Assembly (NCBI RefSeq): GCF_000504285.1
Contig: NZ_KI632511.1
Span: forward strand, 1,175,372 to 1,239,371
DNA length: 64,000 bases
Direction: 5' to 3'
DNA from: Actinospica robiniae DSM 44927
Lineage (GTDB): Bacteria; Actinomycetota; Actinomycetes; Streptomycetales; Catenulisporaceae
The translations under genes and the position numbers were made by a program. This document shows positions 1 to 64,000 of this stretch, piece after piece. The notes below the pieces were generated by a model that was not told the origin of the DNA, ran no database searches, and worked only from the letters and a program-made list of their open reading frames with translations. Within the stretch, counting starts at the first letter, position 1, and each line of letters opens with the position of its first letter.

Positions 1-199
1 GGTCGAGGCCGGCGGAGTACGAGCACATCTGCTTCGTGCACACGGACGTCTCGTCACCCGGGTAGAAGGCGAGCACGAGCGGCCGCCCGCGCTGGGCGGA
101 GAGGGCGAACTCGCGCCGATCGGCTGCGCCGTCGGCCAGCAGGACGCCGGGAAGGGTGAAGTCGGGGGCTGGCTGCCCGATAACAGGGCTCTTCGGCAT
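1..199 (-). CDS. Peroxiredoxin, BCP/AhpC-TSA family (3' end outside window)
   Basis: Only the N-terminal 66 codons lie in the window; the gene runs off the left edge. The translation opens with the PAPDFTLPG strand typical of peroxiredoxins. It then has the active-site run FYPGDETSVCTKQMC, giving Thr51, peroxidatic Cys54 and a second Cys59 five residues later, the spacing of BCP-type atypical two-Cys enzymes. Such proteins reduce hydroperoxides in the cytosol with thioredoxin. The ATG at 199 has GAGGAG about eight bases upstream, which fixes the start. A leader ORF with an extreme Shine-Dalgarno and a hairpin lie upstream on the same strand (428-517). Confidence 0.9.
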   Translation of the reverse strand, partial: MPKSPVIGQPAPDFTLPGVLLADGAADRREFALSAQRGRPLVLAFYPGDETSVCTKQMCSYSAGLD

Positions 200-427
200 C
201 GTATGGCTCCTCGGTCCGCGCTGTCGTCGGGAGCCACTGTACGGCTCCGCCAGGCGGGCTCCGCACTGAGGGCGCCGACCGGTCCCACGAAAGAGGAATC
301 GCAGCACAAAAGCAGACAGCCCGCAGGTCACTTCCCTCCCGACCGGGCGCTACTGCGCTCGGCACCGGGCGGGCACCGTGGACGAACGGTGGACCTGCGG
401 GCCGGGTGTCTGTCTGGTATTCGCCTA

Positions 428-458
428 CCGCCGGTTACCTCGACGGGTCGGCCGGCGG
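428..458 (-). terminator. Hairpin directly after leader ORF
   Basis: The 7-bp arms CCGCCGG (428-434) and CCGGCGG (452-458) match perfectly around a 17-base loop. On the minus strand the hairpin begins at the base after the leader ORF stop codon. No U-tract follows, so it may be a pause or attenuation structure rather than an intrinsic terminator. Confidence 0.35.
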
Positions 459-517
459 CTAGCGGACGGCCACCTCACGCGTCCTGAGAATACTCAATTT
501 CAGGATCACCTCCTTTC
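459..517 (-). promoter_or_regulatory. Perfect 16S-tail-complementary Shine-Dalgarno with 12-residue leader ORF
   Basis: On the minus strand, 517-503 reads GAAAGGAGGTGATCC. This is fully complementary to the conserved 3' end of 16S rRNA over 15 bases. A TTG codon at 497 (11 bases after GGAGG) opens a 12-codon frame, MSILRTREVAVR, ending in TAG at 459-461. A CTG at 503 in the same frame has better spacing. A chance 15-base match in 64 kb is very unlikely. The start codon, the expression and the link to the peroxiredoxin 260 bases downstream are inference. Confidence 0.45.
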
Positions 518-611
518 GGTGTGCCTCCACGCTAAGCAAGCCCGGCGCCGGACGCAAGGCCTTTTTCGATCTCCGCCGACACCGGGTCTCCACCCGACCC
601 GCCCGCCGCGT

Positions 612-622
612 CGAAACTTTCG
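612..622. promoter_or_regulatory. CGAAA-N-TTTCG operator upstream of alpha-glucuronidase
   Basis: CGAAACTTTCG is a perfect 5-1-5 inverted repeat 96 bp upstream of the GH67 start. The same palindrome type is conserved in Streptomyces xylanase promoters, where it mediates repression of xylanolytic genes. Its place in front of a xylan side-chain hydrolase fits that role. No LacI or ROK regulator gene is adjacent. Confidence 0.6.
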
Positions 623-646
623 ATATTTTCGGCCTAAACATGCGGT

Positions 647-664
647 CAATCTTTCGGTAGATTG
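647..664. repeat. Short inverted repeat near GH67 promoter
   Basis: CAATCT (647-652) and AGATTG (659-664) are perfect 6-bp arms around six bases, 54 bp upstream of the alpha-glucuronidase start. It could be a second operator or a 5'-UTR hairpin. Confidence 0.3.
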
Positions 665-717
665 GCTCCCGCCACTGCTCGCCGCCTCAGACCGCGCAGA
701 TAAGGGTCCAGATCGCC

Positions 718-2766
718 ATGCCCGCTCTCCCCTCGCCCGTCCACCCCGCCTGGCTGCCGTCGGAAGCCCTGCGCGCCCTCGGTTCCCGCCGCGTCGTCGT
801 GCGCGGCGAAGGCCTGCTCGTCGAGACCGTCGCCGCCGAGACCCAGAACGCCTGCGCCCGTTTCGGCGGCGTCGCCACGTTCCTGCCGTCGGCCGCCGAG
901 AATGCAGAAGGTACCGAGAGCGCTGCGGACATACCGGCCGCCGACCTCGTCTTCTCCCTCGCCCCGCAGCGCGAGGAACTCGGCGACGAGGGCTTCGAAA
1001 TCGCCCGTACCAGCGGCGACGTCACCACGGTCCACGCCGCGGCGCCCGCCGGCCTGCTCTACGGCTTCTTCCACGTCGTACGGCTGGGCGAAGCCGCGTT
1101 CGCCGCCGACCTGCCGTCCGGCGGAGTGCAAAAGCCCGCACTGAGCCGGCGCATGGCCGATCACTGGGACAACGTCGACGTCGAGCCGACCATGGGCCAG
1201 GTCGAGCGCGGCTACGCCGGCGGCTCGATCTTCTGGGAGGCCGGACGGCTGCGCGAGGACCTGAGCCGGGTGCGCTCCTACGCGCGCCTGCTGGCCGCAT
1301 GCGGGATCAACGCCGTCTCGGTCAACAATGTGAACGTTCACCGTACCGAGGCGCACCTGCTCACCGACCGCCTCGGCGACGTCGAAAAACTTGCCGAGGT
1401 GTTTCGACCGTACGGCATCCGCGTCCACCTCTCGGTGAACTTCGCGTCCCCGCTCGTCCTCGGCGGCCTGAGCACCGCCGATCCGCTCGACCCGGCCGTG
1501 CGCACATGGTGGGCCGCGACGACCGCCGAGGTCTACGCGCGCATCCCCGACTTCGGCGGCTACGTAGTCAAGGCCGACTCCGAGGGCCAGCCCGGCCCCT
1601 TCGGCTACGGCCGCACCCACGCCGACGGCGCGAACACGCTGGCCGACGCGCTCGCCCCCTTCGGCGGCGTCGTGCACTGGCGCGCGTTCGTCTACAACCA
1701 CCGCCAGGACTGGCGCGACCGCTCCACCGACCGAGCCCGCGCCGCCCACGACCACTTCGCCCCCCTGGACGGAAACTTCCGCGAGAACGCGATCCTGCAG
1801 GTCAAGCACGGTCCGATCGACTTCCAGACGCGCGAGCCGATCTCCCCGGTGATCGCGGCCATGCCCACCACCCGCCTCGCCGTCGAGCTCCAGGCCACCC
1901 AGGAGTACACCGGCCAGCAGAAGCACGTCTGCTACCTCGCCCCGATGTGGAGCGAAGTGCTCGGCTTCGCGCCCTGGGGCGAGAACGGCGACACCGTCGC
2001 GGACGTGGCACGCGGCCTCGTCGTCGTCTCGAACGTCGGCGACGACCAGTTCTGGACCGGGCACCCGCTGGCCCAGGCGAACCTCTACGCCTTCGGCCGC
2101 CTAGCCTGGGACCCGACAGCCGACCCGGCAGCGATCCTCGACGAGTGGATCGGCCTCACCTTCCCGACCGGCGCCGTCGACGAGGACGGACAACTCCCGC
2201 AGCTGCGCGAATCGCTGCACGCGATGATGGACGAGTCCTGGCTCACCTACGAGAAGTACACCGCGCCGCTCGGCGTGGGCTTCATGGTCCGACCCGGCCA
2301 GCACTACGGCCCCGACGTCGACGGATACGAATACACCCCCTGGGGCACCTACCACTTCGCCGACCGCGAAGGCATCGGCGTCGACCGCACCAGCGCGACC
2401 GGCACCGGCTACGCCGCCCAATACCCGAAGCCCTGGTCGGAGACCTACGAAGCCGTCGAGCAGTGCCCGGACGAACTGCTGCTGTTCTTCCACCACGTGC
2501 CCTACCGCCACCAGCTGCACAGCGGAAAGAGCGTCATCCAGCACATCTACGACACGCACTTCGAAGGCGCCGACCTCGCCGCCGCCATCCGCGACCAGTG
2601 GCGCCGCATCGCCGACCTGCCCGTCGTCCCCGAAGACGTCCGCCACCGCATGGCCGAGCGCCTCGACGAGCAGGTCCGCTGCGCTGAGGAGTGGCGCGAC
2701 CAGATCAACACGTACTTCTACCGCAAGTCGGGCATCCCCGACGCCCACGGCCGCACGATCTACTGA
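718..2766 (+). CDS. aguA: GH67 alpha-glucuronidase
   Basis: This 682-residue protein has the usual length of GH67 enzymes, which remove 4-O-methyl-D-glucuronic acid from xylo-oligosaccharides. Recognisable blocks are [10 protein letters not shown] (acid Glu289), KHGPIDFQ (Asp368) and [10 protein letters not shown] (Glu396). The 79- and 28-residue spacings match the catalytic triad known from Geobacillus AguA (Glu285, Asp364, Glu392). No signal peptide is visible, so it probably acts in the cytoplasm on imported aldouronic acids. No transporter or xylanase is adjacent. A xylan-type CGAAA-N-TTTCG operator lies upstream. The ATG start has only a weak upstream AAGGG. Confidence 0.95.
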
Positions 2767-2862
2767 CGCCGGCGACTCCCGACGACGCACGCTAAGGCTT
2801 TTCGTCAGCGCCCATGGCTAGGGTCACCACCAATCGTCGAAGATTTCACGAAAGGGCTGGCC

Positions 2863-3393
2863 ATGGGCGCATCCGGCTGGGAGTACAGCGTGCCGTACCA
2901 GGACGACATCGCGGCAGCGCTCGAGCGGCTGCGTGTCGAGACCTACGAGCGCGGCGGCTACTACAAAGCAGAACCCGACCCGTCGCTTCAGCTGAGCGAA
3001 GACGAGTTCAAGGCGACGTTGAAGCTCGACGACGATCCGGACGGTATCCAGAATTTCCTTCTGGAGGAGTGGCATAAGGCCAAGAAGCGGCCCGCCGCCG
3101 TGGACGCCGACACACTGCTCGCCTCCCAGCCGGACTCGGGCACCCACTCGATCATCGACATCTGCGACGGCTTGTCCGAGCACCCGTGCTTGTTCACCGC
3201 CTCACCGCTGACCGCGGAGCAGCACCTCGAGATCTTCGGGACGGATCGCCCCTCGAGACCCGCCGTGTTGGAGTGGATCTCGAAGCACGATATCGGCCAT
3301 ATCCGAGCCCGTTGGGAGGCGGCGTACGTGGTGAGCTACTCGGCGGCAGGAAGCCCGGAACGGATCCACTTCGTCGGCTTTTCCGGCGACTGA
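2863..3393 (+). CDS. Unknown acidic cytoplasmic protein
   Basis: A 176-residue protein starting at ATG 2863, 97 bp after the alpha-glucuronidase. Codon use is typical of the genome, so it looks like a real gene. It is rich in Asp/Glu, has no signal peptide or membrane segment, and shows no motif I recognise. The C-terminal half (IGHIRARWEAAYVVSYSAAG) looks like an alpha/beta fold. It could share a transcript with the upstream gene, but nothing ties it functionally to xylan use. Confidence 0.7.
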   Translation: MGASGWEYSVPYQDDIAAALERLRVETYERGGYYKAEPDPSLQLSEDEFKATLKLDDDPDGIQNFLLEEWHKAKKRPAAVDADTLLASQPDSGTHSIIDICDGLSEHPCLFTASPLTAEQHLEIFGTDRPSRPAVLEWISKHDIGHIRARWEAAYVVSYSAAGSPERIHFVGFSGD

Positions 3394-3498
3394 GCTCGTC
3401 GGCGCTCCCCCGCTCAGACCCGGGCGCGTCGCCGCGTTACCTCCCGACAGTCGTCGCAGCCGCCGAGCGCCAACGAAACAGGTGTGCCCTCAGCGCGG

Positions 3499-6027
3499 CT
3501 ACTCACGGGCCGCGACGAGCTCGATCGGCCGCGTTCGCAGGCAGTAGCGGGCGGCGCCGACAGTGGCGAGCACACCCGCGACCGCGCACAGCCCCGTCGT
3601 CACGCCCAGCACCAGCCAAGGCACGTCCACCGGAGTATGCCGGACCAGGTCCCTGAGCCCGGAACCGAGCCCGGCCAGCGCAACCGCGCCGACCGCCGCT
3701 GCCAGTGACGTGCCGATCAGCACGATCAGCAGCGCCTCTACCGCGACGGTGCGCAGCACCTGGAACGGCGTTGCGCCGCTGAGCCGCAGCATCGCGAACT
3801 CCCTGGCCCGGGCGGCCGTGGCCATCACCAGAGTGTTGATGATGGACAAGCCGGTGTAGACCAGGGCGATCAGCAGCACGGTGGTGGCGTTGGTCCAGTC
3901 GTGGTTGGACTGCTCGGTGTTGACGCCGGCGGCCCACACGGCCTGCGGCGTCACCTTGCCGCCGAGGTTGCGGGCGGCGGCGACCAGGGCCGGGTAGACC
4001 GCGGCCGGGTCGGCGCCCGGCTTGAGGTCCACGTCGATCCGGCTGACCAGAGCACCTTGGGCATGGGCCGGGGTGAGGAACGCGGCGTTGCCACCGACCC
4101 CGGTGCGCACCACGGCCGCGACGGTGAGGCCGGCACGGGTGCCGTCGGCGAGGTAGACGTCGACCTGCTGCCCGGTGTGTACGCCCCACTCCTGGTCCAC
4201 GACCACTGAGTTGTCATTCAGGCTGCTGAGAGATCCGGAGACGACCTGCAGGTCGAAGTCGTTGGCCAGGCTGGCCGCGTCGACGATCTGCGCGTTGTAA
4301 TCCACCAGGACCGAATCCGGCATCGGGCCGTAGACGTCCTCGCTGGTGACCGGAGTAGCCGTCACGCCGGGAACCTGTGCCACCTGCTCAAGAGCGGCCA
4401 GGCTCAGGCCCGGCGCCCCCTGGGGCGTGATGACGTAGGCAGCCCGCACGGAGCTGCGCAACTGAGTGGCCTTGGCGTCGTCGATGCTCTCGACCGAGCC
4501 GAGGACTGCGGCGGCGAGGCCGAGCGTCACCAGGATCGGGGTGGCCGTGGCAGCCGTGCGGCGGGCCGCGGCCATCGCGTTCTCCCGGGCGAGCAGCACC
4601 GACGCGCCGCGCAACCAACCCAGTGGCGCGGCGAAGAGCCGGACCAGCGGCCGGACGAACAGCGGCGAGAGCAGGGCGAAGGCGGCCACCAGCACGCCGG
4701 CCACGACCTCGTTGATGGCAACCGCGATCATCGGCGCGGCGATCGGCACCACGATCGCCAGCACCAGTCCGGTGATCAGGCAGCCGATGCCGCCGATCCA
4801 TCGCAGCTTCGTCATTGCCTTGACATCGACCACGGCTTCGCGCAGCGCCTCGACCGGACGGATCCGGGACGCCCGTAGGCAGGCCAGACCGGCGCCCGCG
4901 AGCGCGGCGATCACTCCCGTGGCGAAGGCGCCGAAGATCGCGAGGACCGCCACCGGCGAGAACGAGACGGAGAACCAGGCCGGTGCCTCCTTCCGGGTCA
5001 CCAGCCAGTGCGCCAGTAAGGGCCCTCCCCCGATGCCGATCAGCGCACCTAGAGCGGATGCGCCGAGGCCGATCACAGCGGACTCGGCCATCACCATCCG
5101 GGAGACCTGAGCGGGCGTCGCCCCAGCGCACCGCAGCACCGCGAGCTCGCGCCGACGCTGCTGCACCGAGAAAGCGAAAGTGGAGCCCGTGACGAACACG
5201 GCCACGAACACCGCGAGGCCGCCCGCGACGCCGAGCAGTCCGTCCACGGACTGCAACTCGCGCTGGTCCTCGGCAGTGATCGCGTCGGCCTGATGCCGGT
5301 CGTCGCCGGCGAGCACCTTGGCGGCGCCGGAGCTTATCCCGCCCTTCGGAGCCGCCACCGTCGCCGCCGTCCCAGCCGAGGCCACGGCGGCCTTGACCGC
5401 GGACAACGAGCTGTACGCGACAACGGCGTCGACCGAGGGCGAGAGCTGCGCGGCCTCGGCGTCGGAGAAGAACACTGCCTGCTCGAAGGAGACCGGCGCG
5501 GTGACCCCGGAGACAGTGAACTGGGCCGGGCCCTGCGCCGTCAGGACAGTGACCTGATGGCCCACCAGCGAAGCCGGCCCACCGCCGAGCACGACCTGGC
5601 GCGCATCGGCCGGGGCGGTGCCCGCAGCGAGCCGGTAGGGGGCGAACGCGGCCGAGGACCACGCGTGACCCACCGGATCGCCGGCGCCCGGCAGCTGCAC
5701 GCCGACGGGCTGAGCGTAGAAGGTGCGGTCGAGTACGGTGCGCCCGGTCGCCTGCACCTTCTGGATCAACGCGGCAGAGAGCGGTGGAGTTCCCGTGAGC
5801 GGCAAATGCTCGGTGTCCTCCGCCTGATCGATCGTCACCTCGTCTGTGGCGATCACCACGATCGGGGCATCGGCGTAACGCAGGGGCTTGCTGCCGGAGC
5901 TGTCCAGCCCGCCAGTCATGGCGACCAGCACCGTGGACATCAGTGCCACGCCGAAGGCCAGGCCAAGGAAGGTACCGGCGAACCCGGTCCATCGGCTGCG
6001 CAGCGTATCAAGGGCGAGTCTCAGCAT
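3499..6027 (-). CDS. FtsX-like ABC transporter permease, two-domain
   Basis: This 842-residue MacB/FtsX-type permease has an N-terminal membrane anchor (residues about 13-40), a periplasmic-type extracytoplasmic domain, and two FtsX cores (about 270-390 and 710-835), each with three or four membrane spans. Such two-domain permeases pair with a small ATPase to move lipids, peptides or drugs, or to work mechanically on the envelope. The start ATG overlaps the stop region of the upstream ATPase by seven bases, so the two are translationally coupled. No two-component system is adjacent, unlike many bacitracin-type exporters, so the substrate is unknown. Confidence 0.92.
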   Translation of the reverse strand: MLRLALDTLRSRWTGFAGTFLGLAFGVALMSTVLVAMTGGLDSSGSKPLRYADAPIVVIATDEVTIDQAEDTEHLPLTGTPPLSAALIQKVQATGRTVLDRTFYAQPVGVQLPGAGDPVGHAWSSAAFAPYRLAAGTAPADARQVVLGGGPASLVGHQVTVLTAQGPAQFTVSGVTAPVSFEQAVFFSDAEAAQLSPSVDAVVAYSSLSAVKAAVASAGTAATVAAPKGGISSGAAKVLAGDDRHQADAITAEDQRELQSVDGLLGVAGGLAVFVAVFVTGSTFAFSVQQRRRELAVLRCAGATPAQVSRMVMAESAVIGLGASALGALIGIGGGPLLAHWLVTRKEAPAWFSVSFSPVAVLAIFGAFATGVIAALAGAGLACLRASRIRPVEALREAVVDVKAMTKLRWIGGIGCLITGLVLAIVVPIAAPMIAVAINEVVAGVLVAAFALLSPLFVRPLVRLFAAPLGWLRGASVLLARENAMAAARRTAATATPILVTLGLAAAVLGSVESIDDAKATQLRSSVRAAYVITPQGAPGLSLAALEQVAQVPGVTATPVTSEDVYGPMPDSVLVDYNAQIVDAASLANDFDLQVVSGSLSSLNDNSVVVDQEWGVHTGQQVDVYLADGTRAGLTVAAVVRTGVGGNAAFLTPAHAQGALVSRIDVDLKPGADPAAVYPALVAAARNLGGKVTPQAVWAAGVNTEQSNHDWTNATTVLLIALVYTGLSIINTLVMATAARAREFAMLRLSGATPFQVLRTVAVEALLIVLIGTSLAAAVGAVALAGLGSGLRDLVRHTPVDVPWLVLGVTTGLCAVAGVLATVGAARYCLRTRPIELVAARE

Positions 6028-6806
6028 GCCGGAGCCTCCTCCACCGGAGCGTCGCTCGCCAGCGCCGCCACGGCCTCAGCCTCGAGCCCGGTCATCCGGG
6101 ACGCGACGCCCTCGGCCGTGGGGTCAGCGAGCTCGCCGACGATCCGGCCGTCAGCCAGGAAGACGACGTTGCGGGCGTAAGACGCTGCGACCGGATCGTG
6201 GGTGACCATCACCACAGTCAGACCGCGCTCATCCACCAGAGTACGCAGCAGGGCCAGCACCTCGCGAGAGGTGGCAGTGTCGAGGGCGCCGGTGGGCTCG
6301 TCCGCGAAGAGCACGTCCGGCGAGCCGACCAGTGCGCGCGCAATGGCCACACGCTGTTGCTGGCCGCCCGAAAGCTCCCCAGGACGGTGCCGCCCCCGCT
6401 CACCGAGCCCGACCGCCGCCAGCGCCGCCTGCACCTGCTCCTTCCCCGGCTTCTTCCCGGCCAGCCGCAGCGGCAGGGCCACGTTCTGCTCGGCCGTCAG
6501 CGCGGAGACCAGGTTGAAGGACTGAAAAACGAAGCCGACGCGCTCCCGACGCAGCAGCGTAAGCGCGGTCTCGCTCTTGCCGGTCAGGTCCGTCCCGGCA
6601 AGCACAACCCGGCCGGCCGTAGGCCGATCCAGCCCCGCAGCACACTGCAGCAGCGTCGACTTGCCCGAACCAGACGGCCCCATCACCGCAGTGAAGGAGC
6701 CCGCGGGGAACTCAAAAGTGACATCGTCGAGCGCGACGACGGTGCCGGCCGAGGTGCTGTAGGTCTTGCGCACCGACCAGAGCTGAACCGGGTTGCTGAT
6801 GGTCAT
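6021..6806 (-). CDS. ABC transporter ATP-binding protein (LolD/MacB type)
   Basis: 261 residues if started at ATG 6806 (MTISNPVQLWSVRKTY). The frame stays open further upstream, but that extension is low-complexity and lacks family similarity. Walker A is GPSGSGKST, the signature is LSGGQQQRVAIARAL and Walker B is VLFADEPTGALD. This DEPTGALD form is characteristic of ATPases serving FtsX-type permeases. It overlaps the permease gene by seven bases and should energise it. Confidence 0.93.
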   Translation of the reverse strand: MTISNPVQLWSVRKTYSTSAGTVVALDDVTFEFPAGSFTAVMGPSGSGKSTLLQCAAGLDRPTAGRVVLAGTDLTGKSETALTLLRRERVGFVFQSFNLVSALTAEQNVALPLRLAGKKPGKEQVQAALAAVGLGERGRHRPGELSGGQQQRVAIARALVGSPDVLFADEPTGALDTATSREVLALLRTLVDERGLTVVMVTHDPVAASYARNVVFLADGRIVGELADPTAEGVASRMTGLEAEAVAALASDAPVEEAPAC

Positions 6807-6955
6807 GGGCTTATCTAACCGCCTCGCAGGGGTCTGACGCACCTCCGGGGACGAAGTGGTGCTGGGCATCGCTGGCCGAACCCCAGAGCACACGCGGGCC
6901 GCGCTCGCTGCGGTGCTCGCCGGGAATGGCGCCTCCGACGTCCGGACAGATCCGT

Positions 6956-7225
6956 CAACGGACACTGTCAGGGACCTACACGAGAGCCGACTACTTCGCC
7001 CGCAACGTATGCACCATCCAGGTCCGCGCGCACCGCGACTTCCAGGTTCCCAAGGGCTACAGCCGCGGCCAGCTTCTCGCGGCCAAAACCGGTATCGAGC
7101 AGATGCTCGAACAGCTCAGCCCCACCAGCTCGGAACCAAAGTCGCCTTCGTCCCGCTCGCAGGACTCACCGCCACACTTTCAGCAGCCAATAAGGAGCCT
7201 GACACTACTGATGAAGATCAGTGTC
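6956..7225 (+). pseudogene. Frameshifted gene remnant
   Basis: One frame gives a protein-like run, YTRADYFARNVCTIQVRAHR through TGIEQMLEQLSP, with G/C third positions. At about 7125 the sense continues in another frame as LGTKVAFVPLAGLTATLSAA. Neither frame has a plausible start and the combined reading has no stop until about 7287. I read it as a decayed gene of unknown family between the ABC exporter and the methyltransferase. No function can be assigned. Confidence 0.35.
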
Positions 7226-7292
7226 GTAACAGGCTACGTTTTCCTCGTTGCCGGCGGGACCCTGCGCGGTCCTCTGTGGCAGACTGACATCC

Positions 7293-8114
7293 GTGGATGC
7301 CAGCGACGAATACCGCCGTCCGGCCGCGCGCCCTCTGGCCCGGGAACGTTCGAGTTTGTTCGACCAGCAAGCCGAGGCCTACGACCGGTTCCGGCCGGCC
7401 TATCCGGACGCCGTGATTGATGAATTGCTCGGTCCGATGCCTGCGGGCCTGGACGTTCTCGACGTGGGCTGTGGCACGGGGATTGCTGCACGGCAGATAG
7501 CCCAGCGCGGCGCCAAAGTGCTGGGGGTGGAACTCGCACCACGAATGGCGGAGGTCGCCCGTGGCCATGGGGTCGACGTGGAGATTGCGGCCTTCGAAGG
7601 CTGGGACGCTGCTGGTCGCACCTTCGACCGGGTGACTTCAGCGCAGGCCTGGCACTGGCTCGACCTGCCTATCGCCACCGCTAAGGCGGCCGCTGTGCTG
7701 CGGCCGGGCGGCAGGCTCTGTCTGATCTGGAACGCCGGATGTCAGCCTGATGACCTGGCCGATGCTCTTGAGGAGGTGTACGCACGTGTCGTGCCGCCGG
7801 GCGGCCACCGTCTGTTCCGGGGCTATGCGGCCAACCGGTCATCGGATGTGAAGACAGGGCTCGACTCGGAAATCGACGCCATCTCAGCGGTGCCCGAGTT
7901 CGATGTGCCGACACAGAAGTGGTTCCCGTGGACGCGGACCTACCAGCGGGATGAGTGGCTGGACCAGCTTGTCTCACGGAGCGACCACGCCGCCCTCGAA
8001 CGAGCGATCCGAGACCGCCTGTTCGAATCCATCAGCGCGGCCATCGACGATCACGGCGGCTCGTTCGTCATGAATTTCGAGACCGTCCTGATCACCGCGA
8101 CCCGGCTGCCGTAG
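7293..8114 (+). CDS. Class I SAM-dependent methyltransferase
   Basis: 273 residues from GTG 7293; an in-frame ATG at 7248 would add 15 unlikely residues. The N-terminus FDQQAEAYDRFRPAYP and the SAM-binding loop LDVGCGTGIAAR are typical of small-molecule methyltransferases of the UbiE/Methyltransf_11 type. SAQAWHWLD and LRPGGRLCLIWN follow at the usual spacing. The substrate is unknown. No Shine-Dalgarno is obvious, so translation may be leaderless. It stands alone after a decayed region. Confidence 0.88.
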   Translation: MDASDEYRRPAARPLARERSSLFDQQAEAYDRFRPAYPDAVIDELLGPMPAGLDVLDVGCGTGIAARQIAQRGAKVLGVELAPRMAEVARGHGVDVEIAAFEGWDAAGRTFDRVTSAQAWHWLDLPIATAKAAAVLRPGGRLCLIWNAGCQPDDLADALEEVYARVVPPGGHRLFRGYAANRSSDVKTGLDSEIDAISAVPEFDVPTQKWFPWTRTYQRDEWLDQLVSRSDHAALERAIRDRLFESISAAIDDHGGSFVMNFETVLITATRLP

Positions 8115-8329
8115 CCGCCCGGACCGGCGGTCAGCGACACTCTGACACTGCGGCGACGGTGGGATCGGGGTCTCCCAGCTGGCCGTCCCGGACCCGGCCA
8201 GCCCAGTGATGATGATGCTGCGTCGTAGCGCCAGCAGGCAGAGCTAATCGACGTCAGTGTCTCACGTGACGCTATAAGGTCAGATCCGCGGTGCCCATGA
8301 CACGGCGGAGGTCGAGCAGGTGACCGTGT

Positions 8330-8563
8330 TCATAGTGCGGACCGGCGAAGCACCTCGATGACCGGAATCGACCCCAGCCCAAGCAACTCACGCATCGTCG
8401 CCTGCGCAGCATCGACGACGGTCGCGAAGCTGACCGGCTCATGCGCGGTCACATACAGATCAACGGGCACGTCGCTGACGACACCGAGCCGGGCCGTAGA
8501 CAACAGCCGTCGCACGGCCACCCCAGCGGAATGAAGGAGCAGAACCGTCGTCAAGAAGATCAC
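8330..8563 (-). pseudogene. Possible truncated gene remnant, unknown
   Basis: The C-terminal part of this minus-strand frame, DVPVDLYVTAHEPVSFATVV to LGLGSIPVIEVLRR, has G/C-rich third positions and looks like protein. The N-terminal part overlaps the transposase scrap on the other strand. It may be the tail of a gene cut by the insertion element. I do not recognise the family. Confidence 0.25.
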
Positions 8564-8628
8564 CGACGATGACGATGCGCTGCTGGCGTTCTACGACTAT
8601 CCGGCGGAGAAGTCCGCTCCGATCCGCC
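8550..8628 (+). pseudogene. IS256-family transposase fragment
   Basis: The plus strand translates as VVKKITDDDDALLAFYDYPAE. This matches the block near the end of IS256-family Mutator-type transposases (KITDD..LLAFYDYPAEHW). The sense is lost directly afterwards, where HWxHLRTxNPIE would be expected. Only about 25 codons remain and no terminal repeats were found, so this is the scar of an old insertion. Confidence 0.6.
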
Positions 8629-8810
8629 GCTTTGTACGATGCCTGCGACCAATCTGCCCATGTCGTCGGTTTCGGTTGGAAGTTCTTCCTGCGGTCTGAG
8701 CGCCCTACACGCGCCGAACAGGCGCTTACTGGCCGAGCAGATCTCCGCATGGCCAGCGTTGTTGTAGGAGGCGCGTAGGTACGTCAGCGCGGCCGGCGCT
8801 GGGGGTGGGA

Positions 8811-9941
8811 TCACGATTCGGGTTGAAAGAACGCGAGCATGTGCTGCGCGGCGTCAGGGGATGTCAGCAGGTCGTGCATGCGCGCGGACATCTTGGCGGC
8901 GGCGCCGGTGCGTTCGAACATCTCGTTTTCGTACTCTCCGATGGCGGCGGGGAGGTCGTGCGGGTGCGCGGCCAGGGCGAGGGCGAGGTGGGCGCCGTCG
9001 AGGAGTGCCATGTTGGCGCCTTGGCCGGTCGGCGGCATCAGGTGCGCGGCGTCGCCGAGGAGCGTGACGTTCGGCGATTTCGGCCAGGTCAGGCCGAGCG
9101 GGAGTGTGTAGATCGACCGCGATACGACCGTGTCGTCGCAGGCTTCGATCAGCGCGATGTACTTCGGGTGCCAGCCGGGGAGCAACTCGATCAGCCGTGC
9201 TCGGGCGGCGGACGGGTCGTCGAGCGGGATCTTGCTGGTGGTGAACCAGCCCTCTGCGGTGTTGTAGAAGCTCACGCCGATGCGGACGCGGCCGTCGCCG
9301 TTTCGCTGGGCGGCGAAGGATATCCCGTCGCCGAGGACCCAGTAGTTGCCGCGGCCGAGCATCACCGCGAGTTCGGGGTGGGTGCGGTCGATGTCAGGAA
9401 CGCAGAGTTCGATGACGTTCTGGCCGATGTGTGCCGGCCGGGCGTCGGTGAGCAGTGGGCGGACGCGGGACGATGCGCCGTCTGCGCCGACGAGCAGGTC
9501 GTACGTCGCGGTGCCGCCTCCGGCGAAGTGCAGGGTGCCGTTGTCGGCAGACTCGAACGCGTGCCCCCAGCGGACCGTTCCTTCGGGGAGCGAGTCGAGG
9601 AGGAGCTTGCGCAGGTCGGCGCGGTCGACCTCGGGCCGGGCCATGGGGGCGTCGTCGGGAGTGTCCTCCTGGAACAGCAGGGTTCCGTCCGGTGTGAGCA
9701 GGCGCATGTCCTGGCCTTCGCTGCGGGCGATCGCGTGGAAGCCCTCGACCAGGCCGGCCTCGCGGAGCGCGCGCTGACCGGAATGGATGTCGAGCATTCC
9801 GCCCTGGCCGCGCGCGTGGCGCGACGGTTCGCGCTCGTACACGACGGCGTCGATGCCGTTGACGTGCAGCACGCGAGCGAGAGCCAGGCCGCCTAAGCCT
9901 GCTCCGACGATGGCGATGTCCACGGCCAGGTCTCCATTCAC
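8811..9941 (-). CDS. TetX-like FAD-dependent monooxygenase
   Basis: 376 residues from GTG 9941 (a second GTG at 9923 is possible). It has the Rossmann motif DIAIVGAGLGGLALARVL at the N-terminus, the TetX-like segment GQGGMLDIHSGQRALREAGL, a DG-type motif LLVGADGASSRVRP and the FAD-ribityl motif LLGDAAHLMPPTGQGAN. The class A flavin monooxygenase fold hydroxylates small aromatics; relatives include tetracycline-inactivating TetX, but substrate cannot be read from sequence. It is divergent from a TetR regulator. The GTG start lies two bases from the first of two tandem operators, implying a leaderless, tightly repressed transcript. Confidence 0.9.
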   Translation of the reverse strand: MNGDLAVDIAIVGAGLGGLALARVLHVNGIDAVVYEREPSRHARGQGGMLDIHSGQRALREAGLVEGFHAIARSEGQDMRLLTPDGTLLFQEDTPDDAPMARPEVDRADLRKLLLDSLPEGTVRWGHAFESADNGTLHFAGGGTATYDLLVGADGASSRVRPLLTDARPAHIGQNVIELCVPDIDRTHPELAVMLGRGNYWVLGDGISFAAQRNGDGRVRIGVSFYNTAEGWFTTSKIPLDDPSAARARLIELLPGWHPKYIALIEACDDTVVSRSIYTLPLGLTWPKSPNVTLLGDAAHLMPPTGQGANMALLDGAHLALALAAHPHDLPAAIGEYENEMFERTGAAAKMSARMHDLLTSPDAAQHMLAFFQPES

Positions 9942-9942
9942 C

Positions 9943-9973
9943 GTATCGGTCGATACACTGTATCGGGCGATGT
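9943..9973. promoter_or_regulatory. Tandem TetR operators
   Basis: GTATCGGTCGATAC (9943-9956) is a perfect 6-2-6 inverted repeat. A close copy, GTATCGGGCGATGT, follows at 9960-9973, 17 bp on. They sit between the divergent monooxygenase and TetR gene, with the first abutting the monooxygenase start codon. This is a classic arrangement for autoregulated TetR control. Confidence 0.7.
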
Positions 9974-10007
9974 CACTGTAGCACTCGGGCGGGGTATCGT
10001 CGGGCGC

Positions 10008-10688
10008 ATGTTGGTGTGGGAGAGGCCGGAGCCGTCGAACCGGCCGGTGTTGGCGCCGCTGAGCCGGGAGCGGATCGTCCGTGCGGCGATCGAGCTGGCC
10101 GACGCGGACGGTCTGGTCGCCGTTTCGCTGCGCAAGGTGGCCGCGGCGCTGGACGTGGGGCCGATGCGGCTCTACGGCTACATCGACACCAAGGAGGAAC
10201 TGCTCGACCTGATGGTCAACGCGGTCCATGCCGAGATCCACCCGACCGGGGACGACTGGCGCGAGGTGCTGCGGTCGCAGGCCGAAGCCACTCGGCGGGC
10301 TGCCCAGCAGCACGAGTGGCTGGCCGACCTGATCGGCGGCCGGCCGCAACTCGGGCCGAACACGCTGGCCATCGGGGACGCCGTGCTGGGCGCGATGAGC
10401 GATGTCGACCTGGACGTCGTGGTGCCGGCGGTCGCCGCGGTCAACGCATACGTGGTCGGCGCCGTACGCCGGGAGATCTCCGAGCGACGGGCGGAACGGG
10501 CCAGCGGGATGGATCTCAGGCAGTATCAGGCCGCGACTGGACCATACCTGCAGCGTACCTTCGCCGCCGGGCAGTTCCCCGCGCTGGCCACGGTCGTGCG
10601 CGACGGTCCGCACCTGAGCGCCGACGAGACGTTCAGGGTCGGACTGGAATTCCTCCTCGACGGCATCGAGGCCCGCATCTCACGCTGA
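10008..10688 (+). CDS. TetR/AcrR-family regulator
   Basis: 226 residues. The N-terminal helix-turn-helix reads LSRERIVRAAIELADADGLVAVSLRKVAAALDVGPMRLYGYIDTKEELLDLM. The remainder is the TetR C-terminal ligand-binding domain. It is divergent from the flavin monooxygenase, and two tandem GTATCG...CGATAC operators lie 35-65 bp upstream of its ATG. By family precedent it represses both itself and the monooxygenase until a drug-like ligand binds. Confidence 0.93.
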   Translation: MLVWERPEPSNRPVLAPLSRERIVRAAIELADADGLVAVSLRKVAAALDVGPMRLYGYIDTKEELLDLMVNAVHAEIHPTGDDWREVLRSQAEATRRAAQQHEWLADLIGGRPQLGPNTLAIGDAVLGAMSDVDLDVVVPAVAAVNAYVVGAVRREISERRAERASGMDLRQYQAATGPYLQRTFAAGQFPALATVVRDGPHLSADETFRVGLEFLLDGIEARISR

Positions 10689-10698
10689 CCCGCACGCG

Positions 10699-11304
10699 TC
10701 AGGGGCGTACCAGGGGCAGGAAAAGCTCGTCCACGATCTTGACCAGAGTGGATTCGGGCACCGGACCGAGCGTCATGATCAGGTCGTGCCGGACCAGGTC
10801 GACGGGGAGACGCAGGACCTGGTCGGTGATCCTGGCCGGATCGGCTTCGCCGCGCGCGATCGCGCGGTCGAGGATGGCAGGCATCGAAGACGGCCGGTCG
10901 ACCATGAACCGTTCGCGCCATACAGCAGGGCTCTCGCCGGTCTGGCTGTAGTAGTCGGCGAACATGAAGCTGATTCCGGCCATGAGCTCGCCGGTGCGCG
11001 ACGACATGTCCCGCAGCAGGCTCAGCACGTCCTCGCGCAGGCTGCCGGTGTCTGGTGGGGCGCTGGCCGCGGAGAACTGCGGCTGGTGGTGCTTGAGCGC
11101 CGCGAGGACGAGTTCGGAGCGGCTCGGCCAGCGGCGGTAGAGCACCGCGCGGCCGGTGCCGGCCCGGGCGGCGACGTTCTCCATGGTCAACGCCGGGTAG
11201 CCGACCTCGGCCAGTTCCGCCCAGGCGGCCTCGAGCAGCGCGGCCTCCAGCGCGGCGCCGCGGCGGCGGGTGGGGGTGCGGGCTGGGTCGTCTGCGTCGG
11301 GCAT
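10699..11304 (-). CDS. TetR-family regulator of adjacent exporter
   Basis: 201 residues from ATG 11304 (MPDADDPARTPTRRRG). The helix-turn-helix region is ALLEAAWAELAEVGYPALTMENVAARAGTGRAVLYRRWPSRSEL. The open frame extends further upstream but only as antisense of the exporter. It is divergent from the DHA2 transporter, with two related dyads in between, and presumably represses it. Its 3' end lies ten bases from the end of the other TetR gene. Confidence 0.93.
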   Translation of the reverse strand: MPDADDPARTPTRRRGAALEAALLEAAWAELAEVGYPALTMENVAARAGTGRAVLYRRWPSRSELVLAALKHHQPQFSAASAPPDTGSLREDVLSLLRDMSSRTGELMAGISFMFADYYSQTGESPAVWRERFMVDRPSSMPAILDRAIARGEADPARITDQVLRLPVDLVRHDLIMTLGPVPESTLVKIVDELFLPLVRP

Positions 11305-11315
11305 CGCTTCTCCTT

Positions 11316-11385
11316 GGGGACAGTTGTGTATCTTAACGCGCCCGGCTACCCTCGGCTTGAGAGCTTTAGAGACAGTCGTGCCTCT
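11316..11385. promoter_or_regulatory. Two related dyads, probable TetR operators
   Basis: AGAGACA-GTCG-TGCCTCT (11368-11385) matches at 6 of 7 arm positions. An imperfect relative, GGGGACA-GTTG-TGTATCT, lies at 11316-11333. Both share the core ACAGTYGTG and lie between the divergent TetR and exporter genes. They resemble operators of TetR regulators controlling EmrB-type exporters. Confidence 0.5.
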
Positions 11386-11413
11386 TATTGGCGCCCATCC
11401 CCCCGGAAGACCG

Positions 11414-12934
11414 GTGAACACCGTGAGCGAACCCGTGGCCGTGCCAAGTAAGCCCGCTGTGCCGGACAACGCGCCGGACAAGGTGCCGAACAAGCCCGCC
11501 GACTTGCCCCCGGGCTTCGCCCGGCTCGCCGCGATCATGATGACGGGCGTCGTCGCGGTCTTCCTCGACACCACGGTCGTCAACGTCGCGATCAACACCC
11601 TGAGCAGACACTTCGGCACTACGGTGGCCACCGCGCAATGGACGGTCAGCGGCTACGTGCTGGCCATGGGCGTGGTCATACCCCTCGCCGGTTGGCTGAT
11701 CGACCGCCTCGGCGCGAAGCCTGCGTGGATGACGGCGTTATCGCTGTTCGCGCTCGGATCGCTGCTGTGCAGCCTGGCGCCGAACATCGGCGCGCTGATC
11801 GCGTTCCGAGTGGTGCAGGGCGTCGGCGGCGGGCTCATGCTGCCGATCATGCAGGCGGTGCTGATCCGGGCGGCCGGTCCCAGGCCGTCGAACCGCGCGG
11901 TCGCCGCCGTGGCGCTGCCTGCGGTGCTGGGCCCGATCCTGGGGCCGGTGCTGGGCGGCGTCATCATCCAGTACCTGGACTGGCGGGCCGTCTTCTGGCT
12001 CAACCTGCCGTTGTGCGTGGCCGGGCTGATCACGGCTTGGCGCGGCATGGAGAATACGGACCCTGCTGAAGCCGCCTCGCTGGACGTAGTCGGGCTCGTC
12101 CTGCTCCCACCCGCGCTCGCCGCCATCCTCTATGGGCTGACCGAAGCCGGCATCCACAGCGGGTTCAGCGCCGCTGTCGCGCTCTATCCGCTCGTCGGCG
12201 GTGTCGTTCTGCTCGCCGGTTTCGTGGCATACGCCTTGCGAGCGACCAAACCGCTGGTGGGTCTGCGCCCGTTCCTCACCCGCTCGTTCAGCGCTTCGAC
12301 CTTGGTGCTGTTCCTGGCCGGGTTATCGGTCTACGGCGCGATGTTGTTGCTTCCGCTGTACTTTCTGCAGGTCCAGCACCTGAGCATCCTCGACGCAGGG
12401 CTCTGTCTCGTACCGCAGGGCCTTGGCACCCTGGTGAGCCGGGTCGCCACGGCGAAGCTGGCCGACAGCGTCGGACCGCGGCCGGTCGTGTTCTGCGGCA
12501 TCATCGTGGCGGCGATAGCCACCGTGCCGTTCGCGTTCGCCGGGCCGCACACCAGTCTCGTTTTCCTCGCCTTCGTGCTGATGGTTCGCGGCCTCGGGCT
12601 GGGGGCGGTCACCATCATCGTCATGGCGAGCGCGTACCGGGACCTTGATCGAAGTCTGATTCCAGACGCGACCGCAGGAATCCGCATCGGGCAGCAGGTC
12701 GGCAATGCCTTCGGCACGACCGTGCTCGCCATGCTGCTGGAGAGCGGGCTGAGCCGCGATACGGGCCCTGACGCCGTTCCCGCGGCGTTCCACCACGCCT
12801 TCTGGTGGGCGATCGGCTTGTCCGCCGTCACCGCGTTGCCCGCGCTGGCACTCCCCCGGGGCGGGCTCGTCTCAACCCCGCCGACCTCCGCGCAACCCCG
12901 GCTGGCGACGACCGGAGCTAGGCCCGATCGGTGA
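11414..12934 (+). CDS. MFS multidrug exporter, DHA2 (EmrB/QacA) family
   Basis: 506 residues from GTG 11414, with about fourteen membrane spans. Motif D1 appears as VAVFLDTTVVNVAINTL in helix 1, motif A as GWLIDRLGAKPAW, and motif C-like glycine/proline-rich text as LPAVLGPILGPVLGG. DHA2 carriers export drugs or dyes with proton antiport. A divergent TetR gene and shared operators indicate induction by substrate. The 3' end overlaps the end of the converging TPR gene by 17 bases. Confidence 0.92.
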   Translation: MNTVSEPVAVPSKPAVPDNAPDKVPNKPADLPPGFARLAAIMMTGVVAVFLDTTVVNVAINTLSRHFGTTVATAQWTVSGYVLAMGVVIPLAGWLIDRLGAKPAWMTALSLFALGSLLCSLAPNIGALIAFRVVQGVGGGLMLPIMQAVLIRAAGPRPSNRAVAAVALPAVLGPILGPVLGGVIIQYLDWRAVFWLNLPLCVAGLITAWRGMENTDPAEAASLDVVGLVLLPPALAAILYGLTEAGIHSGFSAAVALYPLVGGVVLLAGFVAYALRATKPLVGLRPFLTRSFSASTLVLFLAGLSVYGAMLLLPLYFLQVQHLSILDAGLCLVPQGLGTLVSRVATAKLADSVGPRPVVFCGIIVAAIATVPFAFAGPHTSLVFLAFVLMVRGLGLGAVTIIVMASAYRDLDRSLIPDATAGIRIGQQVGNAFGTTVLAMLLESGLSRDTGPDAVPAAFHHAFWWAIGLSAVTALPALALPRGGLVSTPPTSAQPRLATTGARPDR

Positions 12935-14192
12935 TGCCGGCGAGCGCGCCCTGCTCGATCAGCTCGACTAGCGTGTTCGTCCGCTCGAGCGATTCTGCGC
13001 CGGTCGCGCCCTCGATGTCGGCCAATTGACAGGCGACGGACTGGGCTTCGCGACCGATCTCGAGTGCGATGGCGGTGTCGCCCAGCTGCGCGTGGATGGT
13101 GGCCAGTGTCTCGAGCGCCTCGACGAGCGTCACATGCAAGGTCATATCAGGCTCACTCGACGCCTCGCCGACGAGGGCTCGGGCCCGCTCGACGGCCTCC
13201 TGGGCCATCGGAAGAGCGGCCTTTTTGTCGCCGATTCCGTTGCGGCAGGCCAGTTCCCACGCGTAGGCGTTGAGTGAGCCGACGGCCATGAGCCGCACCT
13301 TCGGATCCTGACTCTCGAACGCGTTCGCGGCGCGGACCTGCGCCAGCGCCACAGCGAGCAGCTTGAGGCTTGTGCCGGTGAGGCCGAGGAACTTCATGCC
13401 GGTGACGTAAAACCCCTTGGCTATCGTCAGGCTCTGCGACGGGTCGAAGCTGGTCGCCGACGCGTCGCCGACCAGGTCGGCGCAGCGTTCGGCGAGCTCG
13501 GCGGCGAGCTCGCGCTCGCCCGCGTCGGCGAGCTTGAGAGCTGCCGCACGCGCGAGGTCCCGGCCGGCATGGACGGCGACGAAGTCCAATTCGGGGGCCG
13601 CGCCGAGAGCGGGAAGGCCGTCGATCACCCGCCGGGCCACCCGCGCCGCGTCAGTGACGCAGCCTTGATCAATGTGCTTGATCATCAACTTCTTGTCCCA
13701 TAGGAGCCAGATCGCCGCTCGGCGCGAGTCGGCGGGCAGACGCCGGATCCGTCCGACGCAGTCCTCCAGCAGACGGATCAGGTCCGCCTCCCCCATCGAA
13801 CTCGACTCCGCTGCACTGACCCGCAGCACCAGCATCGGCGGGACCTGCTGGTCCACCTCCGCTGATCCCGTGCCCAGCGCCTCGAGCGCCGCCAGCGCGG
13901 CGTCGGCAGCGGCGACCACCTCCGCCTGGCGGCCGCCTACCTGGTCCAGCGTGATCGCGCGCAGGCCGCTGGCCCTGGCCACGATGTGGAGCAACTGCGG
14001 CGAGCGCGCCTGCGCGGCGTAATGGAGCCGGCCGATCAGCTGGTCGAGCAGCTCCAATGCCTCGTCGAGCCGACCCTCGCCCTTCGCGACCACAGCCCTG
14101 TTGTGAAGCCGCTTCGCCCAGGCCGACAGAGACGCCGCAGAGTCGGACCACTCGACCTCAGACGCCTGCTTCTGCGACCTTTTGAAGATCAT
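12918..14192 (-). CDS. TPR-like helical repeat protein
   Basis: 424 residues from ATG 14192 (MIFKRSQKQ), preceded by GGAGAC. The protein is almost entirely alpha-helical with repeated Ala/Leu-rich helix pairs such as LSAWAKRLHNRAVVAKGEGRLDEALELLDQLI, consistent with tetratricopeptide repeats. No enzyme, membrane or DNA-binding domain is visible. It lies between two DHA2 exporters, convergent with one and divergent from the other. Its role is unknown, probably protein-protein scaffolding. Confidence 0.8.
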   Translation of the reverse strand: MIFKRSQKQASEVEWSDSAASLSAWAKRLHNRAVVAKGEGRLDEALELLDQLIGRLHYAAQARSPQLLHIVARASGLRAITLDQVGGRQAEVVAAADAALAALEALGTGSAEVDQQVPPMLVLRVSAAESSSMGEADLIRLLEDCVGRIRRLPADSRRAAIWLLWDKKLMIKHIDQGCVTDAARVARRVIDGLPALGAAPELDFVAVHAGRDLARAAALKLADAGERELAAELAERCADLVGDASATSFDPSQSLTIAKGFYVTGMKFLGLTGTSLKLLAVALAQVRAANAFESQDPKVRLMAVGSLNAYAWELACRNGIGDKKAALPMAQEAVERARALVGEASSEPDMTLHVTLVEALETLATIHAQLGDTAIALEIGREAQSVACQLADIEGATGAESLERTNTLVELIEQGALAGITDRA

Positions 14193-14292
14193 TGATCCGT
14201 CTCCAGGGTTACGGTCTTGGTGTGAAACGGCTTGCACAGGTTACTTGGAGAGCTTTGCCGGTCCGACAACGGGATACGCGGGAGCGAGCGGT

Positions 14293-15708
14293 ATGACAAG
14301 TACGCAAGCTGGGAACGGAGACGAACGCGCGGGCGCCGCTCCTGGCGTCGTGCTCGTCGTGATGTGCGTCGGGTACTTCCTCGTCCTGCTCGACGTGACC
14401 ATCGTGAACGTGGCGCTGCCGAGCATCGGCACGGGCCTGCACGCCGATGTGAGCAGTCTGCAATGGGTCGTCGACGGCTACGCACTGGCGCTCGCCTCCC
14501 TCATGCTGCCTGCGGGAGCGCTCGGCGACCGGCACGGGCACCGCCGGCTGGTGCTGGCGGGCCTCGCCGCGTTCGGCGTCGGATCGCTGGCGTGCGGGCT
14601 GGCGCCGGGGGCCGGGGCGCTGGTCGCGGCGCGGGCGGTCCAGGGCGTGGGCGCGGCGTCGCTGCTGCCGGGGACGCTGGCGATCATCGCGGGCGCGTAT
14701 CCCGACCGCAAGGCGCAGGCGCGGGCGATCGGGATCTGGGCCGGCGTGGGCAGTCTCGCCCTGCCGGCCGGGCCGCTGGTCGGCGGCGTGCTGATCGACT
14801 CGCTCGGCTGGCGCTGGATCTTCCTGATCAACGTCCCGATCACACTCGCCGCCCTCGCCGCGACACTGCGGGTGCTGCGCGCGGACCACGGCAGGCAGAC
14901 CGGCAGACTCGACACAGCGGGCGCGCTGCTCGGCGTTCTCGTCTTGCTGACCTGGACTTTCGTGTTCATCCAGGGCGGCCGCTCGGGTGCCGGCTCGGCC
15001 GTCGTGCTGGTCGCGCTCGGGCTCGCGATCCTGCTGTCGGCGGCGTTCCTGCTGGTGGAACGGCGACGCGGGAGCGAGGCGATGCTGCCGCTCGACCTGG
15101 CCCGGCGTCCGGCCTTCGCGCTGGCCAACATCTCGGCGGGGGTGATGAACCTGGGGACTCTGGGTGTGCTGTTCGTGCTCACGCTCTTCCTGCAATCGGT
15201 TCAACACCGCTCCCCCCTCGGCGCCGGGCTCGCGCTGATCCCGCTGTTCGCCCCGCTCGCGGTGATCGCGCCGATCGGCGGGCGGGCGGTGGCGCGGATC
15301 GGTCCGCGGCTGCCGATCATCGCCGGGTTCGTGCTGGCCGCGGTCGGACTGGCACTGCTCGCGCTGGCGCACCCGTCGTCGAGCTACGCCGCGATCCTGC
15401 TGCCCGCGTTCCTGGCCTGGGGGATCGGGCTCGGGATACTCACCCCGGCCGTGGTGGCGGCGGCCGTGGCCGCGACGCCGGGTGAGAGGGCCGGGCTCGC
15501 CTCGGCGGTGAACAACACCGCTCGGCAGGCGGGTGGGGCGATCGGCGTGGCGCTTGCGGGCGCGGTGGCCGGCTCTCCCGGCACTGCGACGTTCGTTTCC
15601 CGCATGCACACGGTCGCGGCCGGTGCCGCCGTGCTCTTCGTCGTCCTGGCGGTGGTCAACTCTCTGATGAAGTATCAGGACTCGTCGACGAACTCGGCCG
15701 AGCCGTAG
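14293..15708 (+). CDS. MFS exporter, DHA2 family
   Basis: 471 residues from ATG 14293; earlier in-frame starts would add a non-membrane extension. Helix 1 is VVMCVGYFLVLLDVTIVNVALPSIG (the LDxTIVNVALP motif of DHA2 carriers). Motif A follows as GALGDRHGHRRLVLAGL, and motif C-like AGVGSLALPAGPLVGGVL. Fourteen spans are expected. The TetR gene that would normally sit beside it is absent; its neighbour upstream is the divergent TPR gene. Substrate unknown. Confidence 0.92.
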   Translation: MTSTQAGNGDERAGAAPGVVLVVMCVGYFLVLLDVTIVNVALPSIGTGLHADVSSLQWVVDGYALALASLMLPAGALGDRHGHRRLVLAGLAAFGVGSLACGLAPGAGALVAARAVQGVGAASLLPGTLAIIAGAYPDRKAQARAIGIWAGVGSLALPAGPLVGGVLIDSLGWRWIFLINVPITLAALAATLRVLRADHGRQTGRLDTAGALLGVLVLLTWTFVFIQGGRSGAGSAVVLVALGLAILLSAAFLLVERRRGSEAMLPLDLARRPAFALANISAGVMNLGTLGVLFVLTLFLQSVQHRSPLGAGLALIPLFAPLAVIAPIGGRAVARIGPRLPIIAGFVLAAVGLALLALAHPSSSYAAILLPAFLAWGIGLGILTPAVVAAAVAATPGERAGLASAVNNTARQAGGAIGVALAGAVAGSPGTATFVSRMHTVAAGAAVLFVVLAVVNSLMKYQDSSTNSAEP

Positions 15709-16109
15709 GCCACCCGCCAGGCTGTCCGCAGCCGGGCCAGGTCGTCGCGCTGGCGGTCCTCGCGCGCCGCCGCGGCCCGGCAGGCGCGCTCGATCTGCTC
15801 GTCCACCCGGGCCAGCAGCGCCTGGGCCGCCGAGACGCCGTCGTCGAGTTCGCGCCGCGTCTCCTCGACTTCCTGCTGCGCCTCGGCCAGGACGGCCGGA
15901 TCGTTGCCGCGCAAGGCCACCCGCAGTTCGCGCTTGCTCACCGCGTCCGCCATCCGCAGAGCCCGGACGAGTTCGAGGGCGTCGCGCCGGGCCGCGTCGA
16001 GCTCGGTCAGCCACGCGCGGGCGACGATGTCTTCGGCCTCGAAGATCGCCTGGTGCGCGTGCACGGTCTGCAGCGTGCGCTGGTACTCGGAACGGTCGTC
16101 ATCGGCCAC
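15675..16109 (-). CDS. Coiled-coil protein, unknown function
   Basis: 144 residues from GTG 16109. It is highly charged and helical (for example EAQQEVEETRRELDDGVSAAQALLARVDEQIERACRAAAARE), predicting a long coiled coil and no membrane segment. The last 34 bases overlap antiparallel with the end of the DHA2 exporter. Similar small coiled-coil proteins occur beside ESX or toxin genes in actinomycetes, but nothing here supports that role. Confidence 0.65.
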   Translation of the reverse strand: MADDDRSEYQRTLQTVHAHQAIFEAEDIVARAWLTELDAARRDALELVRALRMADAVSKRELRVALRGNDPAVLAEAQQEVEETRRELDDGVSAAQALLARVDEQIERACRAAAAREDRQRDDLARLRTAWRVAYGSAEFVDES

Positions 16110-16299
16110 GGTGGTCCACCCTCTTCGCGTCTTCAGATCAGTGCCCGCACTGAATAACCCGGGAAGCCGACTCGAAACCCCGGTGGTCAGCGTATCAGGC
16201 TTCGAAGACACTGCCCCTACGTCCGGCTCCGCCGGTTGGACCATTCAGGCGACGGCTCGGGGCGCCTGTTTATCCGGGGATCGATCCGGTCACCCGGCC

Positions 16300-16602
16300 G
16301 TGCGCTGCCACCCGGCCGTGGTCGCACAGAAGGCCGCGACCATGCAGGTGCTGTCCGGCGGGCGCATCCGGCTCGGTCTCGGCTCCGGCGAGATCCTCAA
16401 CGAGCACGTGACCGGCCGCCCCTGGCCGGCCGCGTCGGTGCGCCAGGACATGCTCGCCGAGGCGGTCGAGATCATCTCCGCGCTGTTCGACGGCGGCTAC
16501 GTCAACTACCGCGGGCAGCACTTCCAGGTGGAGGCGGCACGAGTGTGGGACCTGCCCGAGCTGCGGGTGCCGATCGGCATCGCCGTCTCCGGGCCTCGGC
16601 GA
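16300..16602 (+). pseudogene. Internal fragment of LLM-class F420-dependent oxidoreductase
   Basis: Translation gives CHPAVVAQKAATMQVLSGGR, then LGLGSGEILNEHVTGRPWP and GGYVNYRGQHFQVEAARVWD. This is the core of F420-dependent luciferase-like enzymes related to glucose-6-phosphate dehydrogenase Fgd. About 80 N-terminal residues and roughly the C-terminal half are missing, and no start codon precedes it. A duplicated CACCCGGCCGTG (16291-16302, 16309-16320) marks the left junction. The region 16110-16723 holds nothing else I can identify. Confidence 0.7.
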
Positions 16603-16723
16603 GCGCCCGGATCCTTTCCGATTACGCGCCGCCTGCGGTCCTGCTTGGCATACCATCGCGGCTAAGGGTGCCGGTGTGTGACCGGACCGGCGCGCAGCGT
16701 CGACAAGAGGTGGGGGCACCAGA

Positions 16724-17230
16724 ATGCACAGGTACGTACGCGTCAGACGAGCAACCCTCGCAGTGGCCACGGCCGCCGCGGTGAGCGCGTTCGCGATCGG
16801 ATGCGCGAGCTCGGTGGGCTCGCCGCAGATCAACGGCCAGGGCGGCAACGGCGGGAACGGCGGCGGAGCGGAGGTCACCGCCGTCGAGGCGACGGGCATC
16901 ATTCCGCCGACCGACGCGGCCGCGGGCTGGGATCAGGCGGATTCGTGCAAGATGGTGCAGGCGGTGTGGGCCGCCTTCGCCACGAACTACACCCGCCAGC
17001 AGCCCGACCCCTCGGGCGCTTTCTACGGACTCAACAATGACCTGACGAGCTACGTGGGCTACGTCACCGGCCAGCTCTCGGTGGACATCGACACGCTCTC
17101 GCAGCAGGCCGAGGCCTTGTACACGGCCGATGTCAACGGCGGCTCCGCCTCGGCGCAACTGACCTCGGACCTCACGCAGGCGGCCGCGGTCGTCGGCAAG
17201 GACTGCGGCATCACTTTGTCGCTGTCCTGA
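16724..17230 (+). CDS. Secreted lipoprotein, unknown function
   Basis: 168 residues. The N-terminus has Arg/His-rich MHRYVRVRRA, a hydrophobic stretch and a lipobox FAIGC with Cys27, so it should be lipid-anchored outside the membrane. A Gly/Asn-rich linker (QGGNGGNGGG) follows. The rest is a small helical domain with two Cys residues (SCKMVQAVW and GKDCGITLSLS) that could form a disulphide. I do not recognise the family. A strong terminator follows. Confidence 0.8.
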   Translation: MHRYVRVRRATLAVATAAAVSAFAIGCASSVGSPQINGQGGNGGNGGGAEVTAVEATGIIPPTDAAAGWDQADSCKMVQAVWAAFATNYTRQQPDPSGAFYGLNNDLTSYVGYVTGQLSVDIDTLSQQAEALYTADVNGGSASAQLTSDLTQAAAVVGKDCGITLSLS

Positions 17231-17240
17231 CATGCGAGTG

Positions 17241-17266
17241 CCGGGCCGCGGGGCGCCGCGGCCCGG
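17241..17266 (+). terminator. Terminator after lipoprotein gene
   Basis: CCGGGCCGCGG (17241-17251) and CCGCGGCCCGG (17256-17266) form a perfect 11-bp stem with a GGCG loop, 11 bases after the stop codon. No U-tract follows, as is common in actinomycetes. Confidence 0.7.
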
Positions 17267-17292
17267 TGAAGGGTGCTCGCATAGTCGAGGTA

Positions 17293-17412
17293 CCGGAGGC
17301 GTTCGCAGCTTGGGACGGCCATGGAGCGGTGCGCCTGCTCGAACGCGCGGATGAGCACTTTGCGATGCTGCTCGAACGTGCCGCCTCGCGGACCGCTTGG
17401 CACAGTCGCTGA
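17293..17412 (+). pseudogene. Aminoglycoside 6-phosphotransferase-like fragment
   Basis: Thirty-nine codons read PEAFAAWDGHGAVRLLERAD and then HFAMLLERAASRTAWHSR before TGA at 17410. The run AWDGxGAVRLL...AMLLER resembles the N-lobe hinge of streptomycin/aminoglycoside 6-kinases. A stop lies in frame just upstream and the catalytic C-lobe is absent, so it is a relic. The match is short and from memory of the family. Confidence 0.4.
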
Positions 17413-17418
17413 TGTAAA

Positions 17419-18048
17419 TTAAATGATATCTAAGAGCTCAGTGAGAGTATTGATCCGGTGGCTCGCCTGGCTGAAGTCCTGGGCCTTGGTGAACTCGTTG
17501 TAGACGACGGCGCAGTCGATACCGGCGGCCACGGCGGAGCTCAGCCCTCGAGACGAGTCCTCCACCACCAGCGTCTCGCCCTTTGCGGCGCCGAAGCGCT
17601 CGAGGCCGGTCAGATACGGTTCCGGGTGCGGTTTGGCGAGCTTGTAGTCGTCGCGGACGAGGACGAAGTCCATGAACTGCTTGATCCGGCGCTTCTCATG
17701 GATGATCTCGAAGTCCGCTCGCTTCGCCGTCGTCACGATGGCCATGCGGACGTGCTGTGACAGCTCGGCGAGGGCTTCGACGACGCCTTCGATCTCGATG
17801 GCTTCCGTTCTCAGATACTCCTGGTAGTAGGCGTCGCGGGCCGCGCGCTGCTTGCTGATGGTCGCATCATCGACGCCCGCCGCCCGGGCCTGGGTCCACG
17901 TGCCCAGCCCCTGTGCCATGTCCCGCAGGTAGCGGTCTTTGTCCAACGCCACGCCGATCTCGGCCAAGGCGCGCTCTCCGGCCCGGAAATACCAGAACTC
18001 GGTGTCCACCAGGACGCCGTCGTGGTCGAAGAGTATGTATTTCTTCAC
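17419..18048 (-). CDS. HAD-superfamily hydrolase (beta-phosphoglucomutase-like)
   Basis: 209 residues. Motif I is LFDHDGVLVDTE with His in place of the more usual Leu/Met after the nucleophile Asp; motif II is IVTTAK; Lys and the motif III/IV region appear as KPHPEPYL and VVEDSSRGLSSAVAAGI. This is the classic HAD subfamily I layout of sugar-phosphate phosphatases and phosphoglucomutases. The gene uses somewhat more A/T in third positions than its neighbours, and the flanks are A/T-rich, which may reflect transfer. Substrate unknown. Confidence 0.9.
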   Translation of the reverse strand: MKKYILFDHDGVLVDTEFWYFRAGERALAEIGVALDKDRYLRDMAQGLGTWTQARAAGVDDATISKQRAARDAYYQEYLRTEAIEIEGVVEALAELSQHVRMAIVTTAKRADFEIIHEKRRIKQFMDFVLVRDDYKLAKPHPEPYLTGLERFGAAKGETLVVEDSSRGLSSAVAAGIDCAVVYNEFTKAQDFSQASHRINTLTELLDII

Positions 18049-18180
18049 GTCTTGATCCTATCCGCCTTGCCGCGCGCTCGCGTGAACGCCATGAGCGGCA
18101 GCGGAGCCGGCCTGCGCATCCGCCCGTTGTGTCAGTGGTCGGTGACAGGGTAGGGGCATTCGCTGCCGTAGAGGAGAGCC

Positions 18181-18993
18181 ATGGGCTACGACCTGCACAT
18201 CACGCGCGCCGACTTCTGCTACGACTCCGCCGTGTTCCCGATCTCCCGGGCGGAGTGGACGGAGTTCGCGGAGTCGGAGCCACAAGTGGTCCGGCACACC
18301 GGCGAGGACGGCGGGGAGTGCTGGGAGTTCCTCGCCGCCGACGGCAACTCGTGGCTGATGAACTGGTTCCAGGGCGCGATCACCATCTGGAAGGGGCACG
18401 GGGCCGGAGCGGAGATAGCACGCGTCGCCGCGCGGCTCGGCGCCAGGGTGATCGGGGACGACGCGGCGGAATACCATCCCGACGGCTCAGTCGTGCCGTG
18501 GACCGGGCCGCGACCGGCCCTGCTCCCCCGCCCGTGGAACGTCGAGGAGGCCGCGGACGCCTGGGATTGGGTCTTCCGGCAGCGCGAGGACCTCGGGTGC
18601 CCATGGCAGCCGGCGCCCGGCTACGCCCGCCATGCTCTCGCCGCGTTCCGCACGTTCGCAGGGCACGCCGTCTCCACTGCGGACGCACCGGAACCGGAGC
18701 GGCTCTCGTACAGCTACAGCCAAGGCGAGCATGACGGCGCACCGACCGTCGCCCTGCGTCTGACCCGCCTGCTGGCCACCGACCCCGACGGCGGCTACGC
18801 CCGCGTCACGTGCCACCTCTACTTCCCGGCGAGCGAAGACCTCGCCGGGCTAGGAGCGTTCCAGAGCACGTGGTCCGTGCGGACCGGTGGCACGCGCGAC
18901 GAGTGGTTCGAGGCGCTGGCCGCCCGGCCGGAATGGGACCTGTTCGACCTGGCGACGCCGTGCGCCTTCGGCTTCGAAACCTCGACCGCTTGA
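18181..18993 (+). CDS. Conserved hypothetical protein (MGYDLHITR type)
   Basis: 270 residues with a good GAGGAGAG site ahead of ATG 18181. The start MGYDLHITRADFCYD recurs in actinobacterial hypothetical proteins. It is rich in Trp and acidic residues, with no signal peptide or membrane span and no catalytic motif that I recognise. It is transcribed alone, ending at a bidirectional hairpin. Confidence 0.75.
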   Translation: MGYDLHITRADFCYDSAVFPISRAEWTEFAESEPQVVRHTGEDGGECWEFLAADGNSWLMNWFQGAITIWKGHGAGAEIARVAARLGARVIGDDAAEYHPDGSVVPWTGPRPALLPRPWNVEEAADAWDWVFRQREDLGCPWQPAPGYARHALAAFRTFAGHAVSTADAPEPERLSYSYSQGEHDGAPTVALRLTRLLATDPDGGYARVTCHLYFPASEDLAGLGAFQSTWSVRTGGTRDEWFEALAARPEWDLFDLATPCAFGFETSTA

Positions 18994-19007
18994 CGGGTTC
19001 GGCGCGG

Positions 19008-19058
19008 AGCCGGGCCGCCCCGCCGGACGCGCGATGCGTGACGCGGGACGGCCCGGCT
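19008..19058. terminator. Bidirectional terminator
   Basis: AGCCGGGCCGCCC (19008-19020) pairs with GGACGGCCCGGCT (19046-19058), 12 of 13 positions, in the gap between two converging genes. It probably ends both transcripts. Confidence 0.6.
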
Positions 19059-19075
19059 TCTGTTTCTCAGCCTGC

Positions 19076-20674
19076 TTATCTGCCCTCCTGCTTCGGCGGC
19101 GACTGGGCCGCGCCGGGCCGAGTCGGCATCGGCTGGGCGGCGGCGGCCGTCTGGGCGGCGAGGTTGGCCGCCGTGGTGGCCGGGTCGAACTGGGTGTTGG
19201 CGGGGGCGGCCTGGGGCTTGTTGAGGCGCAGCGCGCCGGTGAAGTCGCCGAAGGTCTTGCGGCGCCAGCGGCTGATCGGGGTGAAGGTGACCGGGCCGTG
19301 GCCGGACAGGCCGCCGGCGGCGGTGACGGACTCGATGAAGCGCAGGCCGGAGGTGTGGTCGGAGACCTCGGAGAAGACCCGTCCGCCGACCGTCCACGGG
19401 GAGACGATGATGCACGGCACCCGGAAGCCCGCGCCGACGGGCAGGCCGCCGCCGGGGGTGCCCTTGGGCGAGGCCAGCTTCACGAACTCCTCGGGGTAGT
19501 GCCGCTCATCCGGGACCGGCGGCGGGACGTGGTCGAAAAACCCGTCGTTCTCGTCGTAGTTGAGCACGAACACGGTCGAGTTCCACAGGTCCTCGTTGGA
19601 CGCGAGGGCCTCGAGCTTGGACGCGAGGTACTGCGCGCCGGCTGCCGGGAGGTTCGGCGGGTGCTCGTCGGCGATGCTGGGCATGAACAGCCAGCTGACG
19701 TCGGGGAGCACGCCGTTGGCACAGTCCTCTTCGAACCCGAGGGCGGGGTTGGCGGCCAGAACCGGGTTGGCCGGGTCGCCGACGCCGCCGGGGGTGCCGT
19801 CGCCGTAGAGGGTGTTGCCGAGCATCACCGAGTTGTACAGGCCGGTCGGCAGCGTCGTGGTGTTCTGGAAGTTGCGGAACCAGCTGAACACGTTGAATCC
19901 GCTGGTGGCGCCGGAGAAGTACGCCTTGACGCTGTATCCGGCCTGGTGCAGGATCTCCGCCGCGGACGGGTAGGTCAGCGGGTTCGGCGTGACGGTTTCG
20001 AGCACCGGGCCGCCGTACTGGCCCTGCGGGTCGTTGTTGCCGGACATCCACACCAGCCGGTTGGGGTCGGTCGGGCCCATCACCGAGCAGTGGTAGTTGT
20101 CGAGCAGGGTGAAGGATTCGGCCAGCGCCCAGTGGAACGGGATGTCCTCGCGGGTGAAGTAGCCCATCGTGTACGAGCCGTTGACCTCGCCGTCGGAGGC
20201 GAGGTGGGTGGTCAGCCACCCGTCCATGGCGCCGTGGTTCCACGCGGCGTGCTGGTCGCGCCAGTCGTGTGAGAGCGACGGGACGGCGGCGGCGCCGGTG
20301 GTGATGGTGGACATGTGGAAGGGCTCGAGGTAGCCGTCCGGGTTGGCCGGGTCGGGCTGGCGGAAGACCGAGTCGCCGTTCGGCAGCCGGATGGCGGTCT
20401 TGTCCTGGAAGCCGCGGGCGCCCGGGTAGGTGCCGAAGTAGTGGTCGAAGGAACGGTTCTCCATCATCACGTACACGACGTGCTTGATCTGGGACAGGCT
20501 GGCCCGCTTCGGCGTCGCGGCGGCGGCCCGGGCCAGGTTCTCCGGCAGGACGCCGGCCACGCCGGCGGCGCCGGCCAAGGTCGCGGCGCTGGTGACGAAC
20601 CGGCGGCGGGAGAGGCCCGGCTCGGCTCCGGCTCGGGCGGGGTTGAGGGAATCGAGGGGGTTGTTCTGGCTCAT
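19076..20674 (-). CDS. Tat-exported phospholipase C / phosphoesterase family protein
   Basis: 532 residues. A twin-arginine signal, LSRRRFVTSAATLAGAAGVAG, is near residues 21-42. The mature protein starts with the family hallmark HVVYVMMENRSFDHYFGTYPG (Glu-Asn-Arg-Ser active-site block of the bacterial phospholipase C/acid phosphatase family). NYDENDGFFDHVPPP and FRVPCIIVSPW follow. Members hydrolyse phosphatidylcholine or other phosphodiesters outside the cell and are often induced by phosphate limitation. It ends with a proline-rich tail. The next gene upstream on the same strand, 38 bp away, is the NHL protein, so they may share a transcript. No PHO box was found. Confidence 0.92.
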   Translation of the reverse strand: MSQNNPLDSLNPARAGAEPGLSRRRFVTSAATLAGAAGVAGVLPENLARAAAATPKRASLSQIKHVVYVMMENRSFDHYFGTYPGARGFQDKTAIRLPNGDSVFRQPDPANPDGYLEPFHMSTITTGAAAVPSLSHDWRDQHAAWNHGAMDGWLTTHLASDGEVNGSYTMGYFTREDIPFHWALAESFTLLDNYHCSVMGPTDPNRLVWMSGNNDPQGQYGGPVLETVTPNPLTYPSAAEILHQAGYSVKAYFSGATSGFNVFSWFRNFQNTTTLPTGLYNSVMLGNTLYGDGTPGGVGDPANPVLAANPALGFEEDCANGVLPDVSWLFMPSIADEHPPNLPAAGAQYLASKLEALASNEDLWNSTVFVLNYDENDGFFDHVPPPVPDERHYPEEFVKLASPKGTPGGGLPVGAGFRVPCIIVSPWTVGGRVFSEVSDHTSGLRFIESVTAAGGLSGHGPVTFTPISRWRRKTFGDFTGALRLNKPQAAPANTQFDPATTAANLAAQTAAAAQPMPTRPGAAQSPPKQEGR

Positions 20675-20712
20675 CGTCTTCGTCTTCTCTTCTTCGTCTC
20701 GGTGAAGCCGCG

Positions 20713-23700
20713 TCAGGAGGTCGCCGGGGCCACGGGGCCGGCCGCGTCGCCGCTGCGGACGACGCCGAGGACCTGCGCGAGGGCGCTGTTGCCGGTGTCG
20801 GCGATGTAGAGCAGGCCGGTGGACTGGTCCACCGCGAGCGCGCCCGGCGTGTTGAGGTGGGAGGCGGTCGGGGCGGTGCCGCTGCTCTCGCCGCCGGGCG
20901 CGGCGGAGGAGTTCACGACGGTGCTGATGAGCCCGTCGGGGGTCACCTCGCGGACGGCGTTGTCGAAGGTGTCGGCGATGAACAGGTCGCCGGCGCCGTC
21001 CAGCGCGATCCCCTGGGGGTCGTTGAGCTGGGCCGCAGTGGCCTGGCCGCCGTCGCCGGAGAAGGCGCCGAGGCCGTCGTTCGCCGTGTCCGCCGCGTAG
21101 TCGCCGGCCACGGTGCTGATTCGGCCGGTCCGCGCGTCGACGCGGCGGACGACGTTGTCGGCCGAGTCCGCGATGTACAGGTTGCCCTTGGCGTCGAGCG
21201 CGAGCCCGACCGGCTGGTTCAGCTGCGCGGAGGAGGCGGGACGCTCGTCGCCCGCGTATCCGGCGCGACCGTTGCCGATCACCTGCTTGAGCGAACCCTT
21301 CTTGCTCAGCTCGACGACGCGGTTGTGGTAGGTGTCGGAGACGTACACGTCACCGGCCGCGTCGACGACCACTGCTTCGGGGTGGTCGAGTTGGACGCCT
21401 CGGTCGAAGCGCGCGACGGTGCCGTTCGCGCGGATCTCGCGGACCGCGTTGTCTCCGGCGTCGGCGATGAAGACGTCGCCGGCCGCGTCCACGGCGGTGC
21501 CGTCGGGCTGGTAGAGAGTGGCGTCGGTGGCCTTGCCGTCGTCGCCGTGCTCGCCCTGCGCCTCGAGGGAGCCGGCGATGACCGTGGTGCCGCCGTCTTC
21601 CAGCTGCACGAAGACATTGTCGCCGGTGTTCGAGACGTACACCGAGCCGTTGGCCGCGGCGATGCCGGCCGGCCGGTAGAGCGAGCCGGGGACGACGTTG
21701 GGCACGACGGCGCCGCTGCCCGGGTCCACGTGGGTGCCCGCGTCCTCACCGACCGAGGCGTAGGGCATCGTCTGGAGCACCGGGCCGGTGGGCTGGGCGC
21801 TCTGACCGATGGTCAGGTTCAGGTTGTCGGCCGCGCCGTCGCTGTTGGCGCCGCTGCTGACGCCGACGGTGGCGAGCGTGATGAGGGCCTGCTTCGCGCC
21901 GGCCGGCACCTTGCCGAACCAGGCCTGCGGAATCAGGCTACTGACGTTGCTGCGCTGGACCGCGGTGACCGGGCCGACGGCCGCGGTGCTGAGCGTCGCG
22001 CCCTTGGCGTCTTGGAAGGCCACGGTGACGGTCGCGTAGTCGCTCTGGGTGGCGTAGCCGCCGAGCTCACCGGACAGTTCGAACGGCTGGCCGTCGACGT
22101 CGAGGGCGCTCAGGTCGATCTTCTGGGTGCCGGTGGTGGCGATGCCGGGGATCGAGACGGTGCCGGGGTTGGTGCCGCCGTAGAAGTCGCGGGCGCCGGT
22201 CACGCCCGGGTAGGTCGAGGCGCGCGACTCCTGGGTGCCGTCGACGGGGCTGAGCGGCGAGTTGCTGGTCCAGCAGTCCGCGATGGTCTGGTCGTCGCCG
22301 AGGGGAGCGCCGAGCGCGGTGGCTGCAGTGTAGTCCTCGGCTCCGCCGTTCTCGATCAGGTTGCCGTCGAGGGCCGGGGTGACCACGTCGGCTGCGGGGC
22401 AGGGCGCGGTGTAGGCCTGGCCGGCGGCGCTCTGACCGATCGTCAGGTTCAGGTTGTCGGCGGTGCCGTCGCTGTTGGCGCCGGCGTTGACGGCTCCGGT
22501 GATGATCGTGACCAGGACCTTCCGGGTGGCGGACGGCACGGTGCCGTAGATGCCGTCCGGAAGCAGTTCGGAGACGTTGCCGCGGTCGGCGGCGGTGGCC
22601 GGGCCGATGTCGACGGTGCTGATGGGAGCGCCGTTCGCGTCCTCGAAGGTCGCCGCGATGATGCCGTAGTCGTTCTGGCTGGAGTAGCCGCCGACGTCGC
22701 CGGTGAGTTTGAACGGCTGGCCGCCGGCCTTGATCGAGCTGACGTCGATCAGCTGGCTGCCGCTGGTGACTACGCCGGCCACCGCGACAGTGCTGGGGTT
22801 GGTACCGCCGTAGAAGACGCGGCTACCGGTGACGCCCGGGTAGGCGGAGGCGGCCGATTCCTGGGTGCCGTCGGGAGCGGCCAGCGGGGAGGTGCTCGTC
22901 CAGCAGTCGGCCAGGGTCTGGGTGTCGCCGGCGGGCGCGCCGAGCGCCGTGGCCGCGGTGTAGTCCTCGGCGCTGGGGTTCGCGATCAGGTTGGCGTTCA
23001 GGGCCGGGGTGACCACGTCGGCCGTGGGGCAGGCGGCGGTGTAGTCCTGGCCGGCGCCGGCGGCCGCGATGGTCAGATTCAGGTTGTCGGCGCGGCCGTC
23101 GATCCCGTAGCCGGAGCTGACGCCGGTGGAGGCGATGGTCACGAGGACCTGCTTGGTGCCGGCCGGCACCGTGCCGGCCGCGGCCTGCGGGATCAGGCTG
23201 GTGACACTGTTGCGCTGGGCCGCGTCCACCGGGCCGAGGGTGGCCGTGCCGAGGGAGGTGCCGTCGGCGTCTTCGAACTCAGCGGTCACCGTGGCGTAGT
23301 CGGCCTGGGTGGTGTAGCCGCCGACCTCGCCGGTCAGCGTGAAGGAGCGGCCGTCCGCGTTCAGGGCGCTGACATCGATCAGCTGCGTGGCGGTGGTGGT
23401 CACGCCGACGATCGAGACCTGCGGGGAGTCGTAGTCGTAGCCGCCGTAGAAGGTGCGGCTGCCGACCTGGCCGGGCACGCCGGAGGAGGCGGCCGATTCG
23501 AAGACGGCGCCCGGCGCGTTCATCGGGGAGGCGGCCGTCCAGCAGTCGGGGACGTCCTGCGTGTCACTGGCGGGCGCACCGAAGGCCGTCACCGCGGTGT
23601 AGTCCTCGGCGCCGGGGTTCGCGATCAGGTTCGCGCCCAGCGCGGGGGTGACCACGTCCGGGGCCGGGCAGGCGGCGGCATAGCTCTGGAGGGTGCCGGC

Positions 23701-23808
23701 CGTGGCGGCGGACCCGCCTTCGGAGTCGACGACTCCGAAGCCGATCGCCGTCGCCACCACCGCGGCCGCTGCCACGGCCTTCCAGCGGAGCTCCTTGTGG
23801 GTTTTCAT
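20713..23808 (-). CDS. Large secreted protein: three tandem beta modules plus NHL propeller
   Basis: 1031 residues from ATG 23808 (MKTHKELRWKAVAAAAVVAT); an ATG 24 bases upstream is also possible. A signal peptide is followed by three tandem modules of about 200 residues. Each opens with a Cys-Pro-Ala/Thr-DVVTPAL-x-N-L-I-x-N-x-x-AEDYTA block and ends with ADNLNLTI. From about residue 650 to the end come NHL/YVTN-type repeats (PxGIAxDxxGxLYIADxxDNxVRxV) forming a beta-propeller. NHL propellers bind proteins or surfaces; the repeated modules look like carbohydrate-binding-type jelly rolls, which is inference. It precedes the phospholipase C-type gene on the same strand. Confidence 0.85.
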   Translation of the reverse strand: MKTHKELRWKAVAAAAVVATAIGFGVVDSEGGSAATAGTLQSYAAACPAPDVVTPALGANLIANPGAEDYTAVTAFGAPASDTQDVPDCWTAASPMNAPGAVFESAASSGVPGQVGSRTFYGGYDYDSPQVSIVGVTTTATQLIDVSALNADGRSFTLTGEVGGYTTQADYATVTAEFEDADGTSLGTATLGPVDAAQRNSVTSLIPQAAAGTVPAGTKQVLVTIASTGVSSGYGIDGRADNLNLTIAAAGAGQDYTAACPTADVVTPALNANLIANPSAEDYTAATALGAPAGDTQTLADCWTSTSPLAAPDGTQESAASAYPGVTGSRVFYGGTNPSTVAVAGVVTSGSQLIDVSSIKAGGQPFKLTGDVGGYSSQNDYGIIAATFEDANGAPISTVDIGPATAADRGNVSELLPDGIYGTVPSATRKVLVTIITGAVNAGANSDGTADNLNLTIGQSAAGQAYTAPCPAADVVTPALDGNLIENGGAEDYTAATALGAPLGDDQTIADCWTSNSPLSPVDGTQESRASTYPGVTGARDFYGGTNPGTVSIPGIATTGTQKIDLSALDVDGQPFELSGELGGYATQSDYATVTVAFQDAKGATLSTAAVGPVTAVQRSNVSSLIPQAWFGKVPAGAKQALITLATVGVSSGANSDGAADNLNLTIGQSAQPTGPVLQTMPYASVGEDAGTHVDPGSGAVVPNVVPGSLYRPAGIAAANGSVYVSNTGDNVFVQLEDGGTTVIAGSLEAQGEHGDDGKATDATLYQPDGTAVDAAGDVFIADAGDNAVREIRANGTVARFDRGVQLDHPEAVVVDAAGDVYVSDTYHNRVVELSKKGSLKQVIGNGRAGYAGDERPASSAQLNQPVGLALDAKGNLYIADSADNVVRRVDARTGRISTVAGDYAADTANDGLGAFSGDGGQATAAQLNDPQGIALDGAGDLFIADTFDNAVREVTPDGLISTVVNSSAAPGGESSGTAPTASHLNTPGALAVDQSTGLLYIADTGNSALAQVLGVVRSGDAAGPVAPATS

Positions 23809-23946
23809 GGCTCCATTAGCGGAGCCGCTCACTGCGGTAGCAGAACCCGTTCACGTCTCCCGGACGTCCCTCGTATGAACACTCGTACCGTGTTCGAAGG
23901 ATGGCCGGTGGCTTTCAGCCCTCTGACACGAACGCCCGCACGCATA

Positions 23947-24110
23947 GGGCGCGTTTGAGAAGTATCGCCGGGGCCGCGACGCCTGCCACGCACGCTCGCT
24001 GCGTTGCCGGAGCGGTTACAGACGAGGCGAGTATGCGCCCGACCCGGCGCCTTGCGAGCGCACGCGTCAGACGCCGCGGCCTGATCCGACGCTACTTCTC
24101 AAACGCGCCC
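23947..24110. mobile_element. 164-bp MITE with near-perfect terminal inverted repeats
   Basis: The left end GGGCGCGTTTGAGAAGTA (23947-23964) is repeated as a perfect inverted copy at the right end (24093-24110). Similarity continues inward (CGCCGG against CGTCGG). TA dinucleotides flank both ends (23945-23946, 24111-24112), fitting a TA target duplication. The interior has no ORF but is itself hairpin-prone. Ends and size suit a non-autonomous element mobilised by an IS5- or IS630-like transposase; no such transposase is in the window. The right end runs into the TPR gene and supplies its stop codon. Confidence 0.8.
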
Positions 24111-25760
24111 TAGTCGGCCGAGCCGCTGCCGCAGGCGGTTCTGCGCGCCCTTGGCCTCGGCCTGTCCGTGCTGCTGCGCGGCGAGGTTCGCGCGGACTTC
24201 GGCGCGCACGTCCGGCGCGATCGCCGGGCAGATCAACATGATCGCGGCGAGCGGTTCGTGCAGTGCGGTGACGCGGCGGCCGAGGGCGTGCGCGGCGTGC
24301 AGGTAGCGCGCGGTGATCTCCCGGGCTATCTCAGAGCGCTGTTCCGGGCGCAGCCAGGCCTGCACGCACAGCGCGAAGGCGGCGGCGTCGACGGTCCAGT
24401 CCTCGGGTCCGTGCAGCAGGCGCAGCAGAAGCCTGCGACGGGTCGACTGCGGCCAGGGCTCGTCGACACGGTGGTGCAGGATTCCGAGGCATACCCAGGC
24501 TTGCGCGACGCGCGGCCAATACAGACCGCTGACTTCGTTGAGCGAGTCTCCGAACCCTGTCGGCGGCGGAACGTGTGCGAGCAGGCCGAGCAGGTCGTTG
24601 GGCGCGAGAGCCCCCAAGGGCAACGCGCGCTCGTAGCCGACGAGGGGTTCGCCCCAGACGTTACCCGCCACGTTGTACAGGACCTCGACGGCCCGCTCGG
24701 ACGGCGCGCGCACCGCCGCGACGGCCGTGGTCCCGTGGTACTCCCACAGCGGCGGCCCGTAGCCGGTGTTCGAGGGGCTGCGCGGATCCGGCTGTGGCAC
24801 CTCGCCGATCTCGAACTCCAGTTTGGGGTGGCTCGAGCGGACGGCGGCGAGAGCGCTCGGCGCTTCGATGGATGTCAGACGGCTGCGGCCGAGGCTCACC
24901 ACACCGTTCTCCGGCGCGTCGACGAAGTGCGCCATCGTGGCGGCGGCCTCGGTGGGCGGCGGCACCGCCTGCAGCCACCAGGCGCCTTCGCAGACCCGGC
25001 CCAGCAGCGACCGTAGATAGGCGACCTGGGGATGCTTGACGACCAGCCCGATCAACTCGGTGAGCGCGACCGCGTCGGAGACTTTCGCGTCCACCAGGGA
25101 CGTCCGTGCCTTTGCTGCCAGCAGGCAGCCGCGGGCCTTGACCGAACTGCCGTCCAGGTCGACCGCGCGGGCGGCCCAGCGCTGCGCGGCCGGTGCGTCG
25201 CCGCGCTTGAACTCGAGGTCGGCGAGGTCGAGGTGCAGCTCGACGTTGCTCGGCGAGAGCTTCAACGCGGATTTCCAGCTCTCGACGGCCCGATCCGGCT
25301 GCCCTGCGTCGCGCAGCGCGTAGCCGAGCATGATCAGGCTGCTCGGGTTGCGCGGGTCGGCCTTGCGGTCCAGCTGGGCGGCGCGCTCGCACCAGGCCAC
25401 CGCGTCGGCGGCGGCGCCGAGGCGGCGGGCGGCGCCGGAAAGCGCGCGCAACTCCTCCGGCCCGGCATCCTTCCGCCCGGCGGCGGCCTGTACGAGGGCG
25501 AGCCACGGGTTCAGGGCGCTGCGGACGGCCGAGTCCTCGACGTAGCCGACGGCCCGGAAGACCGGCACGACCGCCTTCGCCACGCCGCGAGCCGAGATCA
25601 GATGAGCCAACTGCGGGCCGAACCACGGCGCCTCGGCCCACGGCTCCGCCGGTTCGGCCGCGACCAGGGATCCGAGCAGGGCCAACGCCCTCGCGTACTC
25701 CCCCGCGGCAGCGGCCTCGTCGGCCGCGGTTCGAACCTGCTCCACTTCATCACCGGACAC
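24099..25760 (-). CDS. TPR-repeat protein truncated by MITE
   Basis: 553 residues from GTG 25760, chosen because GGGGAGGG lies seven bases upstream; an ATG at 25865 has no such site. Helical TPR-like repeats occupy about residues 1-240 (for example SLIMLGYALRDAGQPDRAVESWKSALKLSPSNVELHLDLADLEFKRGDAPAAQRW). The C-terminal half is a less familiar domain with Trp-rich segments. The last codons (Leu-Gly-Arg-Val-stop) are encoded by the MITE terminal repeat, so the native C-terminus has been replaced. It is divergent from the SNF2 gene, 161 bp away. Confidence 0.8.
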   Translation of the reverse strand: MSGDEVEQVRTAADEAAAAGEYARALALLGSLVAAEPAEPWAEAPWFGPQLAHLISARGVAKAVVPVFRAVGYVEDSAVRSALNPWLALVQAAAGRKDAGPEELRALSGAARRLGAAADAVAWCERAAQLDRKADPRNPSSLIMLGYALRDAGQPDRAVESWKSALKLSPSNVELHLDLADLEFKRGDAPAAQRWAARAVDLDGSSVKARGCLLAAKARTSLVDAKVSDAVALTELIGLVVKHPQVAYLRSLLGRVCEGAWWLQAVPPPTEAAATMAHFVDAPENGVVSLGRSRLTSIEAPSALAAVRSSHPKLEFEIGEVPQPDPRSPSNTGYGPPLWEYHGTTAVAAVRAPSERAVEVLYNVAGNVWGEPLVGYERALPLGALAPNDLLGLLAHVPPPTGFGDSLNEVSGLYWPRVAQAWVCLGILHHRVDEPWPQSTRRRLLLRLLHGPEDWTVDAAAFALCVQAWLRPEQRSEIAREITARYLHAAHALGRRVTALHEPLAAIMLICPAIAPDVRAEVRANLAAQQHGQAEAKGAQNRLRQRLGRLGRV

Positions 25761-25921
25761 GGCGATACCCTCCCCAGACTCACGCCAGCGCGCTGATGAT
25801 AGCCCGAGCGCGGGGGTGGCGAGTGCTTCGGCCGAGGGCGGGTAGTCGGTGGGGTCTCGCATCACTTCGTGGTGCGGACTCTCGCTATTCTGGCCCAGCT
25901 GTCTAGAGATGCGGAGCGACC

Positions 25922-28135
25922 GTGGCCGAGGGGATACGCGCAGCTACTCCTGCGGATGTCAGAGGGTTGCTCCGCCGGGCCGCGGACACCCAGTCGACGC
26001 TCGACGCCATCCAGGCGCACGAGAGCGAGCTGCACGCGGACGTGCGGGCGGCTTATCAGGCCTCGCAGGACCTCGCCGCGCGCGGCCGGCTGCACGGGAT
26101 CCCGCTGGACCGGCTGCGGGACGTGAACGGCGCGCGGCTGCCGGTGGGCAGGCTGCAGGAGGCCGGGTACCGGACAGTCGCGGATCTGGTCGACGTCCCG
26201 GCCGAGAAACTGACGCAGATCCCCGGAATCGGCGCGTCCGGGGCCGAACGCACGGTGGAGGCCGTGCGCCGGGTCGCGGACGCGGCCGGGCAGGACACCG
26301 GCGTGGCCGGCTACCTGGATCTGCACAACCCCGACGCGGTGGCGCTGCTCACCTCGCTCTACCGGGCCCGGGCAGCCGACCGCGTGCTCGAACGGGTCCG
26401 CGAACCGGCGGCGCGGCTCGGCGGGGCCATCGCGGGGCTGACCACCTCGGCCCGGCCGCTGGCCGGGCGGCTGCGGCGGGTGTTCGTCCGCGGGTCGCGG
26501 CGCCAGGAGGCGCGCCAAGCCGTCTTCGAGCTCGAAGGGCTCTACGCCGATCCGCGCACCGAGAAGGACCTGGACCGGCTCGACGCGGCGGCGCGGAAAC
26601 TGCCGCCGAAGACGCCGCGGGTGGGCACGGCCCGCAACGACTTCGAGAAGCACTCGGCCGACTACCTCAGCATCCTGAGCCGTATCGTCGGGTCCGGCGA
26701 ACGCCCGGACGCCGCGCGCGGCTTCCTCGCCGACGACCTGGCCTCCCGGATCGCGGACCAGCGCCTGGACCAGACCCATCTGCGCGTCTCGCTGCGCAAC
26801 TACCAGTCCTTCGGCGCCCGGTTCGCCCTCGCGCAGCGCCGGGTGATCCTGGGCGACGAGATGGGCTGCGGCAAGACGGTCGAGTCGATCGCCGCGCTGG
26901 CGCACCTGCGCGGCGAGGGCGCCCGGCACTTCCTGGTGGTGTGCCCGGCGAGCGTGCTGGTCAACTGGATGCGCGAGGTCGCCGCGCACAGCACGCTGCG
27001 GCCGTACCGGCTGCACGGCGCCGAACGCGAGGCCGCCACCCGCAACTGGGTGCGCACCGGCGGGGTGGGCGTCACCACGTTCGAGGCGGTGCAGAGCCTG
27101 GCCGTGCCGCCGCGCCTGAGCGTGGCCATGATGGTCGTGGACGAGGCGCACTACGTGAAGAACCCTGACACGATGCGCTCGCTCGCGGTGCGGGCCTGGG
27201 CCGAGCGGGTGGAGCGGGTGCTGTTCCTGACCGGCACGCCGATGGAGAACCGGGTCGAGGAGTTCCGCAACCTGGTCGGCTACCTGCAGCCCGGGATCGC
27301 CGCCGACATCGGGGAGATCGACGCGGTGGCCGGTTCCGAGTCCTTCCGGCGCGCGGTCGGCCCGGCCTATCTGCGCCGCAACCAGGAGGACGTGCTCAGC
27401 GAGCTGCCCCAACTGGTCCAGGTGGACGAGTGGGACGACCTCGGGCCCGAGGACGCCGAGGCGTACCGCGAGGCCGTGGCGGCGCGCAGCTTCATGGCGA
27501 TGCGGCGCGCGGCCTTCGCCTCGGCCGACCCGGCGAGCTGCGCGAAGCTGCGCCGGCTGGTGGAGATCGCGGACGAGGCGGGCGAGAACGGCCGGAAGGT
27601 CGTCGTGTTCTCCTACTTCCGCGACGTGCTCGACCTGGTCTGCAGCACGCTCGGGGACCGCGCGTTCGGGCCGCTGACCGGCGACGTGCAGCCGTCCAAG
27701 CGGCAGGAGATGGTCGACGCGTTCGCCGCGGCCAAGGGGCCGGCGGTGCTGGTCAGCCAGATCCAGGCGGGCGGGGTCGGGCTGAACATGCAGGCCGCCT
27801 CGGTGGTCATCCTGTGCGAGCCGCAGGTCAAGCCGACCCTGGAGACGCAGGCGATCGCGCGGGCGCACCGGATGGGGCAGATCCGCAGCGTCCAGGTGCA
27901 CCGGCTGCTGGCCGCCGACAGCGTGGACCAGCGGATGCTCGAGATCCTGGAGACGAAGCAAGCGCTCTTCGACGCCTTCGCCCGGCGCAGCGACACGGCC
28001 GAGGCGATGCCGGAGGCGGTGGGCGGGCAGGCGATGGCCCGTCAGGTGATCGCGGCCGAACGGGAGCGACTGGGCCTCAAGAGCGAGGGTGTCGGGAAGA
28101 GCAGGGGCACCGAGCAGCTCGACGCCGTGGGCTGA
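25922..28135 (+). CDS. SNF2-family DNA-dependent ATPase with HhH motif
   Basis: 737 residues, GTG start. Near residues 85-115 a helix-hairpin-helix (VPAEKLTQIPGIGASGAERTV) suggests DNA binding. The motor has motif I GDEMGCGKT (Lys318), Ia VVCPASVLVNW, II VDEAHYVKN (Asp407-Glu408), III LFLTGTPMENR, and C-lobe motifs VVVFSYF, SQIQAGGVGLNMQ and QAIARAHRMGQ. This is a full SNF2 ATPase of the HARP/SMARCAL1-like group, likely remodelling DNA-protein complexes in replication or repair. The coupling partner is unknown; the divergent TPR gene is the only neighbour on that side. Confidence 0.92.
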   Translation: MAEGIRAATPADVRGLLRRAADTQSTLDAIQAHESELHADVRAAYQASQDLAARGRLHGIPLDRLRDVNGARLPVGRLQEAGYRTVADLVDVPAEKLTQIPGIGASGAERTVEAVRRVADAAGQDTGVAGYLDLHNPDAVALLTSLYRARAADRVLERVREPAARLGGAIAGLTTSARPLAGRLRRVFVRGSRRQEARQAVFELEGLYADPRTEKDLDRLDAAARKLPPKTPRVGTARNDFEKHSADYLSILSRIVGSGERPDAARGFLADDLASRIADQRLDQTHLRVSLRNYQSFGARFALAQRRVILGDEMGCGKTVESIAALAHLRGEGARHFLVVCPASVLVNWMREVAAHSTLRPYRLHGAEREAATRNWVRTGGVGVTTFEAVQSLAVPPRLSVAMMVVDEAHYVKNPDTMRSLAVRAWAERVERVLFLTGTPMENRVEEFRNLVGYLQPGIAADIGEIDAVAGSESFRRAVGPAYLRRNQEDVLSELPQLVQVDEWDDLGPEDAEAYREAVAARSFMAMRRAAFASADPASCAKLRRLVEIADEAGENGRKVVVFSYFRDVLDLVCSTLGDRAFGPLTGDVQPSKRQEMVDAFAAAKGPAVLVSQIQAGGVGLNMQAASVVILCEPQVKPTLETQAIARAHRMGQIRSVQVHRLLAADSVDQRMLEILETKQALFDAFARRSDTAEAMPEAVGGQAMARQVIAAERERLGLKSEGVGKSRGTEQLDAVG

Positions 28136-28216
28136 GTCGCGGTGACCTCGGCGGATGCCGGATCGAGACAGGGAGAGGCAAAGGCACTCTCCTCCATTCT
28201 CAACTTATAACACACA

Positions 28217-28239
28217 GGGGGCCTTGCGGCAAGGCCCCC
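28217..28239 (+). promoter_or_regulatory. Rifamycin-associated element (RAE)-like inverted repeat
   Basis: GGGGGCCTTG (28217-28226) and CAAGGCCCCC (28230-28239) are perfect 10-bp arms around CGG, 61 bp upstream of the HelR start. The core CTTGCGGCAAG matches the rifamycin-associated element described upstream of rifamycin-resistance genes in actinomycetes. A TATAAC-like -10 (28206-28211) directly precedes it. Confidence 0.8.
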
Positions 28240-28299
28240 TCGGCGGCGCACAATCATCGGCCGAGGCCAGAGAACTTGAGAACCACAGGAGCCGATGCC

Positions 28300-30483
28300 G
28301 TGACGCAGCTGACCGCCAGTGCCTTCGCCCTGCCCGACCGACTCGCCGCCAAAGCCGATGCGAAGCTGATCGCCGCCGACGAGCGGCATCTCGCCGCCGT
28401 CGCGCGCAGCCTGGAGCAGACGATCGCCGAGCTCTCCGATCGGCTCGACGCCACCCGCCGGGCACCCGGCGGCAAGGGGCAGGCCGCGATGGACCGGGAC
28501 CTGGAGGTCTACCGGCTCTCCGCCCGGCTGCGCGCGCTGCGCCGCTTCGGGCTCGACCTGTGCCTCGGGCGCATGGTCGGCGCGGACGGCGGCGAGCCGG
28601 TGTACGTCGGCCGGCTCGGGCTCACCGACGCGGCCGGGCGACGGCTGCTGCTGGATTGGCGCACGCCGGCGGCCGAGCCGTTCTTCGGCGCGACGCACGC
28701 CAACCCGATGGGCCTGGCCAGCCGGCGCCGGTACCGCTGGGCTCGGGGCCGGATCGGCGACTACTGGGACGAGGTTTTCACCCCGGACGGGCTCGAGGGC
28801 CACGCCGCGCTCGACGACCAGTCGGCTTTCATCGCGAGTCTCGGCCACGACCGCTCTACCCGGATGCGGGACGTACTCGGCACCATCCAGGCGGATCAGG
28901 ATGCGATCATCCGGGCCGGCTCGCACGGCGCACTCGTGGTCGACGGCGGCCCGGGCACCGGCAAGACCGTGGTGGCGTTGCACCGCGCGGCCTATCTCGT
29001 CTACTCCGACCCGCACGTCGGGGCTCACCGCGGCGCCGTCCTGTTCGTCGGACCGCATCGCCCTTATCTGGCTTACGTTTCGGACGTGCTGCCGAGTCTC
29101 GGTGAGGAGGGTGTGCAGACGTGCATGCTGCGCGACCTGGTCGCCGAGGGCGCCGACGCCGCGGCCGAGGACGACGCCCGCGTGGCCGCACTCAAGTCGT
29201 CCGCGGCGATGGTCGACGCGATCGAGCCCGCTGTCCGGTTCTACGAGGAGCCGCCCGGCAAGCCGCTGCTCGTCGAGACCGACTGGGAGGACGTGCGCCT
29301 GAGCGTCGCGGACTGGGCCGAGGCCTTCGAGGCGCCGGATCCGGGGACGCCGCATAACGAGGCCCGGCAACTGATCTGGGAGGAGTTGCTCAGGATCCTG
29401 ATCGACAAGCACGACGAGGACGTGCCGGAGACGCAGCTGCGCGCTTCGCTCGAGCGCAACCGCGAACTGCGCGAGACGCTCGAGCGCGCGTGGCCGATCC
29501 TCGACGCCGCGGATCTCGTCGGGGACCTGTGGTCGGTGCCCGCGTATCTCCGCATGTGCGCACCCTGGCTCAGCGCGGACGACATCCGTACCCTGCGACG
29601 CGCCGAGCCGCAGGCCTGGACGGTCGCCGATCTGCCGTTGCTGGACGAGGCACGGCGGCGGCTCGGCGACCCTGAGGCAGCGCATCGGGAGCGCCGGCAT
29701 GCGGCGGACGTCGCGGCGGAGCGCGACCGCGTGAACACCGTCGTGGCCGACCTGATCGCCGCCGACGACGACGGCGAAGGGCTGGTGACGATGCTGAGGG
29801 TGGAGGACCTGCAGAGCGTCCTGGTCGACGAGGAGGCGCTGACGAAAAAGGACCCTGATCTGCTCGCCGGGCCGTTCGCGCACGTCATCGTCGACGAAGC
29901 CCAGGAGCTGTCCGACGCGCAGTGGCGGATGCTGCTGCAGCGCTGCCCGTCGCGGAGTTTCACGATCGTCGGCGACCGGGCGCAGGCTCGGCACGGCTTC
30001 GCCGAGACGTGGCGGGAGCGGTTGGAACGCGTCGGCTTCGACCGGATCGGGCTGGCGTCGTTGAGTATCAATTATCGAACGCCGCAGGAGATCATGGCGC
30101 ACGCCGAGCCGGTCATCCGCGCCGCGCTGCCCGACGCCAACGTGCCGACCTCGATCCGCAGCGCCGATCTGCCCGTCCGGCACGGGGATGTCGCCGAGCT
30201 GGACGCGATCATCGAGGCCTGGCAGGCCCAGAACGCCGAAGGTGTCGCCTGCGTCATCGGCGATCCCGCGTATCCGGCGTCGGATCGGGTACTCTCGCTC
30301 ACTCCGCAACTGGCGAAGGGGCTCGAATTCGACCTCGTCGTCCTGGTCGATCCGGAGCGCTTCGGCACCGGCGTCGAGGGAGCGGTGGACCGCTACGTCG
30401 CGATGACCCGGGCGACGCGCGAACTCGTCATCTTGGTGCACACTGCTGTGCATCCTGTTGATGAGCAAGGAGAGGGGTCATGA
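28300..30483 (+). CDS. helR: HelR/HelD-type RNA polymerase recycling ATPase
   Basis: 727 residues from GTG 28300, with AGGAG nine bases upstream. It is a UvrD/Rep-like superfamily 1 motor: Walker A GGPGTGKTVVALHRAAYLVY (Lys222), Walker B HVIVDEAQELSDAQW, motif III FTIVGDRAQARHG, and C-terminal GLEFDLVVLVDPE and YVAMTRATRELVIL. The charged N-terminal coiled-coil arm (residues about 15-60) matches HelD proteins, which dislodge stalled RNA polymerase. The HelR branch displaces rifamycin from RNA polymerase. The RAE-like repeat in its promoter supports HelR over plain HelD. Three bases separate it from the next gene. Confidence 0.92.
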   Translation: MTQLTASAFALPDRLAAKADAKLIAADERHLAAVARSLEQTIAELSDRLDATRRAPGGKGQAAMDRDLEVYRLSARLRALRRFGLDLCLGRMVGADGGEPVYVGRLGLTDAAGRRLLLDWRTPAAEPFFGATHANPMGLASRRRYRWARGRIGDYWDEVFTPDGLEGHAALDDQSAFIASLGHDRSTRMRDVLGTIQADQDAIIRAGSHGALVVDGGPGTGKTVVALHRAAYLVYSDPHVGAHRGAVLFVGPHRPYLAYVSDVLPSLGEEGVQTCMLRDLVAEGADAAAEDDARVAALKSSAAMVDAIEPAVRFYEEPPGKPLLVETDWEDVRLSVADWAEAFEAPDPGTPHNEARQLIWEELLRILIDKHDEDVPETQLRASLERNRELRETLERAWPILDAADLVGDLWSVPAYLRMCAPWLSADDIRTLRRAEPQAWTVADLPLLDEARRRLGDPEAAHRERRHAADVAAERDRVNTVVADLIAADDDGEGLVTMLRVEDLQSVLVDEEALTKKDPDLLAGPFAHVIVDEAQELSDAQWRMLLQRCPSRSFTIVGDRAQARHGFAETWRERLERVGFDRIGLASLSINYRTPQEIMAHAEPVIRAALPDANVPTSIRSADLPVRHGDVAELDAIIEAWQAQNAEGVACVIGDPAYPASDRVLSLTPQLAKGLEFDLVVLVDPERFGTGVEGAVDRYVAMTRATRELVILVHTAVHPVDEQGEGS

Positions 30484-30486
30484 ACA

Positions 30487-30930
30487 ATGGGCACTTGGGA
30501 CGTGGAGCCGTTCGACAACGACGACGCGGCGGACTTCGCCGACGACCTCGACGATGTGCCCGAATCGGAGCGACCCGAGATGATCCGCGCAGCGCTGGTG
30601 GCCGCGATCGACAACGACGGCTACCTGGACTACGACGAAGGAGCGCACGCGGTGGCGGCCGCAGCGCTGGTCGCCGCGGGCGTGCCGGGCAATGAAGGCC
30701 TCTCGCCGAGGCATCACGGCCCGAAGCAGCCGATTCCCGCTCTGCCGAAGGATTTCGTCGACCTGGCCATCCGCGCCGTGGACCGCGTCATGGCCGACAA
30801 GAGCGAACTGCGGGAGCTGTGGGAGGAGGGCTCGGGCGGTGAGGGCCCGTGGCACTCCTCGATGCACCGCCTGCGCGCCGCGCTGGCCGACCCCGAAGGC
30901 CGGATAGCGGTCTTCGAGGTCGGCCGGTGA
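30487..30930 (+). CDS. DUF4259 family protein
   Basis: 147 residues. The N-terminus MGTWDVEPFDNDDAADFADDL is the DUF4259 hallmark (MGTWxxxxFDNDDAADF). It is small, acidic and helical, with no catalytic motif visible. The ATG is three bases after the helR stop, so the two are probably translationally coupled and share rifamycin-type control. DUF4259 proteins are widespread and have no assigned role; a link to RNA polymerase protection is inference from position only. Confidence 0.88.
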   Translation: MGTWDVEPFDNDDAADFADDLDDVPESERPEMIRAALVAAIDNDGYLDYDEGAHAVAAAALVAAGVPGNEGLSPRHHGPKQPIPALPKDFVDLAIRAVDRVMADKSELRELWEEGSGGEGPWHSSMHRLRAALADPEGRIAVFEVGR

Positions 30931-30952
30931 GCGCGTGCGGCGTGGCAGAGAG

Positions 30953-32785
30953 CTAAATCAGCTTGAACTGCTGCGCCGCGGTGCCGTTGCAGGTGTAGAT
31001 CTGCAGCTGTGTCCCGTTCGACGTGTTGCCGCTCGGGTCATCGAGGCAGAGGCCTGATTGCGGATTGAGCAGCGAGCCGTTGGACTGCTGCTGCCAGACC
31101 TGGCCGCCCACGCCGTTGCAGTCCCAGAGCTCCACCTTGGTCCCGACGGCGGTGCCGTTGCCGTCGATGTCCAGGCAGCGCCCCAGGGTCTCGAGCGAGC
31201 CGTTGGAGTTGTGGTACCAGTGCTGGTCGGCAGCGTAGGGCTGGCAGTCCCACAGCTGCACTCCTGCGGCGTCGACGCCGTTGTCGTCGCCGGTGACGTC
31301 CACGCACTGGTTGCCCGGTGCGTCGATCGGGCCGCCGCCGTTGACCGAGAACGCCTGCGCCACGGTGCCGTTGCAGGTGTAGATCTGCAGCTGGGTGCCG
31401 TTGGCGGTGTTGGCGCTCGGGTCGTCGAGGCAGAGTCCTGATTGCGGATTGAGCAGCGCGCCGTTGGACTGCTGGATCCACTTCTGCCCGCCGACGCCGT
31501 TGCAGTCCCAGAGCTCCACCTTGGTCCCGACGGCGGTGCCGTTGCCGTCGATGTCCAGGCAGCGCCCCAGGGTCTCGAGCGAGCCGTCGGTGTTGTGCGT
31601 CCAGTGCTGGTCGATCGCGTAGCTCTGGCAGCTCCACAGCTGGACGTGGGCGAGGTCGCCGCCCGAGTCGTCGGCGGCGACGTCCACGCACTGGCCGCCG
31701 GGCAGGGTGATGGTGCCGCCGCGCGGACTGCCACCGCTGTTGCCGGTGTAGCCGGCTGCGACGATGTCGGCCTGGACCGCGTTGTCGGCGGCGTCTGTGG
31801 GCTCGCCGGAGGTGACCACGCCCTCGAAGAAGGAGCCGATCGAGGCGTTGGAGTTGTCACCGCCGGTGCCGAGCACGATCGCGCCCTCGAGGTGCATCGG
31901 CTGGTAGCCGTTGGGCGGGAGCGCGCCGTTGTACCAGGTGCTGAGCGAGCCGGACTGGGAGTCGCCGCCCTTGACCTCGAAGGTGGTCTGGTTGTTCGAC
32001 TTCACCAGCGCGGTGACGAACTGGCTGTTGTTCGAGCCCTCGCTCGCGTTCGAGCCGGCGCCCATGTAGAGCCCGTTCTCCAGGTCCCCGGTGACCCAGG
32101 GTCCGGAGCCCGTGCACGGCGAGGCCCAACAGCTCGTGCCGAGGTTGACCGCCTCCATGTGGCCGTTGCCGTTGTCGTCGTTGTTGGTCTCGGCGTTGCC
32201 GTAGTCGAAGCAGCAGCCCGCGTTCACGTGCGTGCCGCTGGCGACCATGTACGCGCCCTGGGCCTGGCCGCCGGTGGGGATGCCGGTGGTCGAGTCGTCG
32301 CGGTAGCCGACGCCGGGGCCGACGTAGACGCCGTAGACCTTCGTACCGCCGACGGTGATCGGCACGGCGTTGGCGTTGGCCGCGACGTCGGCGTTGCCGT
32401 TGGCCCCGCCGCCGCCCTCGATGGTCAGGTTATTGTGATCCGATGACTGGTCGTAGATCTCGGTGATGGTGCATACGGTGTCGGCGCAGAAGACGTCCTG
32501 CGCGTTGGCGTTCGCGTATCCGCCGGCGGCGGTCACCCCGATGTTCAGGGTGGCCCCGTCCGAGGCGCGGCGCACCTGGTAGAGCGAGCCGTTGTAGGAG
32601 GCGTACAGCGCACGCACGGTGCTGTGCGCGGCCACGCACGGGGTGCCGGCGGAGGCGTAGACGTCGCAGGGCAGCTGGGCGGTGGCGGCCGAGGCGGCGG
32701 TGGGGGCGGCGATGAACAGGCCGGAGACCAGCGCGGCGACGGCGAGGAGTGCGGCCTTGCGGCGGCCGCGGGGGAAGAAGCGCAT
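30953..32785 (-). CDS. abfB: Secreted GH54 alpha-L-arabinofuranosidase with two ricin-type modules
   Basis: 610 residues. A signal peptide (residues 1-33, ending AASA) is followed by a GH54 catalytic domain (about 37-350) closely resembling fungal AbfB: LPCDVYASAGTPCVAAHSTVRALY, CCFDYGNAETNNDDNGNGHMEA, the nucleophile region DLENGLYMG and acid/base region GGDNSN. The C-terminus has two ricin B-type (CBM13) modules (about 355-480 and 485-610) instead of the fungal CBM42. The enzyme releases arabinofuranose from arabinoxylan or arabinan outside the cell. It is divergent from a LacI gene and near a furanose-type importer. The two modules are nearly identical in DNA. Confidence 0.93.
   Translation of the reverse strand: MRFFPRGRRKAALLAVAALVSGLFIAAPTAASAATAQLPCDVYASAGTPCVAAHSTVRALYASYNGSLYQVRRASDGATLNIGVTAAGGYANANAQDVFCADTVCTITEIYDQSSDHNNLTIEGGGGANGNADVAANANAVPITVGGTKVYGVYVGPGVGYRDDSTTGIPTGGQAQGAYMVASGTHVNAGCCFDYGNAETNNDDNGNGHMEAVNLGTSCWASPCTGSGPWVTGDLENGLYMGAGSNASEGSNNSQFVTALVKSNNQTTFEVKGGDSQSGSLSTWYNGALPPNGYQPMHLEGAIVLGTGGDNSNASIGSFFEGVVTSGEPTDAADNAVQADIVAAGYTGNSGGSPRGGTITLPGGQCVDVAADDSGGDLAHVQLWSCQSYAIDQHWTHNTDGSLETLGRCLDIDGNGTAVGTKVELWDCNGVGGQKWIQQSNGALLNPQSGLCLDDPSANTANGTQLQIYTCNGTVAQAFSVNGGGPIDAPGNQCVDVTGDDNGVDAAGVQLWDCQPYAADQHWYHNSNGSLETLGRCLDIDGNGTAVGTKVELWDCNGVGGQVWQQQSNGSLLNPQSGLCLDDPSGNTSNGTQLQIYTCNGTAAQQFKLI
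31070..31590 (-). repeat. Direct repeat encoding duplicated ricin modules
   Basis: A stretch of about 85 bp around 31119-31204 recurs base for base at 31503-31588, an offset of 384 bp (128 codons, one ricin module). Flanking sequence is also highly similar. This points to recent module duplication or gene conversion within abfB. Confidence 0.75.
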
Positions 32786-32822
32786 GGTGAGGCTGTGCTT
32801 TCTGTCAGTCGGTGGGAGCGAG

Positions 32823-32856
32823 TTCCGGAAAGCTGTGACGGAAGTGTTATTCCGTC
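32823..32856. promoter_or_regulatory. Candidate LacI-type operators in front of abfB
   Basis: TTCCGGAA (32823-32830) is followed by GACGGAA-6-TTCCGTC (32837-32856), a perfect 7-bp inverted repeat. Both lie 38-71 bp upstream of the arabinofuranosidase start. The TTCCGGAA core recurs in a longer palindrome in front of the sugar importer (39067-39084). Confidence 0.5.
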
Positions 32857-32957
32857 TGCGCTTGAAGGGTTTTGTTGTTCAGTGTTCGAATCGTCGCGAC
32901 CGGGATCGGCGGCGGGCCGCGCGCCGCGGCCGTCGGACCGGTGCGTAAGAACTTTGC

Positions 32958-32970
32958 GCTGATTGTCAGC
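32958..32970. promoter_or_regulatory. Candidate operator at LacI promoter
   Basis: GCTGATTGTCAGC is a perfect 5-3-5 inverted repeat 66 bp upstream of the LacI GTG start. It may serve autoregulation. Confidence 0.35.
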
Positions 32971-33035
32971 AAATGCGGTATTCTCACGTCGTAATCCGGC
33001 GCGCCGGACCGATCCGAACCAGGAGACGGAGCACT

Positions 33036-34079
33036 GTGACCACGACGGGTGGGGCGAACGCCGCCGGCTCGGCCGCGCGGCTCAAGGACGTGGCCGAAGC
33101 GGCGGGGGTGTCGGTCAAGACGGTGTCCAACGTGGTCAACGGCGCCGAGCACGTGGCCGAGCGCACCCGGGCGCGGGTGCAGGCGGCCATCGACGCACTC
33201 GGGTATCAGCCCAATGTGATGGCCCGCCGGCTGCGCACCGGCCGCAGCGGCATGATCGCGCTGGCCTTCCCGGAGCTGCCCTCGCCCTACTTCGCCGAGC
33301 TCGCGGTCGAGGTGATCGCGGCGGCCCGGCGGCACGGGTGCACGGTGCTGATGGACGACACCGCCGGGGACCCGCGGGCCGAGCTGCGCATCGCCAGCGG
33401 CCTGGGCGATCCGATGATCGACGGGGTGATCCTCAGCCCGCTCGGCCTGGACCAGCACGAGCTGGCCGCCCGGGAGCGGCAGATCCCGCTGGTGCTGCTC
33501 GGCGAGGCGGACTTCGGCCTGGTCTGCGACCACGTGCACATCGACAACGTGGCCGCCGCGCGCGAGGCGGTGGCGCACCTGGTGGCCGGCGGCCGGCGCC
33601 GGATCGCCGCGATCGGCTGGCAGGACCCGAGCCCGCGGGCCACCGCGCAGCAGCGGATGGCCGGCTACCGGGCGGCGCTGGTGGAGGCGGGCATCGCGCC
33701 CGAGCCGGCCCTGTGCCCGCCGGTGCGCGCGTACTTCCGGCCGGACGGCGCGGCCGCGATGCGCCGGCTGCTCAAGCTCCCGGCCCGGCCCGACGCCGTG
33801 TTCTGCTTCAACGACCTGATGGCGCTCGGCGCGCTGCGGGCGATCCACGAGGCCGGGCTGCGGGTGCCGGAGGACATCGCGCTGGTCGGCTTCGACGACG
33901 TGGAAGAGGCCGAATACGCGATACCGGCGCTGACCACGATCGCCCCGGACAAGACCGGGATCGCGGAGGCGGCGGTGGACGCGCTGCTGCACCGGATATC
34001 GGTGGGCGACGCCGAGCCCGGCCGGCTGATCCAGCCGGGCCACCGCCTGGTGGTCCGGGAGAGCAGCCGGCCGAGCTGA
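33036..34079 (+). CDS. LacI-family regulator of arabinofuranoside locus
   Basis: 347 residues from GTG 33036, with AGGAGA upstream. The helix-turn-helix and hinge read RLKDVAEAAGVSVKTVSNVVNGAEHVAERTRARVQAAIDALGYQPNVMARRLRTGRSG. The rest is the periplasmic-binding-like sensor domain ending in LVVRESSRPS. It lies between abfB (divergent) and the importer operon (convergent, 23 bp apart), so it is the obvious regulator of both. The ligand is probably arabinose or an arabino-oligosaccharide (inference). Confidence 0.93.
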   Translation: MTTTGGANAAGSAARLKDVAEAAGVSVKTVSNVVNGAEHVAERTRARVQAAIDALGYQPNVMARRLRTGRSGMIALAFPELPSPYFAELAVEVIAAARRHGCTVLMDDTAGDPRAELRIASGLGDPMIDGVILSPLGLDQHELAARERQIPLVLLGEADFGLVCDHVHIDNVAAAREAVAHLVAGGRRRIAAIGWQDPSPRATAQQRMAGYRAALVEAGIAPEPALCPPVRAYFRPDGAAAMRRLLKLPARPDAVFCFNDLMALGALRAIHEAGLRVPEDIALVGFDDVEEAEYAIPALTTIAPDKTGIAEAAVDALLHRISVGDAEPGRLIQPGHRLVVRESSRPS

Positions 34080-34102
34080 GCGTCGCCCGGCAGCCATCGG
34101 GG

Positions 34103-35116
34103 TCACCTTCGGCGGGATCGCTCGAGGGCGGCCTGGGCCAGTACGACCAGGGCCAGGAAGCCGCCGTCGACGGCGTTCGTCATGGCCGAGCCGTACTGCG
34201 AGAGGTAACGGTCGATCAGCTGGTGGATGACCGCGAGCAGCAGCACGCCGCAGACGGTTCCGCCGATCGTGCCGTAGCCGCCGGTCAGCAGCGTGCCGCC
34301 GATCACCACGGAGGCGATGGCGGTCAGCTCGTAGCCGACGCCGACCGTGGTCACGCCGGAGCCGAGCCGCGCACCGCCGAGCGCGCCGGCCGCGCCGGCG
34401 AGGGTCCCGGAGAGCAGGTAGACGAGCACCTTCGTCCGGGCGACGGGCAGGCCGAGCAGCACCGCGGAGTTCTCGTTGCCGCCGATCGCGGTGAGGTTCG
34501 CGCCGTACCCGGTGCGCTCCATCAGCACCCAGCCGGCTAGAAAGAGCACTGCGACGATCCCGACTGGGACCCAGGTGCCGGCGCCGAGGCGCAGGAACCA
34601 CGAACCCTGCGGTACCAGGTACGTCGTCGAACCCTGATCGGTCAGCGCCTGGAGCAGGCCGCGCGCGCCGAGCAGTCCGGCCAGCGTGACGATGAACGGC
34701 GCCATCCGTCCGTACGCGATCAGCAGCCCCTGGACCGCTCCCCAGGCGGCGCACACCGCGAGCGGCAACAGGATCGAGGCCCAACCGCCGGTGCTCGCGC
34801 CGCGCGCGGCGAGCACGCCGCCGAGTGCGTAGAGCGAGCCGACCGACAGGTCGATGCCGCCGGTGGTGATCACGAAGGTCATCCCGAGCGCGAGCAGCCA
34901 GACGAACGCGTTGCCGCCCAGGATGGTGCTGATGTCGGACCAGGAGGCGAAGGACGGGGAAGCCGCCGTCGCGATGCCGCACACCAGCACCAGGACGATC
35001 AGCGGCCCGCGCCGCTCGGCCCGGCGGATCCAGCGTTCGCGCGGGGTCTCGCGCAGGTCGGCGTGTGGCCGCGGAGCCGGGGCGGAGGCCGCGTGCGCGG
35101 TGGTGCGCAGGCTCAT
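34103..35116 (-). CDS. Sugar ABC transporter permease, YjfF-like
   Basis: 337 residues with a hydrophilic N-terminus of about 38 residues and eight to ten spans. The block GNAFVWLLALGMTFVITTGGIDLSVGSLYALGGVLAA is the RbsC-family signature and closest in style to YjfF, one of the two permeases of the galactofuranose-type importer. The ATG overlaps the stop of the preceding permease gene by four bases. It is the last gene of the four-gene importer operon. Confidence 0.92.
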   Translation of the reverse strand: MSLRTTAHAASAPAPRPHADLRETPRERWIRRAERRGPLIVLVLVCGIATAASPSFASWSDISTILGGNAFVWLLALGMTFVITTGGIDLSVGSLYALGGVLAARGASTGGWASILLPLAVCAAWGAVQGLLIAYGRMAPFIVTLAGLLGARGLLQALTDQGSTTYLVPQGSWFLRLGAGTWVPVGIVAVLFLAGWVLMERTGYGANLTAIGGNENSAVLLGLPVARTKVLVYLLSGTLAGAAGALGGARLGSGVTTVGVGYELTAIASVVIGGTLLTGGYGTIGGTVCGVLLLAVIHQLIDRYLSQYGSAMTNAVDGGFLALVVLAQAALERSRRR

Positions 35117-36084
35117 CGCGTCCCCCGATCCCTCGAGGCGTACACGGCCAGGCAGATCAGCGCCGCCTCGACGATCTGCGTCGTGGAGGCGGGGACGTTG
35201 TGCTGGATCAGCACGGCCGTGGCCAGCTGCATGAATAAGGCTCCTGCCACGGTGCCGAGCACGCGCACCCGGCCGCCGGTCAGCGGCGTGCCGCCGACCA
35301 CCACCGCGGTGATCGCGTTCAGCTCCATATCCAATCCCTGATTCGCCGGGTCGGCCTCGGCGCCGTGCCCGACGATGAGCACTCCGGCCAGCGCGGCCAG
35401 CACGCCCGAGACCACGTAGACGGTGACGAGGATCCGCTGCACCGGCAGGCCGGCCAGCAGGCTCGCGCGCTTGTTGTCCCCGACCGCGACGAGCTGCCGC
35501 CCGAAGGTCGTGCGCCGGACGGTGAAGCCGACCGCGAGGGTGACTGCCGCCGCGATCCAGGCCATCACCGGAACGCCGAGCAGGGTGTTCTCGCCGAGGC
35601 CGAGTACGGTCGCATCCAGCACCGGCTTGGCCGCGTCGCCGTTGAGCAGTTCGGCGACGCCGCGCAGTCCGATCATCAGCGCGAGCGTGGCCACGATCGG
35701 CTGCACGCCGGCGAACGCCACCATGGCGCCGCCGAGCAGTCCGGCCACGGCGCCCATCAGCAGCGCGAGGCCGATCGCGAGCACCGGGCCGTAGCCGAGA
35801 TAGAGCGGAATGATCGAGGCGGCGAGCGCGATCGTGGCGCCCACCGACAGGTCCACCCCCTCGGTGCCGATCACCAGGGCCATGCCGAGCGAGACGAGCA
35901 GGGTCGGAGCGGTCTGGAACAGCTGGACCCGCAGGTTGGACCCGGACAGGAACTGGGTGTCGAGCGAGGTCGCGACGGCGAGCAGGACGGCCAGGGCCGC
36001 GTAGACGCCGTAGCGCTGGGCGAGGTCGAGGGCGCGCACGCGCGGACCGCGCCCGTCGGTGGGTTCGATGGTCGCGGTGGTCAC
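35113..36084 (-). CDS. Sugar ABC transporter permease, YtfT-like
   Basis: 323 residues from GTG 36084. The RbsC-family signature is FQTAPTLLVSLGMALVIGTEGVDLSVGATIALAASI, resembling YtfT. The GTGA start overlaps the stop of the ATPase gene. Having two different permease subunits is the hallmark of the Ytf/Yjf importer class rather than of ribose or xylose importers with a single permease. Confidence 0.92.
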   Translation of the reverse strand: MTTATIEPTDGRGPRVRALDLAQRYGVYAALAVLLAVATSLDTQFLSGSNLRVQLFQTAPTLLVSLGMALVIGTEGVDLSVGATIALAASIIPLYLGYGPVLAIGLALLMGAVAGLLGGAMVAFAGVQPIVATLALMIGLRGVAELLNGDAAKPVLDATVLGLGENTLLGVPVMAWIAAAVTLAVGFTVRRTTFGRQLVAVGDNKRASLLAGLPVQRILVTVYVVSGVLAALAGVLIVGHGAEADPANQGLDMELNAITAVVVGGTPLTGGRVRVLGTVAGALFMQLATAVLIQHNVPASTTQIVEAALICLAVYASRDRGTR

Positions 36085-37679
36085 GGCGCGCCCTCCTCCC
36101 CCGGCCCCTCGGCGGTCTCCCTCTCGTCGCCGGCCAGGGCCCGCATCAGCTCGTCCGCGCCGACCTGCTCGCCTTCGAGCCTGGCCTCGACGACGCCGGA
36201 CTTGAGCACGATGATCCGGTCCGAGCCCTCGATCAGCTCGTCGAGCTCGGAGGAGATCAGCAGCACGCCGACACCCTCCGCGGCGAGCTCGTCGATGATC
36301 GCCTGCACCTGCGCCTTCGCGCCCACGTCGATACCCCGGGTGGGCTCGTCGAGCAGCAGCACGCTGGGTTTCAGGCACATCCACCGCGCGAGCAGCACTT
36401 TCTGCTGGTTGCCGCCGGAGAGGTCCTCGACCTTCTGCTCCGGGCTCGAGGCCTTGATCCGGAGCCGGTCGATGAAGAACTCGACGACGCCCTGCTGCTT
36501 CGCGGCGGAGACGACCCCGGCCCGGGAGAGCCGGGGCAGCGCCGCGAGCACGATGTTCTCCCGCACCGAGAGCCCGGGGATGATGCCCTCGGCCTTGCGG
36601 TCCTCGGCGAGCATCGCCACCCCGGCCCGGATCGCGCTCTTCGGACTGCGCCGCCGTACGGCCCGGCCGCCGACGCGCACGGTCCCGGCGGCCGGCCGGG
36701 CGCCGATCACGGCCTGCGCGGTCTCGCTGCGGCCTGCTCCGAGCAGGCCGCCGAGCCCGACAATCTCGCCGGGCGCGACGTCCAGGGCGACTCCGCGCAG
36801 CCGGTGCCGGTCCGTCAGTCCGCTGATGCTCAGGGCCGGCGCCTCGGCCGGGAGCGGCTGCCGCCGGGTCTCGGTGAACGCGGTGACCCGGCCGTCCCGG
36901 GCGGCGGCGACGTCGCGCCCGAGCATGAGCGAGACCAGCCGCATCCGGGGCAGCTCGGCCATCGGGCCGCCGTGCACGGTGCGGCCGTCGCGCAGCACGG
37001 TGACGGCGTCGCAGATCTCGTACAGCTCTTCCAGCCGGTGGCTGACGAAGACCACCGCTACGTCCTGCTCCCGCAGACCCCTGATGACGCGGAAGAGAGT
37101 GGCGACCTCGCGGGGTTCGAGACTCGAGGTCGGCTCGTCCATGATCACCACCCGGGCGCGGGTGTGCACCGCCCGGGCGAGGGCCACCATCTGCCGCGCG
37201 CCGAGCCCGAGCGTGTGCACGGGCGCGGTCACGTCGGCGTGCACGCCGTAGCGGGCCAGGATCTCGGCGGCCTCGCGGTTGAGCGTGCGCAGGTCGACCA
37301 GGCCGAGCCGGCGCGGCTCCCGGCCGAGGAAGAGGTTGCGCGCCACCGACATCATCGGGACCAGGTTGACCTCCTGGTAGATCGTCGAGATGCCGGCAGC
37401 CTGCGCCTCCAGCGGGGTGCGGAAGGCGCGCTCGGCCCCGGCCAGCCGGATCGTGCCGCCGTCCGGCCGGTAGACCCCGGTGACCAGCTTGATCAGGGTG
37501 GACTTGCCGGCGCCGTTCTCCCCCATCAGGGCGTGCACCTCGCCGGGGCGGACCAGCAGGTCCACCCCGCGCAGGGCGTGCACTCCGGCGAAGGACTTGG
37601 TCAGGCCGCGGGCTTCGAGCCCCGGCGGGGCCGCGCCGGGCTCGGGGCCCGGCGGCGGCTGCGATGTCTCGATCGGCAT
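36081..37679 (-). CDS. Sugar ABC transporter ATPase, two-domain (YtfR/RbsA type)
   Basis: 532 residues with two nucleotide-binding domains. Domain 1 has Walker A GENGAGKST, a degenerate signature LGLGARQMVALARAV and Walker B VVIMDEPTSSL. Domain 2 has a degenerate Walker A GLLGAGRSE, signature DLSGGNQQKVLLARWM and Walker B LLLDEPTRGIDVG. This asymmetry is normal for carbohydrate uptake ATPases of the RbsA/YtfR class. It is the second gene of the importer operon, overlapping the next gene by four bases. Confidence 0.94.
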   Translation of the reverse strand: MPIETSQPPPGPEPGAAPPGLEARGLTKSFAGVHALRGVDLLVRPGEVHALMGENGAGKSTLIKLVTGVYRPDGGTIRLAGAERAFRTPLEAQAAGISTIYQEVNLVPMMSVARNLFLGREPRRLGLVDLRTLNREAAEILARYGVHADVTAPVHTLGLGARQMVALARAVHTRARVVIMDEPTSSLEPREVATLFRVIRGLREQDVAVVFVSHRLEELYEICDAVTVLRDGRTVHGGPMAELPRMRLVSLMLGRDVAAARDGRVTAFTETRRQPLPAEAPALSISGLTDRHRLRGVALDVAPGEIVGLGGLLGAGRSETAQAVIGARPAAGTVRVGGRAVRRRSPKSAIRAGVAMLAEDRKAEGIIPGLSVRENIVLAALPRLSRAGVVSAAKQQGVVEFFIDRLRIKASSPEQKVEDLSGGNQQKVLLARWMCLKPSVLLLDEPTRGIDVGAKAQVQAIIDELAAEGVGVLLISSELDELIEGSDRIIVLKSGVVEARLEGEQVGADELMRALAGDERETAEGPGEEGAP

Positions 37680-37701
37680 GGCTCGGCTCCGCCCGGCGGC
37701 T

Positions 37702-38814
37702 CTAGTAGACCTCGCCGCCGGACAGCGCCTGCTGCGCGTTGGCCTGGGTGAAGTGGTTGTCCTTGATGATCACCTTGTCGGCCACGCCGCCGGCGCCGTA
37801 GAAGGCCTCGAGCGAGGAGAAGGCCAGCGGGCCGAAGCGCGGGTTGGTCTCGATGTCGGCGTAGACGGTGCCGCTCGCGACGTCCTGCACGCACTGCTGG
37901 GTGCCGTCGATGGAGACGATCTTGATGTCCTTGCCCGGCGTCTTCCCGGCGGCCTTGATGGCCTGGATCGCGCCGAGGGCCATCTCGTCGTTCTCGGCGT
38001 AGACGGCGGTGATGCCCGGGTCGGCCTGCAGCAGCTGGGCCATCACGGTCTGGCCGTCGGTCTGGTCGAAGTTCGCGGTCTGCGAGGCGACCACGGTCAG
38101 GTTCGGGTACTTGGCCTTGACCTCGGCCTGGAAGCCGTTGGTCCGGTCGGTGGTGACGTTGTTGCCCGGCGTGCCGGAGAGGATGGCCACCTTGGCGGTG
38201 CCGTTGGTCGCGGTCGCCAGGTCGTCCGCGGCGATCTGCGCCTGGCCGTAGAAGTTCGAGCCGATGAAAGCGATGAAATCGCTGCACGCGGTGCCGTTCG
38301 CGGTGCGGTCGATGGTGAGCACCGGGATCTTCTTCTGCTTCGCCTCGGCCAGCGCCGGGCCGAGGCCGGCCGAGTTCTCCGGCGCCACGATCAGGACCTT
38401 GGCGCCCTGCGCGATCATGTCCTCGATCTGCGAGTTCTGGGCGTTCACGTCGGCGTCGGCGTTGCGCTGGATCAGCTTGATGCCCAGTGCCTTGGCCTGC
38501 GCGGTGATCGAGTCGGTCTCGGTGGCCCGGAACGGGTTGCTGGTCGACTCGGACTGGGAGAAGCCGACCACGGTCGAGCCGTCGGTCAGATCCAGCTTCG
38601 GCACGCCGCCGGCATAAGTCTGATACGTGCAGCCGGGGCCGGAGGCGGCCGCGCTGACCACCTGCTGGGCGCCGGCGGTGCCGGTGGCCGCGGCCGCGGT
38701 GTTCGAGCCGGTGGCCGACTTGGCGCAGGAGGCGGCGCCGGCCAGGCACAGGGCGGCCAGGGCGGCCGCGGCGACCGGACGGGTGGGGAGGGCGCTACGC
38801 GGAGAGCTGTGCAT
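37702..38814 (-). CDS. Sugar-binding lipoprotein, YtfQ-like
   Basis: 370 residues with a lipoprotein signal ending in lipobox LAGAASC. The mature domain is a periplasmic-binding fold of the RbsB/YtfQ class: VGFSQSESTSNPFRATETDSI, KLIQRNADADVNAQNSQIEDMIAQGAKVLIVAP, AYAENDEMALGAIQAIKAAGK. Composition and order (binding protein, ATPase, two permeases) match the galactofuranose importer YtfQ-YtfR-YtfT-YjfF. With abfB and LacI next door I infer uptake of arabinofuranose or short arabinofuranosides. Confidence 0.92.
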   Translation of the reverse strand: MHSSPRSALPTRPVAAAALAALCLAGAASCAKSATGSNTAAAATGTAGAQQVVSAAASGPGCTYQTYAGGVPKLDLTDGSTVVGFSQSESTSNPFRATETDSITAQAKALGIKLIQRNADADVNAQNSQIEDMIAQGAKVLIVAPENSAGLGPALAEAKQKKIPVLTIDRTANGTACSDFIAFIGSNFYGQAQIAADDLATATNGTAKVAILSGTPGNNVTTDRTNGFQAEVKAKYPNLTVVASQTANFDQTDGQTVMAQLLQADPGITAVYAENDEMALGAIQAIKAAGKTPGKDIKIVSIDGTQQCVQDVASGTVYADIETNPRFGPLAFSSLEAFYGAGGVADKVIIKDNHFTQANAQQALSGGEVY

Positions 38815-39332
38815 GGGATGGGGGTCACTTCCTCGTCAACGGATCAAAACACGCCTGACCGGCCGGTCGGCGCGGCGGAGGGAATCGCGGTGCGGGGTGC
38901 CCGTGAGGGAGCAAGGCATCGAAGCTGAGAAATTCCAACGATGCAGCGACATTGACGCACGGCCCTGAGACGCTGTCAAGCCCGCTATTTCCGGCGGAAT
39001 CTGACCGGTGTGGACAGATATCGCGGCTCAGCTGCGGTGATTCCGGCGGCATTGGCCGAAAGCGCATCAGGTTCCGGAACCTGAAGGTGACGGATGCTTG
39101 ACGCACCGTCAGGATCGTGTCTGAATAAGGACTTACATCGTTGTATCGGGCTGCCCGCACAGTCCGTCCGCGAGCCCGCCCACGGCACCACGAGTCCGCA
39201 ACCCACAGCCCACAGCACCCTCAGCGCGCCCGAGCCCCCGTGGCCCCGGTCCAGCGGATGGAGACCGGGGCCACGGGTCGGGCGGCGTCCGCCACGACGC
39301 TTCCAAGCGCCCACGCACATCGGGAGGTACGC
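38815..39332. other. 518-bp divergent regulatory region
   Basis: This lies between the sugar-binding lipoprotein (minus) and the GH76 gene (plus). It contains TTCCG-G-CGGAA (38989-38999), an 18-bp palindrome (39067-39084) and TGACG-CAC-CGTCA (39099-39111). No ORF of credible composition lies within it. Confidence 0.6.
39067..39084. promoter_or_regulatory. 18-bp perfect palindrome, probable LacI operator
   Basis: TCAGGTTCCGGAACCTGA is perfectly self-complementary with the central CG typical of LacI-family operators. It lies about 250 bp from both the importer start and the GH76 start. Its TTCCGGAA core also occurs in front of abfB (32823-32830). Confidence 0.6.
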
Positions 39333-41174
39333 ATGCGCAGAGCTCTGCTACCCCTGCTGGCCGCCTTTGCCGCGGCCCTTCCCCTGTTACTCGGCGCGGC
39401 CCCGCCGGCCGCCGCCGCCTCCGCCGTCTGCGCCCTGTACTGCGACACCCGCGACCCCTCGCTCGCGCAGCAGGAGACGTTCCCGACGGCGAACCTGAAC
39501 GAGAACGGCCGCGTCATCGAACTGCACGTGGACGACGTGGACGCTATGGCCTGGGCCAGCATCGACGACGGCAAGCTGAACGACTCGGTGTGGATCGACC
39601 GTTCCTGGGACGGTGGGAGCACCTGGGACGGACTGCTCGGCCAGGCCTGGATCCCGAGTACGTGGACCGGAACCCGAACCCTGATGTACAACATGTACGA
39701 CCCCTCCGATCACCGCCGCGCCGTCGTGCGCGCCTGCGGTGACGCCGCCGGCGTGGTCTGCACGAGCTGGGTCCACGCGCAGGTCTGCACGACCCGCTGC
39801 GACGGCGCCGCGAGCAGCGGCTCGACCGGCAACACCCAGCCGGTGCCCGACACCACGCTCAGCGGCCGCGACATCTCGCTGCACGTCGACTCCTCCGGCA
39901 TGGCCTGGGCCTCGATCTCCGGCGGCGCGCCCGGCGACGAGGTGTGGCTGGACCGCTCCTGGAACGAGGGCTCGAGCTGGCCGGACGGCTCATCCGAAGG
40001 CCGGGTGAGCGTGCCGTCCGGCGCGACCGGGACGCAGACCGTCGAGATCAACATCGACGACACCCTCGGCCGGCTCTACGGCGGCGCCGTGCGCGCCTGC
40101 GGCCGAGCGGTCACCGGCCAGAACGGCAGCTGCACCGCCTGGGCCCGGTCCACCTCCGTGCGCACCAGCGCCGCCGCGGACGCGCTGATGTACTCCTACG
40201 ACCCCTACAACGCCTGGTGGCCGTCGAGCTGGTGGAATTCCGCCGTCGCGCTGACCGCGATCATCGACTACACCCGGCAGACCGGCGACACCCGGTACGA
40301 GTGGATCGTCAACCGCACCTACCAGGTCGACCGGGTCGCCTTCCCAGCCGGCACCCGCAGCTCCGACGCGATCCAGGGCGACTTCATCAGCCAGGCCACC
40401 GATGACTCCGAGTGGTGGGCGATGGCCTGGATCGACGCCTACGACCTGACCGGCAACCAGGCTTACCTCAACGAGGCCGTCACCATCGCCGACTACGTCA
40501 ATACCCTGTGGGACAGCTCCGGCACCTGCGGCGGCGGCGTGTGGTGGAACCAGCAGAAGACGTACAAGAACGCTGTCACGAACGGCCTCTACGTGCTGCT
40601 CACCGCTTCTCTGCACAACCGGATCTCCGGCGACACCGCCTGGCTCTCCCGCGCCACCACGGCGTGGAACTGGTTCCGCTCCAGCGGAATGATCAACTCG
40701 TCGGGGCTCGTCAACGACGGCCAGACGTCTTCGTGCACGAACAACGGCCAGACGGTCTGGAGCTACAACCAGGGCCTGGCGATCGGCGCGGCGGTGGAGA
40801 TGTGGCACGCGACCGGCGACGCGTCGGACCTCAGCGAGGCGCGCTACCTCGCGAACTCGGCCATCGGCTCCTCCGCTCTGGTGACGAACGGCGTACTGAC
40901 AGAGTCCTGCGACACACTTTCGGCGACCTGCGACGACAACCAGAAGCAGTTCAAGGGCGTGTTCGTGCGCTACCTCGCGGAGTTGAACAGCGCCGCCGGC
41001 GGTGCGTACACGACGTTCCTGGACGCCCAGGCGACGTCGATCTGGAACAACGACCGCGACTCGCTCAACCATCTGGGCGAACGCTGGTCCGGCCAGAGCT
41101 CCGGCTCGAACCCGAACGTCAGCGACTGGCGCACGCAGGCGAGCGCGCTCGAAGCACTGTTGGCGGCGCCATAG
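39333..41174 (+). CDS. Secreted GH76 alpha-1,6-mannanase-like glycosidase with two N-terminal modules
   Basis: 613 residues from ATG 39333, preceded by GGGAGG. A signal peptide is followed by two tandem modules of about 115 residues (CALYCDTRDPS... and CTTRCDGAASS...), each containing WIDRSWDGGSTWDG-type text and a terminal Cys pair. From about residue 285 the GH76 domain starts (WWPSSWWNSAVALTAIIDY), with the catalytic Asp pair in FISQATDDSEWWAMAW (Asp357-Asp358). GH76 enzymes cut alpha-1,6-mannan of yeast or mycobacterial-type walls. The N-terminal modules are of unknown binding function. Confidence 0.92.
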   Translation: MRRALLPLLAAFAAALPLLLGAAPPAAAASAVCALYCDTRDPSLAQQETFPTANLNENGRVIELHVDDVDAMAWASIDDGKLNDSVWIDRSWDGGSTWDGLLGQAWIPSTWTGTRTLMYNMYDPSDHRRAVVRACGDAAGVVCTSWVHAQVCTTRCDGAASSGSTGNTQPVPDTTLSGRDISLHVDSSGMAWASISGGAPGDEVWLDRSWNEGSSWPDGSSEGRVSVPSGATGTQTVEINIDDTLGRLYGGAVRACGRAVTGQNGSCTAWARSTSVRTSAAADALMYSYDPYNAWWPSSWWNSAVALTAIIDYTRQTGDTRYEWIVNRTYQVDRVAFPAGTRSSDAIQGDFISQATDDSEWWAMAWIDAYDLTGNQAYLNEAVTIADYVNTLWDSSGTCGGGVWWNQQKTYKNAVTNGLYVLLTASLHNRISGDTAWLSRATTAWNWFRSSGMINSSGLVNDGQTSSCTNNGQTVWSYNQGLAIGAAVEMWHATGDASDLSEARYLANSAIGSSALVTNGVLTESCDTLSATCDDNQKQFKGVFVRYLAELNSAAGGAYTTFLDAQATSIWNNDRDSLNHLGERWSGQSSGSNPNVSDWRTQASALEALLAAP

Positions 41175-41194
41175 GAGGGATGAGCTTGCCGGCT

Positions 41195-41234
41195 GGCCCG
41201 GCGCGGCATCAGAGCACTGACTCCGCGCCGGGCC
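41195..41234. terminator. Bidirectional terminator
   Basis: GGCCCGGCGCGG (41195-41206) and CCGCGCCGGGCC (41223-41234) form a perfect 12-bp stem with a 16-base loop, between the converging GH76 and GH64 genes. Confidence 0.7.
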
Positions 41235-41250
41235 TCCGGCGTTGCGTGTA

Positions 41251-42948
41251 TCAGGACTGCGCGAAGGTGAACCAGTTCACGTTCACGTAGTCCGCGGACT
41301 GGCCGCTGGAGAAGACCAGGTAGACCGTGTGCGTCCCGGTCACCTTGGAGATGTTGGCCGGGACGGTCTCCCAGGTCTGCCAACCGCCGGTCGAGCCGAC
41401 GGCGAAGCTGCCGACGGGCGTCGCGGTCGGGCTGTCGATGCAGACCTCGATCAGTCCGCTGATGCCGGCGGCCGCGCCGGAGGCGACGCGCGCCTTGAAC
41501 TGCGTGGCGCCGGCGGAGCCGAAGTTGACGTTGTTGTAGGCGAGCCAGCAGCCGTTGTGGATGTAGCCGACGTCCTGCCCGCCGCCGGTGTCCGTCGTCG
41601 TCTCGGTCTGGGTGCCGTTGCTGGAGCTGTAGCTCTCGGCCTGGATGGTCGAGTACGCGCTGATCGCGGTGCCGCCGGAACCGCCGGTCGCGGTGGCCGA
41701 GGCCGACGGGCTCGGAGTGGAGCCGGTGGCGGTGCCGCCGCCGACGGCCACGGTCCAGAGCACCGGGTTGCCGTCGGCGACGAACCCGGACTGGTCGACG
41801 CCGCCGTTCGGCGTCACGTCGTCGTACGGGAAGGCGTAGCCGCGGCCGTCGAGGTTCGCCGCGTGCACGATCCGGGCGTAGTGGTTGGTGATCGAGTTGG
41901 CGTAGTAGTTCGCCGGGTTCTCGCCGTCCGGCTGGTTCGTGTCGGTCAGCAGGGTGCTGCGGTTGAACGCCGCGCTGATCCGGGCGATCAGCGCGCCCAT
42001 CTCGCCGGAGGCGTTGGCGAAGGGGCCGGTGCTGCAGCTGAAGATGTCGGCGGCCGAGGGCTGGGCGAAGCTGCCGACGCCCGGGAAGCTGAGCACGCCG
42101 CCGGAGACGCTGCCGTTCACGCTCCCCCAGGACGCCTGGGTGTCCACGGTCAGCGAGCTGCTCGCGTACTTGGACCAGACCTGGTTCACGTAGGACTGGT
42201 AGTAGCCGGAGAAGAGCGAGGAGTTCTTGACGATGCCGTTGTTCGGGCTCAGCGCCCGCAGGTTGGCACCGCTGGAGGAGGTCACCACCAGCTGGTTCCA
42301 GCCCGCGCCGTCGGCGTTGTGCTGCGCGATCAGGTTCGAGCAGACGGTGCTCAGCCCGTTGGCCGGCATGCCGGAGACCGACTGGACCGCGCCGGCGGAG
42401 TTGGTCAGCTTCAGCGAGATCGGCAGGCAGACGAAGTCGACGTAGCTGATGTTCGCGTACAGCTGCGCGCTGTTGAAGGTGAACTCGCAGAAATCCCAGG
42501 TGAGGTTGATGTTCGGGTCGGACGGGTTGGTCACCGACGGCTCGACCAGCGCCGGGCCGGGGTTGAGCAGGAAAGTGAGCGGGGCGCCGACGGAGAACCA
42601 CAGCCGGCCGCCGGCGATGTGCGGGATGGTGATCGTGGTGGTGCTGCCGGGCGCGCCGAGCGGGATCGCGCAGTTGGCGCCGAGGGCCGAGCCGGTGGCG
42701 GACGGCGAGGAGGGGTAGTACGGGGTGTGCCCGTCGGCCTGCAGCAGCATCAGGGCATTGCCGTTGTCGATGGCGTTGCCGGTGACGTACGCATAAACGG
42801 TGGAGGAGGTGGTGGTGTTCTGCAACGCGATCTGCAGGGTGGAGGAGGTGGCCTGGGCCTTGGAGCCGAGCGCGCCGGCGCCGACGCCGAGAACGGAGCC
42901 GCCGACCGCGACGGCGGAAAGGGACAGCAGTTTTCTGCGATCGATCAT
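41251..42948 (-). CDS. Secreted GH64 beta-1,3-glucanase with C-terminal CBM6
   Basis: 565 residues from ATG 42948. MIDRRKLLSLSAVAVGGSVLG is a twin-arginine-like signal peptide. Residues about 35-395 form the GH64 (laminaripentaose-producing) domain, with GGRLWFSVGAPLTFLLNPGPALVEPS, INLTWDFCEFTF and YYQSYVNQVWSKYA. A Ser/Thr/Pro linker leads to a CBM6 (about 430-565; TIQAESYSSSNGTQTETTTDTGGGQDVGYI). It attacks fungal cell-wall glucan, which fits the neighbouring mannanase and chitinase. A LacI-type palindrome lies 58 bp upstream. Confidence 0.93.
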   Translation of the reverse strand: MIDRRKLLSLSAVAVGGSVLGVGAGALGSKAQATSSTLQIALQNTTTSSTVYAYVTGNAIDNGNALMLLQADGHTPYYPSSPSATGSALGANCAIPLGAPGSTTTITIPHIAGGRLWFSVGAPLTFLLNPGPALVEPSVTNPSDPNINLTWDFCEFTFNSAQLYANISYVDFVCLPISLKLTNSAGAVQSVSGMPANGLSTVCSNLIAQHNADGAGWNQLVVTSSSGANLRALSPNNGIVKNSSLFSGYYQSYVNQVWSKYASSSLTVDTQASWGSVNGSVSGGVLSFPGVGSFAQPSAADIFSCSTGPFANASGEMGALIARISAAFNRSTLLTDTNQPDGENPANYYANSITNHYARIVHAANLDGRGYAFPYDDVTPNGGVDQSGFVADGNPVLWTVAVGGGTATGSTPSPSASATATGGSGGTAISAYSTIQAESYSSSNGTQTETTTDTGGGQDVGYIHNGCWLAYNNVNFGSAGATQFKARVASGAAAGISGLIEVCIDSPTATPVGSFAVGSTGGWQTWETVPANISKVTGTHTVYLVFSSGQSADYVNVNWFTFAQS

Positions 42949-43005
42949 GAGTGGGCCTTCCGCAGAATCTTTACAACGTTTACGGATGTGGGTGCCATCG
43001 AGTAT

Positions 43006-43017
43006 GAGAGCGCTCTC
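43006..43017. promoter_or_regulatory. CebR-like LacI operator upstream of GH64 gene
   Basis: GAGAGCGCTCTC is a perfect 12-bp palindrome. It closely resembles the CebR-type operator (TGGGAGCGCTCCCA) of actinomycetes. It lies between the GH64 gene and the LacI gene at 43120, both on the minus strand. Confidence 0.65.
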
Positions 43018-43119
43018 CCAAGCCGTCAAGCGGTGTACCCCGGGATTCCGGAAACGTTTTCGGCGCTTAAGACTGACGCTAAGTCAGGCTTAAGGCGGCG
43101 CCGGTCGCGGCCGGCCGGC

Positions 43120-44145
43120 TCAGGCCGCGGTCACGCCGAGCGTGCTCTCCCGCACGACCAGCCGGTACGGCGACTCGATCTCCTTCGACCCCGCTCCCCG
43201 GTCCGCGTCGGTGCCGTCGATCCGGGCGAGGATCTGGCGTACCGCGGCGCGGGCGATCTCCGCCTTGTCCGGCGCGATCGTGGTCAGCGTCGGGGTGGAG
43301 TAGCGGCCGTCCTCGATGTCGTCGAAGCCGACGATCGCCACGTCCCGCGGCACGGCCAGGCCGCGGTGCAGCGCGACCCGCTGGGCGCCGAGCGCGAGCA
43401 GGTCGCTGAACGCGAACACCGCGTCCGGCGGCTCGGGCAGGTCGAGCAGCCGGGCCATCGCCGTGGCCCCGTCGGCCCGGTGGTAGAACCGGGTCGGGAT
43501 CATCAGCGCCTCGTCGAGCGGCAGGCCGGCCTGCGCGAACGCCTCCCGGTACCCGCGGGTGCGCAGCATCGCGGTGCCGACGCCCTCCTGCACGCCTATG
43601 GCCGCGATCCGGGTGCGGCCCAGGGAGATCAGGTGCGCCGTGGCCTCCCGGGCCGCCGCCACGTTGTCGATCGCGACGTGGTCCACCCGCGCGGTGAACA
43701 GCTGCTCGCCGAGCAGCAGCACCGGGGCGGTGGTGCGCCGGGCCTCGAACTGCTCGGCGGTGAGCGAGAGCGGGCTGACGATCATGCCGTCGAAGCTCAC
43801 CCCGCGCGGATCCTCCGTCACCAGTTCCCGCTCGCGCCGCTCGTCCCCGTCGGTCTGGTCGATCAGCACGGTGTAGCCCGCGGCCCGGGCCTCCTGCACG
43901 ATCAGCCGGGCGAGCTCGGCGAAGTACGGCACGTCGAGCTCCGGCACGACCAGTCCGATGATTCCGGAGCGGCCCAGCTTGAGGTTGCGGGCCAGCAGGT
44001 TCGGGCGGTATCCGAGCTCGTCGATCGCCGCCTGGACCTTGGCCCGGGTCTCCTCGGCGACGTAGACGTAGTTGTTCACCACGTTCGAGACCGTGCGTAC
44101 GGAGACGCCGGCCCGCAGGGCGACATCCTTGAGCGTCGACGCCAT
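43120..44145 (-). CDS. LacI-family regulator (glucan/mannan locus)
   Basis: 341 residues from ATG 44145, with GAGGAGAG upstream; the frame extends further but without similarity. The N-terminus STLKDVALRAGVSVRTVSNVVNNYVYVAEETRAKVQAAIDELGYRPN is a LacI headpiece with hinge. A sugar-sensor domain follows. It is about 45% similar by eye to the LacI at 33036, including the ends LVVRES, suggesting paralogues. It lies directly upstream of the GH64 gene, with a CebR-like operator between them. Confidence 0.93.
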   Translation of the reverse strand: MASTLKDVALRAGVSVRTVSNVVNNYVYVAEETRAKVQAAIDELGYRPNLLARNLKLGRSGIIGLVVPELDVPYFAELARLIVQEARAAGYTVLIDQTDGDERRERELVTEDPRGVSFDGMIVSPLSLTAEQFEARRTTAPVLLLGEQLFTARVDHVAIDNVAAAREATAHLISLGRTRIAAIGVQEGVGTAMLRTRGYREAFAQAGLPLDEALMIPTRFYHRADGATAMARLLDLPEPPDAVFAFSDLLALGAQRVALHRGLAVPRDVAIVGFDDIEDGRYSTPTLTTIAPDKAEIARAAVRQILARIDGTDADRGAGSKEIESPYRLVVRESTLGVTAA

Positions 44146-44343
44146 CGCAGCTCTCTCCTCGGGTAACGACCGGGCAAGGCGGCCGCGACAAGCCCGGAAC
44201 CGTGCGTCGACCACCGAGAGCGAGGCTACCGTGTCACCGGCCCCACCGGCGGCGATCACCCCGGGAGCGCGGTAGCACCTCCCCGGCGCGTCGCCGGACG
44301 CGCGCGGACGCGGCGGCGCCCCGTCCCTTGACGAGCTTACTCC

Positions 44344-44364
44344 GATTTCGTATTATCCGAAATC
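44344..44364. promoter_or_regulatory. MarR operator abutting start codon
   Basis: GATTTCG (44344-44350) and CGAAATC (44358-44364) are perfect 7-bp arms around TATTATC. The GTG start codon of the MarR gene follows at 44365. The element would cover the -10 region (TATTAT) of a leaderless promoter, giving direct autorepression. Confidence 0.75.
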
Positions 44365-44799
44365 GTGAAGTCCGCATCCGTGCCGCCACCCCGCTCGGCG
44401 CTCCTGGCCCTCCAGCGCGCCACGCACGCCACTCTGCAGCTGATCGCCACCGAACTCGTCGACCTCGACCTCAACCCCTCCGAGATCAACGCCCTCGCCA
44501 ATCTCGCCGACGGCCGCGGCCGCACCGTCTCCCAGCTCGGAGCCGCCGTCGGGACGAAGCCCACCACGCTCACCAGCGTTCTCGACCGACTCGAACGCCG
44601 CGGCCACATCACCCGCACCACGCGCGCGGGCGACCGTCGTTCCGTCCTGATCGAGCTGACCGACTCCGGCCGCGACACCGCCGCCGTCATCACCAGGACT
44701 CTCGCCGACATCGAACGCCGCGCCCTCGGCGCCCTCTCCCCCGAGGCGGTCGCAGGCTTCTACGCCGTCCTGAACGCACTGACCGAGGAAGGCTCATGA
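44365..44799 (+). CDS. MarR-family regulator
   Basis: 144 residues from GTG 44365. The winged helix reads LVDLDLNPSEINALANLADGRGRTVSQLGAAVGTKPTTLTSVLDRLERRGHITRTTRAGDRRSVLIELTDSGRD, a canonical MarR domain. No Shine-Dalgarno precedes the start and a perfect palindrome abuts it, so translation is probably leaderless and autoregulated. Its stop overlaps the next start (ATGA), so the small downstream gene is its likely target and partner. Confidence 0.93.
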   Translation: MKSASVPPPRSALLALQRATHATLQLIATELVDLDLNPSEINALANLADGRGRTVSQLGAAVGTKPTTLTSVLDRLERRGHITRTTRAGDRRSVLIELTDSGRDTAAVITRTLADIERRALGALSPEAVAGFYAVLNALTEEGS

Positions 44800-45221
44800 C
44801 CGCGCACGACACGCACCCCGAATCCCCGTTCCCGGAGTTCATGGCCGAGGTCATGGCCGGCGCTGAGCACTTCGCCCACCGCCAGCACGTGCACCTGACC
44901 TTCCTCGTGATCCGCCGTTATGGCACCTCGATGGCGATAGGCCTGGTCAGCAACGGCATTCAGATGGTGGCCCGCTACGCCGGCGCGCCTCAGAAGTACA
45001 ACGCCACCGTCAGCCGCGCCTGGGTCGAGCTCATCGGCCACCACGTGGAGCACAGCGCCGCCACCGACTTCGAGACCTTCGCCGCACACAATCCGGAGCT
45101 CCTCGACAAGAGGCTGCTCACCCGGTTCTACCGCTCCGCGACCCTCGCCTGCGCCGAGGCCAGAACCGGCTGGATCGCGCCCGATCTCGCGCCATTCCCG
45201 TGGAACGCCGCCGACGCCTGA
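44796..45221 (+). CDS. Unknown protein coupled to MarR
   Basis: 141 residues from ATG 44796, overlapping the MarR stop by four bases. It is His-rich in the N-terminal third (AEHFAHRQHVHLTFLVIRRYG), with helical text following and no signal peptide. The spacing of His residues might bind metal, but no named family is recognised. Coupled to MarR, it may deal with or sense the same ligand. Confidence 0.8.
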   Translation: MTAHDTHPESPFPEFMAEVMAGAEHFAHRQHVHLTFLVIRRYGTSMAIGLVSNGIQMVARYAGAPQKYNATVSRAWVELIGHHVEHSAATDFETFAAHNPELLDKRLLTRFYRSATLACAEARTGWIAPDLAPFPWNAADA

Positions 45222-45245
45222 CCGGGCGCGACTCCATGCCCTGCG

Positions 45246-45893
45246 TCAGCCGAGCAGGCCGCGCTTGTACGCCTCCGCGACGGCCGCCGCGCGGTCGCGC
45301 ACGCCGAGCTTGGCGTAGGCGTGCAGCAGGTGCGTCTTGACCGTCGCCTCGCTGATGAACAGCCGCTTCGCCGCCTCGCGGTTGGTGGTGCCGGCCGCGA
45401 CCAGTGCCAGAACCTTGAGTTCGCGTTCGGTCAGCTGCTGCTCGGGCGGGACCGCGGGCGTACGCACGCGCCCGATCAGCTTCTGCGCCACCGACGGCGC
45501 GAGCACGGCCTCGCCCCGATACGCGGCGTGCACGGCGCGGACCAGTTCGTCCCGCGGTGCGTCCTTGAGCAGGTAGCCGGTCGCGCCCGCCTCCACCGCC
45601 GGGAGCACGTCCTCGTCGCTGTCGAAGGTGGTCAACACCAGAACCCTGACCTCCGGGGCTCGCTCACGCAGCGTCCGGATCGCCTCGACCCCGCCCATCT
45701 TCGGCATCCGCAGGTCCATGAGCACCACGTCGACCTCGAGCGCGACGGCCCGATCCACGCCCTCGGCGCCGTCCGTGGCCTGGCCGGCCACCTCGAACGC
45801 GTCTTCGCTCTCGAACACCGCGCGCAGCCCGTCGCGCACGATCGGATGGTCGTCCACGATCAGGAGCCTGATCGGCTGCTCCTGGTCAGTCAT
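45246..45893 (-). CDS. NarL/LuxR-type response regulator
   Basis: 215 residues. The receiver domain has the acidic pair LLIVDDHPIVRDGL, the phospho-acceptor Asp60 in VVLMDLRMPKMGG, and the switch Thr and Lys (LVLTTFDS, LLKDA). A LuxR helix-turn-helix follows (LTERELKVLALVAAGTTNREAAKRLFISEATVKTHL). Its ATGA start overlaps the kinase stop by four bases. It should control the ABC-2 transporter genes of the same operon. Confidence 0.95.
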   Translation of the reverse strand: MTDQEQPIRLLIVDDHPIVRDGLRAVFESEDAFEVAGQATDGAEGVDRAVALEVDVVLMDLRMPKMGGVEAIRTLRERAPEVRVLVLTTFDSDEDVLPAVEAGATGYLLKDAPRDELVRAVHAAYRGEAVLAPSVAQKLIGRVRTPAVPPEQQLTERELKVLALVAAGTTNREAAKRLFISEATVKTHLLHAYAKLGVRDRAAAVAEAYKRGLLG

Positions 45894-47164
45894 GCCTGGC
45901 CCGCCTCGTTTCCCTGGTTCCGTTCATGGAAGTACAGCGCGGGCACGCTGGCGCTCACCGTCGTCCCGTCGCCCGGCGTGCTCTCGATCTCCAGGCTCCC
46001 GCCCACCTGCCGCAGCCGGTGGCGCATCGCCGACAGGCCGTAGCCGGTGCCGTTCGCGGGCGCGGGCTCGACGGCGTCGGGGTCGAAGCCCTTGCCGTCG
46101 TCCAGCACGTCCAGCGACACCTGGTCGTGCATGTATGTCAAGGTCATGCCGACGTGGGCCGCCTCCGCGTGCTTCGCCGTGTTCGCCAGCGCCTCCTGGG
46201 CCGCGCGGAAGAGCACGACCTCGAGCGCCGGCTGCAACGGCGAGGGCTCGCCGTCCACCTCGGCCCGGACCGGGATGCCGGAGGTCTGGGTCCACTGCTT
46301 GGCCAGGTCGCGCAGCGCCTCGGGCAGCCGGGCCGCCTCGAGCTGGCGCGGCCGCAGCGCCTGCACCGAGCGCCGGGCCTCGGCCAGCGACTCCCGCGCC
46401 AGCTCCTTGGCCAGGCCAAGATGACGGCGGCGGCGCGGCCCGTCGTGCTCGGCCAGGTCGGCCGCCTCGAGCTGCGCCAGGATCCCCATCAGGCCCTGGG
46501 CCAGGGTGTCGTGGATCTCCCCGGCCATCCGCTGGCGCTCGTCGAAGATGCCGGCTTCCCGGGCCTGGACCACCAGCTGAGCGTGCAGGCCGGCGTTCTC
46601 CTCCATCGTCTGGGCGAGCCGCCGGTTCGCCTCGGAGAGCTCGCCGATCTCCTTGATCCGCTGCTCGTTGCGCAGTTCCTCGTCCATCCCGGCCTTGGTC
46701 AGCATCCCCACGATGAACGTGTTCACCGCGAACAGGCCGAAGTAGGCAATCCACACCAGGCCGTGCAGCTGGGCGGTCCCGCCGACCTCGGACACCGCCA
46801 TCAGCCCGGCGTTGGCGATCATGGCGGGCAGCTTCCACCAGCCCGGCACCAGCGCGACGAACAGGTATCCGCTCCACCCGAACACGGCGAAGAAGGGGTT
46901 GAGCAGGATCAGCCCGGCGATGCAGGCCAGCAGCCCGAGGTAGAAGACGGTGCCCCGCACCTTGCGCTCGTCGCGCTGGCGGATCGGGGTGTGCATGAGG
47001 GCCATCCACAGCGCCGCGACCGCCGAGAGGCCCACGGCCGCGACCCGGTACCCGGTCGACGAACTGCCCGTGACCAGTGCCAGACCGAGCGCGACGACGA
47101 GCGCCACATAGGGGAGGACCTTGGTGGTCGCCTCCATCTGGCGCTCGCGCTCCTGCGTATTCAC
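45890..47164 (-). CDS. DesK-type sensor histidine kinase
   Basis: 424 residues from GTG 47164, seven bases after the permease stop. Five or six membrane spans occupy residues about 14-155 with almost no external loop, typical of intramembrane sensors. A coiled coil leads to the HisKA_3 box RQRMAGEIHDTLAQGLMGIL (His218) and an HATPase_c domain (AAQEALANTAKHAEA, LDVLDDGKGFDPD, GYGLSAMRHRL). It pairs with the response regulator downstream. Co-transcription with an ABC-2 exporter suggests membrane-stress or drug sensing. Confidence 0.94.
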   Translation of the reverse strand: MNTQERERQMEATTKVLPYVALVVALGLALVTGSSSTGYRVAAVGLSAVAALWMALMHTPIRQRDERKVRGTVFYLGLLACIAGLILLNPFFAVFGWSGYLFVALVPGWWKLPAMIANAGLMAVSEVGGTAQLHGLVWIAYFGLFAVNTFIVGMLTKAGMDEELRNEQRIKEIGELSEANRRLAQTMEENAGLHAQLVVQAREAGIFDERQRMAGEIHDTLAQGLMGILAQLEAADLAEHDGPRRRRHLGLAKELARESLAEARRSVQALRPRQLEAARLPEALRDLAKQWTQTSGIPVRAEVDGEPSPLQPALEVVLFRAAQEALANTAKHAEAAHVGMTLTYMHDQVSLDVLDDGKGFDPDAVEPAPANGTGYGLSAMRHRLRQVGGSLEIESTPGDGTTVSASVPALYFHERNQGNEAGQA

Positions 47165-47171
47165 TGCCTTC

Positions 47172-47954
47172 TCATTCCCAACGGAACAGCTTGGCGGCGG
47201 CGAATCCGCCCACCACAGTGTATCCGGCCAGTACCGCAAGGTGTTGCCAGAGCTGGCCCTGGCCGGCCCAGGCGTCCACCACCGCGCCGAAGGGCACGTA
47301 CTCGCCGATGGTCTGCAGCACGTGCGGCAGCTGTGCGGTGGGCACGTACAGACCGGCGAAGAAGAAGTTGAGGATCATGAACGGCATGCCCATGCCGGCG
47401 GCCATTCCGCTGGTGGTGGCCACCGCGGCGGCGATCATGCCGACGGCCATCACGGCGGTGAAGCCGAGCAGGAACGAGCTGACCACAGCGCCCAGGTTGG
47501 ACGGCATGTGCGCGCCGAACACGGCCGTGCCGAGCACGACGATGAGCACGATGCCGGCCAGTGCGAACGCCGAGAGGACGGCGACCAGCGCGGCGAGCAT
47601 CCCGCCCGGCGGCACCGGGCTGACCGAGAAGCGGCGCAGCGCGTTGCGTTCCCGGAACGAGGCCATAATCGTCGGCAATCCGGAGCAGGCGATCAACAGC
47701 GGCACCATGGCGGCGATGGTCGGCACGTACACGTCGAGCGTGGTGCGCCCGCCGAGGGCGGCCACGGGCTTCTTGGCCCCCGGGATCGAGCCGAAGATGA
47801 TCAGCAGCACCAGCGGCAGCAGGATCATCACGAAGATGCCCGGCTCGCGGCGCATCAGCTTCACGTGCATGCCCATCAGGGCGCGGAAGCCCCGGGCGGT
47901 CATCCGGCGGCCCTGGTGCGCGGGCGGCGCCGCGGCGATGGTCAACGCGGTCAT
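47172..47954 (-). CDS. ABC-2 type transporter permease
   Basis: 260 residues with six predicted spans; it begins with a short cytoplasmic N-terminus and the block FRALMGMHVKLMRREPGIFVMILLPLVLLIIFG, typical of ABC2_membrane permeases of drug or antibiotic exporters. The gene starts three bases after the ATPase stop. It precedes the kinase gene by seven bases, so all four genes form one operon. Confidence 0.93.
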   Translation of the reverse strand: MTALTIAAAPPAHQGRRMTARGFRALMGMHVKLMRREPGIFVMILLPLVLLIIFGSIPGAKKPVAALGGRTTLDVYVPTIAAMVPLLIACSGLPTIMASFRERNALRRFSVSPVPPGGMLAALVAVLSAFALAGIVLIVVLGTAVFGAHMPSNLGAVVSSFLLGFTAVMAVGMIAAAVATTSGMAAGMGMPFMILNFFFAGLYVPTAQLPHVLQTIGEYVPFGAVVDAWAGQGQLWQHLAVLAGYTVVGGFAAAKLFRWE

Positions 47955-47957
47955 CTT

Positions 47958-48866
47958 CTACTTCTCCTTGCTCTGCTCGGTGAGGTTGATGAAAGCGTCG
48001 TCCAGGCTGGACTGCTCGATCCGCAGCCCGCCGGCGATGATCTGACGGCGCGCCAGCAGCGAGGTGACAGCCTGGACCAGGTCGGCGCCGCCGGTGAGCT
48101 CGATCTGGCTGCCGTGGCGCTCCACGGTGGCGACGTCGGGCAGCGCGAGCAGGTCGGCGTCTTCGATCGGCGCGGAGGGGCGGAAGCGCATCCGCTGGCC
48201 GCCGCCGTTGCGGGCGGCGAGGCCGTCAGGCGTGTCGATGGCCACCACCCGGCCGTGGTCGATCAGGGCGAGGCGGTCGCACAGCCGCTCGGCCTCCTCC
48301 ATGAAGTGCGTGACGAGCAGCACGGTCACCCCGTTGTCGCGCACCTGCTCGACCAGGTCCCAGGTCTCCCGGCGGGCGTGCGGGTCGAGCCCGGTGGTCA
48401 GCTCGTCGAGCACGACCACCTTCGGGTTGCCGACCAGGGCGAGCGCGATGGCCAGGCGCTGCTTCTGGCCGCCCGACAGCTTCTTGTAGCGGGCCGTGGC
48501 CTTCTCGGCCAGGCCGAGCCGGCGCAGCAGCGCGTCCACGTCGGCCGGGTCGCGGTAGAACGACGCGAACAGCGCCATCACCTCGCCCACCTGCAGCTTG
48601 TCCGGCAGACCGGCCTCCTGCAGCTGTACCCCGACGCTCTGGTGCAGCTCGTCCTTGTCGCTGATCGGGTCGAGCCCGAGGACCCGGACCCGGCCGGTGT
48701 CCGGGGAGCGCAGCCCGGAGATGCATTCGACGGTGGTGGTCTTCCCGGCGCCGTTGGGGCCGAGGATCCCGAAGATCTCCCCCTCCTGGACCGTGAACGT
48801 GACCTCGTCCACGGCCGTGACCTCGCCATAGCGCTTGTGCAGACGCTCGACCTCGATGACCGGCAT
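47958..48866 (-). CDS. ABC transporter ATPase (DrrA-like)
   Basis: 302 residues from ATG 48866; the upstream extension is rejected as low-complexity. Walker A is GPNGAGKTT, the signature LSGGQKQRLAIALAL, and Walker B VVVLDELTTGLDP, with Leu in place of the usual Pro; this substitution also occurs in related actinobacterial exporters. The C-terminal extension FRPSAPIEDADLLALPDV is like that of DrrA/CcmA-type drug exporters. It is the first gene of the transporter and two-component operon. Confidence 0.93.
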   Translation of the reverse strand: MPVIEVERLHKRYGEVTAVDEVTFTVQEGEIFGILGPNGAGKTTTVECISGLRSPDTGRVRVLGLDPISDKDELHQSVGVQLQEAGLPDKLQVGEVMALFASFYRDPADVDALLRRLGLAEKATARYKKLSGGQKQRLAIALALVGNPKVVVLDELTTGLDPHARRETWDLVEQVRDNGVTVLLVTHFMEEAERLCDRLALIDHGRVVAIDTPDGLAARNGGGQRMRFRPSAPIEDADLLALPDVATVERHGSQIELTGGADLVQAVTSLLARRQIIAGGLRIEQSSLDDAFINLTEQSKEK

Positions 48867-48981
48867 CGTCCTCGTCCTCCCCGTTCGGCGGGTTCTCGTC
48901 TTGTTCCGACGTAGTCCACGATGCCGGTGAAGGGGGGTGCGCCGAATCGACCGGCCGGGTCGGACGATGGACCGACGCGGT

Positions 48982-49019
48982 GGAGTGCGGCATCCACCGA
49001 TCGGTGGATGCCGCACTCC
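48982..49019. terminator. 38-bp perfect palindrome terminator
   Basis: GGAGTGCGGCATCCACCGA (48982-49000) is followed directly by its exact inverse (49001-49019). It lies 18 bases after the end of the minus-strand beta-helix gene and 115 bp upstream of the transporter operon. It most likely ends the chitinase operon transcript. Confidence 0.75.
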
Positions 49020-49037
49020 CCTGTTCGGACGCCCGGG

Positions 49038-51211
49038 TCAGTTGTAGCTGGTCAGGTCCTCCTTCTCCTGACCGGAGCCGACCCGGCCGCCGGTGCCGTT
49101 GATGACGTTGTCGATGGTTCCGCCTCCGCCGCCGCCGAGCGAGATCGTCACCATGTCGTTGAACTGCACGCCCGACGAGTTAGGTGCGGTGATAGCGTTC
49201 GCGGCCTGCACGCTCGTGTTCGTGAACAGGCAGTAGACACCCAGGCCGTAGGCATGGAAGTCGGTGACGGTGGAGTGGACGTTGAGCGAGACGTAGCCGT
49301 CCGAGGAGCCGTTCATCCAGGAGGACTGGTTGGGCGGGTCGTAGGGCATCTCGCTCTGGTAGAAGTAGATCGCTCCGCCGTTGCCGTTCCACTGGGTCTG
49401 AATGTGCTGATAATGCTCGACGGCGAGTCCGTACATGGTCACGTTCGCGCCGTTGACCGCCAGGCCGTTGGCCGCGGCGTTGGTGCTCCAGCCGACGGTT
49501 CCGCTGTTGCCGTGGTCGGCTCGCCACAGCCACAGGTCGTCACCGATGACGTTGTTGCTGTTGACCAGCAGTGATTCCGATGCCTGACCGACGGTCGCGC
49601 CGCCGATCCGGACGAAGACGTCCGAGAGCACGGTCGGGTCGCTCGCGTGGCTCGCGCTCGAACCGGTCGGGCCGATCTGCACCAGGGTGGCGGTGTTGGT
49701 AGTGCCGGCGTCGAAGAGCAGACCCGCGATCCGGATCCCGTTGACGTCGGCGGTGGACAGGATCGTGTTGCCGCCGTTGGACACCAGCGTCGCAATGCCC
49801 ATACCCAGCACCACCGTGTCAGGGTTCGTCACGTTGATGGTGCCGTTGATCTGGTAGACGCCCGGGGTGAAGAGCAGGTCCTGCCCCGCCGCGAGCGCCG
49901 CGTTCATCTGGGCCACCGTGCTGCTCGGAGTGGCGATGTAGAAGTCGCTGATCGGCAGCGAGGTGCCCGCGGTGTTGCCGCCGGACCAGCTGGTGCCCTG
50001 GGAGTTGCTGCGGTCTCCGGGTACGAACACGTCCCAGTTCCCGGCGGAATCGATGTACAGGTAAGGCTTTTCGGCGATCGTCGGCGTCGAGCCGACGTTG
50101 GTGTCCGGCGGGCTCGGGAAGCTCTGCCCGGGCACGCCGGTGTCACCGACGAACACCATGTTCCAGCTCGAACTCGTCCAGCTGCCGAACTGGTCGTTGC
50201 GCGACAGGTACTGCTGCTGCGTCTCCGAGTTCACCTGCCCGGTGACCACCGAGTCGCTGATGAATCCGCCCGAGGCCCAGCCGTTGTCGTCGGCCAGCAC
50301 CGCGTTGCCGATGATCTTTACCCGGCGCATGGGCGCGGCCTGGGACGCGGCCCATTCGGTGGAGCCGGAGGACGGGTCGATGGTGATGTTCTCCACGTCA
50401 CGCCAGAAGTTCTGCGTAGCGTTGCCGCCGAACCAGCTCGCGTCGGTGTAGACCCCGCCGCCAGTGATCACCGTCTGGGTCGGGTTCTGGCCCAAACCGA
50501 CGACCTCGGTGTAGAAGCCGACCGGCACGGTCACGTTGTAGGTGCCGGGCTCGAACGCCAGCTCGTAGCGCTGGGTGCCGAACTGGTTCGACTGCTGCGA
50601 CGCGTAGACGGCGTTGATGTCGTTCTGGATCGTCGTGGTCGACATCGACGGGGTGAACACGTACACGTTGGGCCCGAACGCCGGAGTGGTACCGGAAGCC
50701 CCGCTGGTGGGGACCGTCCAGAACTCGCTCGCGCTGCTGTTGCAGGTGTAGACGTCGGCGGTCGCGTAGTTCGTGGTGGCCGAGCCGGTGACGCTCAAGC
50801 ACAGGCCCGAGGCGCCTTCCACGAGGGTGCCGCCCGAGCCCACGCTCCACTGTTCGTAGGCGTCGCCGTCGCAGGTGTTGATGTCCGCGACGGTCTTGAG
50901 CACCGAGGAGTTGCCGGTGGCGCGCTGAGACAGAGCCCTGAATTGTTGTCGAGGACAGTGCCGTTCGACTCCAGCGTCCAGTTCTCGGCCGCGCTGCCGT
51001 TACAGGTGTAGAGATCGGCGCCGGCGCCGGCCGATGTGGAGGCGCCGGTGACGCTCAGGCACAGGCCCGAGTTGTTCCCGACGATCGTCCCGCTCGGGGG
51101 CGCGGCTGCCGCGTGCGCCGCGATCGGTCCCGCGATGCCGAGGCCGGCGGCTGTGGCCACGGCCGCGACGAAACCGATGACGCGGTTGCGCCAGGTGCGT
51201 GCGCGCGTCAT
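49038..51211 (-). pseudogene. Secreted ricin/beta-helix protein broken by one-base frameshift
   Basis: The first frame (ATG 51211 to about 50924) gives a signal peptide (VIGFVAAVATAAGLGIAGPIAAHA) and the first ricin-type repeats, reading NNSGLCLS. The sense then jumps frame, where NSSVLKTVADINTCDGD continues to the stop at 49038. One missing base near 50923 explains it. The remaining 620 residues hold the third ricin repeat and a right-handed beta-helix-like domain (NVYVFTPSMSTTTIQNDINAVY, GTYNVTVPVGFYTEVVGLG, NFWRDVENITIDP), a family often labelled coagulation factor 5/8-like or adenylyl cyclase. The ATGA start overlaps the chitinase stop. Confidence 0.8.
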
Positions 51212-52587
51212 CCGACCGTCCAATACTCGCTCACGCTGCTGTTGCAGGTGTAGACGTCGGCGGTCGCGTAGTTCGTGGTCGCGGCACCGGTGACGCTCAG
51301 GCACAGGCCGGTCGCGCCGTTGACGACGGTCCCGTCGGACTTCACCGACCACTGCTCGTACCCGTCGCCGTCACAGCTGTTGATGTCGGCGGTGGACTTC
51401 ACCGCGGAGGAGTTGCCGCTGATGCTCAGGCAGAGCCCTGAGTTGTTGCCGGTGATGGTCCCGTTGCTGTTGACCTTCCAGTTCTCACTCGCGCTGCCGT
51501 TGCAGGTGTAGAGGTCGGCGGTCGCGCCGGCCGAGGTGGACGCGCCGGTGACGCTCAGGCAGAGACCTGAGTTGTTTCCCACGATGGTCGAGTTGGTGCC
51601 GCCTCCGCCGGAGCTCGTGCCGGTGATCTTGTTGAAGATCGACGAGTACTGGTACCCGGTGCCCTTGTCGTATTCGTCGACCTCCCAGAAGGCGAGCTCG
51701 CCGACACCCTTGCCCGCGGCGAAGCTCTCCAGCGAGCTCGCGTTGGAGGTGGTGAAGTTCTCGTTGTCGTCGTTCTTGCCCGCGATCGGGGTCAGGCCCA
51801 TCATGTTGTACGCGGCCGTGGTGGAGATGCCGTAGAGGCTCGCGAGCTGGCTCGCGGTGCCCACGGCCGCCGACTCGGCGTCGTTCAGGGCGTTCTGCCC
51901 GTCGCCGAAGTCCATCGTCATGATGTTGACGACGGAGACCTTCACGCCCTTGGACTTGGCGTCCTGCAGCAGCGCGTACTCCGAGCCGGTGCCGGTGGGC
52001 AGGCCGTCGGGGTCGACCGCGAGGGTGAAGTCCACCTGAACCGCCGGGTCCTCGGCCTGCAACGCGGCCAGCGCCTGGTCGCGACGGGCCGTCGAGGCGG
52101 TGTCGGAGAGCACGCCGCCTTCGATGTCGAAGTCGAGCCGGGTGGCGCCGGTGGTGTTGACCACGTTGAGATAAGCGGCCGTCAGCGACGAGACGCTGGT
52201 GCAGGTCTGCGCCAACTCACCGCCCTCGGCGCCGCCGAACGAGACGATGACGTTGCCGCCGGCCGCCTGCAGCGAACTGATCTGCGAGTTGAACTGTCCG
52301 ACGCCGTAGCCGCCGTCCTCCCACTCCGGCGTGCAGCCGGATTTCGGGGTGAGGAACGCGAGCGTGTAGTACTTCAGGCCGGTGGCGGCCATGTCGGCGG
52401 CCATGTCGCCGGAGTCCGAGGTGGAGATCTGGAGGTAGGGCGCGGCGTAGTGCGCCGGAAGCGCGCTGGCGGCCTCGGCCGGCCCGGCGGCGAGCAGCGG
52501 GACCGCGCCGCCGACGGCGACGACGGTGCCGGCGGTCAGCAGCGGCAGGCTCCGCCGCAGCCGCGTTCCGATTCTACGTATGAACAT
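51208..52587 (-). CDS. Secreted GH18 chitinase with C-terminal ricin-type module
   Basis: 459 residues. A signal peptide (residues 1-42) is followed by a GH18 barrel (about 45-325) carrying the catalytic DxDxE in TRLDFDIEGG (Asp152, Asp154, Glu156), preceded by VIVSFGGAEGGE. A Gly/Ser linker leads to a three-repeat ricin B module (about 335-459; NNSGLCLSVTGASTSAGATADLYTCNGS). The single-domain bacterial chitinase type suits a secreted chitin-degrading role. It is first in a two-gene operon; the downstream gene starts within its stop and has almost the same ricin module. Confidence 0.93.
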   Translation of the reverse strand: MFIRRIGTRLRRSLPLLTAGTVVAVGGAVPLLAAGPAEAASALPAHYAAPYLQISTSDSGDMAADMAATGLKYYTLAFLTPKSGCTPEWEDGGYGVGQFNSQISSLQAAGGNVIVSFGGAEGGELAQTCTSVSSLTAAYLNVVNTTGATRLDFDIEGGVLSDTASTARRDQALAALQAEDPAVQVDFTLAVDPDGLPTGTGSEYALLQDAKSKGVKVSVVNIMTMDFGDGQNALNDAESAAVGTASQLASLYGISTTAAYNMMGLTPIAGKNDDNENFTTSNASSLESFAAGKGVGELAFWEVDEYDKGTGYQYSSIFNKITGTSSGGGGTNSTIVGNNSGLCLSVTGASTSAGATADLYTCNGSASENWKVNSNGTITGNNSGLCLSISGNSSAVKSTADINSCDGDGYEQWSVKSDGTVVNGATGLCLSVTGAATTNYATADVYTCNSSVSEYWTVG

Positions 52588-53126
52588 GGGTATGATCGAC
52601 CCTTTCGATGAAAGGCGGCCGGCGGGCGGGTACGCGCCGGTCGGGGGGCTGCACGCGCGCCGTCCGTGAACGGAACGGTGGCGGCCGTGCCAGCGATTGC
52701 AGCAGCGCGGCGCGGGGCGGTCAACGGGCCGGAGTAAGAAAGGTTTACACCACTGCGGATTGTTATCGTTCGGAGATGTAACAGAGCCTTGTTTCAGTGG
52801 TCTTCGAACCCTGCCGCGCGGACCCGTTGACGCCGCCGTTTCCGCCCTCTATCGTGACGTTGTTCAGCACCGTGGCCAGAGTTCATATATATAAACCCTG
52901 ATCATGCTCCCACCGAGCGGAATCCACGACATGATCCGAACCCCCGCGCAACCCCCGGAAGCTTTCATCCCGCCCCGCCCGCGCCCACACCCCGGCGCTG
53001 CGGCTTCGAGTCCTTAGATCACCCGCTGTCCCGTGCTCCTTGCGCATCGTCACCTCGACGGGAAGGGTTGGCCCGGATGCACCTGACCGACCCGGACCCC
53101 GATCATCGAGAGTGAAAGGACAACCC
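52588..53126. other. 539-bp divergent intergenic region
   Basis: This lies between the chitinase operon (minus) and a secreted protein gene (plus). It contains CCTTTC-GAT-GAAAGG (52601-52615), a perfect 6-3-6 dyad overlapping the chitinase leader, and an A/T-rich run ATATATATAA near 52885. No DasR-like site was recognised, and no coding sequence. Confidence 0.55.
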
Positions 53127-54200
53127 TTGCGTCGACCAGTGCGTTCCGCCCGCCGTCTGGCGGGTTTCGTCGCGCTCACGCTCGCGCTCGGCCTGTCCCC
53201 GCAGGCCTCGCACGCGGACTCCGGCGACACCGCCGCCGTAAGCGGCTCAGCCGCTCAGCACACGGATAACGGCTTCTCCCCCACCGGGCCGTGGAACACA
53301 CCGCTGCCGGCGGACGTGCCGCTGGCGCCGAACTCGCAGGCGATCGTGAACAACCTCGTGCAGGACGCACGCGGCAGTTACGGACTCTGGGCGGTGAACA
53401 CCGACACCTACTCCGCGCCGATCTACTACGTCGACGCCGACACGCCGACGACCACATGGACCTACTCCGACTGCCAGAACCTGCCGCAGCTCGCACCGGT
53501 GATCGCCGACTCGCTCACCGACGTGCCCACCCCGGCCGGGATGGTGGTCTCGCAGGGCACGGACGAGTCCGTGGCCATCTACCAGCCGTCCACCGACACC
53601 TACTGGGACTTCTGGCGGGCCCAGCAGGACGCGGACGGGAACTGGTCCGCCTGCTGGGGCGGCAAGATCGAGCACTACTCCGCCAACCCCGGAATCTTCG
53701 ACAACCCCCTGGGCGCGAGCGCCTCCGGGCTGCCCTTCGGCGCGTACCTGATCCGACCGGACGAGCTGGCGCGCGGCCACATCGACCACGCGATCAACCT
53801 CGAGACCGTGCACACCCAGGCCGGCTGCTTCTCCTGGCCGGCCACCCGCGACGACGGCAACACCGCCGGCGCGGACTACCCGTGCGAAGGCCAGCGCTTC
53901 CGGCTCGACCCGGCCTTCAACGTCAATACCCTGCTGAACCCGGCGGCGCGCACCATCGCCCGCGCCATGCAGCAGTACGGACTGATCCTGACCGACACCG
54001 CCGGCGCGCTGGTCACCCAGGCCGAGGACCCGCGGCCGCTGGAGGCGGCGAACGGCGGAGCCGATCCGTACGACAAGCTGTTCGATCCGACCGGGCTCGG
54101 GCTCATCCCGGAGAGCGTCTCGCGCTACCTCGTCCTGATCGGCATCCCGATCAGCCGGCTGCAGGCCCTGCCGCTGAACTACGGCGAGCCGACCGGCTAG
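53127..54200 (+). CDS. Secreted actinobacterial protein, unknown function
   Basis: 357 residues from TTG 53127, with AAAGGA six bases upstream; an in-frame GTG at 53112 is possible. A signal peptide (RSARRLAGFVALTLALGLSPQASHA) is followed by a globular domain with four Cys and conserved-looking blocks (WNTPLPADVPL, LPFGAYLIRPDELARGHIDHAINLE, FRLDPAFNVNTL). Related secreted proteins are common in actinomycetes, with no known role. Its neighbours, the PAP2 and acyltransferase genes, follow on the same strand. Confidence 0.82.
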   Translation: MRRPVRSARRLAGFVALTLALGLSPQASHADSGDTAAVSGSAAQHTDNGFSPTGPWNTPLPADVPLAPNSQAIVNNLVQDARGSYGLWAVNTDTYSAPIYYVDADTPTTTWTYSDCQNLPQLAPVIADSLTDVPTPAGMVVSQGTDESVAIYQPSTDTYWDFWRAQQDADGNWSACWGGKIEHYSANPGIFDNPLGASASGLPFGAYLIRPDELARGHIDHAINLETVHTQAGCFSWPATRDDGNTAGADYPCEGQRFRLDPAFNVNTLLNPAARTIARAMQQYGLILTDTAGALVTQAEDPRPLEAANGGADPYDKLFDPTGLGLIPESVSRYLVLIGIPISRLQALPLNYGEPTG

Positions 54201-54289
54201 GTGTACTGCCTAGGGCCGTCCTGGCCCGCGGCGCGCCAGAATATCCGCATAGCTCACTTTCCGGGCGATCTGACCTACGATGTTCGGCC

Positions 54290-55168
54290 GTGCCCAACAT
54301 CATGTGGACGTGGCAGCAGGCGACGGTGATCTCCGCGGTCCTGGCTGCCGGGTGGGTCCTGCTGACCCGCCGCGGGCTGTGGCTCCGAGCGCAGCCCACC
54401 ATCCACGAGCTCGCCCTGATCATCGGACTGTACGCACTCTGGCAGCTGGCCGGGGCGCTCGCCTCCGGCAGCGCCCCGGACGCGATCGTGCGCGGGCGGT
54501 GGATCTGGGACGCCGAGCGCACCTTATATCTGCCGAGCGAAGTGTGGCTGCAGAGCCTGATCCTGCCGCACCCGCTGCTGGCGGAAGCCGCCAACCTCTA
54601 CTACTACGCCGCTCACTTCACGGTCCTGATCCTCTTCCTGATCTGGCTGTTCATCAGGCACCGGGACGCCTACCCGCGCTGGCGCACCACGTTGGGCATC
54701 GTCACCACCGCGTGCTTCCTCATCCAGTTCCTGCCGGTCGCGCCGCCGCGGCTGGTCCCGGGCATCCGCGTGGTCGACACCGCCGCGCTCTACCACCAGT
54801 CGGTCTACGCCACGAGCGTCGGGTCTGCCGACGAACTGTCCGCGATGCCCTCGGTGCACGTGGCGTGGGCGCTCTTCGTCGCGGTGTGCGCATTGCGGGT
54901 GACCACCTCGCGTTGGCGCTACCTCGGCATCGTGCACGCCGTGCTGACGACCTGGGTGGTGGTCGTGACGGGCAATCACTACTGGGGCGACGCCATCGTC
55001 GCGGCCGCGCTGTTCGTGCTGACCCTGGCCGCGCAGCGCTGCACGCGGGCGCTGTGGCCCCGCGTGTCGCCGGGGCTGCGCACGCGGGTGGAGGCGTGGA
55101 GCAGCACCAGCCGCTGGGGCGTGCGCACGACCCGCGAGGGCGGCGGCGGTGACGGCGGACACGTGTGA
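54290..55168 (+). CDS. PAP2-family membrane phosphatase
   Basis: 292 residues from GTG 54290 (or ATG 54302). A TACGAT -10-like box lies ten bases upstream, with no Shine-Dalgarno, suggesting leaderless translation. Six membrane spans carry the PAP2 signature in order: PVAPPRLVPG, SAMPSVHVAWAL and TGNHYWGDAIVA, with the catalytic His residues in the second and third. These enzymes hydrolyse lipid phosphates such as phosphatidate or undecaprenyl pyrophosphate, or act as inositol-phosphate transferases. The C-terminal tail is Gly-rich. Confidence 0.92.
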   Translation: MPNIMWTWQQATVISAVLAAGWVLLTRRGLWLRAQPTIHELALIIGLYALWQLAGALASGSAPDAIVRGRWIWDAERTLYLPSEVWLQSLILPHPLLAEAANLYYYAAHFTVLILFLIWLFIRHRDAYPRWRTTLGIVTTACFLIQFLPVAPPRLVPGIRVVDTAALYHQSVYATSVGSADELSAMPSVHVAWALFVAVCALRVTTSRWRYLGIVHAVLTTWVVVVTGNHYWGDAIVAAALFVLTLAAQRCTRALWPRVSPGLRTRVEAWSSTSRWGVRTTREGGGGDGGHV

Positions 55169-55210
55169 TCATCTCGTTTTTCCGTCATCCGCGCCGGGAA
55201 GGCTCTCACC

Positions 55211-56215
55211 GTGATCGAGCGTATGGGAGACGTCGAGGTCCTTTCTCACTCCGGCACCGACCTACTGACCGACCCGTCCTGGGACGCCTTCGCGGTGGCC
55301 GAGGGGACGGTCTTCCACACCCGGCGCTTCCTGCTCTCCTGGTGGAGCGACCGGCTGGCCAAGAACCCCGCGTCCCGGCTCATCGGGGTGAGGCTGCACG
55401 ACGGCGAGCACCTCGTCGGCGTGTGCGCGTTCGAACTACACGACGGCACACTCGCGTTCGCGGGCGGCCGCGACGTGGTCGACTACATGGGTCCGATCGC
55501 CGAAGCCGGACGGGAGAAGGAGGTCGCCGCCGCGCTGGCGCGTTGGATCTTCGAGACCCCGGGCTGGAGCCGGATCGAGCTCGCCGGCCTCGTGCAGGAC
55601 GACCCGGTCGCCCGGGCCCTGGCCGACGAGATCTGCCGCCTCGCTCCGGAAGCCGTCATCGCCCCCTACGATCAGGCACCCCGGATCGAGAAGGCCCCCG
55701 AGGGCTACCTGCCGATGCTCAACTCCAAGCGCCGCGCCGACATCCTGCGCAAGCGCAGAAGCCTGAGTGAGGCGGCTGGTGCCCTCGAGCTCGTCGACTC
55801 CACCAGCGCCAACATCGACGCGGCGGCCCGGCTCCTGCTGGAGTGGAAGGCGGCCGCAGACCCGGAGATGGCCTCGTTCGTGGCCGAATACGGCGGCTTC
55901 GTCCGCGGCATGCTGGCCGAACTCGCCGCAGCAGAGGCCGGCTACGTCGTCGAGCTGCACGCCGACGGCCGCCCGATCGCGTCGGTCATCCTGCTACGCC
56001 ACCGCGACACCGCGGCCATATATAACATGGCCTACGACATGTCCCTCGCGGCCCCGGGCACGGGACTGGCCCCTGGCGTGGTGCTGATCTCCCTGCTGAT
56101 CGAACGCAGCCTGGAGCAGGGGCTGAGGTTCGACTTCCTCAAGGGCGCGCAGGACTACAAGCTGCGTCTCGGCGGCGTGCCGGTCGACCTCGTCGCCATC
56201 ACCGTCGAACGCTGA
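55211..56215 (+). CDS. GNAT acyltransferase, CelD/BioF2-like
   Basis: 334 residues from GTG 55211, 42 bp after the PAP2 gene. Two GNAT halves are recognisable: FHTRRFLLSWWSDRLAK in the N-half and the FemAB/CelD-like C-half (KRRADILRKRRSLSEAAG, AARLLLEWKAA, GRPIASVILLRHRDTAAIYNMAYDMSLAAPGTGLAPGVVLISLLIERSLEQGLRFDFLKGAQDYKLRLG). This family adds acyl groups or amino acids to wall or polysaccharide precursors. Proximity to the PAP2 phosphatase suggests an envelope role, but that is inference. Confidence 0.87.
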   Translation: MIERMGDVEVLSHSGTDLLTDPSWDAFAVAEGTVFHTRRFLLSWWSDRLAKNPASRLIGVRLHDGEHLVGVCAFELHDGTLAFAGGRDVVDYMGPIAEAGREKEVAAALARWIFETPGWSRIELAGLVQDDPVARALADEICRLAPEAVIAPYDQAPRIEKAPEGYLPMLNSKRRADILRKRRSLSEAAGALELVDSTSANIDAAARLLLEWKAAADPEMASFVAEYGGFVRGMLAELAAAEAGYVVELHADGRPIASVILLRHRDTAAIYNMAYDMSLAAPGTGLAPGVVLISLLIERSLEQGLRFDFLKGAQDYKLRLGGVPVDLVAITVER

Positions 56216-56235
56216 GCCAGGAGTGGAGCAGGCGG

Positions 56236-56535
56236 ATGCGGTTCGGCTACATCGGTTCGATGAAGGTCAAGCCCGGGCACCGCGCCGAGGTGGCCGCGGC
56301 CCTCGTCGACGGGTCCGAAGGGCTGCGCGCGGCCGGCTGCGACCTGTACGTGGTCACCGAGTCGGCCACCGACGAGGACACCATCTGGGTCACCGAGGTG
56401 TGGAAGAGCAAGGAACACCACGACGCCTCGCTCCAGCTGCCCGAGGTCGCCGCCGCGATCAGCAAGATGATGCCGCTGTTGACGGGTGAGTTCACCCAGC
56501 AGCAGACCCGCGTGCTCGGCGGCCTCGGCCTCTGA
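56236..56535 (+). CDS. ABM-type monooxygenase-like dimeric protein
   Basis: 99 residues. It has the ferredoxin-like ABM fold signature: an N-terminal strand (FGYIGSMKVKPGHRAEVAAALV) and a middle DLYVVTESATDEDTIWVTEVWKSKEHHDASLQ. ABM proteins act as small cofactor-free oxygenases or as binding domains. It is 20 bp after the acyltransferase, probably in the same transcript. No redox partner is visible. Confidence 0.85.
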   Translation: MRFGYIGSMKVKPGHRAEVAAALVDGSEGLRAAGCDLYVVTESATDEDTIWVTEVWKSKEHHDASLQLPEVAAAISKMMPLLTGEFTQQQTRVLGGLGL

Positions 56536-56545
56536 TCCGGCGGCG

Positions 56546-56577
56546 CTCAGCTCTCGTCGAACTCAGCTCTCGTGGAA
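56546..56577. repeat. 16-bp tandem duplication
   Basis: CTCAGCTCTCGT-C-GAA is followed at once by CTCAGCTCTCGT-G-GAA between two converging genes. It is short and probably a slippage product. Confidence 0.5.
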
Positions 56578-56591
56578 CACAGAGACACGGC

Positions 56592-57317
56592 CTAGTTCGG
56601 GTGCCGTGCCGCCGGCACCGCGCCGGCGGGGACCGGCCCGGCCAGCCCCGGCTGCGGGTTCGCGCTCTTGAGCGCATCGAACGCGGTGCGGATGGTCCCG
56701 ATCATGGTGTGGACCTCTCCGCGCGCCTTCTCCAGCGCGCCCTCCACCTGCACCCCGAACGCCATCCCGAAGGCCTTGAGGAAGTCGAGCTGCCCCTCGA
56801 GCGCGGTCAGCGAGGAGGAGAGCTCCTCGCTGCGCCGCTGGAACGCGCCCTCGGCCGCGAGCAGGCCCTGCCGGTGACCCTCGTTCACCGTGGCCTGATA
56901 CTGGTTGCGCGCGTACTCGGTGACGTTGCGCACGTACTCCTCGGCCGCCCGGATCTGCTCCTCGGCCTGCTGCTGGGCCATCGAGATCGCGTTCACCGCG
57001 GCCGCGGTCACCTGCCGCTCCGGCATCGCCGGGGCGGCCGCCGGGACCGCGCCCGGCTGCGCGTCCGGGGAGCCGGCCGCGGCCAGGTAGGTCTGGCGCA
57101 GCTGCGCGGTCAGATCGTCGTTGCGGGCGCGCAGTTCGAACTCGACGTCGGTCGCCGTCTGCAGCTCCGCCAGCACCCGCCGCTTGAACCGCTGCACGCC
57201 CTCCTCGTCGTAGCCGCGGCGGGTCATGCTCGCGCGCGGGAACTCCCACGACTCGACCTGATCCGCCGTCAGTCGCGCGGGTCGCCTTGCCGAGCTCTCG
57301 TACTCGCTGAAGCTCAC
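56592..57317 (-). CDS. DivIVA-like coiled-coil protein
   Basis: 241 residues from GTG 57317, with GAGGAGAG upstream and a GTGA overlap with the previous stop. The segment VESWEFPRASMTRRGYDEEGVQRFKRRVLAEL resembles the DivIVA N-terminal lipid-binding domain (RGYDxEEVDxFL). A long coiled coil follows (QTATDVEFELRARNDDLTAQL, then SMAQQQAEEQIRAAEEYVRNVTEYARNQYQATV). The tail is Ala/Pro-rich. DivIVA proteins mark curved membranes and poles. It is last in an operon with two globin genes, an unusual partnership. Confidence 0.85.
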   Translation of the reverse strand: MSFSEYESSARRPARLTADQVESWEFPRASMTRRGYDEEGVQRFKRRVLAELQTATDVEFELRARNDDLTAQLRQTYLAAAGSPDAQPGAVPAAAPAMPERQVTAAAVNAISMAQQQAEEQIRAAEEYVRNVTEYARNQYQATVNEGHRQGLLAAEGAFQRRSEELSSSLTALEGQLDFLKAFGMAFGVQVEGALEKARGEVHTMIGTIRTAFDALKSANPQPGLAGPVPAGAVPAARHPN

Positions 57318-58432
57318 GGCTGACTCTCCTCCAGATGGATGGCCCCCGGGATCACTCCCGCCTCCTTCAACCGCCCCACGGTGTGCTGGCACATCGGGCT
57401 CGATCCCACGATGAACACCTCGTGCCCCGGCCAGGCCCCGGCCCCCGCCGCGACGTCGCCGACCAGGCCCCGTGCGCCTTCCCAGGACATCTCATCGGAG
57501 ACCACCGGCACCACGGTCAACCACGGGTTGCGCTCCGCCAGCGCCTGCAGGCGCGGCAGGTCGTACAGGTCCGACGCGATCCGCGCGCCGTAGAACAGCG
57601 CCACCGAGCGGCCGTGGCCGGGCGTGGCGGCGAGCTCCTCGACCAGCGCGCGCAACGGCGCGATGCCGGTGTTCGCGCCGATCAGCAGCAGGTGCGAGTC
57701 CGGCGCGGTGGACCGCAGCGTCAGCGCGTGGCCGACCGGCGGTCCGAGCCGCACCCGGTCGCCCACCCCCATGACGCTCACCAGCTGCCAGGAGACGGTG
57801 CCGACCAGCTTGATGTGCAGCTCGATCGTGTTGTCCGAACGGGGCGGGTGCGCCGGGGTGTAGAACCGCCAGCGGGCCGGGGCCATCGCGGTCTCGAGCG
57901 TCATCGACTGCCCGGCCAGATACGGGAAGGGGTCCCGGGTGGCGATGGTCACCCGGGCGATGTCGCGCCGGCCGCCCAGGATCTCGTGGGCCACGATCTC
58001 GGCGTCCCACCAGGGCGGGGTGGACTTCTCCGCCTCGGCCGCCGCGTCGATCATCACCTGGGAGACGATGCCGTACGCCTCGGTCCAGTTCGCCGCCACC
58101 GACGGGGTCCAGTCCGCGCCGAGGAAGTGCTCGAGCGTGGCCAGCAGACTGGCGCCGACGGCCGGGTAGTGCGCCGGCGCCACGTCGAACTTACGGTGGT
58201 CACGGCCGAGGCCCTGCAGGAACGGGATGGCCGCGCCGAGGTCGTCGACGTTGGCCACCACCGCCCCGAGCGCGCCGACCAGCCGGTCGCGTTGGGCCGC
58301 CATGGACGGCGGGAACATCGGCCGCACCTCCGGGTGGCTCAGGAACAGGTGGCTGTAGAAGTACAGCGGGACCTGTTGCCCGTACTGGGTCACCTTCGCC
58401 CAGGAGTTGCGCAGTATGTCCGGTTCGATCAC
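57314..58432 (-). CDS. Flavohaemoglobin-like globin-reductase
   Basis: 372 residues. The globin domain (1-140) has B10 Tyr in PLYFYSHLF, and the proximal His79 in LGRDHRKFDVAPAHYPAVGASL. The reductase half has an FAD region (RWRFYTPAHPP, LVGTVSWQLVSVMGVGDRVRLGPPVG) and the NAD(P) motif LLIGANTGIAPLRALVEEL, ending with FIVGSSPMCQHTVGRLKEAGV. The FAD-binding RxYS motif is replaced by RFYT. Such proteins are NO dioxygenases or oxygen sensors. It overlaps the DivIVA-like gene by four bases and follows the truncated haemoglobin gene by 37 bp. Confidence 0.92.
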   Translation of the reverse strand: MIEPDILRNSWAKVTQYGQQVPLYFYSHLFLSHPEVRPMFPPSMAAQRDRLVGALGAVVANVDDLGAAIPFLQGLGRDHRKFDVAPAHYPAVGASLLATLEHFLGADWTPSVAANWTEAYGIVSQVMIDAAAEAEKSTPPWWDAEIVAHEILGGRRDIARVTIATRDPFPYLAGQSMTLETAMAPARWRFYTPAHPPRSDNTIELHIKLVGTVSWQLVSVMGVGDRVRLGPPVGHALTLRSTAPDSHLLLIGANTGIAPLRALVEELAATPGHGRSVALFYGARIASDLYDLPRLQALAERNPWLTVVPVVSDEMSWEGARGLVGDVAAGAGAWPGHEVFIVGSSPMCQHTVGRLKEAGVIPGAIHLEESQP

Positions 58433-58469
58433 GAGCTACTCGCTTTTTCTGCGGCTGGTCGGCGGACGC

Positions 58470-58859
58470 TCAGGCGGCCGGGGAGATCACGTAGGGCGCG
58501 ACCGCCTCGAGGGCCGCGACGATGGTGGAGACGATGTCCGCCTCGACGTCGAAGGCGTCGAGCGCGCCGAGCAGCACCTCGCCGGTGCGCTTGTAGTCCT
58601 CGGGGGAGACACCCAGGTTCGCGTGCGCGCCGGTGAGGTAGGCGGCCAGGTCGAGCTCCTTGGCGCCGGGACCGCCGAGCACCACCTTGAGCACCTCGGC
58701 CAGGTGCGGCTTGATGTTGTCCACGGACCGGTCGGCGAAGTACGCGGCCAGCTGCGGCTCGGCCAGCATGTCGACATAGAAGCGGTCGAGCACGGCCCGA
58801 ACCGCCGGCGCGCCGCCGACCCGCTCCCACTGCGAGGGAACGGTTGCCACGTCTGCCAT
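58470..58859 (-). CDS. glbN: Truncated haemoglobin, group I (trHbN type)
   Basis: 129 residues from ATG 58859, with GAAGGAAG upstream. A short 2-on-2 globin: SQWERVGGAPAVRAVLDRFYVDMLAEPQLAAYF with B10 Tyr28, the E-helix DNIKPHLAEVLKVVLGGP, and the proximal His79 in TGAHANLGV. Group I proteins oxidise nitric oxide to nitrate. It starts a three-gene operon with a flavohaemoglobin-like reductase, giving a plausible NO-detoxification pair. Confidence 0.94.
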   Translation of the reverse strand: MADVATVPSQWERVGGAPAVRAVLDRFYVDMLAEPQLAAYFADRSVDNIKPHLAEVLKVVLGGPGAKELDLAAYLTGAHANLGVSPEDYKRTGEVLLGALDAFDVEADIVSTIVAALEAVAPYVISPAA

Positions 58860-59437
58860 GGGTTTCTTCCTTCCATGAATCCACCACAGGAACCGGATTT
58901 GTGAGTAAACAGCCTGACGGCAAGCCCGGGCCCTGAAAACGCATGGAGCATAGCAGCGGAGCATACGATGAGATGGCCTTATTCGTGCCCTCATAGGGGA
59001 CATTTCCGACCGCTCCGCAGCGGAGTCCGAGATCTCAGATGGCGGAATATCCCCGCCGCCGCCAGCGGCCCGACGTCGTTCAATTCGGGGTCGTATGTGG
59101 TCAGGCCAGGTGCCTTGGGGCCGGTTCGGGGGCCGCTATATATGGTATCTGCTCTACCTATTTCGCGGACCGGCCCATCGGCGCCGGAGAACTCCCGGTG
59201 GACCAGGGGATTCAGCGGCGCGCCCGCGGAAATCCCATGTTCCCCACGGTTCACCGAGCGTGATGGTTCACCAAGAATCGGCAAAGAAGGCAAAAATCTC
59301 AGCCGCTTGGGTAAGGTCTCGGTCTGGATCAGCCTTCGAACGCAAAATCTCCCGCGCCGAGGTATCAAACGGCGAAGCCGGTGACGGGAACACGTTTTCC
59401 CATGTTCCCGCCACCGGCCCGGTGTGCGCGCCCGCTG
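58860..59437. other. 578-bp intergenic region
   Basis: This lies between the haemoglobin operon start (minus) and the nrdB end (minus). It contains GGAGCATA repeats near 58945-58968, an A/T-rich TATATATGG near 59139 and the nrd terminator (59377-59418). Overlapping ORFs on both strands lack coding character. Confidence 0.55.
59377..59418 (-). terminator. Terminator after nrdB
   Basis: GCCGGTGACGGGAACA (59377-59392) pairs with TGTTCCCGCCACCGGC (59403-59418) at 15 of 16 positions around a ten-base loop, 20 bases beyond the nrdB stop on the minus strand. Confidence 0.75.
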
Positions 59438-60496
59438 TCAGAACTCGTCGTCGAAGGAGACCGTCCCGCCGACCGCGACCTGGTAGGCCGAGACCCGCCG
59501 CTCGAAGAAGTTCGACAGCTCCTGGACGTCCTGCAACTCCATGAACGCGAGCGGATTGGCGGTGCCGTAGCGCGGGGCGAGCCCGAGTTGGGCGAGGCGG
59601 CGGTCGGCGACGTGCTCGAGGTAGGCGCGCATGTCGGCCAGCGGCAGCCCGGGCACGCCCGCACCCAGCAGGTCCTCAGCGAACTGCGTCTCGCACTCCA
59701 CGGCCTCAGCCAGCATCTGCCCGACCTGCTCGGCCATCTCCGCGTCGAACAGGTCCGGCTCCTCCCGGCGCACGGTCTCGACCACGTCGAAGGCGAACGC
59801 CATGTGCATCGACTCGTCCCGGAACACCCAGTTCGTCCCCGAAGCCAGGCCGTTGAGCAGCCCGCGGGAGCGCAGGAAGTAGACGTAGGCGAAGGCCCCG
59901 TAGAAGAAGAGCCCTTCGATGCACGCGGCGAAGCAGATCAGGTTGAGCAGGAACGCCCGCCGGTCCGCCTTCGTCTCGAGGCTGCGCAGGGCGTGCAGCG
60001 AATCGATCCAGCGGAAGCAGAAGTCGGCCTTGCGCCGGATCGAGGGGATGTTCTCCACCGCCGCGAACGCCGCGGCGCGCTCGTCGTCGTCCGGGACGTA
60101 GGTGTCGAGCAGGTTCAGGTAGAACTGCACGTGCACGGCCTCTTCGAACAGCTGCCGGGACAGGTACAGCCGCCCCTCGGGGCTGTTGACGTGCTGGTAG
60201 AGGTTGAGCACGAGGTTGTTCGCGACGATGGTGTCGCCGGTGGCGAAGAACGCCACCAGCCGCGAGACCAGGTGCCGCTCGGCCGCGGAGAGCCGGCCCA
60301 GATCCGTCAGGTCCTCGTGCAGGTCCACCTCCTCCACCGTCCACGTGTTCTTGATCGCGTCGCGGAAGCGGTCGAAGAAGTGCGGGTAGCGCATCGGGCG
60401 CAGCGTCAGATCCATGCCCGGGTCGAGCAGCATGTGCGGGGTCTCCTTGAAAGTTGCGGGGGCTGTGTTCGCGTCCACCTCGTCTACGGCGGTCAC
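59438..60496 (-). CDS. nrdB: Ribonucleotide reductase small subunit (class I)
   Basis: 352 residues from GTG 60496, overlapping the nrdA stop by four bases. The iron ligands and helical core are visible in LFEEAVHVQFYLNLLDTY, NLICFAACIEGLFFYGAFAYVYFLR and NWVFRDESMHMAFAFDVVETV. The C-terminus (GGTVSFDDEF) is the tail that docks onto the large subunit. It houses the diferric-tyrosyl radical for deoxyribonucleotide synthesis. It is second in the nrdAB operon, ending at a strong terminator. Confidence 0.95.
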   Translation of the reverse strand: MTAVDEVDANTAPATFKETPHMLLDPGMDLTLRPMRYPHFFDRFRDAIKNTWTVEEVDLHEDLTDLGRLSAAERHLVSRLVAFFATGDTIVANNLVLNLYQHVNSPEGRLYLSRQLFEEAVHVQFYLNLLDTYVPDDDERAAAFAAVENIPSIRRKADFCFRWIDSLHALRSLETKADRRAFLLNLICFAACIEGLFFYGAFAYVYFLRSRGLLNGLASGTNWVFRDESMHMAFAFDVVETVRREEPDLFDAEMAEQVGQMLAEAVECETQFAEDLLGAGVPGLPLADMRAYLEHVADRRLAQLGLAPRYGTANPLAFMELQDVQELSNFFERRVSAYQVAVGGTVSFDDEF

Positions 60497-62838
60497 TGGC
60501 AGGCCTCGCAGGCTTCGGGGTTCTCCAGCGAGCACGCGACGGCCGCGTCCACCGGGATCGACTCGATCTCGGGCGCGGCGCCCTGGGCGGCAACCGTCGC
60601 CTGCTGGATGCGCGTGGCCGGCCGGGAACGCAGATAATAGGTCGACTTGAGGCCCGACTTCCACGCGTACATGTACATCGAGGAGAGCTTGCCGATGGTC
60701 GGAGCCGCCAGGAACAGGTTCAGCGACTGCGACTGGTCCACGAACGGCCCGCGCGCCACCGCCAGGTCGATCAGCGCGCGCTGCGGCAGCTCCCACGCCG
60801 TGCGGTACAGCTCCTTTACTTCGTCCGGCAGCACCGGGATCGACTGCACCGACCCCTCCGCACGCTTGATCGCCTCGCGGATCGCCGACGTCCAGAGCCC
60901 CAAGTCCTTGAGCTCCTGCACCAGCGCCGTATTGATCTGCAGGAACTCGCCCGACAGCGTCTCGCGCTTGAACAGGTTGGACACCTGCGGCTCGATGCAC
61001 TCGTAGCACCCTGCGATCGAAGCGATGGTCGCGGTCGGCGCGACGGCGACCAGCAGCGAGTTGCGCAGGCCGGTCGCGGCCACCCGCGCCCGGACGGCCG
61101 CCCAACGCTCCCCCAGTTCGGGCGAGGTCGCCACGCCCCACAGGTCCGGCTGAAGCGCGCCCGTCGACGCCCGGGTCTCCGCGTACGCGGGGTGAGCGCC
61201 GAAGTCCTCCGCCAGCCCGGCCGAGGTCTCGAGCGCGGTCAGGTAGATCTCCTCGGAGACCAGAGTCGACAGCTCGCGGGCCCGCGCGTCGTCGAACGGC
61301 AGACGCAGCGCGAAGAAGACGTCCTGAAGCCCCATCACGCCGAGGCCCACCGGCCGCCAGCGCGGGTTGGAGGCCGCGGTCTGCTCGCTCGGGTAGTAGT
61401 TGATGTCGATGACGCGGTCGAGGAACTCAACCGCCGTGCGCACGGTCGCGCGCAACTTCTCCCAGTCGACCCCGTCGCGCGCCTCGGTCAGATGCGCCGC
61501 GAGGTTGATCGACCCGAGGTTGCACACGGCCGTCTCGGCGTCGGAGGAGACCTCGATGATCTCGGTGCACAGATTAGACAGGTGCACGGTATTTCCGGGC
61601 CGCCCGGTCTGGTTGCAGAGGCGGTTGGCGGCGTCCTTGAAGGTCATCCAGCCGTTGCCGGTCTGCGCGAGCGTGCGCATCATCTTCCCGTACAGCTCGC
61701 GCGCGCTCACCTGCCGAACGTACCGCCCCTCGGCCTCGGCCGCCCGGTACGCCGCGTCGAACTCCTCGCCCCACAGATCGGGCAGTTCAGGAACCTGATC
61801 CGGATCGATCAGCGACCACAGCCCGTCCTCCTCGACGCGGCGCATGAACTCGTCCGGGATCCAGTTGGCCAGGTTCAGGTTGTGGGTGCGCCGGGCGTCC
61901 TCGCCGGTGTTGTCCCGCAACTGCAGGAACTCCTCGATGTCCGGGTGCCACGGCTCGAGGTACACGCAGGCCGCGCCCTTGCGCCGGCCGCCCTGGTTGA
62001 CCGCCGCCACCGACGCGTCGAGCGTGCGCAGGAACGGCACGATCCCGTTCGACCGGCCGTTGGTGCTCCGGATCAGCGCGCCGCGCGAGCGCACCCGCGA
62101 GAACGCGATCCCGATGCCCCCGGCGAACTTCGAGAGCCGCGCGACCTGGTGGTAGCGCGCATAGATGGAGTCCAGCTCGTCACGCGGAGAGTCGACGAGG
62201 TAGCAGGAGGACATCTGCGTGTGCCGCGTGCCGGAGTTGAACAGCGTCGGCGAACTCGGCAGGTACGCCAGCGACGACATCAGCCGGTAGAACCCGACCG
62301 CCTCCTCCACCGTCCGCGAGAGCCCGCACGACACGCGCAAGAGAAAGAACTGCGGAGTCTCGATGACGTCCCGGGCCACCGGGTGGCGCAGCAGGTAGCG
62401 GTCGTAGACGGTCCGCAGCCCGAAGTACTCGAAGCGCAGATCGCCGGCTGCGTCCACCGCCGCATCCAGCTCCTCGGCATGCGCCTTCACGAACGCGGCC
62501 GTCTCGTCCCCGATCAGGCCCTCGGCGTGCCCGAGCGCGATCGACGCGCTGAAGCCGTCGGCCCCATGCGCCGCCGCCTCGTCCGCGACGACCTCGGACA
62601 GCAGCCGCGCGGCCAGCTTCGAGTACTGCGGCTCCTCCCCGATCAGCTCCGCCGCGCACTGCACCGCGAGCCGGACCGCCTCCGCCCGGTCGGCGCCCTC
62701 GTTGAGCCCGCCGAGCGTCTTGCGCACCACCCGCGCCGGATCGACGTCGGGCAGATCCCGCGCCCACCGCGCCACCGCGTCCTCGACCTGCCCGACCCGC
62801 CCGGCTTTTTCGATCTGCCCGACCTGCCCGACCGTCAC
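60493..62838 (-). CDS. nrdA: Ribonucleoside-diphosphate reductase large subunit (class Ia)
   Basis: 781 residues from GTG 62838, supported by GAGGAG eight bases upstream; the longer open frame runs into the riboswitch and is rejected. Key blocks are YLPSSPTLFNSGTRHTQMSSCYLVDS, NLNLANWIPDEFM, the active-site segment NLCTEIIEVSSDAETAVCNLGSIN and WKSGLKSTYYLRSRP. The C-terminal CEACQ gives the redox-active Cys pair. It makes deoxyribonucleotides for replication with NrdB. The operon is preceded by a cobalamin riboswitch, as in Streptomyces nrdABS. Confidence 0.95.
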   Translation of the reverse strand: MTVGQVGQIEKAGRVGQVEDAVARWARDLPDVDPARVVRKTLGGLNEGADRAEAVRLAVQCAAELIGEEPQYSKLAARLLSEVVADEAAAHGADGFSASIALGHAEGLIGDETAAFVKAHAEELDAAVDAAGDLRFEYFGLRTVYDRYLLRHPVARDVIETPQFFLLRVSCGLSRTVEEAVGFYRLMSSLAYLPSSPTLFNSGTRHTQMSSCYLVDSPRDELDSIYARYHQVARLSKFAGGIGIAFSRVRSRGALIRSTNGRSNGIVPFLRTLDASVAAVNQGGRRKGAACVYLEPWHPDIEEFLQLRDNTGEDARRTHNLNLANWIPDEFMRRVEEDGLWSLIDPDQVPELPDLWGEEFDAAYRAAEAEGRYVRQVSARELYGKMMRTLAQTGNGWMTFKDAANRLCNQTGRPGNTVHLSNLCTEIIEVSSDAETAVCNLGSINLAAHLTEARDGVDWEKLRATVRTAVEFLDRVIDINYYPSEQTAASNPRWRPVGLGVMGLQDVFFALRLPFDDARARELSTLVSEEIYLTALETSAGLAEDFGAHPAYAETRASTGALQPDLWGVATSPELGERWAAVRARVAATGLRNSLLVAVAPTATIASIAGCYECIEPQVSNLFKRETLSGEFLQINTALVQELKDLGLWTSAIREAIKRAEGSVQSIPVLPDEVKELYRTAWELPQRALIDLAVARGPFVDQSQSLNLFLAAPTIGKLSSMYMYAWKSGLKSTYYLRSRPATRIQQATVAAQGAAPEIESIPVDAAVACSLENPEACEACQ

Positions 62839-63002
62839 TGCTTGCTCCTCGCGCGTCCGAAGTACGGTCCGCAGCACACGCGGGGCACACGACGAGCGGG
62901 TGGAACGGATCAGCGGGCAGCACGAGAAGACGCCCCGTCGGTTCCGACACGCCGTCAGCCGACCCACGCGGCTCCGGACGGCCGCGCCCGGGGACGGACG
63001 CG

Positions 63003-63205
63003 GCACCGCTGGCAGGTCTTCGGACTCGCGGGCACCCGGATCCGGACGAAGCCGGAAAACCCCGGAATCTACTGGCCGTCACTTCCCAGGCTGCGCGTGC
63101 GCGACGCGGGCACCCAGTGTGTACGACGGCGGTCGTTCCCACTCACCGCTGCGGGGCAGTCCCGGACTCACACCGGGTTCCCTCTTTCCTCGGCCGCCCC
63201 TGAGG
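63003..63205 (-). ncRNA. Cobalamin riboswitch upstream of nrdAB
   Basis: On the minus strand the aptamer is recognisable throughout: GGGAACCCGGTGTGAGTCC, then GGGACTGCCCCGCAGCGGT, CCTGGGAAGTGACGGCCAG, and the B12 box GAGTCCGAAGACCTGCC (63027-63011). GCGGC and GCCGC can close P1. About 160 bases separate it from the nrdA start, enough for an expression platform. In Streptomyces the cobalamin-independent class Ia enzyme is repressed by B12 through such a switch. Confidence 0.93.
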
Positions 63206-63228
63206 ATCGGCCGAACCAGCTGCGTCAG

Positions 63229-63244
63229 ACACCATATCTTGTAG
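63229..63244. promoter_or_regulatory. NrdR-like box at nrdAB promoter
   Basis: ACACCATATCTTGTAG fits the 16-bp NrdR box consensus (ACACwATATmTTGTgT) at most positions. It lies just upstream of the riboswitch, overlapping the likely -10 region. A weaker possible second box is at 63258-63273. Confidence 0.6.
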
Positions 63245-63280
63245 CCGCACGAAAGTCACACCCAACATGTCGGGCTCGCC

Positions 63281-63907
63281 TCAGGATTCGACGACCGTTC
63301 CGAGCGTCCGCTCGACTCTCCCCAGCACCCGCTCGATCGTCTCCCGTTCCTCCCCGACGGGCGCCACGTACGCCAAAACCGCGCGCGCCGCCGCCACCCC
63401 TAGCGTCCGCGCGATGACCCATGCGGCGAGGTACTGAGACGCGAGACACCCGCCCGCCGTGGCCACGTTCCCGTCGGCGTGGAACGGCTCGTCCAGCACC
63501 TTCACATCGCAGGCCTCGACGAACGGCCGGCTCTTCGAATCCGTGCAGACCGGCCTGTCCCCACCGACCAGGCCGAGCCGCGCCAGCACCAGCGCGCCAG
63601 AACACTGCGATCCGATCAGCTGGCGTTCCGGATCGAGGCGGAGGGTGCTGATCAACCCGTCGTCCGCCACCACGTCCCGCGTCCTCACCCCGCTGCCGAT
63701 CAGCACCACGTCCGCGTCGGTAACGAACTCCAGCGGCCGCTGCCCCCGCACCTCGACGCCGTTCATCGACGTCACCACCGGACTCGGCGTCGTGATGAAA
63801 GCCGCCAAACCGTCATTTCCGCACCGATTGATCAGAGCGGAGGCGATGAAGCTGTCCAGCTCGTTGAACCCGTCGAAGGTCACCACCGCCACCCGCGTTC
63901 CGTCCAT
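63281..63907 (-). CDS. DJ-1/PfpI family protein
   Basis: 208 residues. VAVVTFDGFNELDSF and the nucleophile-elbow text LIGSQCSGALVLARLGL (Cys102) mark the DJ-1/PfpI glutamine-amidotransferase-like fold; TAGGCLASQYLAAWVIARTLG follows. Members include isonitrile hydratases, glyoxalase III-type enzymes and chaperone-like proteins; an AraC domain is absent. The activity here is unknown. The gene ends 37 bp before the nrdAB regulatory region on the same strand. Confidence 0.9.
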   Translation of the reverse strand: MDGTRVAVVTFDGFNELDSFIASALINRCGNDGLAAFITTPSPVVTSMNGVEVRGQRPLEFVTDADVVLIGSGVRTRDVVADDGLISTLRLDPERQLIGSQCSGALVLARLGLVGGDRPVCTDSKSRPFVEACDVKVLDEPFHADGNVATAGGCLASQYLAAWVIARTLGVAAARAVLAYVAPVGEERETIERVLGRVERTLGTVVES

Positions 63908-64000
63908 GCCGCGAGTCTCGCCCGACCCGAAGCCGCACGTCGCGGGCCAATCGACACCCAGTGGACTTGCCCCGGCAACCGGAGCTCCATACTCCGGCGT

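Follow-up and report, generated by a model that had tools for sequence, protein, structure and literature searches.

The 164-bp element at positions 23947 to 24110 of the window, by which we mean the whole 64,000-nucleotide stretch examined here from the genome of Actinospica robiniae (9.92 Mb; 9,918,887 bases in one contig), is very probably a non-autonomous MITE of the IS5 family. Elements of this kind would insert at TA, preferably within CTAG, mostly in such a way that the stop codon at the insertion site is rebuilt, and would be tolerated near the 3' ends of genes.

In the window, the element is located between two tandem genes on the minus strand, a TPR-repeat gene and the next gene, which starts 114 to 138 bp past the element. 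Both the perfect 18-bp terminal repeats and the flanking TA dinucleotides described in the first-pass annotation were read directly in the sequence. The features are as follows.

20713 to 23832, minus strand: next gene, on the same strand as the TPR gene (ORF list, gene caller)
23915 to 23917, minus strand: TGA that would end the TPR frame after joining of the flanks at a single TA (read from the sequence)
23945 to 23946, no strand: TA, left copy of the 2-bp target duplication (sequence)
23947 to 23964, plus strand: left terminal inverted repeat GGGCGCGTTTGAGAAGTA, end type A (sequence and genome repeat searches)
23965 to 24092, no strand: core, an imperfect palindrome also conserved in sister species, where the terminal repeats differ (core comparisons)
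24093 to 24110, minus strand: right terminal inverted repeat, identical to the left one in inverted orientation (sequence)
24099 to 24101, minus strand: TGA that ends the TPR gene, within the terminal repeat (sequence, ORF list)
24102 to 24110, minus strand: GGG CGC GTT, also element DNA (sequence, ORF list)
24111 to 24112, no strand: TA, right copy of the target duplication (sequence)
24099 to 25865, minus strand: TPR-repeat gene, with its 3' end 12 nt into the element (ORF, TPR families in Pfam); its start codon is uncertain, GTG at 25865 in the mechanical ORF versus 25745 according to the codon-usage gene caller

The element carries no gene of its own, in substance as had been noted, although a plus-strand frame without stops crosses its whole length within a mechanical 70-aa ORF (23901 to 24113). 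A 17-mer from the terminal repeat matched the window 3 times with up to 3 mismatches, compared to 0.21 expected from shuffled sequences, and the two exact matches were the ends of the element. The duplication was taken to comprise TA rather than CTAG, since the 2-bp TA is all that copies at non-CTAG sites (for example L001, L178, L183, L189, and L198) have in common.

The first-pass annotation had proposed a genome search with the 18-bp end, and this search showed that the element is multi-copy. With up to 2 mismatches, the 17-mer had 31 matches in the whole genome, as compared to none for the reversed control. Nine copies, including the one in the window, were 94% to 100% identical over about their full length, while a tenth was without part of the right end and an eleventh was 78% identical. 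An exact scan of named genomes with the terminal repeat (TAGGGCGCGTTKGAGAAGTA) gave no matches, although the genome of the window itself was possibly outside that scan. Copies were present in all 3 genomes of the genus, that is, in the genome of the window (G000) and in those of 2 sister species (G001 and G002), and the core recurred with 83% identity in a genome from another genus of the same family (G004). A short length of 164 bp, 18-bp terminal inverted repeats, a duplicated TA and many dispersed copies agree with the earlier identification as a MITE, as does an IS5-family element with similar ends in a sister species. A match to the core was obtained at 66 loci, of which 56 could be analysed (10 in G000, 24 in G001, and 22 in G002). 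The remaining ten (L010, L012, L013, L014, L022, L121, L181, L187, L196, and L199) were left out since they were truncated, cut by a contig end, chimeric, or had fewer than 100 aligned bases.

The core and the terminal repeats differed in their degree of conservation. When copies representing the end types were compared, identity was 87% to 98% in the 128-bp core and 56% to 92% in the 36 nt of the terminal repeats. Since types B and D are close (92%), at least 4 clear end types can be distinguished: type A in G000, type B/D in G001 and G002, type C in G001, and type E in G002. The contrast was sharpest within G002, where copies of types D and E were 98% identical in the core and 75% identical in the repeats. 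In our reading of the sequences, it is as if terminal repeats had been exchanged by recombination on a retained core; alternatively, the two repeats may have co-evolved rapidly with the transposase. One chimera, L012, as judged by eye, consists of one end and the core joined to the end of another repeat family in the same genome.

This second repeat family (L026, L028, and L029) has CTAG borders and different ends, and shares about 71 bp of the central hairpin with the MITE at 78% to 79% identity; the start of L028 seems to coincide with a TAG stop codon. Four shrunken copies of the MITE itself, L061:3009-3034 (26 bp), L066:1523-1571 (49 bp), L067:1491-1544 (54 bp), and L068:1515-1568 (54 bp), retain little beyond the two terminal repeats, and 2 of them have a called stop codon at the border. 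In L009, one arm of the core is now a near-perfect complement of the other, as if it had been corrected from it within the hairpin. It was also observed that a 1,712-bp IS1182-family element has 5 two-ended copies in G000, 4 of which abut the CTAG border of the MITE, at 3 full copies and one 54-bp remnant (G000:C1:3335841, 7574469, 9615192, and 9726542; L295, L296, L297, and L294). The MITE border thus seems to be a hot spot for this element.

To place the copies relative to genes, we used gene ends from our own codon-usage gene caller, trained on 400 kb per genome, rather than the annotation. The stop codon of a neighbouring gene was located exactly at the border in 38 of the 56 copies in the 3 species; a called TAG stop was also present at the border of L010, which is outside this count. 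As a background, we used non-genic CTAG sites, which were called with slightly different thresholds from those of the copies. Stops were found at 3 of 10 copies versus 18 of 115 such sites in G000 (one-sided Fisher test, p 0.22), at 19 of 24 versus 24 of 71 in G001 (p 1.2e-4), and at 16 of 22 versus 19 of 72 in G002 (p 1.3e-4), and the background shares were 18/93, 23/70, and 20/68, respectively, when the thresholds of the copies were applied and both neighbours were called. The copies were thus in excess over the CTAG background at stop codons in both sister species, but not significantly so in G000.

CTAG is itself rare in these genomes, with 141, 88, and 83 sites per 400 kb in G000, G001, and G002 versus about 1,113, 1,077, and 1,057 expected, or about eight- to thirteen-fold fewer than base composition predicts, and between a quarter and a third of those that are non-genic are amber stops in the 2 sister species. 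The copies were also concentrated near 3' ends in a wider sense: 24 of 24 in G001, 21 of 22 in G002, and 8 of 10 in G000 were within 60 nt of the 3' end of a gene, as compared to 35/70, 32/70, and 29/107 of the CTAG sites. None of 43 copies was located between divergent genes, versus 31 of 138 CTAG sites. For convergent gene pairs of the sister species, CTAG sites were at stops as often as the copies were (21/23 sites and 14/15 copies), and the excess therefore rests on tandem genes, where 24 of 35 copies were at stops versus 36 of 135 CTAG sites in the 3 genomes together. When tested, the frequency of stops among CTAG sites did not by itself account for the seat at stop codons in G001 and G002; it may suffice in G000 or between convergent genes.

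The target codon, as deduced from the third base at the other flank, was already a stop (TAG or TAA) in 39 of 41 border stops, and would have been TAC or TAT in the other 2. Copy L115 in G001 allows a direct comparison, as it lies between 2 genes that have orthologues (82% and 86% identical) without the element in G002. The neighbouring protein ends ...LPLALA in G001, where GCC TAG lies at the border, and ...LPIGAA in G002, where the codons are GCC TGA; both stop at the same codon. This site, like the 39 border stops, contradicts the notion that the MITE generally supplies the stop codon of its neighbour. A comparison of 115 flanking genes, made to look for vertical retention, gave a single shared site, L173/L194; the 2 copies have the same orientation and different end types, and may also be independent insertions.

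A simple series of events would produce this pattern. An IS5-type transposase would act on the terminal repeats and insert the element at a TA, preferably in CTAG, with duplication of the TA. Because the element begins with G and ends with C, the sequence C-TA-G would become C-TA-[G...C]-TA-G, so that reading from either flank restores TAG and the protein stays the same. Copies are found almost only near the 3' ends of genes, where they would do least harm and where the strong hairpin could help to end transcripts. Both the loss of harmful insertions and an advantage of a hairpin at the 3' end would give such a seat, and the data do not distinguish between targeting, tolerance, and benefit as its cause. 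Survival near the 3' ends is the reason that we infer.

A possible but rather doubtful alternative is that the seat at stop codons is adaptive, the element being a portable bidirectional terminator or a stabiliser of mRNA 3' ends whose copies at stops are favoured and not merely tolerated. The predicted hairpin is very stable, at -121.4 kcal/mol versus -77.2 kcal/mol (sd 3.5) for 200 shuffled sequences, the shrunken copies (26, 49, and 54 bp) are still palindromic, with 2 of the 4 at a called stop, and the copies between tandem genes are at stops more often than the CTAG background. Furthermore, 12 of 49 consensus pairs in the alignment of the 56 copies, which as related sequences are not independent, keep pairing through two-sided changes. 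Nine of these pairs are in the repeats, where covariation is expected from the need for 2 matching ends in transposition, so that only the 3 pairs in the core bear on the function of the hairpin. No intrinsic-terminator pattern was identified, with no terminator-like site between 23700 and 24400 and no U-tract after the hairpin, as a Rho-independent terminator would have, and no Rfam family scored above its gathering cut-off (best MIR8788, 26.5 bits versus a cut-off of 124). Tolerance near 3' ends explains the seat at stops equally well, and most sites are species-specific, with only one shared among the 115 flanking genes, which argues against long retention. Of the RNA hairpin that the first-pass annotation had suggested to terminate the transcript, the predicted stability thus stands and the U-tract is missing; a role as a terminator is plausible but unproven.

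A more far-reaching and somewhat less probable version of this alternative would see the elements as mobile terminators living in stop codons. An IS5-type transposase would put a hairpin into an amber CTAG, TAG would be rebuilt on both sides, the gene would be insulated from its neighbour, and the core would be kept while the ends were swapped for those of the current transposase. It is unlikely that the transposase is actively directed to stops or 3' ends, for example by terminator hairpins or transcription, beyond its preference for CTAG. The 38 of 56 copies exactly at stops and, in the sister species, the 45 of 46 copies no more than 60 nt from a 3' end would fit such targeting, but only survivors are seen, and a CTAG preference combined with the loss of harmful insertions could look alike.

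For the preferred reading of a tolerated MITE, a candidate for the mobilizing element was identified in G001. This is an apparently whole IS of 1,027 bp with ends GGCCGTGTCTTCAAAG and borders CTA/TAG, which may belong to the IS427 group of the IS5 family. It contains one uninterrupted frame of 301 codons, the start codon of which is not settled, with matches to the IS5-family transposase models NF033580 (249 bits, cut-off 110) and PF13340 (93 bits, cut-off 34.3). The element with matching ends thus encodes an IS5-family transposase, and its ends resemble the terminal repeats of the MITEs in the sister species, types B/D and E. For type A, only a decayed candidate was found, a broken DUF4096 fragment (G000:4021490-4021883) with an adjacent end that has two mismatches; a search allowing 5 mismatches gave no second end. 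No whole IS with ends of type A was detected. Five single end matches in the genome of the window (with those at 3188788 and 3660274, which have 2 mismatches, also inspected) did not correspond to a whole IS, and L061 was the 26-bp palindrome.

Among 16 loci for DUF4096 transposases in G000 that were scanned for TA-bordered inverted ends, one convincing pair was identified (GGGCCTGTTTTGGAA, G000:8530420), although it was absent from a second scan with other bounds (L266). In other actinobacteria, 11 of 13 loci with relatives of the IS, the G000 locus apart, had ends of the GGCCGTGTTTC type flanked by TA at either side. At the 3 other seats of the IS in G001, no called gene ended at the IS border on the flank side, and the seat at stop codons is therefore not a demonstrated trait of the IS itself. 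The ends, the borders, and the target suggest that an IS5-type IS moves the MITE. IS630-type transposases also use TA within CTAG, and the TA duplication in CTAG would suit such a mover, but the one complete element with matching ends that was identified carries a transposase of the IS5 family, which makes an IS630-type mover improbable.

The copy in the window deviates from the pattern of rebuilt stops. The TPR gene ends ...CTA GGG CGC GTT TGA, or Leu-Gly-Arg-Val-stop, with the final Gly-Arg-Val described in the first-pass annotation; GGG CGC GTT TGA is inside the repeat, so that the last 3 residues and the stop codon are element DNA. Here, the target was A-TA-G and lay in a different frame from that of the TPR gene, so that the TPR frame continues for 4 codons to the TGA in the repeat. 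If the flanks are joined, the frame is 6 residues longer (594 versus 588 codons of the compared frame), and the protein would end CVRAFVSEG instead of GRV. The insertion thus slightly changes the predicted end of the neighbouring protein. As a reading of the DNA, the claim that the MITE supplies the stop holds for this copy, but not as a rule for the family, given the 39 of 41 border stops that were rebuilt. Only 2 of the 56 copies are read into, the copy in the window and L006, both ending at a TGA in the repeat, and a stop codon supplied by the MITE is an exception in the family.

The best relatives of the TPR protein are a 53% identical paralogue in the same genome and proteins of 40% to 50% identity elsewhere; their last residues are not conserved and they end at about the same place. 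With relatives this distant (53% at best), no sign was seen that the altered C-terminus matters. Selection of the window copy for redefining the C-terminus is highly improbable since, even though the last 3 residues and the stop are element DNA, the relatives share no conserved tail and have a similar end point, and only this copy and L006 among the 56 are read into.

Earlier studies describe MITEs located at the ends of genes and others that target CTAG. In the portions available to us of mostly non-subscription full texts (including PMC2229807 and PMC10969869), we found neither stop-rebuilding elements nor this MITE family described. MITEPsy1 of Pseudomonas syringae is likewise short (about 100 bp) with 18-nt terminal repeats, probably derives from an IS5-family element and targets CTAG or YTAA, resembling the Actinospica MITE in its use of CTAG, but it differs by a 4-nt duplication and an unrelated sequence, and a seat at stop codons is not described in the parts of the article that were available (PMC3189936). 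Members of the IS427 group similarly have an IS5-family transposase and, for most of those tabled, 2-bp direct repeats, but they are autonomous elements of 830 to 865 bp from Paracoccus, according to the sections consulted (PMC3281130).

Similarities in location were also noted. Copies of QMITE1 and QMITE2 in Coxiella burnetii overlap the 3' ends of genes by 1 to 50 bp, one copy gives 33 C-terminal residues of a protein, and QMITE2 serves as an insertion hot spot for a different IS, namely IS1111; however, neither a stop-rebuilding border nor an exchange of ends is described in the portions seen of that study (PMC5896051). One copy of MITEAba12 is fused to the 3' end of a gene and causes a premature stop, but the duplications are 9 bp, and a preference for stop codons is not reported in the accessible parts of the source (PMC6382973).

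An element that enters stop codons from either strand and leaves the protein unchanged would show how a parasite can multiply cheaply in a gene-dense genome. Mobile hairpins at stop codons could also scatter ready-made 3'-end hairpins, and a conserved core with exchangeable ends would make this family a clear bacterial system for transposase switching by non-autonomous elements.
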